From a virus: a stretch of DNA of 30,424 nucleotides. Below the pieces are notes generated by a model that saw only the letters and a program-made list of their open reading frames with translations, had not been told where the DNA came from and ran no database searches. A program made the position numbers and the translations under genes. Location of the stretch: the IMG/VR virus record IMGVR_UViG_3300021090_000083, positions 1-30,424 of that record. The stretch is one strand, 5' to 3'. Positions 1 through 30,424 of this stretch are shown one piece after another (positions within the stretch are counted from its first letter, which is position 1; the number at the start of each line of letters is the position of its first letter).

Positions 1-87
1 AAAGTCCTGTGGGCTTGCTGGGTCAGGAAACACTACGTTTTTAGCATTGGCATGTAAATAATTAATGTTATCGAATAATGGCAGCAT
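1..87 (-). CDS. Partial gene of unknown function, N-terminus only
   Basis: An ATG at 87-85 on the minus strand opens a frame of 29 codons that runs off the left edge without a stop. It is preceded by a good Shine-Dalgarno sequence (AAGGAAG) and lies downstream of a near-consensus leftward promoter at 138-167. The visible peptide starts MLPLFDNINYLHANAKNVV and continues with a Pro/Asp-rich turn. I do not recognise it. Its position, divergent from a Cro-like gene across two operators, is where a phage repressor or another lysogeny gene would sit, but no helix-turn-helix is visible in these 29 residues, so that is inference from context only. Confidence 0.55.
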   Translation of the reverse strand, partial: MLPLFDNINYLHANAKNVVFPDPASPQDF

Positions 88-137
88 AGAGAGCTTCCTT
101 AAAAAGCATCCATGCAAGGTCGTATTAACTTAAAAAT

Positions 138-167
138 AATATACAACCAATAGTTGTATAGTGTCAA
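138..167 (-). promoter_or_regulatory. Leftward sigma70-type promoter overlapping operator 1
   Basis: Read on the minus strand there is a perfect -35 TTGACA (167-162), an 18-nt spacer and a -10 TATATT (143-138). The 19-bp operator at 141-159 fills the spacer and touches the -10, so a protein bound there should block this promoter. It would drive the partial gene at the left edge. Confidence 0.7.
141..159. promoter_or_regulatory. Operator 1, 19-bp palindrome
   Basis: The sequence ATACAA-N7-TTGTAT is a dyad whose centre reads CCAATAG. A second site of the same length and design lies at 208-226, and both end in AATAGTTGTAT. Repetition of the same dyad in the divergent intergenic region next to a Cro-like gene makes these regulator-binding sites likely. 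Which protein binds is not shown by sequence. Confidence 0.75.
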
Positions 168-184
168 TATTTTATCCATATTTT

Positions 185-212
185 TTGGCTTACCTTCGCC
201 GAATGGTATACA
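185..212 (+). promoter_or_regulatory. Candidate rightward promoter for the Cro-like gene
   Basis: TTGGCT (185-190), a 16-nt spacer and TATACA (207-212) form a moderate sigma70-type promoter. Operator 2 starts inside the -10 element, a typical arrangement for autorepression by a Cro-type protein. Confidence 0.5.
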
Positions 213-226
213 ATTAATAGTTGTAT
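208..226. promoter_or_regulatory. Operator 2, 19-bp palindrome
   Basis: ATACAA-N7-TTGTAT with centre TTAATAG. It has the same half-sites and spacing as operator 1, 67 bp away centre to centre. It overlaps the candidate -10 and start region of the rightward promoter. Confidence 0.75.
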
Positions 227-249
227 GTTGATGATTTGTAAGGTGTAAG

Positions 250-456
250 ATGAACGTTAATGAAGCATTAAACTATTTCATAAGTGGTTATGATTTATGC
301 AAAAAGTTAGGAATTAAGCCGCAAAATTATTCTAAATGGAAAAAGCAAGACTGGATTCCCCTAAAACAACAACACAAAATTAATGAATTGATTGGTGAGG
401 CTTTGCCAATTGATATCGACGAAGAATCATTGGCCAAACGATTGAAATCGGAGTGA
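250..456 (+). CDS. Cro/YdaS-like helix-turn-helix regulator (copy 1)
   Basis: A 68-residue protein whose N-terminal half carries a compact helix-turn-helix: DLCKKLGIKPQNYSKWKKQ, followed by a WIPL turn. In Cro/YdaS-type phage regulators the W-x-x-x-x-x-IP stretch closes the DNA-binding domain. The acidic tail (IDIDEE) is short, as usual for Cro. A paralogue with the same architecture lies at 26892-27098. It sits 24 bp after operator 2, so it most likely represses its own promoter and perhaps the leftward one. AAGGTG just before the ATG serves as ribosome site. YdaS-like proteins are sometimes annotated as antitoxins, but no toxin gene accompanies it here. Confidence 0.75.
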   Translation: MNVNEALNYFISGYDLCKKLGIKPQNYSKWKKQDWIPLKQQHKINELIGEALPIDIDEESLAKRLKSE

Positions 457-481
457 ATTTAAATGCCTATGCAATTTTTAT

Positions 482-510
482 TTGATTGATTGGTTTTGAT
501 TCAATATAGT
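482..510 (+). promoter_or_regulatory. Candidate promoter for csrA
   Basis: TTGATT (482-487), a 17-nt spacer and TATAGT (505-510) match a sigma70-type promoter 53 bp before the csrA start. An inverted repeat TGATTCA (497-503) / TGAATCA (525-531) flanks the -10 and could be an operator or an RNA stem. Confidence 0.55.
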
Positions 511-563
511 TGTGAATTAATTAATGAATCAGCTGAATAAAATAGCATAAGGAAAGGGAAGCG

Positions 564-749
564 ATGTTAGTGCTATCTAGAAGACCCGGTGAACGACTTG
601 TTATCAACGAGGATTTAATCATTACCCTTGTAAGCGTTAAGGGCGCTCGGGTACGAATAGGCATAGAAGGGGACTTTAAAAAATACAAAATACTTCGTGA
701 GGAACTTTTATTAAATAAAAAGGGAAAAAATGAGCCGAAAATTTATTAA
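564..749 (+). CDS. csrA: CsrA-family post-transcriptional regulator, phage-encoded
   Basis: This 61-residue protein matches bacterial CsrA along its whole length: it begins MLVLSRRPGE, contains VKGARVRIGI in the central strands and keeps the LREEL segment. R45 corresponds to the RNA-contacting R44 of E. coli CsrA, shifted by one residue through an insertion near N15. L4, R6 and the GE of the first turn are also kept. CsrA acts as a homodimer that binds GGA motifs in mRNA leaders and blocks or stabilises translation. A strong purine-rich ribosome site (AAGGAAAGGG) precedes the ATG. The last 20 bases overlap the next gene, so the two are translationally linked. Accessory CsrA copies are known on mobile elements of Legionella. 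Its targets here are unknown; candidates are the phage's own leaders or host messages. Confidence 0.93.
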   Translation: MLVLSRRPGERLVINEDLIITLVSVKGARVRIGIEGDFKKYKILREELLLNKKGKNEPKIY

Positions 750-1014
750 GAAACCTTTAGAGATAGAGGCTTTTAAAGTTGGTGATGAGCCGCCTCAATG
801 GTACAAAGATGAAATAGACAAACCAATTGAAGAAAGAAAGATGAAATCTGTTGCCTATGGTGTTATTGAAATTAAAACACTTGAGGGCGTCATGACTGCT
901 AATTTTGGTGATTACATAATCAAGGGAATCAAAGGTGAACTCTATCCATGCAAGCCAGATATCTTTGAGGCAAGCTATGATGAGGTTTTTTCGCCTTCCC
1001 CTGGTGAAGCGTAA
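730..1014 (+). CDS. Small conserved phage protein of unknown function
   Basis: A 94-residue protein starting MSRKFIKKPLEIEAFKVG and ending with the segment GDYIIKGIKGELYPCKPDIF followed by EASYDEV. This N-terminal K-KP-x-x-IEA pattern plus a C-terminal GDYII-G-x-KGE-x-YPCKPDIFE motif is common in small phage proteins of many unrelated phages. No function is established that I know of. It starts 20 bases inside csrA with GGGAAAAA as ribosome site, so it is probably expressed with the regulator. The following 279 bases lack a convincing gene. Confidence 0.8.
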   Translation: MSRKFIKKPLEIEAFKVGDEPPQWYKDEIDKPIEERKMKSVAYGVIEIKTLEGVMTANFGDYIIKGIKGELYPCKPDIFEASYDEVFSPSPGEA

Positions 1015-1046
1015 ATTAATAATTAAGTTATTTTTAATGACTAATA

Positions 1047-1267
1047 TGAGGGCAAGCGGTGCAAATCCGCACGGGGAAGTGGTGCAAATCCACAAGAGAG
1101 CATACAAACGACCAGGACACCTGAATGCAATTGCCCTCACCAACAAGTGAAGGCAAAGTCTATCAAGACTCCGTGTTGGATAGCACCTTCGAAGGTGATA
1201 GACTTTGTTTAGCGCAAGGGTTCCCAAAAGCCCTGAACACCGTTAGCCCCGCGGGCGCAACTGGGGC
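1047..1267 (+). ncRNA. Candidate structured non-coding RNA
   Basis: The region between two genes folds into several strong helices. TGAGGGCAA (1047-1055) pairs perfectly with TTGCCCTCA (1131-1139) and encloses two T-loop-like hairpins (GCGG/CCGC at 1056-1070, GTGG/CCAC at 1079-1093). CAAAGTCTATC (1154-1164) pairs perfectly with GATAGACTTTG (1197-1207) and encloses the hairpin CACCT-TCGA-AGGTG. GCCCC (1246-1250) pairs with GGGGC (1263-1267). GC content is higher than in the flanks. No U-run terminator follows, so it may be a leader or processed segment of a longer transcript. Frames through this region have no ribosome sites and look like chance. The strand is inferred from its neighbours. I cannot match it to a known RNA family with confidence. 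Confidence 0.65.
1050..1095 (+). repeat. Tandem 23-nt RNA motif with a covarying base pair
   Basis: Two adjacent units, 1050-1072 and 1073-1095, match at 19 of 23 positions, both containing the core GGTGCAAATCC. Each forms a 4-bp stem closing the 7-nt loop TGCAAAT, which resembles a tRNA T-loop. Two of the four differences are the paired change C-G to T-A in the stem (1057/1069 versus 1080/1092), so pairing is kept. That is evidence for selection on RNA structure. Confidence 0.8.
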
Positions 1268-1293
1268 ACCCATTCCTTGATTAAGGCGATTAC

Positions 1294-1479
1294 ATGACCG
1301 TTGATAAAAAAGAGAAGCTCGAAAAGTTTAAGTGCAATCCCCATTCGTTCTTGGTGACTGGCTGGATGATTAAAGGCGGTGCAAATCGCGCTACTACAAT
1401 GCGCTGTACTCAGTGCTTAATGCCAGTCTCCGTTGAGCAATTAGAGAGTCAAGAATGGAAAGACAGCCAGGGAATTTAA
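1294..1479 (+). CDS. Small putative zinc-ribbon protein
   Basis: A 61-residue protein with C14-x2-H17 and C38-x2-C41, spaced as in a small zinc ribbon. No other domain is visible and I do not recognise the family. AAGGCG lies 7 bases before the ATG. It follows the structured RNA region by 26 bases, so the RNA could be its leader. Its stop codon directly abuts the next start. Confidence 0.6.
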   Translation: MTVDKKEKLEKFKCNPHSFLVTGWMIKGGANRATTMRCTQCLMPVSVEQLESQEWKDSQGI

Positions 1480-1635
1480 ATGTCAGGATTAAAAGCAAGA
1501 ATTGATAAGATTTTTGCGGGCACAATAAGTCATGTGACCTCTAAAATAACGGTTTACAAAGACGATACGATTATCAAACAAAAAACGATAGGGAACAATT
1601 CACAGAAGGTTATTGAAATACTAGTTAAGCTATAG
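1480..1635 (+). CDS. Small hypothetical protein, 51 aa
   Basis: The ATG follows the previous stop without a gap (TAA then ATG) and the frame runs 51 codons: MSGLKARIDKIFAGTISHVT, then a basic and beta-prone stretch ending in ILVKL. CAGGGA upstream can serve as ribosome site. Continuous packing with both neighbours supports expression. Function is unknown. At this length a chance frame is possible. Confidence 0.5.
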   Translation: MSGLKARIDKIFAGTISHVTSKITVYKDDTIIKQKTIGNNSQKVIEILVKL

Positions 1636-1644
1636 GGTAGTAAG

Positions 1645-2121
1645 ATGCTATTAGACTTCGAGGCCTACAGGGATATTTATCTAGTCTTTATGGATACACG
1701 CTTTTTAGGCGATAACTTTCTTAAAGACGGATTCAAACACGTTTACGCCATTGAGCGTCAAGCCTTAGGCTGGCTTTGTTCTGACCCGTCAAAGTCTGAT
1801 TTACACACCCACATCCTCCCAGCCCACTATGAAGCGGAAGTCATGATAGAGTTTAAACGATTAAATCCAAGCTTCACTCTCTTGCATCTGCATGTACAGC
1901 CGCGTTATGAAACAATCTATCCAAGACCTGGATTAATCTCTTGTGTATCTACCATGCAATATATGCTGTCAATCTATTGGCCATTCGTGTTTACGCCATA
2001 CCAATTGTATACTAAGCTATTGACTAAAACGCCCCCCCATATCGAGGTGATAGCATGCGAAACAAACCCAACCGAGCACAGCAAGAAGCCGATGCCGCAG
2101 CCCGTGAAGCAGACGCACTAA
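1645..2121 (+). CDS. Hypothetical phage protein upstream of the portal gene
   Basis: A 158-residue protein with no motif I can assign. It is rich in aromatic residues and His (for example HTHILPAHYEAEVMIEFKRL) and ends in a Pro/Lys-rich tail. It starts 9 bases after the preceding stop, with AGGGTAG as a weak ribosome site. The last 67 bases overlap the next gene in another frame, a tight packing typical of phage late regions. Position just before the portal suggests a virion-associated or early assembly role, but this is context only. Confidence 0.65.
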   Translation: MLLDFEAYRDIYLVFMDTRFLGDNFLKDGFKHVYAIERQALGWLCSDPSKSDLHTHILPAHYEAEVMIEFKRLNPSFTLLHLHVQPRYETIYPRPGLISCVSTMQYMLSIYWPFVFTPYQLYTKLLTKTPPHIEVIACETNPTEHSKKPMPQPVKQTH

Positions 2122-2282
2122 GAAGTCAATTGAACGCCCAATCATCACTTGAAAAAGAAAAGAGCGATAGGGAAAAAATGAAAGCGCAACGCCTCTTAAT
2201 GCGCTCTTATCGTGCGGGGGCTGGTGGCTATTTTGAAACTGATGCAGGGAATGCTCTGGGCGGCTCAGGAGTGCTAGGCTAA
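2055..2282 (+). CDS. Small coiled-coil protein preceding the portal
   Basis: A 75-residue protein with a charged, Ala/Glu/Gln-rich helix (residues about 5-50) that is probably coiled coil, then a glycine-rich tail RAGAGGYFETDAGNALGG ending in GVLG. Short proteins of this design with a Gly-rich C-terminus commonly sit just before portal genes in podoviruses. GAGGTG lies 5 bases before the ATG. Its stop overlaps the portal ATG by one base, so the two are translationally coupled. Function is not known. Confidence 0.7.
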   Translation: MRNKPNRAQQEADAAAREADALRSQLNAQSSLEKEKSDREKMKAQRLLMRSYRAGAGGYFETDAGNALGGSGVLG

Positions 2283-3931
2283 TGGCAAACATGCGAACAC
2301 TGTTAAACAAGCGGGGCAATGCAAAGCTCTTTGATGAGGTGGCTAAAGAAAAGAAACAGGGGCTTAACATCAATCGGCTTGTCGCCATGCGAACGGCGGC
2401 TAAGTCTGATTTAGACCTGTGGCGCTCAATCCTTGAAACCGCTTATCACTACGCGATGCCTAACTATAATCCTTTTGAAAATTACGGACTAGCTGGCATG
2501 CTCACACCAGGACAAGAATACAATGCCGATATCTACGATTTAACGCTCCCCATAGCGCACAAGCGACTCGCCGACAAAATGCTAATGAACATGGTTCCTC
2601 AAGGTCAGCAGTGGTGTAAGTTTACACCCGGGGATGAATTCGGAGAACCTGGAACATCCCTTTATCAAAAAGCCTTAGACGCCACTCAGCGAATGACAGA
2701 CCATTTCTTTAAGATACTCAATCGCTCCAACTTCTATTTAGCCGTAGGAGAGAGCCTTCAAGACGTCCTCATCTCAACCGGTATCATTGCTGTTAATGAA
2801 GGAAATATTAGAAAGCCTGTTCGCTATGAAGCCGTTCCCGCCAGTCATGTCATGTTTCAGGGGGACGCCGAAGGCCAAGTCGATGCCGTCTTTCGGGATT
2901 GGTATCAAGTTAGAGTTGAAAATATTAAATCGATGTGGCCTAACGCAAAGCCCGAGAAACTTAATAAAAAGCCAGAGGATAAAGTTGACCTTTGGGAATG
3001 CGCCTGGATTGATTACACCGCAAAAGACAGCGAACGTTATCAATATGTGGTCATGACCTCAGCTCAAGATATTTTGCTGGAACAAAAATCAAGCTCATGG
3101 CCTTGGATTGTCTATCGTATGAGACGCTTAACCGGTGAGATAAGAGGGCGTGGGCCAAGCCTTGAAGCCTTCCCGACTGCCGCGACTATCAATCAGGCGC
3201 TAGAAGACGAGCTAGTGGCGGCAGCTTTCCAGGCAAACCCGATGTATATGGCAGCCAGCGATTCTGCATTCAACCAGCAAACCTTTACCCCTCGCCCTGG
3301 TTCAATTGTTCCGGTGCAAATGATCATGGGGCAATGGCCGATTAAACCCTTTGAGCAGTCCGGCAATATCCAATTCAATGCGCTGATTGTGAATGACTTT
3401 AGACAGCAGATTAATGATTTACTCTATGCATTCCCGTTAGGTGCTGTTAATGCGCCATCTCGAACTGCAACAGAAGCTGAAATTCGGTACACGGATAACC
3501 TTGAAAGTTTTGCAGCGATGGTTCCACGCTTACAAAATGAATTTTTTATCCCCGTGATTCAGCGCACACTCTGGGTCATTAATAAAGTATTGCCCCAGAC
3601 CTTTGCCAATATCCCTGATGACATTCGTACCAAGATGATATCGGTAGATGGTCAAGTGTTGGGTCTCTCGTTTGAAACACCACTTATGACAGCCGCAGGG
3701 CAGGTTAAAACACAAGCACTGCTTGGATTCTATCAAGCTTTGGCGTCTTTAATTGGGCCAGAAGCTGCAACCGCTGCCTTAAATCCCATTGAAGTCATTA
3801 CTACAATGGCGGATAACCAAGGCATTGAAGTCAAGAACATCAAGTCGCGTGAAGAACTTGAACAATTGAATCAAGCCGCAGGTGAGGTAGCAACGCAAGA
3901 GTTTGAAAATCAAGGAGTAGAAATTGCGTGA
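2282..3931 (+). CDS. Portal (head-to-tail connector) protein, T7 gp8-like
   Basis: A 549-residue protein, close to the 536 residues of T7 gp8. It has the family's typical N-terminal region, with helix LDLWRSILETAYHYAMPNYN followed by GQEYNADIYDLTLPIAHKRL, and later the segment RGRGPSLEAFP in the stem/clip part. The C-terminus is Gln/Glu-rich. Portals form the dodecameric ring at one capsid vertex through which DNA is packaged and ejected and to which the tail adaptor binds. It opens the structural operon, coupled to the small gene before it and overlapping the next gene by 8 bases. Confidence 0.92.
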   Translation: MANMRTLLNKRGNAKLFDEVAKEKKQGLNINRLVAMRTAAKSDLDLWRSILETAYHYAMPNYNPFENYGLAGMLTPGQEYNADIYDLTLPIAHKRLADKMLMNMVPQGQQWCKFTPGDEFGEPGTSLYQKALDATQRMTDHFFKILNRSNFYLAVGESLQDVLISTGIIAVNEGNIRKPVRYEAVPASHVMFQGDAEGQVDAVFRDWYQVRVENIKSMWPNAKPEKLNKKPEDKVDLWECAWIDYTAKDSERYQYVVMTSAQDILLEQKSSSWPWIVYRMRRLTGEIRGRGPSLEAFPTAATINQALEDELVAAAFQANPMYMAASDSAFNQQTFTPRPGSIVPVQMIMGQWPIKPFEQSGNIQFNALIVNDFRQQINDLLYAFPLGAVNAPSRTATEAEIRYTDNLESFAAMVPRLQNEFFIPVIQRTLWVINKVLPQTFANIPDDIRTKMISVDGQVLGLSFETPLMTAAGQVKTQALLGFYQALASLIGPEAATAALNPIEVITTMADNQGIEVKNIKSREELEQLNQAAGEVATQEFENQGVEIA

Positions 3932-4250
3932 TGCAATGAATATCGATACAGAGTGGCATAAAACCTTTAATGCGCTTTGCTATGAAGTCTTTTATCAGAA
4001 TAAGCAAGGCGCGATGTTGCTTGCCCACATGGAGAATAAATTCTTTCGCAGTCCTGTGGCTTACCCGAATAAAGAGCCCTCGTGGGCTTATTTCTATGAA
4101 GGGCGCAATGAAATGATACGGGCATTTACGGCAGCCATTCAAGGACATCTTTCCTTGTGTGCTGCAAAAGAGACGGCTCAAAACCAATTAAGCGAGGCGA
4201 TGCCACAAAAAGGCAAGCCACGCAAACCCACCATTAGACCAGTACGATAG
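3924..4250 (+). CDS. Bbp19-like small phage protein (TTG start)
   Basis: A 108-residue protein resembling the Bbp19-type domain of podoviruses: a helix with FYQNKQGAMLLAHMENKFF, a middle with FYEGRNEMIRAFTAAIQGHL and a basic C-terminal tail. I chose TTG at 3924 because a perfect AAGGAG ends 6 bases upstream (3912-3917), inside the portal gene. The first ATG at 3936 is too far from it. The gene sits between portal and scaffold, as Bbp19-type proteins often do. The function of the family is not well defined. Confidence 0.75.
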   Translation: MRDAMNIDTEWHKTFNALCYEVFYQNKQGAMLLAHMENKFFRSPVAYPNKEPSWAYFYEGRNEMIRAFTAAIQGHLSLCAAKETAQNQLSEAMPQKGKPRKPTIRPVR

Positions 4251-4259
4251 AGGGATACC

Positions 4260-5090
4260 ATGCACTATAACGATCAAGGTACAAAGACCCCAGACGCTAT
4301 ACCCGTTGAGCCTATTGACCCAACCAACAATATGTCTAATCAAGTGCCTGGAAACTATCCAAATGAGATAGCGCCTGTGTCTGAATCTCCATCTAGTCCA
4401 CAATCGGCGTCTGAAACACCTACCGATGAGGTTGTTCCTGAAGTTAATAAAGAACCTGAAGCGCCAGACTGGTTTATGAAAGATAAATTTAAATCCATTG
4501 ATGACCAGGCCAAATCGTATAAAGAATTGTCAACTAAAATGGGTAAGTACTGGGGAACACCTCAAGAAGGCTATAAGACTGAAGGCATGCAAGGCGTTGA
4601 AGATTCAGATCCCCTTATCGCAAGCTTAACGCCAGCGCTTAAAGAGATGGGTATTTCTCAAGAGGGCTTTACCCATCTTGTGAGTCAGTACATGGAAGCT
4701 AATACCCAGATGATGAAGAGCATGGAAGAGGAGTTGAAAAAGACCTTAACCACGACAGACGCTCATACCTATCAAGCGATTACAAAGTGGATGGATGATT
4801 CATTAACGCCCGAAGAGTCCGCCATGATTAAAAACAATTGGTTAATGACTGCTGATGACTTTAAGCTCTTTAATCAACTTCGTTTGATGGCAGCCCCCAC
4901 TACTAATGTGCCTAGCGGTATGTCTAATCCTGTGATGTTTGAATCCTCAAAAGAAGTGGAGAATGACAAAATTAAATATCGCAAAGAACTCAAAGCGAAA
5001 AGCCGTGTTGAAGATAAGAACTATGAGAATCAACTGGCAGGGCGCTATCGAGATGCCGTTGCTAGAGAGCTTAGAAACAAAGGGCGTTAG
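4260..5090 (+). CDS. Capsid assembly scaffold protein, T7 gp9-like
   Basis: A 276-residue protein (T7 gp9 is 307). The first 65 residues are disordered, rich in Pro, Ser, Thr and Glu. Then comes the scaffold signature PDWFMKDKFKSIDDQAKSY with KELSTKMGKYWGTPQEGY, central acidic helices, and a very basic helical C-terminus (residues about 230-276). Scaffolds of this type guide procapsid assembly through a basic C-terminal region that contacts the coat. Position directly upstream of the capsid gene fits. The capsid gene follows after 177 bases that hold a promoter and two hairpins. Confidence 0.87.
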   Translation: MHYNDQGTKTPDAIPVEPIDPTNNMSNQVPGNYPNEIAPVSESPSSPQSASETPTDEVVPEVNKEPEAPDWFMKDKFKSIDDQAKSYKELSTKMGKYWGTPQEGYKTEGMQGVEDSDPLIASLTPALKEMGISQEGFTHLVSQYMEANTQMMKSMEEELKKTLTTTDAHTYQAITKWMDDSLTPEESAMIKNNWLMTADDFKLFNQLRLMAAPTTNVPSGMSNPVMFESSKEVENDKIKYRKELKAKSRVEDKNYENQLAGRYRDAVARELRNKGR

Positions 5091-5094
5091 GCTA

Positions 5095-5122
5095 TTGATT
5101 CCCTTTAAGTTAATGTTATACT
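5095..5122 (+). promoter_or_regulatory. Candidate capsid-gene promoter with extended -10
   Basis: TTGATT (5095-5100), 16-nt spacer, TATACT (5117-5122) preceded by TG-N (extended -10). It would start a transcript near 5129 with an approximately 140-nt leader before the capsid ATG, giving the most abundant virion protein its own promoter inside the structural operon. Confidence 0.6.
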
Positions 5123-5159
5123 GAATGCAATTTACACAAGCCCGAACTAGATTGGATAC

Positions 5160-5246
5160 CTTTGAAACGGTGACAATTTGTAACCGTTTCAAAGCCTGAT
5201 TGATGATTTGGACACCTTGAATGTAAACAAAAGTCACTTTTGTTTA
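5160..5246 (+). promoter_or_regulatory. Hairpin-rich leader of the capsid message
   Basis: Two perfect inverted repeats lie between scaffold and capsid genes. CTTTGAAACGGT (5160-5171) pairs with ACCGTTTCAAAG (5183-5194), 12 bp with an 11-nt loop. TAAACAAAAG (5224-5233) pairs with CTTTTGTTTA (5237-5246), 10 bp with a 3-nt loop. Neither is followed by a U-run, so they look like processing or stability elements rather than terminators. GGA triplets at 5154, 5210 and 5256 (the last in the ribosome site) could be bound by CsrA. Confidence 0.7.
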
Positions 5247-5267
5247 ATAACCAACGGAGTCTAAATC

Positions 5268-6137
5268 ATGTCATTAGCCTTATCGCAAATTGAGATTCAA
5301 CAATTCTTATCAGACGCTCACGCTGAATTCCAATCAGAAGGTTTCCTCTTACAAACAGCCGTTAGAACCAAGACAGGGACTAAGGGCTCCCAGGTTCACT
5401 TCCCAGTTTTCGGTGAAGGCATGGCGAACCAGAAAGCACCGCAGGATGATATCACCCCGATGAACATCACCAACAGGGATGCAATCGCTGTGATTGAAGA
5501 TTGGTATGCATCTGAATACGCTGACCGTTCCTTTCAAAATAAACTAGCCGTTAACGCCGTTGAAGAATACTCAAAGCTTTGTGCTTGGGCAATCGGAAGA
5601 CGGGCTGACCAAATTACAATTGATACGGTTGCTGCTGCTACGTACTCGACTACGCCAACAAGCACGCAAGGGGCTGATGTTGTCGCAGGAACAACAGGCT
5701 TTGACTTTGCTAAATTGCGAGAAGGCCACCGCTGGTTGCGCCAACGTTCAGCGAACATGGGTAAGCGTACTGTTATCATCGATGCGATAGCCGAAGAACA
5801 ATTGCTTGATGCCTTCCAGTTAACCAACAGCCTTTATGTTAATTCTAAAATTCTTGATAACGACGGCCTAAACGGCATGACCTTTCTGGGTATGAATTTT
5901 ATTGTTATTCCTCAAATGAACGAGGGCGGATTGCCTGTAACCTCAGGCGGTACGGTCGGTAATGCGTTTTTCATTAATGAGATGGCCGTAGGGTATGCCC
6001 AGTCTGAACGCTTAGGCGGAGATATCTCTTGGGAAAACATCAAGACGTCTTACTTAATTAACATGTGGATGGAAGCTGGAGCCGTGGTTGTTGATCCAAA
6101 AGGCTTGGTTCGAGTTCAATATTTATTAGCGCCTTAA
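5268..6137 (+). CDS. Major capsid protein, HK97-fold
   Basis: A 289-residue protein with features of the compact podoviral capsid family: an N-terminal helix, the extended-loop region QVHFPVFGEGMANQKAP, the spine-helix segment DRSFQNKLAVNAVEEYSKLC with AWAIGRRADQ, and a C-terminal domain with SERLGGDISWENIKTSYLIN and WMEAGAVVVDPKGLV. It is shorter than T7 gp10A (345). There is no N-terminal protease-processed delta domain, consistent with a separate scaffold gene. The ribosome site is ACGGAG, 9 bases from the ATG. A dedicated promoter and hairpin leader precede it. Confidence 0.92.
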   Translation: MSLALSQIEIQQFLSDAHAEFQSEGFLLQTAVRTKTGTKGSQVHFPVFGEGMANQKAPQDDITPMNITNRDAIAVIEDWYASEYADRSFQNKLAVNAVEEYSKLCAWAIGRRADQITIDTVAAATYSTTPTSTQGADVVAGTTGFDFAKLREGHRWLRQRSANMGKRTVIIDAIAEEQLLDAFQLTNSLYVNSKILDNDGLNGMTFLGMNFIVIPQMNEGGLPVTSGGTVGNAFFINEMAVGYAQSERLGGDISWENIKTSYLINMWMEAGAVVVDPKGLVRVQYLLAP

Positions 6138-6165
6138 TCCTAATCCCTTACTTGGAGAAATAATC

Positions 6166-7005
6166 ATGGCTTTTAATATTAATTACATGGGGCGTGTGAG
6201 TTCAGGCGCAAACAATGACGTGCAAAAGGTATGGATTTACAACGGGACTGCAACAGGTTCCAATGAAGCCATTGCAACCATTGCAGCAAGTGGCTACTTC
6301 AATGCGTTCATGGTCAATATCACCCTAGGATTTGGGCCACTTAGCGTTAATGATTTAATCCTCATTAATGGTAATGATGCAAACTCATTTTATACAGTGA
6401 CTGCGATTACTACTAACGTGACAGTCAATGCCTTTGCAGCGGCTGGCGTTGTCGGTACTGCCAACATTGACGCCCTTGCTGTGACAACGGCTAAGATAGA
6501 TAACTTGGCGGTGACTGCGGCTAAGCTTGCAGCGGATGCCGTGACAACGGCTAAGATTCTTGATGGTAATGTGACGAGTGCGAAGCTTGCAGATACGTTG
6601 TTGCACTATGTCGCAGTACCCATTACAGCCGCTGAGTTCAATGGCATGTATGCAGCGCCTAAAATCTTGGTGGCAGCGCCTGGTGCTAACAAGTTACTGG
6701 TGTTAGACAAGGTGCAATTAGCAATGACTTTCGTAGCAGCGGCTTATGCAGCCGGTGGCGTGGCCGCCGTACAGTATGATGTGACAGCCAATGGTGCAGG
6801 CGTTATTGCGTCTACGACTTTATCCGCAGCAACGTTTCAAGCCGCAGCATCAACCGCTTGGAATTTTAATGCAGGAGTTGTTGCTGAAACCTTTACGACT
6901 TGCGTGAACAAGAGCCTGGCGTTAAGTAATATAACAGGTGCATTCACCACAGGTGATGGCACAATGGTCGCACACGTATGGTATAAAATAATACCTACTG
7001 TATAA
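6166..7005 (+). CDS. Capsid-adjacent fibre-like or decoration protein
   Basis: A 279-residue protein that is mostly beta-prone and rich in Ala, Thr, Val and Asn, with almost no charged residues outside the middle. Residues about 105-144 hold four AVTTAKI-type repeats, a trimeric fibre signature found in many phage fibres. The N-terminal domain (1-100) and C-terminal domain (150-279) look like beta-sandwiches. It follows the capsid gene by 28 bases with GGAGAAA as ribosome site. A head fibre or decoration protein is most likely given the position; a tail component is the alternative. A terminator-like hairpin follows. Confidence 0.65.
   Translation: MAFNINYMGRVSSGANNDVQKVWIYNGTATGSNEAIATIAASGYFNAFMVNITLGFGPLSVNDLILINGNDANSFYTVTAITTNVTVNAFAAAGVVGTANIDALAVTTAKIDNLAVTAAKLAADAVTTAKILDGNVTSAKLADTLLHYVAVPITAAEFNGMYAAPKILVAAPGANKLLVLDKVQLAMTFVAAAYAAGGVAAVQYDVTANGAGVIASTTLSAATFQAAASTAWNFNAGVVAETFTTCVNKSLALSNITGAFTTGDGTMVAHVWYKIIPTV
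6478..6597 (+). repeat. Four tandem approximately 30-nt repeats encoding AVTTAKI-like units
   Basis: The stretch encodes AVTTAKIDNL, AVTAAKLAAD, AVTTAKILDGN and VTSAKLADTL. GTGACAACGGCTAAGAT occurs twice exactly. Such 10-residue repeats build trimeric stalks in phage fibres and can recombine to change stalk length. Confidence 0.75.
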
Positions 7006-7022
7006 CAATAGTCCTTTAAATC

Positions 7023-7044
7023 AACGGGGAGCAATCCCCGTTTT
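7023..7044 (+). terminator. Intrinsic terminator or attenuator
   Basis: AACGGGGA (7023-7030) and TCCCCGTT (7035-7042) form an 8-bp GC-rich stem with a GCAA tetraloop, ending in TTTT (7041-7044). The U-run is short, so partial read-through is expected. It would let more capsid and fibre-like mRNA be made than tail mRNA. Confidence 0.65.
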
Positions 7045-7058
7045 GCAGTGAGGATACA

Positions 7059-7670
7059 ATGACCGAACCGACCTCAGCACCCACAACCGATATTGAAATT
7101 ATCTCTGCTGCCATTACGATGGTCGGCAAACAACAAACAACGAATACGATTGATGGCGGTGGCGCACTCGCTACAGCCGCCTCTGAACTCTACAGCGTTT
7201 TAGTCACTGCTGAACTTGGCTCTAACCGCTGGCGCTTTGCTCAAACGTTCCAACAAATCAGTATTTTAACTACATTAAACCCAAGCTTTTCAGGCTGGCT
7301 TTATGAGTGTGAACTGCCAGCCGATCTCATTATGCTGCAAGCAGTCTACCCTAATCAAAATTACACACTTATGGGCAATCGACTTTTAACCCAAAGCCAA
7401 CAGCGGTTAACGGTGGTATATAGCCACACTGTGCCAGTCTCTAATTGGCCACCCGCTTTTGCCATGTACATTGTTTATCACCTGGCTTCAATGCTTGGAA
7501 TATCAGTCACTAATTCAGATAGAATGCTTGCACGTATTGCTCAAGGTCTTGCTACATGGGAATCAAGAGCACTCTTTGCCGATGGGCAAAGCTGTACTAC
7601 GCTGCCCTTTAGACACAACCCTTACGTGGATGTACGTTACCGGAATCGCAGCAGAGGGTGGGGACAATGA
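7059..7670 (+). CDS. Tail adaptor (tail tubular protein A, gp11-like)
   Basis: A 203-residue protein, near the 196 of T7 gp11. Helices at the N-terminus (EIISAAITMVGKQ) are followed by the family pattern FSGWLYECELPADLIMLQAV, a beta-rich centre (MGNRLLTQSQQRLTVVYSH) and helices WPPAFAMYIVYHLASMLG. It forms the dodecameric ring between portal and nozzle. GAGGA lies 5-6 bases before the ATG. The stop overlaps the next gene through ATGA. Confidence 0.87.
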   Translation: MTEPTSAPTTDIEIISAAITMVGKQQTTNTIDGGGALATAASELYSVLVTAELGSNRWRFAQTFQQISILTTLNPSFSGWLYECELPADLIMLQAVYPNQNYTLMGNRLLTQSQQRLTVVYSHTVPVSNWPPAFAMYIVYHLASMLGISVTNSDRMLARIAQGLATWESRALFADGQSCTTLPFRHNPYVDVRYRNRSRGWGQ

Positions 7671-10120
7671 CCTTACGAACTATCAGTAATACCTTTACCC
7701 GAGGTGAACTAGATCCCACTTTATTTGCTAGAGACGATTTAGATATCTATGACAAGGGCGCTCGCAAACTTCGAAACATGATAGGGCTATGGACAGGGGC
7801 GGCACAGTTAGCACCTGGCTCTGTCTATGTGGATGTCATTGTTGATAGGGAAAACGGCAATGCATTAATTCAAGACCCTCTTATGATTAAAGGGTTTGAT
7901 TTCACCTTTGATGCGGATGCTGAAATCACCTATACCATTATCATGCGAAAGTCTGGCACGAATATTGCTTTTGATATTTATTTTCAAGACGTGCGAGTAG
8001 CCACAGTAACGACTGTTGTTTATCTTGCCACACAAATACAAAGCATTCATGTAGCCGCGTCAAGTGATAGGGTATTAATCCTGCAAGAAAATACCGTGAG
8101 TCAACAACTAAGACGGGGCGCAAGCCATGCCTCTTGGTCATTAGCAATCTTTGTGCCAAGAGTGTTTCCGACCTTTGATTTTTCAGTGCTTGGTCTTGCT
8201 ACGGACTACTCTACGTTTACCTTACTTTATCGGCCTTTAACGGCAACGATAACGATTACTTCCTCAAGCCCCGTGTTCACAGCAAACCATACCGGAGGCT
8301 TGTATCGTTGCCTAGGGGGAACCGCACGAATCACAGGCGTTGTAAGTACTACGGTTGTTAATGCGGGAGTTATTGATCCCTTTACTATTCTGGTTAATCC
8401 AGGAAGCCTATCAAGCTTGGCTGAGAAGCTTTGGAATAATGACGTGACAACGCTGCCTGTGAGTGCAGACAGGGGCTGGCCATCACGGGGCTCATTTTAC
8501 TTAAACCGTTTAATCTTAGGCCGAACACTGCAAGTGAAGAACGTAGCGAATCTGTCAACGGCTGGTGTTTATGATAACTTTGATGATTCGGATTTAGACG
8601 GTACTGTGGCTTTTAGCGTGACCTTTAATGGTAAAGGTGAGCAGTCTATCCAGGCCATCATTGCCGATGACTCTATTTTGTTTACGACAACGAACAAACT
8701 TTTTGCGCAAAGCCCCTTAGTAGAAACACCCATTACGATTAATAACGTCTACTTTGCGCCGCAATCACAAAGCCCAGCCTGTGATATTGAGGCCGTTTCA
8801 ATTGACAACCAAACTCTCTTTGTTTCAGCGGATAGAACAAAAGTCAATCAGACGATGTACTCAACGGCCGATGGCAAATACATGGCTTATCCTGCTACCA
8901 TGCTTTCAAACAACTTAGTTGATTTTGTGACTTCAAATGCAACCTGGGAGCCATCAGGCGTTGCAACCAGGCTCTATTTAGCAAGCCAAGAAAACGGAAC
9001 GATGCTGCTTTACTCGACCTTGCAAAATCAAAACGTGGCAGCCTGGAGCTTACGAACCACTACGGGTAAGTTTAGGCAAGCCATTGGAGACGGGCGGCAA
9101 TCCCATGTTGTCGTTGAGCGCGAGGTGACTATCGGCGCACTCTTTGAACAGACCCTGGACTACGTATTCTTAAGCGACCCTACGTTTAAAGCGCGTTATA
9201 ATGTAACCGAATTCTTTGCAAGCACCCCTGCAACCTCTACGATTGCAGTGTTTGAGAGCGTGAACGATTACATTCTCATCGGCAATCAAGCCCCCTTTAC
9301 CGCAATGGATTTTGTGTTTAATACGGTGGCCTCTAGTGATTGCGAGCTTCAATTTGAATACTTAGATGGCAATGGGTTCTGGGATGTGTTCACGCCAATT
9401 GATAACACCGATGGCTTTACTCAGAACGGGACGATTACGTTTACCTTTGCAGAGGTTCTAAACTGGGCACCTTATCAAGTGAACACCATTGAAAACACCT
9501 ACTGGATTCGGATTAAACGACAAGCTGAAACAGTGGCGACTATTCCTATTGTTGGTCAGGTTAAAATCAATACAGGTGCTCGCATTTACCTTGAGCGCCA
9601 ATCCTTTGACGAATACATGGATTCCGTTATCACAAAGACCTCAGATAGCAACGGGGATGTGACAGGACTTACCCACCTTGCAGGACAGCAAGTCTTTGCG
9701 ATAACCAATGGCGCAACGATAGGCTCCTCATTCGTGGATGCAAGCGGCAATACCCGAATTAAAAATGCCGATGCGGTGGCTAAAATTGGAATGCAATACA
9801 AGCCAGAGCTTGTACCAATGCCCTTGTATGCGCCAACACAAGAAGGAGATAGCCTCTATGCTGAAAAATACGTGCAAGATTTGTACATTGATTTCGTGGA
9901 TTCGCTTTATCTTCAAGCAGGATTTAGACCACAACTTACCGACATACCTAACATGCCGCTTGGAGACTACACGCTCGGCCAATCCGTGCCCCCACAAACA
10001 GGAATCTATCGAATTTGTCCACGGGGAAGCTGGGAGCCACGGCAAGAATACGTTATCACTCAATCACAGCCTGGGCCAATGACCATTATTGGTATTGGCT
10101 ATAACGTGGAGGTTCCTTAG
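7667..10120 (+). CDS. Tail nozzle (tail tubular protein B, gp12-like)
   Basis: An 817-residue protein (T7 gp12 is 794). It opens with the hallmark of podoviral nozzles: FTRGELDPTLFARDDLDIYD, then KGARKLRNMIGLWTGAAQLA, then PGS. The rest is beta-rich, as expected for the beta-propeller and nozzle domains. I chose ATG at 7667, which overlaps the preceding stop (ATGA) and has AGAGGGTGGGG upstream. A GTG at 7658 would add three residues but lacks a ribosome site. The hexameric nozzle closes the tail channel and carries the fibres. Confidence 0.88.
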   Translation: MTLRTISNTFTRGELDPTLFARDDLDIYDKGARKLRNMIGLWTGAAQLAPGSVYVDVIVDRENGNALIQDPLMIKGFDFTFDADAEITYTIIMRKSGTNIAFDIYFQDVRVATVTTVVYLATQIQSIHVAASSDRVLILQENTVSQQLRRGASHASWSLAIFVPRVFPTFDFSVLGLATDYSTFTLLYRPLTATITITSSSPVFTANHTGGLYRCLGGTARITGVVSTTVVNAGVIDPFTILVNPGSLSSLAEKLWNNDVTTLPVSADRGWPSRGSFYLNRLILGRTLQVKNVANLSTAGVYDNFDDSDLDGTVAFSVTFNGKGEQSIQAIIADDSILFTTTNKLFAQSPLVETPITINNVYFAPQSQSPACDIEAVSIDNQTLFVSADRTKVNQTMYSTADGKYMAYPATMLSNNLVDFVTSNATWEPSGVATRLYLASQENGTMLLYSTLQNQNVAAWSLRTTTGKFRQAIGDGRQSHVVVEREVTIGALFEQTLDYVFLSDPTFKARYNVTEFFASTPATSTIAVFESVNDYILIGNQAPFTAMDFVFNTVASSDCELQFEYLDGNGFWDVFTPIDNTDGFTQNGTITFTFAEVLNWAPYQVNTIENTYWIRIKRQAETVATIPIVGQVKINTGARIYLERQSFDEYMDSVITKTSDSNGDVTGLTHLAGQQVFAITNGATIGSSFVDASGNTRIKNADAVAKIGMQYKPELVPMPLYAPTQEGDSLYAEKYVQDLYIDFVDSLYLQAGFRPQLTDIPNMPLGDYTLGQSVPPQTGIYRICPRGSWEPRQEYVITQSQPGPMTIIGIGYNVEVP

Positions 10121-10624
10121 ATGTCTGATGCAAAAGGACAAGCGGCAGGGGTGGCTATTGGGGCGGCTGTTGGCGCATTACTTGGTCCCGGCGGTGCATT
10201 AGCTGGGGCTGCTATCGGCTCAAGTGCGGGTAGTCTTTTTGATGCAACCTCAAACATCAAGACCCAAAAGACCCTTGATACGGCCGCTTTAAAATTAAAC
10301 CAAGCCCAAGCCCATGCGAAGGCGTCTGAACAAGGGGCAGTGCATGCGGCTAATTTTCGTCAAGCACTGGCAAGCCAGGTTGCTTTAACGTCAATGCGAG
10401 GCGGCTCTGGTTCGCTCTCCACGCAATTTGGCAATCAAGCTTATCGGACATTCTTAGAAGACCAGCAAACCATTGAAGCGGGAATTAAAACGGCTGATGT
10501 GCAAACCCAATTGGGACAAGCCGACATTACAGCACGCTCTCAAGCCGCCCAAACGATGGCCATTGGAAAGGCAGCAGCCTCTGCCTTTGAAGGGGTTAAC
10601 CTCAATGCCCCGAGGAGAAAGTAA
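10121..10624 (+). CDS. Internal virion/ejection protein, gp14-like
   Basis: A 167-residue protein starting directly after the nozzle stop. Residues about 7-40 form a glycine-zipper membrane segment (GVAIGAAVGALLGPGGALAG). After it come Ala/Gln-rich amphipathic helices. In T7, gp14 (196 residues) is ejected first and forms the outer-membrane pore. The membrane segment, length and position upstream of two large proteins match. The stop overlaps the next ATG by one base. Confidence 0.82.
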   Translation: MSDAKGQAAGVAIGAAVGALLGPGGALAGAAIGSSAGSLFDATSNIKTQKTLDTAALKLNQAQAHAKASEQGAVHAANFRQALASQVALTSMRGGSGSLSTQFGNQAYRTFLEDQQTIEAGIKTADVQTQLGQADITARSQAAQTMAIGKAAASAFEGVNLNAPRRK

Positions 10625-13302
10625 TGGCCGTTAATCAATCGCCCCTATCAAGAACAATGCTGCTACCCGATTCAAAGGTCACTACAGGCCAGGGATTTTC
10701 TCAGCTTGCAACGTCTGCCAGTGCAGTAGGTCAACTCCTCACTGAACGCATTAATGAAGTGGCTATCGGTCAAGCAGCACTTCAAGGACAGGCGGATGTA
10801 CAAAACGAAGCGCAGCCCGATACCTTAGCACTACCCTTTACTAAAGCCACAAAAGCCTATAACGATGCCGTATCCGATACCGAGTCAAGGCGCATGCTTA
10901 CCTCGGCTCAACTACTCATTGAAGAGTCGCTAGCTAACGGCACAAACCCCGCTACGTTTAATCGGGGAACGCCCGCTAAGTTTCATTCTGAACTCGAAGG
11001 CATTAAGTCTGGCATTCTTCAGCACGCACGCGATGAGAATCGAGAGCACATTCGAGAACAACTCGATAAGATGAACGCTCAAGCCTCCATAGCGATGCTT
11101 AAACATTCCATTAGTTTTGATAATCAACAAACCAAATCCGATTTTAAAAACGATATTACAGGGCTTTTAGAGGCCAGGCGAAATGCGGCCGTAGCAGGAG
11201 ATGCCGAGAAGCTTGCTGGCATAGATGAAGCGCTTAATAAATCCTTAAACGATTACTCCACAATGAACGCCGAGATTGCGCGTGCATCCCCTTATTATCG
11301 TGAAGAGATTGAAAAGAACAAGGCTGTTGATACGGTCTTAAGCGACTACAGCCAAGCGCTCCATGAGAAAAGAACACCTAATTTTTTATCCGATTTAGCC
11401 GAGAACAAACAAAAGCTGCCCTTTAATGTATGGCAAGAATCAGTCAAAGCCGTGGTTGCTTTAGACCAAACCGAGAAGCGCTTAAAAAACGACATCAATG
11501 CCGAGCAAGTAGCCCAAGTTAATCTAGGCATAACCAACGGTAACATTCAAAATGCTGGCGATATTGTTAATTTCCAAGAGCTTACTGTGCCGCAGAAATT
11601 AACGGCAATGAATACCCTTGAAACGAAACAAACGAAACAATTTAAAGACAATGCGGTTTTAATCACGGCTCAGCAAAATATTTTATCAGGTCGTCCCGCT
11701 TGGAATACCCCAGACACCCGAAATAAAATGTTTCAAACCCAGATTCAAAATATGGAGCAGCAAACCGGACAGGTCGCCACCCTTGTGGACATGGAGCAAA
11801 GTATTTTGGGTCTTAATAATTATCCGGCCAGTGGTTTAGCGCAAACCGCTATAGGCACTAATGTACCTGCCTTTGATGCAACGATTAGTCAAAAGCTAAC
11901 GGGTGGTGATGTGGCGTCAACAGCACAAGCAGCCATGATATTCAATGACATGACGACTATTAAAGGCATGCCAGGCAGTATAAATATCAACGGCGATGCG
12001 CTTGCAGTAGCAACTCTATTCAACGAATTAAACAATGGCGGAACAACGCCAGAACAAGCCGCAGAGCAGGCCATTAACACTGTGATTCATGCAAGCGAGC
12101 CTCAGGTGGCAGGGCGCATTGATACCTTTCACAAAACCCTTGAAAAGGTCAATCCGCAAACGGGTAAAAATCCTTTGCAATCTAAATTTAAAGAGACGTT
12201 TGGCGCAGACCCTCAAGGCTTTGGTTCACAAGAAGCCTTCAAAGTATTCTCCGATACTTATCGTGCTAATTATATTTCTTCTAATTCGGAAGAGGCTGCC
12301 TTCAAGGCCACGAAGTATGCCATGGATGCGTGGGGAACCTCTAAGTATTTTGATAAAGGATTTGTGGGTCAGCCAACGCCTGAGAAGGATGTTCCTATCG
12401 CTAAAGTGGGTAACGCCTTTGGTAATCAATTAGTCTCAAATGTGCAAGGTTTTATTAATCGAACCAATGCCGCACGTGCTGCACACCCCGATTTAAATAT
12501 ACCTGTCGTTGAGTGGGTGCGTCCTGCGCAAACGATAACGGGTGACGAATCACAACAAGACAAAGTATTTAAAAAGATGACCATTGGCGATAAACCCAGG
12601 ATTAAAATTAATGGACATGAAACTGATGTGGTGCTTATTCCGAGTGCAACGTCTAGCCTTGATAATCGTGTTAACTATTTGCTTGGCGTATACGACCAAT
12701 TTAATAATCTTAACCCGCTTAAAGATATTACCAATGGCGTGGATCAAGTGGCACGCTTCTCGCCGAAAGAGCTTAGTCTCTGGTCACCTAGCGTTGCACA
12801 ATCACAAGACAATAAAGCGCTACAGAAGGAAGCTCGCGCTAAGGCGGCGGCTCAATTAAAAGGGGAGGTAATGTCGCTTGCCGCACAGTCGCCGACTGAG
12901 ATTGCAGAGCGATTTAATCAAATCTTAGGGTCAATAGGCGCTGAGCGTGGGGCTTCGGCTACTCGAAGTGAGATAACCGATGCGGATAATGTGGGAATTG
13001 CTCCAGACACTGGCCAGGTTATTTCGGGAAATATTGATTTAAATACCAGGCCGCGAGTAAAAAATCCTGATGGCAAGATAAGTACTGTACGTACTATTGG
13101 TATTCAAGCAGACGGACTTGAGTTTGTTATTCCAACCGTGAGTGATGAGGGTGCACTCTTATCCAATAAAGAAGCTGTGGCTTTATTTAAAAAAAACAAG
13201 AAACATCTAGGCGCATTTAAAACCAAAGAACAAGCCACAGCCTTTGCCGAACAACTGCATGAAAGCGAAGCCGCTAAACTATTGCAGGAGTCAGCCGAAT
13301 GA
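10624..13302 (+). CDS. Internal virion/ejection protein, gp15-like
   Basis: An 892-residue, mostly helical, Ala/Gln/Asn-rich protein (T7 gp15 is 747), in the position of the second ejection protein. The extra length is partly a separate C-terminal module from about residue 790: DLNTRPRVKNPDGKISTVRT, IPTVSDEGALLSNKEAVALF and KKHLGAFKTKEQATAFAEQL. This module recurs at the ends of structural and lysis-associated proteins in many unrelated phages. Its function is not known to me. In T7 gp15 forms part of the periplasmic DNA-ejection tube with gp16. Coupled to both neighbours (1-base and 4-base overlaps). Confidence 0.8.
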   Translation: MAVNQSPLSRTMLLPDSKVTTGQGFSQLATSASAVGQLLTERINEVAIGQAALQGQADVQNEAQPDTLALPFTKATKAYNDAVSDTESRRMLTSAQLLIEESLANGTNPATFNRGTPAKFHSELEGIKSGILQHARDENREHIREQLDKMNAQASIAMLKHSISFDNQQTKSDFKNDITGLLEARRNAAVAGDAEKLAGIDEALNKSLNDYSTMNAEIARASPYYREEIEKNKAVDTVLSDYSQALHEKRTPNFLSDLAENKQKLPFNVWQESVKAVVALDQTEKRLKNDINAEQVAQVNLGITNGNIQNAGDIVNFQELTVPQKLTAMNTLETKQTKQFKDNAVLITAQQNILSGRPAWNTPDTRNKMFQTQIQNMEQQTGQVATLVDMEQSILGLNNYPASGLAQTAIGTNVPAFDATISQKLTGGDVASTAQAAMIFNDMTTIKGMPGSININGDALAVATLFNELNNGGTTPEQAAEQAINTVIHASEPQVAGRIDTFHKTLEKVNPQTGKNPLQSKFKETFGADPQGFGSQEAFKVFSDTYRANYISSNSEEAAFKATKYAMDAWGTSKYFDKGFVGQPTPEKDVPIAKVGNAFGNQLVSNVQGFINRTNAARAAHPDLNIPVVEWVRPAQTITGDESQQDKVFKKMTIGDKPRIKINGHETDVVLIPSATSSLDNRVNYLLGVYDQFNNLNPLKDITNGVDQVARFSPKELSLWSPSVAQSQDNKALQKEARAKAAAQLKGEVMSLAAQSPTEIAERFNQILGSIGAERGASATRSEITDADNVGIAPDTGQVISGNIDLNTRPRVKNPDGKISTVRTIGIQADGLEFVIPTVSDEGALLSNKEAVALFKKNKKHLGAFKTKEQATAFAEQLHESEAAKLLQESAE

Positions 13303-16300
13303 TTGAGAAGCAAGAGCCGAAAGAGCCTAATTGGCTCAATGATTTTGCAAAGGAAAGCACGCCGGATGCCAGTAAGTTTGGCTATGTCCCGTTGCCAACC
13401 TTAGCTCATGACGAGCCAGAAGGCTCTGTTTATGCCGCTCACTTACGTCAACAAAATACAATTGGAAGCCTGTTAAATAGAAGCACTACCTACCAGCTTA
13501 ACGAAGACGTACAAAAAGATTACGACTTTAGTAATTACGTCAATCAAATACCCAAAGACTTAACCCAGTTTTCTGATAAATTCTTTGGTGCAACAACCGA
13601 CGAGGACTTCAAAAGCATTGAATCACAGCTTCGACAAGAGATAGCTGATAGGAGTTTATTAGCTGCTCACCCCTGGAAAGCCTTAGCCTATTCGCTTGAC
13701 CCCCTTGAGCCTACAAACTGGCTGCCTGGTGGTGTTATTTATAAGGATGCAAAGTTAGGGGCTGCCGTTGCGCGCTCCCTGATGGGTGCTAGCTTATCCG
13801 CCATAGCAAGTACTGCGACTCAAGAAGCCCTCCTGCATCAAAATCAATTAACGCGAACCATGCAAGAAAGTATGTTTAATACGATTGGTGCAGGGCTTTT
13901 GGGCGGTGTAATCGGTGGAGGAGTATCCGCTGTAGCTGGAAGACGTCTTGCTGGTTCAGTGCCAGGCATGCTTCATCCTGACGAGATAAAACGCCTTCAA
14001 TTCATTCAAAACGATATTAATGAAGCGATTAATCCCAGTGAAAATCTATCGGCTGCTAAAAATGCAATCATGGATGACTCAGGGATTGCGCGAATGCCTA
14101 AGTTTATAGCTGCAACCATGAAATTAACACCGATGAACCGCTTGCTTAACTCGCCTTTTAATACCGCAAAATGGTTTGGTGCAACGGCCTTTGAGCACAA
14201 CTATGAACTCGTTAAAAACTCTGATGGCATTAGCTCTGGGGTTTCTATTGAACGCTCTATTAAGATGGAAATGCGAGCGCTCGGTAAAAAGCAAATTGAC
14301 CACATGAATTACTTTTATGAAATGCACGGCGTGAGTGGAAAATACTTTAAAGCAACGCGTAAAAAGATGGGTGAGCTGGGTACTGATTCGCCTTTGAATA
14401 TAAACTTAGACCAGTTCAATAAGGCGGTTTATGAAACTGCACTAACGGGCACAGACCATGCTCTACCGCAAGTGAATAAAGCCGCCACGATGTGGCGCAA
14501 TGAATTTGATAGGCAGCAAAAGCAAGCGATTGACTTAGGGCTTTTACCGGAAGATGTACAAGTGCCTAATGCGCCTAATTACATCATGGTTATGTACAAC
14601 AAAAATAAAATCATTGAGGAGGGCGGGAAGGCTGCTCGAACACAGGGAAGCTTTGCTAGACACCTCTACGATCAGTTTGAGGCGTCGAATGAAACGACGA
14701 AACAATATCTTGAATCGCCCATGTATACCGCGGCTCAAGACCAGATTAAAACCTTTGGCGAGCGTCTAAGAACTATTTCGCCTGAACAAAAGACAATTAT
14801 TGATAGTCAGATTTTTGAACTCAATAAAAAGGTTAAAGAGCTTGAGGGGTTAAAATCTAAGAAGTCCAAAGACGACTTAGATAAGATTGATGCAGAGATT
14901 ATAGCAACGCAAGCGAAGGCCACTGAATTTAAAGCGCGTGCTGATACGCTTCAAAAAAAATACGAGACACAAATTGAAACGGAAATCAAATCACACGAAA
15001 ACGGAAAAACTATTTATGACAAACGAATTAAAATCTACAACAGCCGTGCTAATACCGTAGCTGCTCGCATTACCTCTCAAGAGAAATCGATTTCTGAATT
15101 AAAGGGGCGCATTGGCGAGATTAAAAGATCAACGCCTAAAAGATCTAGACTTGAGGCTGCGCTGAATGAAGCCAAGGCCACGCTGTCTGGATTAAAAGAC
15201 TATTCCGGTGCAGTTAAGAAGGCGCTTAAGAGCGCACAAGACCATATCAAAAGTCATGACCAACGCATTAAAGAATTAAATCGCATCAAAAAAGAACCCG
15301 AGCCATCGATTCCCTCTATTCATGCTGAAATTAAACGCCTTGATTTAGAAGCTAAACAATTAAATGATTCTAAGCGCCCAAGTCCTAAGGAAATTAAAGC
15401 ACATGAGAAGGCTATACAGGCGCTAGAGAAAGAGAAAAAAACTATTGATAAATCACGTGAGATTTCTAGCGAAGAGAAAGCTAACTTTAAAAAAGAAATT
15501 GAACGCCTTGAAAAAGAGATACTAGACAATGCGCCAGCGGGTGCAAAAACCTGGGAAGGGAAATTACACACTGTTATCAAGGGTGATGATGCAGAAGACA
15601 CAGTAAATCTTATCTGGACTCAAGTAGGGCAGACGATTGACCACATTCTTGGTGATGCAGATGGCCAGCTATTAAACCCTTTTTTGTCTAAACTGGGTGG
15701 CGAAACAAAACCCTTCAAAGCACGAAAGCTTATTATTGACCAGCTTCAAGCAAGCCCTTGGCATATTACCGATATTCAGAAAATTGCCGAGGCACACAAT
15801 AGGGCGATGGTTCCAGCAATCAAGCTTACGGCTTTTGCAAGACAACAAGGCTACAAAGATATTAACGAGATGGTGCTTGGCATTGGCGAGTCAATCCGAA
15901 AAGAATTTGATGCGCATGCTGAAGGTCTTACAGGTAAGAAAGCGCAAACGATTCGAGCACAATACGATAGTGCTATTGGTGATATGCAAGCTACGATTCA
16001 AATGCTGAAAGGCGTTTACGGTCAAGGCTTTAATGTGCTCAATAGCAAAGGCGCTCAATTTTTTAATAATATCTTGAACTGGAATTACACGCGAATGTTA
16101 GGACACATGACACTAGCGAGCTTGCCGGAGCTTGGTCTTGCCGTCATGCGAAATGGCCCTATAGAGGTCTTAGTTCATGGTATTGGCGAATCCTTCTCAA
16201 CCGTTAAAAAGATTTCTAAAAACGATTTGCAAGCCTTAGGCTATGGCATTGAAACGGAATTAGCGGGTCACATTAAATCCTACGTTGAGCACGACGGCTT

Positions 16301-17270
16301 ATCAACTAATCCAAGCCCCTTTACCAAAGGACTTAATTCGCTCACTAAAAACTTTGGCAATCTCTCATTAATGAACCCTTGGCTTGATATGGTGCAAAAC
16401 TTATCCGGTCATCTTGCTATTAATAAAATTCTTCGGATTATTCACAAATCAGTAGATGGCGAGAAGGTGACTCAGAAAGAATCAACAAACATTGCACGCC
16501 TTGGTATTGCCACCGAACATTTTGCAGAGATTGCAAAGTTTACTAAAGACAATATCTACAAGGGTACTCGCTTTGCCGACTGGACAAACTGGGACATTAG
16601 GACAGTGCCCGAAAGAAACGCATTAGAAGCGTTTCAATCAGCTGTATCAAAGAGCATTGATGAGATTTCAATCATGCCTAATTTAGGTGACAAACCTTTA
16701 TTCTTACAGCAAAAAGGGTTCTTTGGAACGATTGCACGCCTTACTTTTCAGTTTAAATCCTATTTGATGGCGGCTACTAACCGCATTCTCTATTCTGGAA
16801 TTCAGAATAGAAATGATATTAATTTGTACTTAGGAGCTGCTTCCATGATTGGCTTAGGCGTGCTTGGTTATCTGGCGTCCAGCGTACTAAGAGGCTCTAA
16901 AGATGGGATTGATCTATCAGCTAAAAATCTACTTAGAGAGGGCTTAGATAGAAGTGCTGTCCTTGGCGTTTTTGGCGAGGGCATTAATATCGGGCAGAAG
17001 CTGTTTCAACTCGGTGAAGTTTCGCGTTACAAATCAAGAAATGCCTTTGGCTCGGCATTTGGCCCAACAGGGGGCAGCGCTTCTGAGTTGGTTGAATTAT
17101 TTAACAAGATTAACCCGTTCTCCTCTGCTAAAGGAGAGTGGACAACAAAAGACGCCGAGGTGGTCATGAAATTAATGCCCTTACAAAACCTGTTTTATTT
17201 ACAACGCATCAATCGACAACTCACCCATACGATTGCCGAAGAACTTGGAGCAACACCCGTTTCAGACTAG
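13299..17270 (+). CDS. Internal virion/ejection protein, gp16-like, with long coiled coil
   Basis: A 1323-residue protein, almost the size of T7 gp16 (1318). Residues about 170-216 contain hydrophobic and glycine-zipper segments (GAGLLGGVIGGGVSAVAG). Residues about 487-747 are a long, highly charged Lys/Glu/Ile coiled coil. The C-terminal third has the pattern ARLTFQFKSYLMAATNRILY followed by a membrane-like helix (MIGLGVLGYLASSVL, about 1180-1200), typical of giant podoviral ejection proteins. I see no lytic transglycosylase motif such as the one at the N-terminus of T7 gp16, so peptidoglycan opening may be done by another protein. ATGA overlap couples it to the gp15-like gene. Confidence 0.8.
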   Translation: MIEKQEPKEPNWLNDFAKESTPDASKFGYVPLPTLAHDEPEGSVYAAHLRQQNTIGSLLNRSTTYQLNEDVQKDYDFSNYVNQIPKDLTQFSDKFFGATTDEDFKSIESQLRQEIADRSLLAAHPWKALAYSLDPLEPTNWLPGGVIYKDAKLGAAVARSLMGASLSAIASTATQEALLHQNQLTRTMQESMFNTIGAGLLGGVIGGGVSAVAGRRLAGSVPGMLHPDEIKRLQFIQNDINEAINPSENLSAAKNAIMDDSGIARMPKFIAATMKLTPMNRLLNSPFNTAKWFGATAFEHNYELVKNSDGISSGVSIERSIKMEMRALGKKQIDHMNYFYEMHGVSGKYFKATRKKMGELGTDSPLNINLDQFNKAVYETALTGTDHALPQVNKAATMWRNEFDRQQKQAIDLGLLPEDVQVPNAPNYIMVMYNKNKIIEEGGKAARTQGSFARHLYDQFEASNETTKQYLESPMYTAAQDQIKTFGERLRTISPEQKTIIDSQIFELNKKVKELEGLKSKKSKDDLDKIDAEIIATQAKATEFKARADTLQKKYETQIETEIKSHENGKTIYDKRIKIYNSRANTVAARITSQEKSISELKGRIGEIKRSTPKRSRLEAALNEAKATLSGLKDYSGAVKKALKSAQDHIKSHDQRIKELNRIKKEPEPSIPSIHAEIKRLDLEAKQLNDSKRPSPKEIKAHEKAIQALEKEKKTIDKSREISSEEKANFKKEIERLEKEILDNAPAGAKTWEGKLHTVIKGDDAEDTVNLIWTQVGQTIDHILGDADGQLLNPFLSKLGGETKPFKARKLIIDQLQASPWHITDIQKIAEAHNRAMVPAIKLTAFARQQGYKDINEMVLGIGESIRKEFDAHAEGLTGKKAQTIRAQYDSAIGDMQATIQMLKGVYGQGFNVLNSKGAQFFNNILNWNYTRMLGHMTLASLPELGLAVMRNGPIEVLVHGIGESFSTVKKISKNDLQALGYGIETELAGHIKSYVEHDGLSTNPSPFTKGLNSLTKNFGNLSLMNPWLDMVQNLSGHLAINKILRIIHKSVDGEKVTQKESTNIARLGIATEHFAEIAKFTKDNIYKGTRFADWTNWDIRTVPERNALEAFQSAVSKSIDEISIMPNLGDKPLFLQQKGFFGTIARLTFQFKSYLMAATNRILYSGIQNRNDINLYLGAASMIGLGVLGYLASSVLRGSKDGIDLSAKNLLREGLDRSAVLGVFGEGINIGQKLFQLGEVSRYKSRNAFGSAFGPTGGSASELVELFNKINPFSSAKGEWTTKDAEVVMKLMPLQNLFYLQRINRQLTHTIAEELGATPVSD

Positions 17271-17281
17271 AGGATGAACCC

Positions 17282-19534
17282 ATGTCAAACATAAAAATAA
17301 ATGATGTAGCTCAGCGTATACAGTACACGGCAACGAATGGACAAACCCAGTTTGCAATTCCGTTTCCTTTTTTTTCAAATGCGTATGTGATTGTGTGGCA
17401 AGATGGGGTTCAATTATTTCCAGGTGGTGCGCCAGGTCAATACGGTATTAGCGGGGCTGGCTCTCCATCGGGTGGCCTGATAACACTTGTCACGCCAGCT
17501 ACGCTTAACTCAATCATTACCATTCAAGGCGATATGCCCATTGATAGAACCTCTATCTATTCCGCAACGATTTCAAACCTTACGGGGTCTGATTTAAACG
17601 GTGACTTTAACCGCGAAGTCGTGATGATGAAACAAATTCAAACGACGCAAGAGTTCTTGCAATTAGCCTATGCTCCTTTTGCTTTAGTGTCGCAAGACCT
17701 AACGGTAACAAAAGACCGATTAATTCCCATTCTTGGAGCACAACAATTATGGCGCATGAATGAAGCAGGAACTGCGATTGAAGCCTTTACCTTAGATAAT
17801 GTGCCAGCCCCTAGCAACTCGTTTTTTGTTACTTACGGCAATGACCCAAGTCTTGAGAACGAACAAAACCTTGCATTGCTGGGTAATGGTCTTTTAAAGC
17901 AAACCGTAGCAGCAGGACTGGCCACCTTAGCGCTTGCAATCCCAGGCGTTGACTACCTAGACCCAGGCACGCCACTTGGCACAATGGCCTATCAGAATGC
18001 GAACAACGTCAACATCACAGGAGGCTCAGCAGCCCTAGGCTCAGGCTCCGTTGCTACGTCACCGATTGCCGGTACGGATTTAGTGAATAAATCCTATGCT
18101 GATTCAATCGCTGCGGGTTTTAGTTTTAAAGCGTCTTGCTCGGTTGCAACGACTGCTGATTTAAATGCAACGTATGCCAATGGTGCTTCAGGTGTGGGAG
18201 CAACGTTAACTTGTAATGTCAATGGCGCAATCGTTGTTGATGGTGTCTCCCTTATTGTAACCGATAGAGTGCTTGTTAAAGACCAAACCTCAACGCCTGA
18301 TAACGGCGTCTATACTGTAACAACGGTGGGCACTGGCGGAACCCCTTTTGTTTTGACCCGCGCCACTGATTTTGATACCAACACTGAAATAGCCCCAGGC
18401 TCAATTATTTTTATTCGGGACGGGTCAACCTATAACGACACCTCATTTGTAGAGACTGAGATTGTGTTAACAGTAGGCACAAGCCCTGTGCTCTTTACTC
18501 AATTCAGCCAGCAATACCCGCTCTCAATGGGTAATGGCGGAACTGGCGCTGTTATTACCCCCATTGCCAATGCGGTCTTTAGTACCACGGCTGGCAGTTT
18601 AGGCCAGTTAAGCACCACACTACCAACGGGCTTAACCATCCCAGGCTATGCCCATTCAGGCGCTAACTCTGATATTACGTCAATGACGGGGTTAACGGGT
18701 AAGCTAGAAGCACCAACGGCCATTGCCTCCAGTGCAGGACTTAATGTTCTTGGATTTACTTATACTGGAAGTGCGGTCAATAATTTAGTGATGACTAATG
18801 CTATCACTGCTACCTCACCAATACTCTCAGCTACAGGAACTGATACCAATGTTGGGATTGATTACAAAGCCCAGCTTGCGGGTGTTCATCGATTCTTTTC
18901 AACATCAAACGCTCCCTTTAATATTTTAAGCGGGACTTCAAACCAGCACATTACCCGCTTTAACTTTGCAAACACGGCTCAAACAAGGGATGTTACTTTT
19001 CCTGATGCCGATGGAACGGTAGCGTTTACTAACGCAGGTACGCAGTTTATAACCTCAGCAACAGCTAGCAATTCCGCGACCATTGATTTAGTAGGCATGA
19101 CAGGCTTTACGCATTACTTTATTTATTATAATAATTTAACGCCTGTCACTAACACGACCAATTTGTTTCTCAGGGTATCAACTAATAACGGCTCAACATT
19201 TGATGCTACGACTTATCGTTATGTTGATAGTATATTTAATGCGTTGGGCGTGGGTATATCGCCCGTCGTTGGCGGCACAGAATTTGTAGTCGGCCCAGGG
19301 TTTAACAACACCGCGGGCAATGGAGCTGGGGGCATTATACATATTATCAATCCCGCAGGGGCGGCTTATACGACCATCAACTCCTCGGGATACATGATAA
19401 CGGGTGCGGGAGCCACTCAGTCTATGATGTCCAATGGCCAGTGGGCGCAAACGACAACGGTCAACGCTATTCGTTTACTGATGTCAGCCGGTAATATATC
19501 TACTGGAAGTTTCTACCTATACGGAGTTAAATAA
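17282..19534 (+). CDS. Tail fibre protein, T7 gp17-like N-terminus
   Basis: A 750-residue protein. The N-terminal 150 residues match the virion-attachment domain of T7-type fibres (AQRIQYTATNGQTQFAIPFP, then the DG-x-QL-x-PG turn and a long helix ending near QLAYAPFAL). The middle is beta-rich and contains a domain around 275-410 seen in many fibres (SVATTADLNATYANGASG, VLVKDQTSTPDNGVYTV). The tip ends AIRLLMSAGNISTGSFYLYG plus VK, a C-terminal sandwich shared by many fibres. I chose ATG 17282 because AGGA is 7 bases upstream; the open frame begins earlier, inside the gp16-like gene. It determines host binding. Confidence 0.88.
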   Translation: MSNIKINDVAQRIQYTATNGQTQFAIPFPFFSNAYVIVWQDGVQLFPGGAPGQYGISGAGSPSGGLITLVTPATLNSIITIQGDMPIDRTSIYSATISNLTGSDLNGDFNREVVMMKQIQTTQEFLQLAYAPFALVSQDLTVTKDRLIPILGAQQLWRMNEAGTAIEAFTLDNVPAPSNSFFVTYGNDPSLENEQNLALLGNGLLKQTVAAGLATLALAIPGVDYLDPGTPLGTMAYQNANNVNITGGSAALGSGSVATSPIAGTDLVNKSYADSIAAGFSFKASCSVATTADLNATYANGASGVGATLTCNVNGAIVVDGVSLIVTDRVLVKDQTSTPDNGVYTVTTVGTGGTPFVLTRATDFDTNTEIAPGSIIFIRDGSTYNDTSFVETEIVLTVGTSPVLFTQFSQQYPLSMGNGGTGAVITPIANAVFSTTAGSLGQLSTTLPTGLTIPGYAHSGANSDITSMTGLTGKLEAPTAIASSAGLNVLGFTYTGSAVNNLVMTNAITATSPILSATGTDTNVGIDYKAQLAGVHRFFSTSNAPFNILSGTSNQHITRFNFANTAQTRDVTFPDADGTVAFTNAGTQFITSATASNSATIDLVGMTGFTHYFIYYNNLTPVTNTTNLFLRVSTNNGSTFDATTYRYVDSIFNALGVGISPVVGGTEFVVGPGFNNTAGNGAGGIIHIINPAGAAYTTINSSGYMITGAGATQSMMSNGQWAQTTTVNAIRLLMSAGNISTGSFYLYGVK

Positions 19535-19535
19535 C

Positions 19536-19922
19536 ATGACACTCTATAAAAATGTGAACGGGGTTGATATGGCTTTATCACCCGAAGAAGAGGCTGAACA
19601 TTTAGCCCGTGAAGTTGAGTTTGAAAGCACATTCCTTGCCCGAACTAAACAACAATACGTCGATGCGCTAACGCTTCTCATCGATACAACGGCTCAACAA
19701 AAAGACTATACGAGCGCACTTTCTTGCGCCTCTTATGTTCAGAGTACTAACATCCAATGGTCAGACGAAGCCGATGCGTTTGTCGCGTGGCGAGACGTTG
19801 CCTTAGAATATGCTTATGAGTATCTTGACAGGGTTCAATCCGGTGAGATTATAAACCCAACAATTGAGGACTTCATCGCGGGAGTACCCGTATTAACCTG
19901 GCCAATAGTGCCAACACCGTAA
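19536..19922 (+). CDS. Probable tail-fibre assembly protein
   Basis: A 128-residue protein that starts one base after the fibre stop. The helical segment DTTAQQKDYTSALSCASYVQ followed by FVAWRDVALEYAYEYLDRVQ and the ending PVLTWP match a widespread small protein encoded next to tail fibres and annotated as fibre assembly or chaperone. Direct linkage to the fibre gene supports this. Its biochemical role in this phage is inferred. Confidence 0.7.
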   Translation: MTLYKNVNGVDMALSPEEEAEHLAREVEFESTFLARTKQQYVDALTLLIDTTAQQKDYTSALSCASYVQSTNIQWSDEADAFVAWRDVALEYAYEYLDRVQSGEIINPTIEDFIAGVPVLTWPIVPTP

Positions 19923-19931
19923 GGACTAATC

Positions 19932-20147
19932 ATGACACCAGAAAGTATTCATCAACGAATGGCTGAATTAATGCACCACAAAAGTCAGCTTGATATTCAA
20001 TACAAACAAACCGAACAGCAAATTTTTATGTTGCAAGGTCATATTAATGAACTTCAGCATCAGCTCTCTTTAATTCCTGTCACGAATACAGAGGCAACAC
20101 CACCATCGAATGATAACGAAAATTCAAGCAATGAAGAGACGGACTGA
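19932..20147 (+). CDS. Small coiled-coil protein
   Basis: A 71-residue protein. Residues 5-48 form a helix with heptad-like hydrophobics and many Gln/His (KSQLDIQYKQTEQQIFMLQG), followed by an acidic, disordered tail. AAGGA lies 6-7 bases before the ATG. No family recognised. Co-transcribed with the fibre genes; a structural or assembly role is possible. Confidence 0.65.
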   Translation: MTPESIHQRMAELMHHKSQLDIQYKQTEQQIFMLQGHINELQHQLSLIPVTNTEATPPSNDNENSSNEETD

Positions 20148-20154
20148 GATAAAA

Positions 20155-20376
20155 ATGGCATTTACTATAAATGATTTACATGAAGTCATAGACGGCTATA
20201 AGATTAAAACGCCAAAAGTAATCGCTTTAAAAACGGTTGATGTTGCTTTTGATTTACTAGAGGATATTAACAAGGAGGATTTAATGCCACTTAAGAAGGG
20301 TAGTAGTGCAAAAACAATACAGGCTAATATTAAAACTGAAATAGCAGCAGGGAAGAAGCCAGAAGATTCGTCATGA
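20155..20376 (+). CDS. Small phage protein with a nested internal start
   Basis: A 73-residue reading frame from ATG 20155. The first 43 residues (MAFTINDLHEVIDGYKIKTP onward) are of unknown family. The last 30 residues are MPLKKGSSAKTIQANIKTEI and a short tail, which match the start of a very common tiny phage protein that normally exists alone. The ribosome site for 20155 is weak (GAGATAAAA), while a strong one sits inside the gene before the internal ATG. Either this is a fusion or two overlapping in-frame products are made. Confidence 0.6.
   Translation: MAFTINDLHEVIDGYKIKTPKVIALKTVDVAFDLLEDINKEDLMPLKKGSSAKTIQANIKTEIAAGKKPEDSS
20284..20376 (+). CDS. Nested in-frame product, 30-aa MPLKKG-type protein
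   Basis: AAGGAGG (20272-20278) is a perfect ribosome site 5 bases before ATG 20284, in the same frame as the longer gene. The product begins MPLKKGSSAKTIQANIKTEI, the characteristic start of small basic phage proteins, but ends after 30 residues at TGA, earlier than usual. Function unknown. Its ribosome site is the best in this neighbourhood, so this is probably the main product. Confidence 0.6.
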   Translation: MPLKKGSSAKTIQANIKTEIAAGKKPEDSS

Positions 20377-20441
20377 AAGATAAAATGAAAGATAAAAAAC
20401 CGATGCCGAACAAAGATAAGAAAAAGAAATCCGGTTACTGA
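20373..20441 (+). CDS. Very small lysine-rich protein, 22 aa
   Basis: The ATG overlaps the preceding stop (ATGA), and the frame encodes a 22-residue peptide starting MKDKMKDKKPMPNKDKKKK, then SGY and stop. Lys-rich tails of this kind are often the C-terminal part of MPLKKG-type proteins, so this could be a natural mini-gene or the detached tail of its neighbour after a frameshift. Confidence is limited by the length. Confidence 0.35.
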   Translation: MKDKMKDKKPMPNKDKKKKSGY

Positions 20442-20468
20442 TTTTAAATACAGCGTCCTGATGCTACT

Positions 20469-20537
20469 CTTAAGGTGCAGTTACAGCTAGGGCGCTGGTT
20501 TTTCGTTCTTCCTTTTCCAGCGCCCCTAGTCCTTAAG
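20469..20537 (+). promoter_or_regulatory. Long interrupted hairpin before the lysis genes
   Basis: CTTAAGG (20469-20475) pairs with CCTTAAG (20531-20537), and CTAGGGCGCTGG (20487-20498) pairs with CCAGCGCCCCTAG (20517-20529) with one bulged C. The loop is pyrimidine-rich (T and C only, except one G). No U-run follows the stem, so it is not a standard terminator. The outer strand includes the AAGGGAG ribosome site region of the next gene, so the structure could control its translation. Confidence 0.6.
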
Positions 20538-20547
20538 GGAGTATCTA

Positions 20548-21057
20548 ATGCATGGACTCTTATTGATTGCTTTGGTCTTACTATCGTCTTGCCAAGCTCA
20601 GCAAAACGATATCGACATCGAATACATTACAGACCCTTGCTTAATTCCAACCAAAGACAACCAATTTAGACTGTGCGATGACATGGTCATTAAAGCCAAA
20701 AAGAAGTACCACGCTGTACCGATGGGCTTTAAGACCGACCTTGCAAGCATACCGCGCATCATGTGGCCTATTTTTTCTCCAAGCGATTATGATTCCATTG
20801 CCTCTGCTGTTTTACATGACTGGCATTACTGTTGCGTGACAAATGTCTCACGTAAGCGTGCCGATGTTTTATTTTATTCGGGTCTTCGTAGTCACGGCAT
20901 GCACAAAATTAAAGCCTCTATCTATTATTATGGTGTTCGCGCCATCGGTTGGTTATATTACACGCATGGCGAAGGGCTTATCAAACACCGTGACGAGCTT
21001 AACATCGATGATTTCGGGGGTCGTAATGTCTGCATTAGATTGGTCTCTATACCCTAA
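20548..21057 (+). CDS. DUF1353-type phage protein with lipoprotein signal
   Basis: A 169-residue protein. Residues 1-15 are hydrophobic and end in the lipobox L12-S-S-C15, predicting lipidation at C15. The n-region lacks Lys or Arg, which is unusual. The rest fits the DUF1353 pattern: PMGFKTDLASIPRIMWPIFS, then AVLHDWHYC. DUF1353 proteins are frequent next to phage lysis genes but have no settled function. The next gene, an M15 peptidase, starts within its last 32 bases. A spanin-like or envelope role is possible but only inferred from the lipobox and neighbourhood. Confidence 0.75.
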   Translation: MHGLLLIALVLLSSCQAQQNDIDIEYITDPCLIPTKDNQFRLCDDMVIKAKKKYHAVPMGFKTDLASIPRIMWPIFSPSDYDSIASAVLHDWHYCCVTNVSRKRADVLFYSGLRSHGMHKIKASIYYYGVRAIGWLYYTHGEGLIKHRDELNIDDFGGRNVCIRLVSIP

Positions 21058-21421
21058 CTTCTCAGAGTCAGAGTTGCGTTGTAAAGTGACGGGTGAGTGC
21101 AACATGCATCCCGAGATGATGCAAATACTACAAAACATTCGCACAAGTTTGGCGAAGCCCATTTTTATTTCAAGCGGCTATCGTTCCGTGAAACATCCCT
21201 TAGAGCAAGAGAAAGACAAGCCAGGAGAGCATACGTTTGGCATGGCCGTTGATATTTTATGCCATGGGATTAGAGCATTAGAAATCATTTGGTTTGCACA
21301 GGGATTTGGGGTTAAACGAATTGGACTGCATCAGAAAGGAAACGCAAACGGCAGGTTTGTACACCTTGGAATTGCCGATAGATACAATTTAGAATTTCCG
21401 GCGGCAATATGGACATACTAA
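21026..21421 (+). CDS. M15-family peptidase, probable endolysin
   Basis: A 131-residue protein with the zinc ligands of M15 peptidases: H69 and D76 in GEHTFGMAVDI, and H113 in RFVHLG. The preceding ISSGYRSVKHP stretch is also typical. Such enzymes cleave peptide bonds in peptidoglycan stems or cross-links and act as phage endolysins. There is no signal peptide, so a holin or other exit route would be required. No holin is evident nearby. The start is ATG 21026, with GGGGG 5 bases before it. The open frame begins upstream, but that part overlaps the DUF1353 gene and is unlikely to be translated. Confidence 0.87.
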   Translation: MSALDWSLYPNFSESELRCKVTGECNMHPEMMQILQNIRTSLAKPIFISSGYRSVKHPLEQEKDKPGEHTFGMAVDILCHGIRALEIIWFAQGFGVKRIGLHQKGNANGRFVHLGIADRYNLEFPAAIWTY

Positions 21422-21765
21422 GGTTTGATATGCCTTATCCCCCGAGTATTAATCATTACTACGTTCGTGCAACGCATGGGGTTATATTGGGCATCAAGGG
21501 CAAGCAATACCGACAAGACGTGAGCTTTTTACTCTATAAGTTTCGCGACAAATGCGGCAGTGAAATGCGACTTAGTCTTACTATTAATGTCTTCCCTCCT
21601 GACAAGCGATTGCGTGATTTAGACAATATTTGCAAAGCAGCAATCGATTCCATGCAGCACGCACGCGTCTTTGAAAACGACAATCAAATTGATATGCTCA
21701 CTATCATACGCCGAGATATGGTTAAGGATGGCCAGCTTTCAGTGTGGATTGGCGAATGCTCTTAA
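21409..21765 (+). CDS. rusA: RusA-family Holliday junction resolvase
   Basis: A 118-residue protein matching RusA along its length: PYPPSINHYY at the start and PPDKRLRDLDNICKAAIDSM in the core. D70, D72, K76 and D91 occupy the same positions as the catalytic residues of E. coli RusA, so the enzyme should be active. RusA cuts four-way DNA junctions symmetrically. In phages it resolves recombination intermediates before packaging, and here it lies directly before the large terminase. It overlaps both neighbours. Confidence 0.93.
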   Translation: MDILRFDMPYPPSINHYYVRATHGVILGIKGKQYRQDVSFLLYKFRDKCGSEMRLSLTINVFPPDKRLRDLDNICKAAIDSMQHARVFENDNQIDMLTIIRRDMVKDGQLSVWIGECS

Positions 21766-23132
21766 AGCGCATTGATTACTTTAAAGACCTCTTTCCAGCC
21801 TACCCGCATCAGCGAGCATTCTTTGAAGCTTTTTTTTCTGGACAGTACCGTTTTTTTATCGAGAACATACACCGCAGGGGTGGCAAGGACGCTACCTTTT
21901 TTAACGTCGCTTGGCTCTTTGCATCGATGGAACGGGGCAACTATCTTTATACGCTGCCTAAAATTGGACAGGCTAAAAACGTGATTTGGGAGGGAACAGA
22001 TTTAGAAGGGCGCAGATGGATTGATTTAATTCCTAAGCATCTGCTAGCTCGTGAGCCTAATCAAACGGAACGAAAGATTTACTTCACCTCAGGTTCTATG
22101 CTGCATATTACAGGAGCAGATAGCATCTTAGGCGCACACTTAGGCTCAAACCTTCGCGGCCTTTACATGTCGGAATTCCAACGCACAGCCCCTGGCATTT
22201 GGGATTATCTGCGCCCAATTATCAACCGAAACCCCAAAGGCTTCGCGTGCTTTAATTACACAAGCTTTGGCCAATGCCATGCGCATAAGCTACGAACTGC
22301 TAACCTTGATAATCCTAAGTGGCATACCCGAAAGCTTACTGTTGATGATACGAGAGACAACTACGGGAACTATATTTTTAGTCCAGAACAAGTAGAGGAT
22401 GAAAGACGTTCTGGAATGGATGAGGACTTAATCCAGCAAGAGTATTACTGTGATGATAGCGTGGCTGTTAAAGGAACCTACTTTGCAGAAGCGTTACAAA
22501 AGGCGAGAGACGAAGGGCGTATTGTGCCCATGCTTGAAGTGTATCCAGGAAAGCCCGTCCATACTTCGTGGGACTTAGGCAGCAAGGACACCAATAGCAT
22601 TTGGTTTTTTCAAGTCGTTGGCACAGGTGAAGCGCAACAGTTTCGATACTTTTACCAGCATGATGCGAACTATCAAGATATACCCTACTACCTAGCGTTG
22701 CTTGCCCGCATACAAAATATCTTTGGCTTTAGTAGTTATGGCTATCACTTCTTGCCTCATGATGTCAGCCAAACCGAATGGACAACGGCTAAAACCAGGC
22801 GCGTGTTATTGATGGAGAAAGGATTAAAGATTACCCCTGTACCCATGCTCAAAGTCATTGAGCGGGTGCAAGTGGCTCGCAGCAACTTAGGAAAGTGTTG
22901 GTTTGCTGAAGAGGGTTGCAAGAACGGGCTTGAGGCGCTGAATGTGAGTCGTGCTCGCTATGATGAGAAGCTTAGAGCTTTTAGTTCTGATGAGGTTCAC
23001 GACTGGGCGTCCCATGCCAGTGCTGCTTTTCAGTACGGCCATGTGGGTTGGTTGGACAGCCACAATAAACATCAGCTTCAAGCGCAAAAAGAATACGCGA
23101 AGTTTAGGCCGATGAATCCAGGAAAGAATTAA
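21756..23132 (+). CDS. Terminase large subunit
   Basis: A 458-residue protein (T7 gp19 is 586). The ATPase has an atypical Walker A, H39-R-R-G-G-K-D45, and a Walker B with catalytic Glu, GLYMSE (135-140). The nuclease domain has D273 (SWDLGSKDTN), D336 (PHDVSQ) and D416 (EVHDWASHA). Together these drive and cut DNA during packaging into the procapsid. ATG 21756 is chosen; a GTG at 21744 would add four residues, and neither has a strong ribosome site. The gene ends tail-to-tail with the minus-strand early operon (4-base overlap), with no terminator between. Confidence 0.92.
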   Translation: MLLKRIDYFKDLFPAYPHQRAFFEAFFSGQYRFFIENIHRRGGKDATFFNVAWLFASMERGNYLYTLPKIGQAKNVIWEGTDLEGRRWIDLIPKHLLAREPNQTERKIYFTSGSMLHITGADSILGAHLGSNLRGLYMSEFQRTAPGIWDYLRPIINRNPKGFACFNYTSFGQCHAHKLRTANLDNPKWHTRKLTVDDTRDNYGNYIFSPEQVEDERRSGMDEDLIQQEYYCDDSVAVKGTYFAEALQKARDEGRIVPMLEVYPGKPVHTSWDLGSKDTNSIWFFQVVGTGEAQQFRYFYQHDANYQDIPYYLALLARIQNIFGFSSYGYHFLPHDVSQTEWTTAKTRRVLLMEKGLKITPVPMLKVIERVQVARSNLGKCWFAEEGCKNGLEALNVSRARYDEKLRAFSSDEVHDWASHASAAFQYGHVGWLDSHNKHQLQAQKEYAKFRPMNPGKN

Positions 23133-23737
23133 GCTGTACCATCCGGCACAGTTTCAAAGCCTTCGTCAGTAATACCTATCTTGTGCGCTTCTTCAATCGC
23201 TTTGATGCGTGCCTCTTGGGTTACATTCTGATCGACTTTGATACTCAATTCAATCAAGCTCGCAAGCTTTTGTGCTTCATCGGGGGTTAGTTCTCGTTCA
23301 CTTACTGCCTTCATGATGGCCGTTAACATTTGGCGTTCATCTTTGGCTTTGCCTAGAGTCTTAACGGTGATTAAACGCTTATCGGGAATATTAAACCGCA
23401 CGTTATACATACGATTAAAAAGACCCCAGTTGATACTTGCGCCTTCAAACTCTTGTACAAGATATTCTTGACGCAGCTCATCATAGTAAGCCCTGGCTTG
23501 ATCGTGCGCAACCTGGCACGCCTTATCAAACAAAGGATGACTTTTTCTCCAGGTCACAAAGGTATCATTACATATCATATGTTTCGCACAGAACTGGGAG
23601 CGAGTCTTGCCCTCAGAGAACATATTTATAATCTCAAGGCTCATTGAATCCTTATACTTGCTACCCCAAGGATTATTTTTATCGCTTAAGTCGGGCTCTT
23701 TAGTAACCAATGTTGCTGCCCCCCTAATTTGATGCAT
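23129..23737 (-). CDS. Putative terminase small subunit
   Basis: A 202-residue protein. Residues about 33-75 read SLEIINMFSEGKTRSQFCAK and DTFVTWRKSHPLFDKACQVA, the helix-turn-helix pattern of phage small terminases (an EGK-x-x-x-x-F turn, T-x-x-x-WR, then HP-x-F). Helical oligomerisation regions and a charged C-terminus follow. Small terminases bind the packaging site and regulate the large subunit. The gene is convergent with the large-subunit gene, an unusual arrangement. The start is uncertain: ATG 23737 overlaps the upstream gene by 14 bases without a clear ribosome site. A transcriptional regulator with the same fold is the main alternative. Confidence 0.65.
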   Translation of the reverse strand: MHQIRGAATLVTKEPDLSDKNNPWGSKYKDSMSLEIINMFSEGKTRSQFCAKHMICNDTFVTWRKSHPLFDKACQVAHDQARAYYDELRQEYLVQEFEGASINWGLFNRMYNVRFNIPDKRLITVKTLGKAKDERQMLTAIMKAVSERELTPDEAQKLASLIELSIKVDQNVTQEARIKAIEEAHKIGITDEGFETVPDGTA

Positions 23738-23915
23738 CCAATTCGCCAATTTCTTTAAGTAGATCATGCGCCGATTCATTAATGTATTTAAAAAAAGGAT
23801 CATTATCTGGACGCTCTTTAGCCAGCATTTTTACAAATGCCAATAACCTATCATAGCGCTCTTTGAGTGTATCAGTCATGATATCATCATATTCGATTAA
23901 ACCGTCTACATCCAT
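23724..23915 (-). CDS. Small acidic helical protein
   Basis: A 63-residue protein, mostly helical (TDTLKERYDRLLAFVKMLAK), with acidic ends. No family recognised. The ribosome site before the ATG is weak. A second Met at residue 13 is a possible start. It is packed between neighbours in the leftward early operon and overlaps the putative small terminase by 14 bases. Confidence 0.55.
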   Translation of the reverse strand: MDVDGLIEYDDIMTDTLKERYDRLLAFVKMLAKERPDNDPFFKYINESAHDLLKEIGELDASN

Positions 23916-23938
23916 ATTATACTAATTTTACTTGTTGT

Positions 23939-24181
23939 TTATAAATTCAATGAGCATTCTTTATCGCAGCGCGAGCAACGCTTCACGGCTTCACGCTGGT
24001 TGTTAATTGCCTTGCTCAACACGATGAACCATTTGTGTTTACAGGGCTTTGTTTCTTTTTCGACAAGCTCTTCATTATGGCAATCACATGCCCATTGTAC
24101 GATAATGGATTGATTAGCATCATCGAGAGCTAAGCTTGCTTTGGCTTTTGCATTACAGTGCTGGCATTTAATTGTGTTCAT
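23939..24181 (-). CDS. Small protein with paired zinc-binding motifs
   Basis: An 80-residue protein with C6-x2-C9, then CDCH, CKHKW and CSRCDKEC, enough Cys/His for two zinc sites. The first half resembles a zinc ribbon that starts KCQHCNAKAKASLAL. Function unknown; small zinc ribbons of early phage operons often bind nucleic acid or host proteins. Between hypothetical genes in the leftward operon. Confidence 0.65.
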   Translation of the reverse strand: MNTIKCQHCNAKAKASLALDDANQSIIVQWACDCHNEELVEKETKPCKHKWFIVLSKAINNQREAVKRCSRCDKECSLNL

Positions 24182-24188
24182 TTTTTAC

Positions 24189-24389
24189 CTAATCATATTT
24201 TTTTATTTTATTATAAGCACCAGTTACTATTTCTTTGTGCTCACAATAGTTATCAATCATTGACTGGATTTTGTTTTGAATGGCTATTTCTTCTTCAAAA
24301 AGAACCATATTATTAAGCTTCATAAGATGCTCATAAGTGCCAATTAATCTCAAAATGATAAATAGCTCTTCTTTCGTGAAATCATTCAT
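24189..24389 (-). CDS. Small hypothetical helical protein
   Basis: A 66-residue protein predicted to be helical: FTKEELFIILRLIGTYEHLM, then EEEIAIQNKIQSMIDNYCEH. It resembles a generic class of short Gram-negative phage early proteins of two helices and unknown role. GAGGA lies about 11 bases before the ATG. It is separated from RecT by 79 bases that hold a small hairpin. Confidence 0.6.
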   Translation of the reverse strand: MNDFTKEELFIILRLIGTYEHLMKLNNMVLFEEEIAIQNKIQSMIDNYCEHKEIVTGAYNKIKKYD

Positions 24390-24417
24390 TATAGTTTCTT
24401 TTCCTCGTCTTTATTTA

Positions 24418-24443
24418 GCTACCCTCACGAATAATGAGGGAGC
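24418..24443. other. Hairpin between recT and downstream early genes
   Basis: CCCTCA (24422-24427) pairs with TGAGGG (24435-24440) over a 7-nt loop, and flanking GCT/AGC extends the stem past a bulged base. No U-run follows on the minus strand. It could be a processing site or weak attenuator after recT. Confidence 0.45.
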
Positions 24444-24468
24444 CATATTGTTGACGTTAACTAAATGG

Positions 24469-25338
24469 TTAGCCTTGCAATTCATCCGGCAACACTTCGC
24501 CAGTCTCAGGATCAACTTTCTTTGCCTTAGCTTTGTTATTTTTCAATATATCCATTAAGTCATCTTGTGCGGTACTCTCTGTGACTTCACCTTCTATCAC
24601 AAAATCCATGTCGAACTCTTCAGAGGCAGCAGCCTTAATGTTTTGATTGCCTATCTCTTGTTGTTCGTCCAGTGACACCGCTTTCTGCATTTCAACAGAA
24701 CAAGGCAGCCATTTAAACAATTTTCTAAGCACTGTTTTTTTTGCCATTTCTTCATAGTGAGTCACCCATGGGCCATTTCCTTTTGACTGTGAACCTTCTC
24801 TCACCTGGTCTACTTCTTTCTTGCTCATGACTTCAAATTGATGGCCACCGTCTTTAAGGAGAGCAACCGCATAGACCGCAACCAATTCTCCTCGGTCAGT
24901 CATTGATGGTTTGTGAACGATATCTTCCTTTAACCCGAACTCATAATGGAATTCATCATTTGAAAAAACGGAGCGTGAAACCAATGAGATAATTTGCCCT
25001 GAACGGCGTGCTAAATCAAGAAATCCTCGATAGCCTGGCATAAAGGTACACTCAGTGATTCCTTTCTTGTTGTTGTAGAAGGGGATTAGATAGCAAGAGC
25101 CTAGAACGCCTGGCTCAAGTCCTAGTTGGGATGCTTGCATGATGGCAGCAATGAAGCTCATTGGATCACATTCGGCCATCTTGGGATTCTTTCTAAGCTC
25201 GGTTAAAGCAATGCGTGTCATGCGCTCAGGGGTTAAATGCTTGGGTAAGCAGCGAGCAATCTCGCCTTTCATTTGTTCAAGCATTCCTTGAATTGATTTT
25301 GAATTGGCAATCATCATGCCTTTTTTAGTTTGACTCAT
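24469..25338 (-). CDS. recT: RecT single-strand annealing protein
   Basis: A 289-residue protein with the RecT core: HLTPERMTRIALTELRKNPK, then DPMSFIAAIMQASQLGLEPG, then the GYRGFLDLARRSGQI segment and TVLRKLFKWLP. RecT binds single strands made by the RecE exonuclease and anneals them to complementary DNA, supporting phage recombination and concatemer formation. The C-terminal tail (about 240-289) is acidic then Lys-rich. AGGAG sits 8 bases before the ATG. It lies 17 bases downstream of the exonuclease gene, the classical RecET pairing. Confidence 0.94.
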   Translation of the reverse strand: MSQTKKGMMIANSKSIQGMLEQMKGEIARCLPKHLTPERMTRIALTELRKNPKMAECDPMSFIAAIMQASQLGLEPGVLGSCYLIPFYNNKKGITECTFMPGYRGFLDLARRSGQIISLVSRSVFSNDEFHYEFGLKEDIVHKPSMTDRGELVAVYAVALLKDGGHQFEVMSKKEVDQVREGSQSKGNGPWVTHYEEMAKKTVLRKLFKWLPCSVEMQKAVSLDEQQEIGNQNIKAAASEEFDMDFVIEGEVTESTAQDDLMDILKNNKAKAKKVDPETGEVLPDELQG

Positions 25339-25355
25339 GTGTTCTACTCCTAGTA

Positions 25356-26231
25356 TTAATATTTAACCCACGATGGGTAAGTTAATGTTTGTGGTTCGTA
25401 GCAATCCCATTGTTGGGACTCTAAACAATCAGCTAAGCCATGCATCAGCGCATCAAATTCAAGAGTGGCTCTTATCAAGCATTCATTATCGACTTCGTAA
25501 TAGACGCACGGACAGCCAGGGGATTTCTCAATGCAATAAAAAATAAACTTTTCCATTTCGATGTCTATTGAAGCCAGGGCTTCTTTAATCATGGCTGCTT
25601 GAAGAAAGTATCCGCTTCGATAAGCAGCCGATTGAAAAGCGCTAAAGCTTGCATCGTTGCAAGTCTTTAAGTCGGTAACGACAGACCCCACCCACGCATC
25701 AGGTCTTACCTTGCATTGTAAACCAGACTTCTTGTGCGTAAAATAAATACTTCGTTCAACGTTTACACCCGTAAATAAAGCGTGTGCCACGGCATCACCG
25801 AGCACTGCATCGGCATAAGTTTTAGCTTCATTGTAAACCTCATAGGCAATGATTTCTTTGCCTTCGGCGTGCTTTCTAAACTCATCCATCGTTAATTCAT
25901 TGGCGCAAAGAATGGCCTCTCGCTGGGTTTTAAGGCTGTCGTATTCATCACGGCCTAATTCTTTTAACAGACCAAGTTTAGGTGGCGTTACGAGTGTTGG
26001 CTGAACTAAATAGCGCTCTTCAAAGCAGTTAGGCTCAAGCACCAAGGCATGCACCAGTTCACCCATCTTCATGGCTGGCGTACAGGTTTGTTTGATTCGC
26101 TCAGGATTTAAATATTTATTCCAGTAGTGCCATGGGGATTTTTTAAATTCCCAAAGCGCACTACGTGAGATACCTTCGCTGCTGTGGTAAGCCTCATTGG
26201 GTATATCGTGTATTCCGTTTTCGAGCTTCAT
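25356..26231 (-). CDS. recE: RecE-type (exonuclease VIII) PD-(D/E)XK nuclease
   Basis: A 291-residue protein equivalent to the C-terminal nuclease domain of E. coli RecE, without the long N-terminal part. Catalytic features are visible: H61 in GELVHALVLE, E160 in ERSIYF, D178 in VRPDAW, D187-L-K189 in the next strand, and the AAYRSGYFLQAA helix. It should resect double-stranded DNA ends 5' to 3', giving overhangs for RecT. GGAGAAGG lies within the end of the upstream gene, so translation is likely coupled. Confidence 0.92.
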   Translation of the reverse strand: MKLENGIHDIPNEAYHSSEGISRSALWEFKKSPWHYWNKYLNPERIKQTCTPAMKMGELVHALVLEPNCFEERYLVQPTLVTPPKLGLLKELGRDEYDSLKTQREAILCANELTMDEFRKHAEGKEIIAYEVYNEAKTYADAVLGDAVAHALFTGVNVERSIYFTHKKSGLQCKVRPDAWVGSVVTDLKTCNDASFSAFQSAAYRSGYFLQAAMIKEALASIDIEMEKFIFYCIEKSPGCPCVYYEVDNECLIRATLEFDALMHGLADCLESQQWDCYEPQTLTYPSWVKY

Positions 26232-26233
26232 TA

Positions 26234-26431
26234 TTAGCCTTCTCCGTTTTCGAGTAAATCAATGTGTCCAATTGCAGCGAAGCGAGCTTCTTGTTCAGTG
26301 TCGAACCATTCCGCAGATTCAATTTCATCGTTCGCGTAAATGACATAAACGTATCGTCTTGTATCGTTTGGATTCCCTGTTTCATTCCAGGGGAATATTG
26401 AATAGTCGTAGCAGCTGTATTTTTCTTTCAT
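26234..26431 (-). CDS. Small hypothetical early protein
   Basis: A 65-residue protein with a beta-beta-alpha look: YVYVIYANDEIESAEWFDTE, then a helix EARFAAIGHIDLL. AAGGAG is 8 bases upstream of the ATG, at the end of the preceding gene. No known function. An overlapping frame at 26194-26385 is an unlikely alternative because this one has the ribosome site and fits the gene spacing. Confidence 0.7.
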   Translation of the reverse strand: MKEKYSCYDYSIFPWNETGNPNDTRRYVYVIYANDEIESAEWFDTEQEARFAAIGHIDLLENGEG

Positions 26432-26436
26432 GGGAC

Positions 26437-26727
26437 TTACTCCTTGTCGCAGTGGTAGGCATAACTTGCTAGAAATCGTTTACAAAAGAGTACCAAGCTT
26501 TCTATAGCAGCAGGGTGAATACCTTGTTCTTTGAGTATCGTTTGGGCTTCGTCATTATCGATTTCGATATCAAAACCAAACGTTTGATTATTCTGAATCC
26601 AGACGTCATGGTCTTCTCCCATGAGGTCGCCCAGACTGATTGAGTGTACTGAGTTAAGCAATTTCATATCCTCCTGATAAGGTTCATCATAGTCATCAAT
26701 CATATCGTATTTATAAGATGCGCTCAT
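26437..26727 (-). CDS. First gene of the leftward early operon, hypothetical
   Basis: A 96-residue acidic protein starting MSASYKYDMIDDYDEPYQED, with a C-terminal helix (AIESLVLFCKRFLASYAYHC). Not recognised. It is the first gene after the operator-controlled leftward promoter. Its ribosome site GAGGT is part of a 6-bp hairpin, so translation may be damped. Its stop is 5 bases before the next start. Confidence 0.65.
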   Translation of the reverse strand: MSASYKYDMIDDYDEPYQEDMKLLNSVHSISLGDLMGEDHDVWIQNNQTFGFDIEIDNDEAQTILKEQGIHPAAIESLVLFCKRFLASYAYHCDKE

Positions 26728-26734
26728 TTTTTTA

Positions 26735-26756
26735 CCTCATTGTTGTTTTGATGAGG
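26735..26756 (-). promoter_or_regulatory. Hairpin covering the ribosome site of the early operon
   Basis: On the minus strand, CCTCAT (26756-26751) pairs with ATGAGG (26740-26735) over a 10-nt loop. The downstream strand contains the GAGG Shine-Dalgarno core of the first early gene, whose ATG is at 26727. The stem could mask that site. Confidence 0.5.
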
Positions 26757-26758
26757 GT

Positions 26759-26787
26759 ATTAAACAACAAGCTTAAGGTTGCGTCAA
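26759..26787 (-). promoter_or_regulatory. Leftward early promoter
   Basis: On the minus strand, TTGACG (26787-26782), a 17-nt spacer and TTTAAT (26764-26759) form a good sigma70-type promoter, 32 bases before the first early gene. The -35 element lies inside operator A (26777-26789). Confidence 0.65.
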
Positions 26788-26844
26788 CCATAAAGTTGTA
26801 CAAACTTAAGGTTTAACTTAATTGCAAATAAAAGGTTGTACAAC
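26777..26844. promoter_or_regulatory. Operator cluster with three dyads
   Basis: Three related dyads lie between the divergent genes: GGTTG-CGT-CAACC (26777-26789), AGTTGTACAAACT (26794-26806) and GGTTGTACAAC (26834-26844, whose last 10 bases are a perfect palindrome). The shared half-site is GTTG, with GTTGTA in the last two. Site A overlaps the leftward -35; site C lies 47 bases before the regulator gene. The regulator at 26892 is the likely ligand. Confidence 0.7.
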
Positions 26845-26851
26845 AATAAGG

Positions 26852-26873
26852 AGATATGTTACTTTTCATATCT
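26852..26873 (+). promoter_or_regulatory. Inverted repeat upstream of regulator copy 2
   Basis: AGATATG (26852-26858) and CATATCT (26867-26873) are perfect inverted repeats spaced by 8 bases. They could be another operator type or a leader hairpin. The ribosome site AAGAGAT follows. Confidence 0.5.
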
Positions 26874-26891
26874 TTATTAAAGAGATAATCA

Positions 26892-27098
26892 ATGACCATA
26901 GATGATGCTGTTGCCGAATTTGGAAGCGGGAGACAAGTCTGTCTGGCGCTTGGTATTTCTGATAGAAATTTTACTAAATGGAATGGAAGGGGCTGGATAC
27001 CACAGGCACAGCAATTACGTTTGGAAAAAATTACCCATGGCAAATTAAAAGCAGATGAATTTGGCCCAGATAGAAGGCCAGTTAATTTATCTAAATAA
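26892..27098 (+). CDS. Cro/YdaS-like helix-turn-helix regulator (copy 2)
   Basis: A 68-residue protein related to the regulator at 250-456, with the same layout: a G-x-x-x-x-V/D-L-C-x-x-LGI first helix, RNFTKWNGRGWIP turn, and a short tail (KADEFGPDRRP). The LGISDRNFTKW stretch is the recognition region. It is divergent from the RecET operon and follows the operator cluster, as Cro does in lambdoid phages. It probably represses the leftward early promoter and its own. Confidence 0.77.
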   Translation: MTIDDAVAEFGSGRQVCLALGISDRNFTKWNGRGWIPQAQQLRLEKITHGKLKADEFGPDRRPVNLSK

Positions 27099-27144
27099 AA
27101 AGAATTCAGGAACTAATAAGAACAACAGGGAACCATTAACAATA

Positions 27145-27159
27145 AACAAGAGGTTCCAT
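27145..27159 (+). repeat. Leader repeat, copy 1 (ribosome site)
   Basis: AACAAGAGGTTCCAT occurs here and again at 27459-27473, in both cases just before a small membrane-targeted gene. In this copy GGTTCC (27152-27157) can pair with GGAACC (27129-27134), which would partly hide the AAGAGG ribosome site. Confidence 0.65.
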
Positions 27160-27160
27160 T

Positions 27161-27409
27161 ATGAGTTTAAAAAAAATATTAATCGCTTTATCTCTATTTG
27201 TATGTAGTTTTCAAAGCTATGCATCCATCTTTGATCAACCCTTGACACAAACACAGGAAGAGGCACGTGACTCATATAATATGCAGGGCGAGATAGCGAC
27301 TCAGAATAATGATACTGGGGCACTACAGCAATTAAATAATTGCTACAACTGCCAGACCAGAGACGTCATGAACGATTATCGTAATCGTGCGTTTCGTCCT
27401 TCCCATTAA
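27161..27409 (+). CDS. Small exported protein with signal peptide
   Basis: An 82-residue protein with a clear Sec signal: two Lys (K4-K5), hydrophobic LIALSLFVC, and a probable cleavage after A21 (SYA|S). The mature 61 residues are hydrophilic, Gln/Asn-rich and contain NCYNCQ, a CxxC that could form a disulphide or bind metal in the periplasm. I do not recognise the family. In a temperate phage, an exported protein near the regulator could alter the lysogen's surface or block superinfection; that is inference. AAGAGG lies 7 bases before the ATG. Confidence 0.7.
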   Translation: MSLKKILIALSLFVCSFQSYASIFDQPLTQTQEEARDSYNMQGEIATQNNDTGALQQLNNCYNCQTRDVMNDYRNRAFRPSH

Positions 27410-27458
27410 GCATTAACTAAATTAATTATTAGAGCAGGGACGCTTAAACTACCGCAGC

Positions 27459-27473
27459 AACAAGAGGTTCCAT
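27459..27473 (+). repeat. Leader repeat, copy 2 (ribosome site)
   Basis: Second exact copy of AACAAGAGGTTCCAT, 3 bases before a TTG codon that opens a 40-codon frame. Its conservation points to a shared translation signal and supports the TTG start. Confidence 0.65.
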
Positions 27474-27476
27474 ACA

Positions 27477-27599
27477 TTGAAAACAACTTTAAAAGAAATT
27501 ATAGGAATAATAATAGCAGTTGTAGTTATAGCCGGTGTATTAAGTTTACCACCTAGAGACACTTCGCCAGAAAATGATTATGGCGTTTTGAGGAGATAA
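27477..27599 (+). CDS. Small single-pass membrane protein, 40 aa (TTG start)
   Basis: The frame from TTG 27477 encodes KTTLKEIIGIIIAVVVIAG then VLSLPPRDTSPEND and a short basic end. Residues 8-24 are a strongly hydrophobic helix with Lys before it, and a short polar tail follows. The duplicated ribosome-site leader supports the TTG start. No ATG is available. It could be a small holin-like or immunity membrane peptide, but nothing in the sequence decides this. Confidence 0.55.
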   Translation: MKTTLKEIIGIIIAVVVIAGVLSLPPRDTSPENDYGVLRR

Positions 27600-27600
27600 A

Positions 27601-27618
27601 TAGAGCAATGATGCTCTA
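27601..27618 (+). other. Small perfect hairpin after the membrane peptide gene
   Basis: TAGAGCA (27601-27607) pairs with TGCTCTA (27612-27618) over the loop ATGA. It follows the stop directly but has no U-run, so it is more likely an mRNA stability element than a terminator. Confidence 0.4.
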
Positions 27619-27673
27619 ATAGCTATCAACAACAAGTCATCATAAAAGCAATAACAACCAGGAAAACTACGGT

Positions 27674-27907
27674 ATGTGTATTACAACTGAGGATAGATTT
27701 TGGCATCTTTTTTGTATTTCAGAAACCCTTCGAGAGGAAAAAATTACGTATGACTTGTCCATTGAGGCCATTTACAATCAAATTCCCTATGGAATTGCAG
27801 CTCATGCCGCTCTTATTGGGAATGCCTCCCCAGTTTGCTATTGGGTAATGGAAAACATTCTAGGATATGAACTTGATCATGAACAAGAGAAATGGGTTAA
27901 AAAATAA
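27674..27907 (+). CDS. Hypothetical protein between regulator and replication gene
   Basis: A 77-residue protein with no family I recognise: TEDRFWHLFCISETLREEKI at the start, then a hydrophobic centre (YGIAAHAALIGNASPVCYWV) and an acidic to basic end. AGGAAA is about 10 bases before the ATG. Located in the rightward early transcript. Confidence 0.6.
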   Translation: MCITTEDRFWHLFCISETLREEKITYDLSIEAIYNQIPYGIAAHAALIGNASPVCYWVMENILGYELDHEQEKWVKK

Positions 27908-28196
27908 TGTTTAAAATAAGTAGGTTGAATAAAGACTTTAATTATTATTTTAAGGCATAATTGCGAAAAGGTTCGGCTGGGTACATCAATGTTCCCAGCA
28001 CGGGAACTTTAAACATATCGAATGAATACTTAAGCCGACAAGCACTTATTCATTCTTAATTGATCGGATGTCTTGTTTTGTCAAATAAGGACAAGACTTC
28101 CATACAACGTCACTACATAGTCACGGCAGAATACCAAGCATAGCAAACAGTGCAACATGACTATTGTCACTACTACATGACTGAGGAAATTATACC
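27908..28196 (+). promoter_or_regulatory. Structured leader or control region before the replication gene
   Basis: This 289-base stretch has no gene but several inverted repeats: GCTGGG (27976-27981) with CCCAGC (27994-27999); GAATGAATA (28020-28028) with TATTCATTC (28047-28055); GTCTTGT (28070-28076) with ACAAGAC (28091-28097). TCGGCT (27973-27978) can also pair with AGCCGA (28033-28038), which would disrupt the first hairpin. A near-exact 18-base repeat, GAATACCAAGCA-(T/G)-AGCAA, lies at 28129 and 28199, the second copy spanning the start of the replication gene. GTCACTA occurs at 28109 and 28166. Binding sites or a folded leader controlling replication are plausible. Confidence 0.5.
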
Positions 28197-29204
28197 ATGA
28201 ATACCAAGCAGAGCAACACTTCATCACAATACATTGAAAAATTCTCTGGTGACTTCTCAAAAGAAGATCACGGTTGTTCCATCCTAATTAATCAAACTAT
28301 GAATAACATCCGTGACTTAGATGCTGCTGGAATGTACAGCTATCTTTCTTGCCGTCCTAAAACATGGAAAATAAATGTCAAACACCTAATGGCTCACTTC
28401 AAGTGCGGCAAAGATAAAATCTATTCTACCTTAACAAAGCTTATTGAATTGGGGTTGCTTACCGTACTTCACAAGCGCGAGAAGGGAAAATTCACCAAGC
28501 CATTCTACATGCTCCATCTCCAGCAACCACAAGGCTTTTCACCGTGTCCGGAAAAACCGGACACGGTTCAACCGGATACGGAAAAACCGGATACATATAA
28601 AACAAAGAAGTTAGAAAACAAAGAAAGTAAAACAACAACAGAGACAAAGCCCATCCCTAATAAGTCTGGTTATTGTTATAAACACGCAAATAATAATCAG
28701 ACAAAACAAAAACAACCAACAACAGTTCATAATTCTCTCTCCGAGCAACAAACCGTTGTTGTTTTTGAATCGTCTAATCAAGACAACTATGTTTTGAATA
28801 AAATCAAAGATACCCCGAAAGAAAATAGCCCTGATTGCGACCAGGTTCGATTTTTGAAAGAGATTAAATTTCACATTGAGAAACATTACCCCGATAACTT
28901 CAATAAAGGGATAAATGCTGTCGCCAAGCTTTTAAAACACTATCGCTGGTCAACCCCGTCAGGTTACGTTGACCTCGATAGTGAAAATGACAAGAAAGAG
29001 GCCAGTGAACGCGAGCATCAGGCGAGAATGAAATCACAAGAGGAATTAGGCGAGAGGAAAAGAAAAGAGCTTCAAGAGGCTTCAAAGCGCTCCAGAAACG
29101 AAAAGCAAAAACGAGGAAATGTGACACAGCCTTTTTCAAGCGCGATTAAACAAATGTATGAAATAATTGGTGTGAAATTGGAATGTCGCGGTTTGACTAT
29201 ATAG
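28197..29204 (+). CDS. Replication initiator, lambda O-type organisation
   Basis: A 335-residue protein. Residues about 25-105 form a winged helix-turn-helix domain (LDAAGMYSYLSCRPKTWKIN, then CGKDKIYSTLTKLIELGLLT), as in phage and plasmid replication initiators. A low-complexity linker (110-210) contains EKPDTVQPDTEKPDT (119-133), encoded by the iteron array. The C-terminal part has a conserved-looking module (HIEKHYPDNFNKGINAVAKL, LKHYRWSTPSGYVDLD) and a highly charged helix. In lambda, O binds iterons within its own gene and recruits helicase through P. No P or DnaC-like loader is visible here, so host factors or a gene outside the window would be needed. GAGGAAA is 9 bases before the ATG. 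The 3' end overlaps the integrase gene by 8 bases, convergent. Confidence 0.75.
   Translation: MNTKQSNTSSQYIEKFSGDFSKEDHGCSILINQTMNNIRDLDAAGMYSYLSCRPKTWKINVKHLMAHFKCGKDKIYSTLTKLIELGLLTVLHKREKGKFTKPFYMLHLQQPQGFSPCPEKPDTVQPDTEKPDTYKTKKLENKESKTTTETKPIPNKSGYCYKHANNNQTKQKQPTTVHNSLSEQQTVVVFESSNQDNYVLNKIKDTPKENSPDCDQVRFLKEIKFHIEKHYPDNFNKGINAVAKLLKHYRWSTPSGYVDLDSENDKKEASEREHQARMKSQEELGERKRKELQEASKRSRNEKQKRGNVTQPFSSAIKQMYEIIGVKLECRGLTI
28542..28660. other. Putative replication origin inside the initiator gene
   Basis: Three adjacent 15-bp iterons, GG-NNN-AACCGGAYAC, lie at 28550-28564, 28565-28579 and 28580-28594. An inverted half-site at 28542-28551 makes a perfect 10-bp dyad, CCGTGTCCGG / CCGGACACGG (28542-28551, 28557-28566). 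Directly after the iterons is a purine-rich, AT-rich segment (28595-28634 is about 20% GC). Iterons followed by an AT-rich unwinding region inside the initiator gene is the lambda ori design. Confidence 0.75.
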
Positions 29205-30424
29205 CGTTGAGCATTTGATTCAAGGAGTCAATCTGGGCAATCAACATGCTTGACAAATTCTTATCTACAGCCTTACCCCCAGATTCTGTGGATAAAGATT
29301 GATTGGGAATAATTGTTTTGTGCTTGGCAGATTCATGGCGCTCAGTATGTAGTGTGTTGATGTATCGATTCGTTGTGCTGATGGACTGATGACCCGCATC
29401 ATCCCGAACATGGTTTAGAGGACGTGTTTTAGCATCCTCAGAAATGGCGGTATGTCGTAGCCAATGAACGGTTACTTCACGCAGTCCTTCTGACTCCTCT
29501 GGATGGGTTAGACTTAGAAGCTCAGCTGCTTTATCAAAACAAGTTTGTACTAATCGGCGAATAGGAGAGGTATCACTCATTGCCCCAAAGCCCCGAATTT
29601 TAGGGATTAAAGGCGTAGTATCTCCTAGGGATGGCACAGAGGTTAACCCAAGGAATGCGCGCCATCGCATGAGGCTATTAAGCACTGCATCACTAACGGC
29701 AATTTGTCTTTCTTTATTGCCTTTGCCTACAGTGGTAAACCACCAATTGCCCTCACTGTCTTTGGTGAAGTGATTCATCATTGGCGACCAGCGAACGCTT
29801 GCTGTTACCTCAGAGATGCGTAGATACAACCCGAAAAACAGGCTCAAGATAAATCGAGTGCGCTCTTTCCATATGATTGTTTTGCTGTCTATTTGATCGA
29901 CTGAATCTAACACGGCTTGCCATTGGATGGGTGTTAATCGTCTTATGGGTCTTGATTGCTGATGTTTGCGAAAATATTTAGATTTTTGGCGAATCAAAAC
30001 AATGGGGTTTGAAGATAGGTAGTGTTCAGAAACCAAGAAGTTAAAAAAAGTACTCAGTATAGCAAACGTCACTTGGAGTGAGCCTTGAGACATTGTGTAA
30101 TCAAATACCCTTGGTTTGCATCCCTCCCTACGCATTGCATGTGACTTTGATTTACTTAGCGTAACAACAAAAGGTTTCCACTCAGGGTTAGGTGAGCGCT
30201 TATTATCTTTACCAATAAACCGAGGCACTTTTTTTAACCCTATCCAATTGATTGGTGGATTTTGACAAAATCGAACATATTGCTCAATGTCTTCACGTCT
30301 TAGTTCAGACAAAGACGTATTATTGATGCGCCAACACCATTGCAACAATCGCTCGACTTCACGCCGATAGCTATTAAAAGTACCTATACTGCCCGTATAG
30401 GAGCGCAGGAAATTTAACGTGTAG
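29197..30424 (-). CDS. int: Tyrosine integrase, N-terminus outside the window
   Basis: The open frame covers 408 residues and continues past the right edge: codons upstream of the TTG at 30348 (YTLNFLRSYTGSIGTFNSYR and on) match the N-terminal SAM-like core-binding domain of this family, so TTG 30348 is not the true start. The catalytic set is complete: Arg in GLYLRISEVTAS, Lys in GKGNKERQIAV, H-x-x-R in HWLRHTAI, His in AGHQSIST and the Tyr nucleophile in NRYINTLH. It integrates and, with partners, excises the phage. No attachment site can be recognised in the window. It overlaps the replication gene by 8 bases, tail to tail. Confidence 0.92.
   Translation of the reverse strand, partial: YTLNFLRSYTGSIGTFNSYRREVERLLQWCWRINNTSLSELRREDIEQYVRFCQNPPINWIGLKKVPRFIGKDNKRSPNPEWKPFVVTLSKSKSHAMRREGCKPRVFDYTMSQGSLQVTFAILSTFFNFLVSEHYLSSNPIVLIRQKSKYFRKHQQSRPIRRLTPIQWQAVLDSVDQIDSKTIIWKERTRFILSLFFGLYLRISEVTASVRWSPMMNHFTKDSEGNWWFTTVGKGNKERQIAVSDAVLNSLMRWRAFLGLTSVPSLGDTTPLIPKIRGFGAMSDTSPIRRLVQTCFDKAAELLSLTHPEESEGLREVTVHWLRHTAISEDAKTRPLNHVRDDAGHQSISTTNRYINTLHTERHESAKHKTIIPNQSLSTESGGKAVDKNLSSMLIAQIDSLNQMLNAI

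Follow-up and report, generated by a model that had tools for sequence, protein, structure and literature searches.

A probable orphan structured RNA near a csrA-like gene in a viral record, and a tRNA-like phage RNA family that appears not to have been described

The window analysed in this study, which is the whole 30,424-base viral record of an uncultured phage, encodes a T7-like head-tail connector (Pfam Head-tail_con), a major head protein, an internal virion protein, RecT, and a tyrosine integrase, together with a terminase match. The region of interest, positions 1047-1267, has p730 immediately on its 5′ side, preceded by a csrA-like gene, and on its 3′ side p1294, with which a cassette kept in relatives begins (p1294, p1480, p1645, p2055, and portal; Table 1). 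No intrinsic terminator was identified on the + strand within the region.

Table 1. Features of the locus and some of the R1 members; positions are those of the window unless a record is named.
Feature	Position	Strand	Evidence or remark
csrA-like gene, 61 aa	564..749	+	Pfam CsrA, E 6.9e-15; phrog_9500
p730, 94-aa phage protein of phrog_419 type, function unknown	730..1014	+	phrog_419, E 5.4e-28
Cloverleaf-like domain, 93 nt (9-bp closing helix and three hairpins)	1047..1139	+	z -2.06
T-loop hairpin 1, GCGG-UGCAAAU-CCGC	1056..1070	+	
T-loop hairpin 2, GUGG-UGCAAAU-CCAC	1079..1093	+	pairing probability 0.85 in fold of 1015-1300
Hairpin 3, GCAU 1100-1103 / AUGC 1125-1128 around CAGG-ACA-CCUG 1113-1123	1100..1128	+	
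AGGA, possible Shine-Dalgarno of ORF 1125, within hairpin 3	1114..1117	+	7 nt before ATG
ORF 1125-1280, possible small gene, 51 aa	1125..1280	+	start codon within hairpin 3
12-bp perfect helix enclosing inner CCUUCGAAGG hairpin	1154..1207	+	z -3.52
3′ part of the region	1208..1267	+	structure not beyond chance, z +0.27
p1294, 61 aa, first gene of the cassette	1294..1479	+	tblastn to ten relatives
R1 member	L090:4429-4559		
R1 member	L090:5372-5515		
R1 member	L102:3705-3826		
R1 member	L081:6034-6168		
R1 member	L168:4524-4646	-	
R1 member	L172:2837-2982		
R1 member	L185:8904-9029		
R1 member	L190:5703-5828		
R1 member	L190:5607-5690		

A preliminary description of the region reported two perfect helices, and both were recovered here. 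The 9-bp long-range helix pairs perfectly between TGAGGGCAA (1047-1055) and TTGCCCTCA (1131-1139); the second, described as 11 bp long, is equally perfect but comprises 12 bp (CAAAGTCTATCA at 1154-1165 and TGATAGACTTTG at 1196-1207). Perfect 12-bp inverted repeats with arms no more than 40 nt apart occur twice in the window, where 0.05 would be expected, and none of 3000 dinucleotide shuffles of the region produced a 12-bp inverted repeat. The other such repeat of the window, at 5153-5194, is also perfect, with at least 12 bp (CUUUGAAACGGU...ACCGUUUCAAAG), and lies between a gene ending at 5090 and one starting at 5268.

A 22-nt tandem repeat (1050-1071 and 1073-1094) that had been overlooked in the preliminary description yields two hairpins with the same 7-nt loop, GGUGCAAAUCC (UGCAAAU), closed by a G-C pair in the form of a tRNA T-loop. 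The repeat copies differ at three sites, two of which make up a compensating stem change from C-G in hairpin 1 to U-A in hairpin 2; this change supports the T-loop hairpins internally, not phylogenetically. Pairs of T-loop hairpins no more than 60 nt apart were found in none of 100 shuffled windows. With a third hairpin and the 9-bp helix that closes them, the two T-loop hairpins form a predicted cloverleaf-like domain with an energy of -28.6 kcal/mol, compared with -29.0 kcal/mol for the minimum-energy fold. The CAGG/CCUG stem of hairpin 3 reaches a probability of about 0.9 when 1015-1150 is folded in isolation, and its outer stem GCAU/AUGC is present in the minimum-energy structure and absent from the centroid.

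The fold of the whole region is only mildly better than that of shuffled sequences (z -2.19 and -2.48) and has an energy ordinary for its G+C content in this window (-1.45 sd). When 1015-1300 is folded, competing pairings win: the 9-bp and 12-bp helices each have a probability of about 0.03, and both are missing from the global minimum-energy fold. For 1015-1150 folded alone, a setting that might mirror folding during transcription, the probability of the 9-bp helix is near 1.0 and that of T-loop hairpin 1 only about 0.2. The interpretation given in the preliminary description is partly supported: the 12-bp helix, the twin T-loops, and the compensating change speak for a structured RNA. That description also proposed two alternative folds, in which CTATC (1160-1164) pairs with GATAG at either 1179-1183 or 1197-1201. 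All three motifs are present at these positions; the 5-bp pairing with 1179-1183 has a probability of about 0, so a two-state CTATC/GATAG switch is unsupported.

Elsewhere in the window, a non-coding stretch at 27930-28115 (+), upstream of the gene at 28197, is strongly structured, more so than 1047-1267 (z -5.20; 0 of 200 shuffles). A homologue (L209; E 5e-8) was detected in the record of locus L016, in which GGCUGGG...CCCAGCACGGGAAC is kept and the pair GAAUGAAUA/UAUUCAUUC is replaced by GAAUCAUUA/UAAUGAUUC through compensating changes. In both sequences the pairings GCUGGG/CCCAGC and GUUCCC/GGGAAC are mutually exclusive. No Rfam family was found for this leader.

The placement of the region outside known RNA families is supported by Rfam 15 scans, which gave no match at the gathering score or at E up to 10; the latter search was applied to the short stretch, and four weak hits in one scan are attributed to chance. 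ARAGORN finds no tRNA, and RF00005 gives no match. The GGGAA...GGUGCAAAUCC hairpin and the CCAGG-x-CCUG element resemble the P5/L5 hairpin and B12 box of the cobalamin riboswitch; this candidate was rejected, with no covariance-model match for RF00174, RF01689, or RF01482 across the whole record at E up to 10. An FMN riboswitch, another resemblance considered, would have surfaced in the all-family Rfam scans and did not.

The preliminary description had suggested searching related phages for the region, and this search recovered no homologue in IMG/VR, GTDB contigs, or phage records, sets from which those closest to the window may be missing. The element is absent from the 15 portal-related phages examined (15 IMG/VR loci with portal identity of 57-89%), and the homologue of p1294, located in ten of these, has other sequence directly upstream in every case. 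Scans of IMG/VR with a DNA pattern of the tandem hairpins revealed no relative, their matches being mostly coding repeats and tRNA-region sequences, and the same pattern had zero matches in GTDB contigs. Likewise, no relative emerged from a portal protein search of GTDB contigs, from blastn against 50,697 phage records, or from searches of loci and records linked to p730, to csrA, or to R1. Such variable content just upstream of p1294, with the element in none of the relatives, would fit an insertion, either newly gained or in decay, or a neutral spacer, with no function at present, as would the mild overall fold energy. The 12-bp helix and twin T-loops, however, exceed chance and the stem difference between the repeat copies is compensating, and we regard this explanation as improbable.

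T-loop hairpins were also sought beside homologues of p730, which led to an array in L090 and from there to an RNA family, here termed R1. The array is a non-coding stretch of about 1.3 kb (L090 ~4255-5520) directly after the p730 homologue; it contains five T-arms and is made up of helix-closed domains (for example GGGAUAGCCC...GGGCUAUCC and GGGAAAUCAAG...CUUGAUUUCCC) that are joined by AAAGAAUUAU linkers. Relaxing the Rfam search to E 1 gave no match to it. One of its modules is common to L102 and L081. A pattern derived from this shared module retrieved 26 stretches in IMG/VR, where the number due to chance was roughly estimated at one; L179 resembles such a chance hit. From 5′ to 3′, R1 consists of an acceptor strand GGCAAUCG, a 5′ arm GCGUG-GACAGUGA-CACGC, a variable domain, a T-arm GCCGG-UGCAAUU-CCGGC, and the acceptor strand CGAUUGCC. 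The acceptor helix is 8 bp long with the T-arm stacked on it, and the middle domain is hypervariable in both length and sequence.

In an alignment of 22 R1 sequences (A1), 97.3% of cells at the 17 named pairs can pair, and nine of these pairs have changed on both sides. The covariation score is 0.357; shuffles give 0.137, and sliding the partners gives no more than 0.13. The covariance model matches all 25 source records searched, with up to four copies in each, scores of 55-107 bits for most members, and divergent members down to 84 nt; several copies adjoin tRNA genes. R1 has no Rfam match and no convincing blastn match in INPHARED, and is absent from all 15 portal-related records. It apparently represents an undescribed phage RNA family, and the evidence for R1, like that for the leader at 27930-28115, is stronger than the evidence for the element at 1047-1267.

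Related T-arm hairpins were observed in other phages. In Klebsiella phage KpLz-2_45 (MN871446.1), about 1.1 kb of unannotated sequence between tRNA-Ser and KpLz245_2020 (L194:940-2050) adjoins the tRNA island and has no Rfam match; one of its T-arm modules is also found in L090 (10 phage records, about 84% over 49 nt). We consider this stretch a candidate large structured phage RNA. A similar module is located at L178:1845-1925. In a tRNA-cluster phage (L035:7834-7889, - strand; also L039 and L056), a TTCAATT/AATTGAA helix spaced by 89 nt surrounds two T-arm-like hairpins with loops TGCAATT and TGCAAAT and overlaps an ARAGORN tRNA-Pro call.

The element at 1047-1267 is not a member of R1. A full-window search with the R1 model returned nothing there, and an unfiltered search of 500-2500 aligned only the T-arm stretch (7.6 bits). 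The 8-bp acceptor helix of R1, with its 3′ strand right after the T-arm, is absent, as is the 5′ arm, for which the model aligns nothing. These differences bear on whether the element might be a stand-alone tRNA-like small RNA, processed from the operon transcript and akin to the tRNA-like RNAs beside p730 homologues, which could be a substrate of, or a decoy for, host enzymes recognising T-arms. Its two exact T-loop hairpins (GGUGCAAAUCC) are close to the R1 T-arm (GGUGCAAUUCC), the R1 model places its T-arm on hairpin 1, and R1 members or related arrays adjoin p730 homologues in L090, L102, and L081. Yet neither T-arm of the element is abutted by an acceptor helix, the topology is wrong, with two T-arms on the 5′ side of the closing helix, and neither R1 nor ARAGORN identifies it; we judge a stand-alone tRNA-like RNA unlikely. 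Two further resemblances were set aside. A 7-bp acceptor around hairpin 1 (CTTCCCC 993-999 / GGGGAAG 1073-1079), which can be drawn by eye, was rejected, with CTTCCCC lying within the p730 gene and no support from model R1, and a 14-nt match to the L090 array (TGAAGGCAAAGTCT) was post hoc, with E 3.7 in the searched set, and was not used as evidence.

The preliminary description found no convincing gene in the region. No homologue of ORF 1125-1280 was identified in IMG/VR, INPHARED, PHROGs, or Pfam, in agreement with that view, which is nevertheless insecure because an AGGA lies 7 nt before the ATG and the codon score is borderline: at 0.048 it is just above the 95th percentile for spurious ORFs, which is 0.02, and among real gene segments it ranks between the 5th and 25th percentiles. 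ORF 1125-1280 might be a real small gene of the operon, packed closely ahead of p1294, with the apparent structure partly incidental or merely its leader. Codons would leave the repeat and hairpins 5′ of 1125 unexplained, however, and a 12-bp inverted repeat would be unexpected within 51 codons. With homologues lacking in the four databases, we hold this reading to be unlikely.

We conclude that the region is probably a real, orphan structured RNA. The most plausible reading, with a probability of roughly 35%, is a structured operon element that is specific to this lineage and acts in cis. Such an element would lie in untranslated sequence separating p730 from p1294. Its core would be the cloverleaf with closing helix, tandem T-loop hairpins, and third hairpin, and the 12-bp stem would follow as a separate unit. 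A cis mode of action appears most likely because both the AGGA and the ATG of ORF 1125 sit inside hairpin 3, and codons 3-5 share bases with the 3′ strand of the closing helix. The position of the start within hairpin 3 is what suggests a translational leader, although this start site, 0.53 unpaired, falls in the range of the other genes of the phage (0.25-0.73) and is not paired more than theirs: the folded domain would mask the start site, unfolding or a bound factor would open it, and translation of ORF 1125 may be coupled to that of p1294. The adjacent CsrA is one candidate factor, although CsrA control is speculative because GGA triplets are present at about the number expected by chance (three in 221 nt). 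The sequence elements, their excess over chance, the compensating change between the two hairpins, and the lack of relatives in the sets searched are direct observations; that the region is transcribed, folds in the cell, masks a start site, is bound by a factor, or has any function is inferred.

If 1047-1267 folds as drawn, it would be an operon RNA of a phage whose tandem arrangement of T-loops has no counterpart in Rfam. R1 combines strong covariation with a tRNA-like acceptor and T-arm and a hypervariable middle, and is both absent from Rfam and unmatched by blastn in INPHARED; its discovery suggests that too little has been described of the non-coding phage sequence next to tRNA genes and small accessory genes. 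More broadly, and with considerable doubt, the element may be an outlying member of a wide, so far unrecognised set of phage RNAs whose common core is the tRNA-like T-arm hairpin, in tandem, permuted, or variable-domain arrangements. Phages would carry them where operons meet or next to tRNA genes, and might use them to engage or divert host enzymes or defences that recognise the T-arms and tails of tRNAs.

GOLLD and ROOL are large structured phage RNAs that are often found near tRNA islands (PMC12286853). The element is far shorter than these, lies away from tRNAs, and has no Rfam match, whereas it resembles them in being structured, non-coding, phage-encoded, and of unknown function. With a phage csrA next to it, the element also brings to mind CsrB/RsmZ-type CsrA sponge RNAs; a sponge was nonetheless rejected, since its GGA motifs are too few, none lies in a clear hairpin loop, and Rfam gives no match. 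Compared with R1 and tRNA T-arms, those of the element are in tandem and carry no stacked acceptor helix, but all have in common a G-C-closed 7-nt T-loop, UGCAAWU, which in the element falls within the loop definition of the R1 T-arm (UGCAAUU or a near variant).
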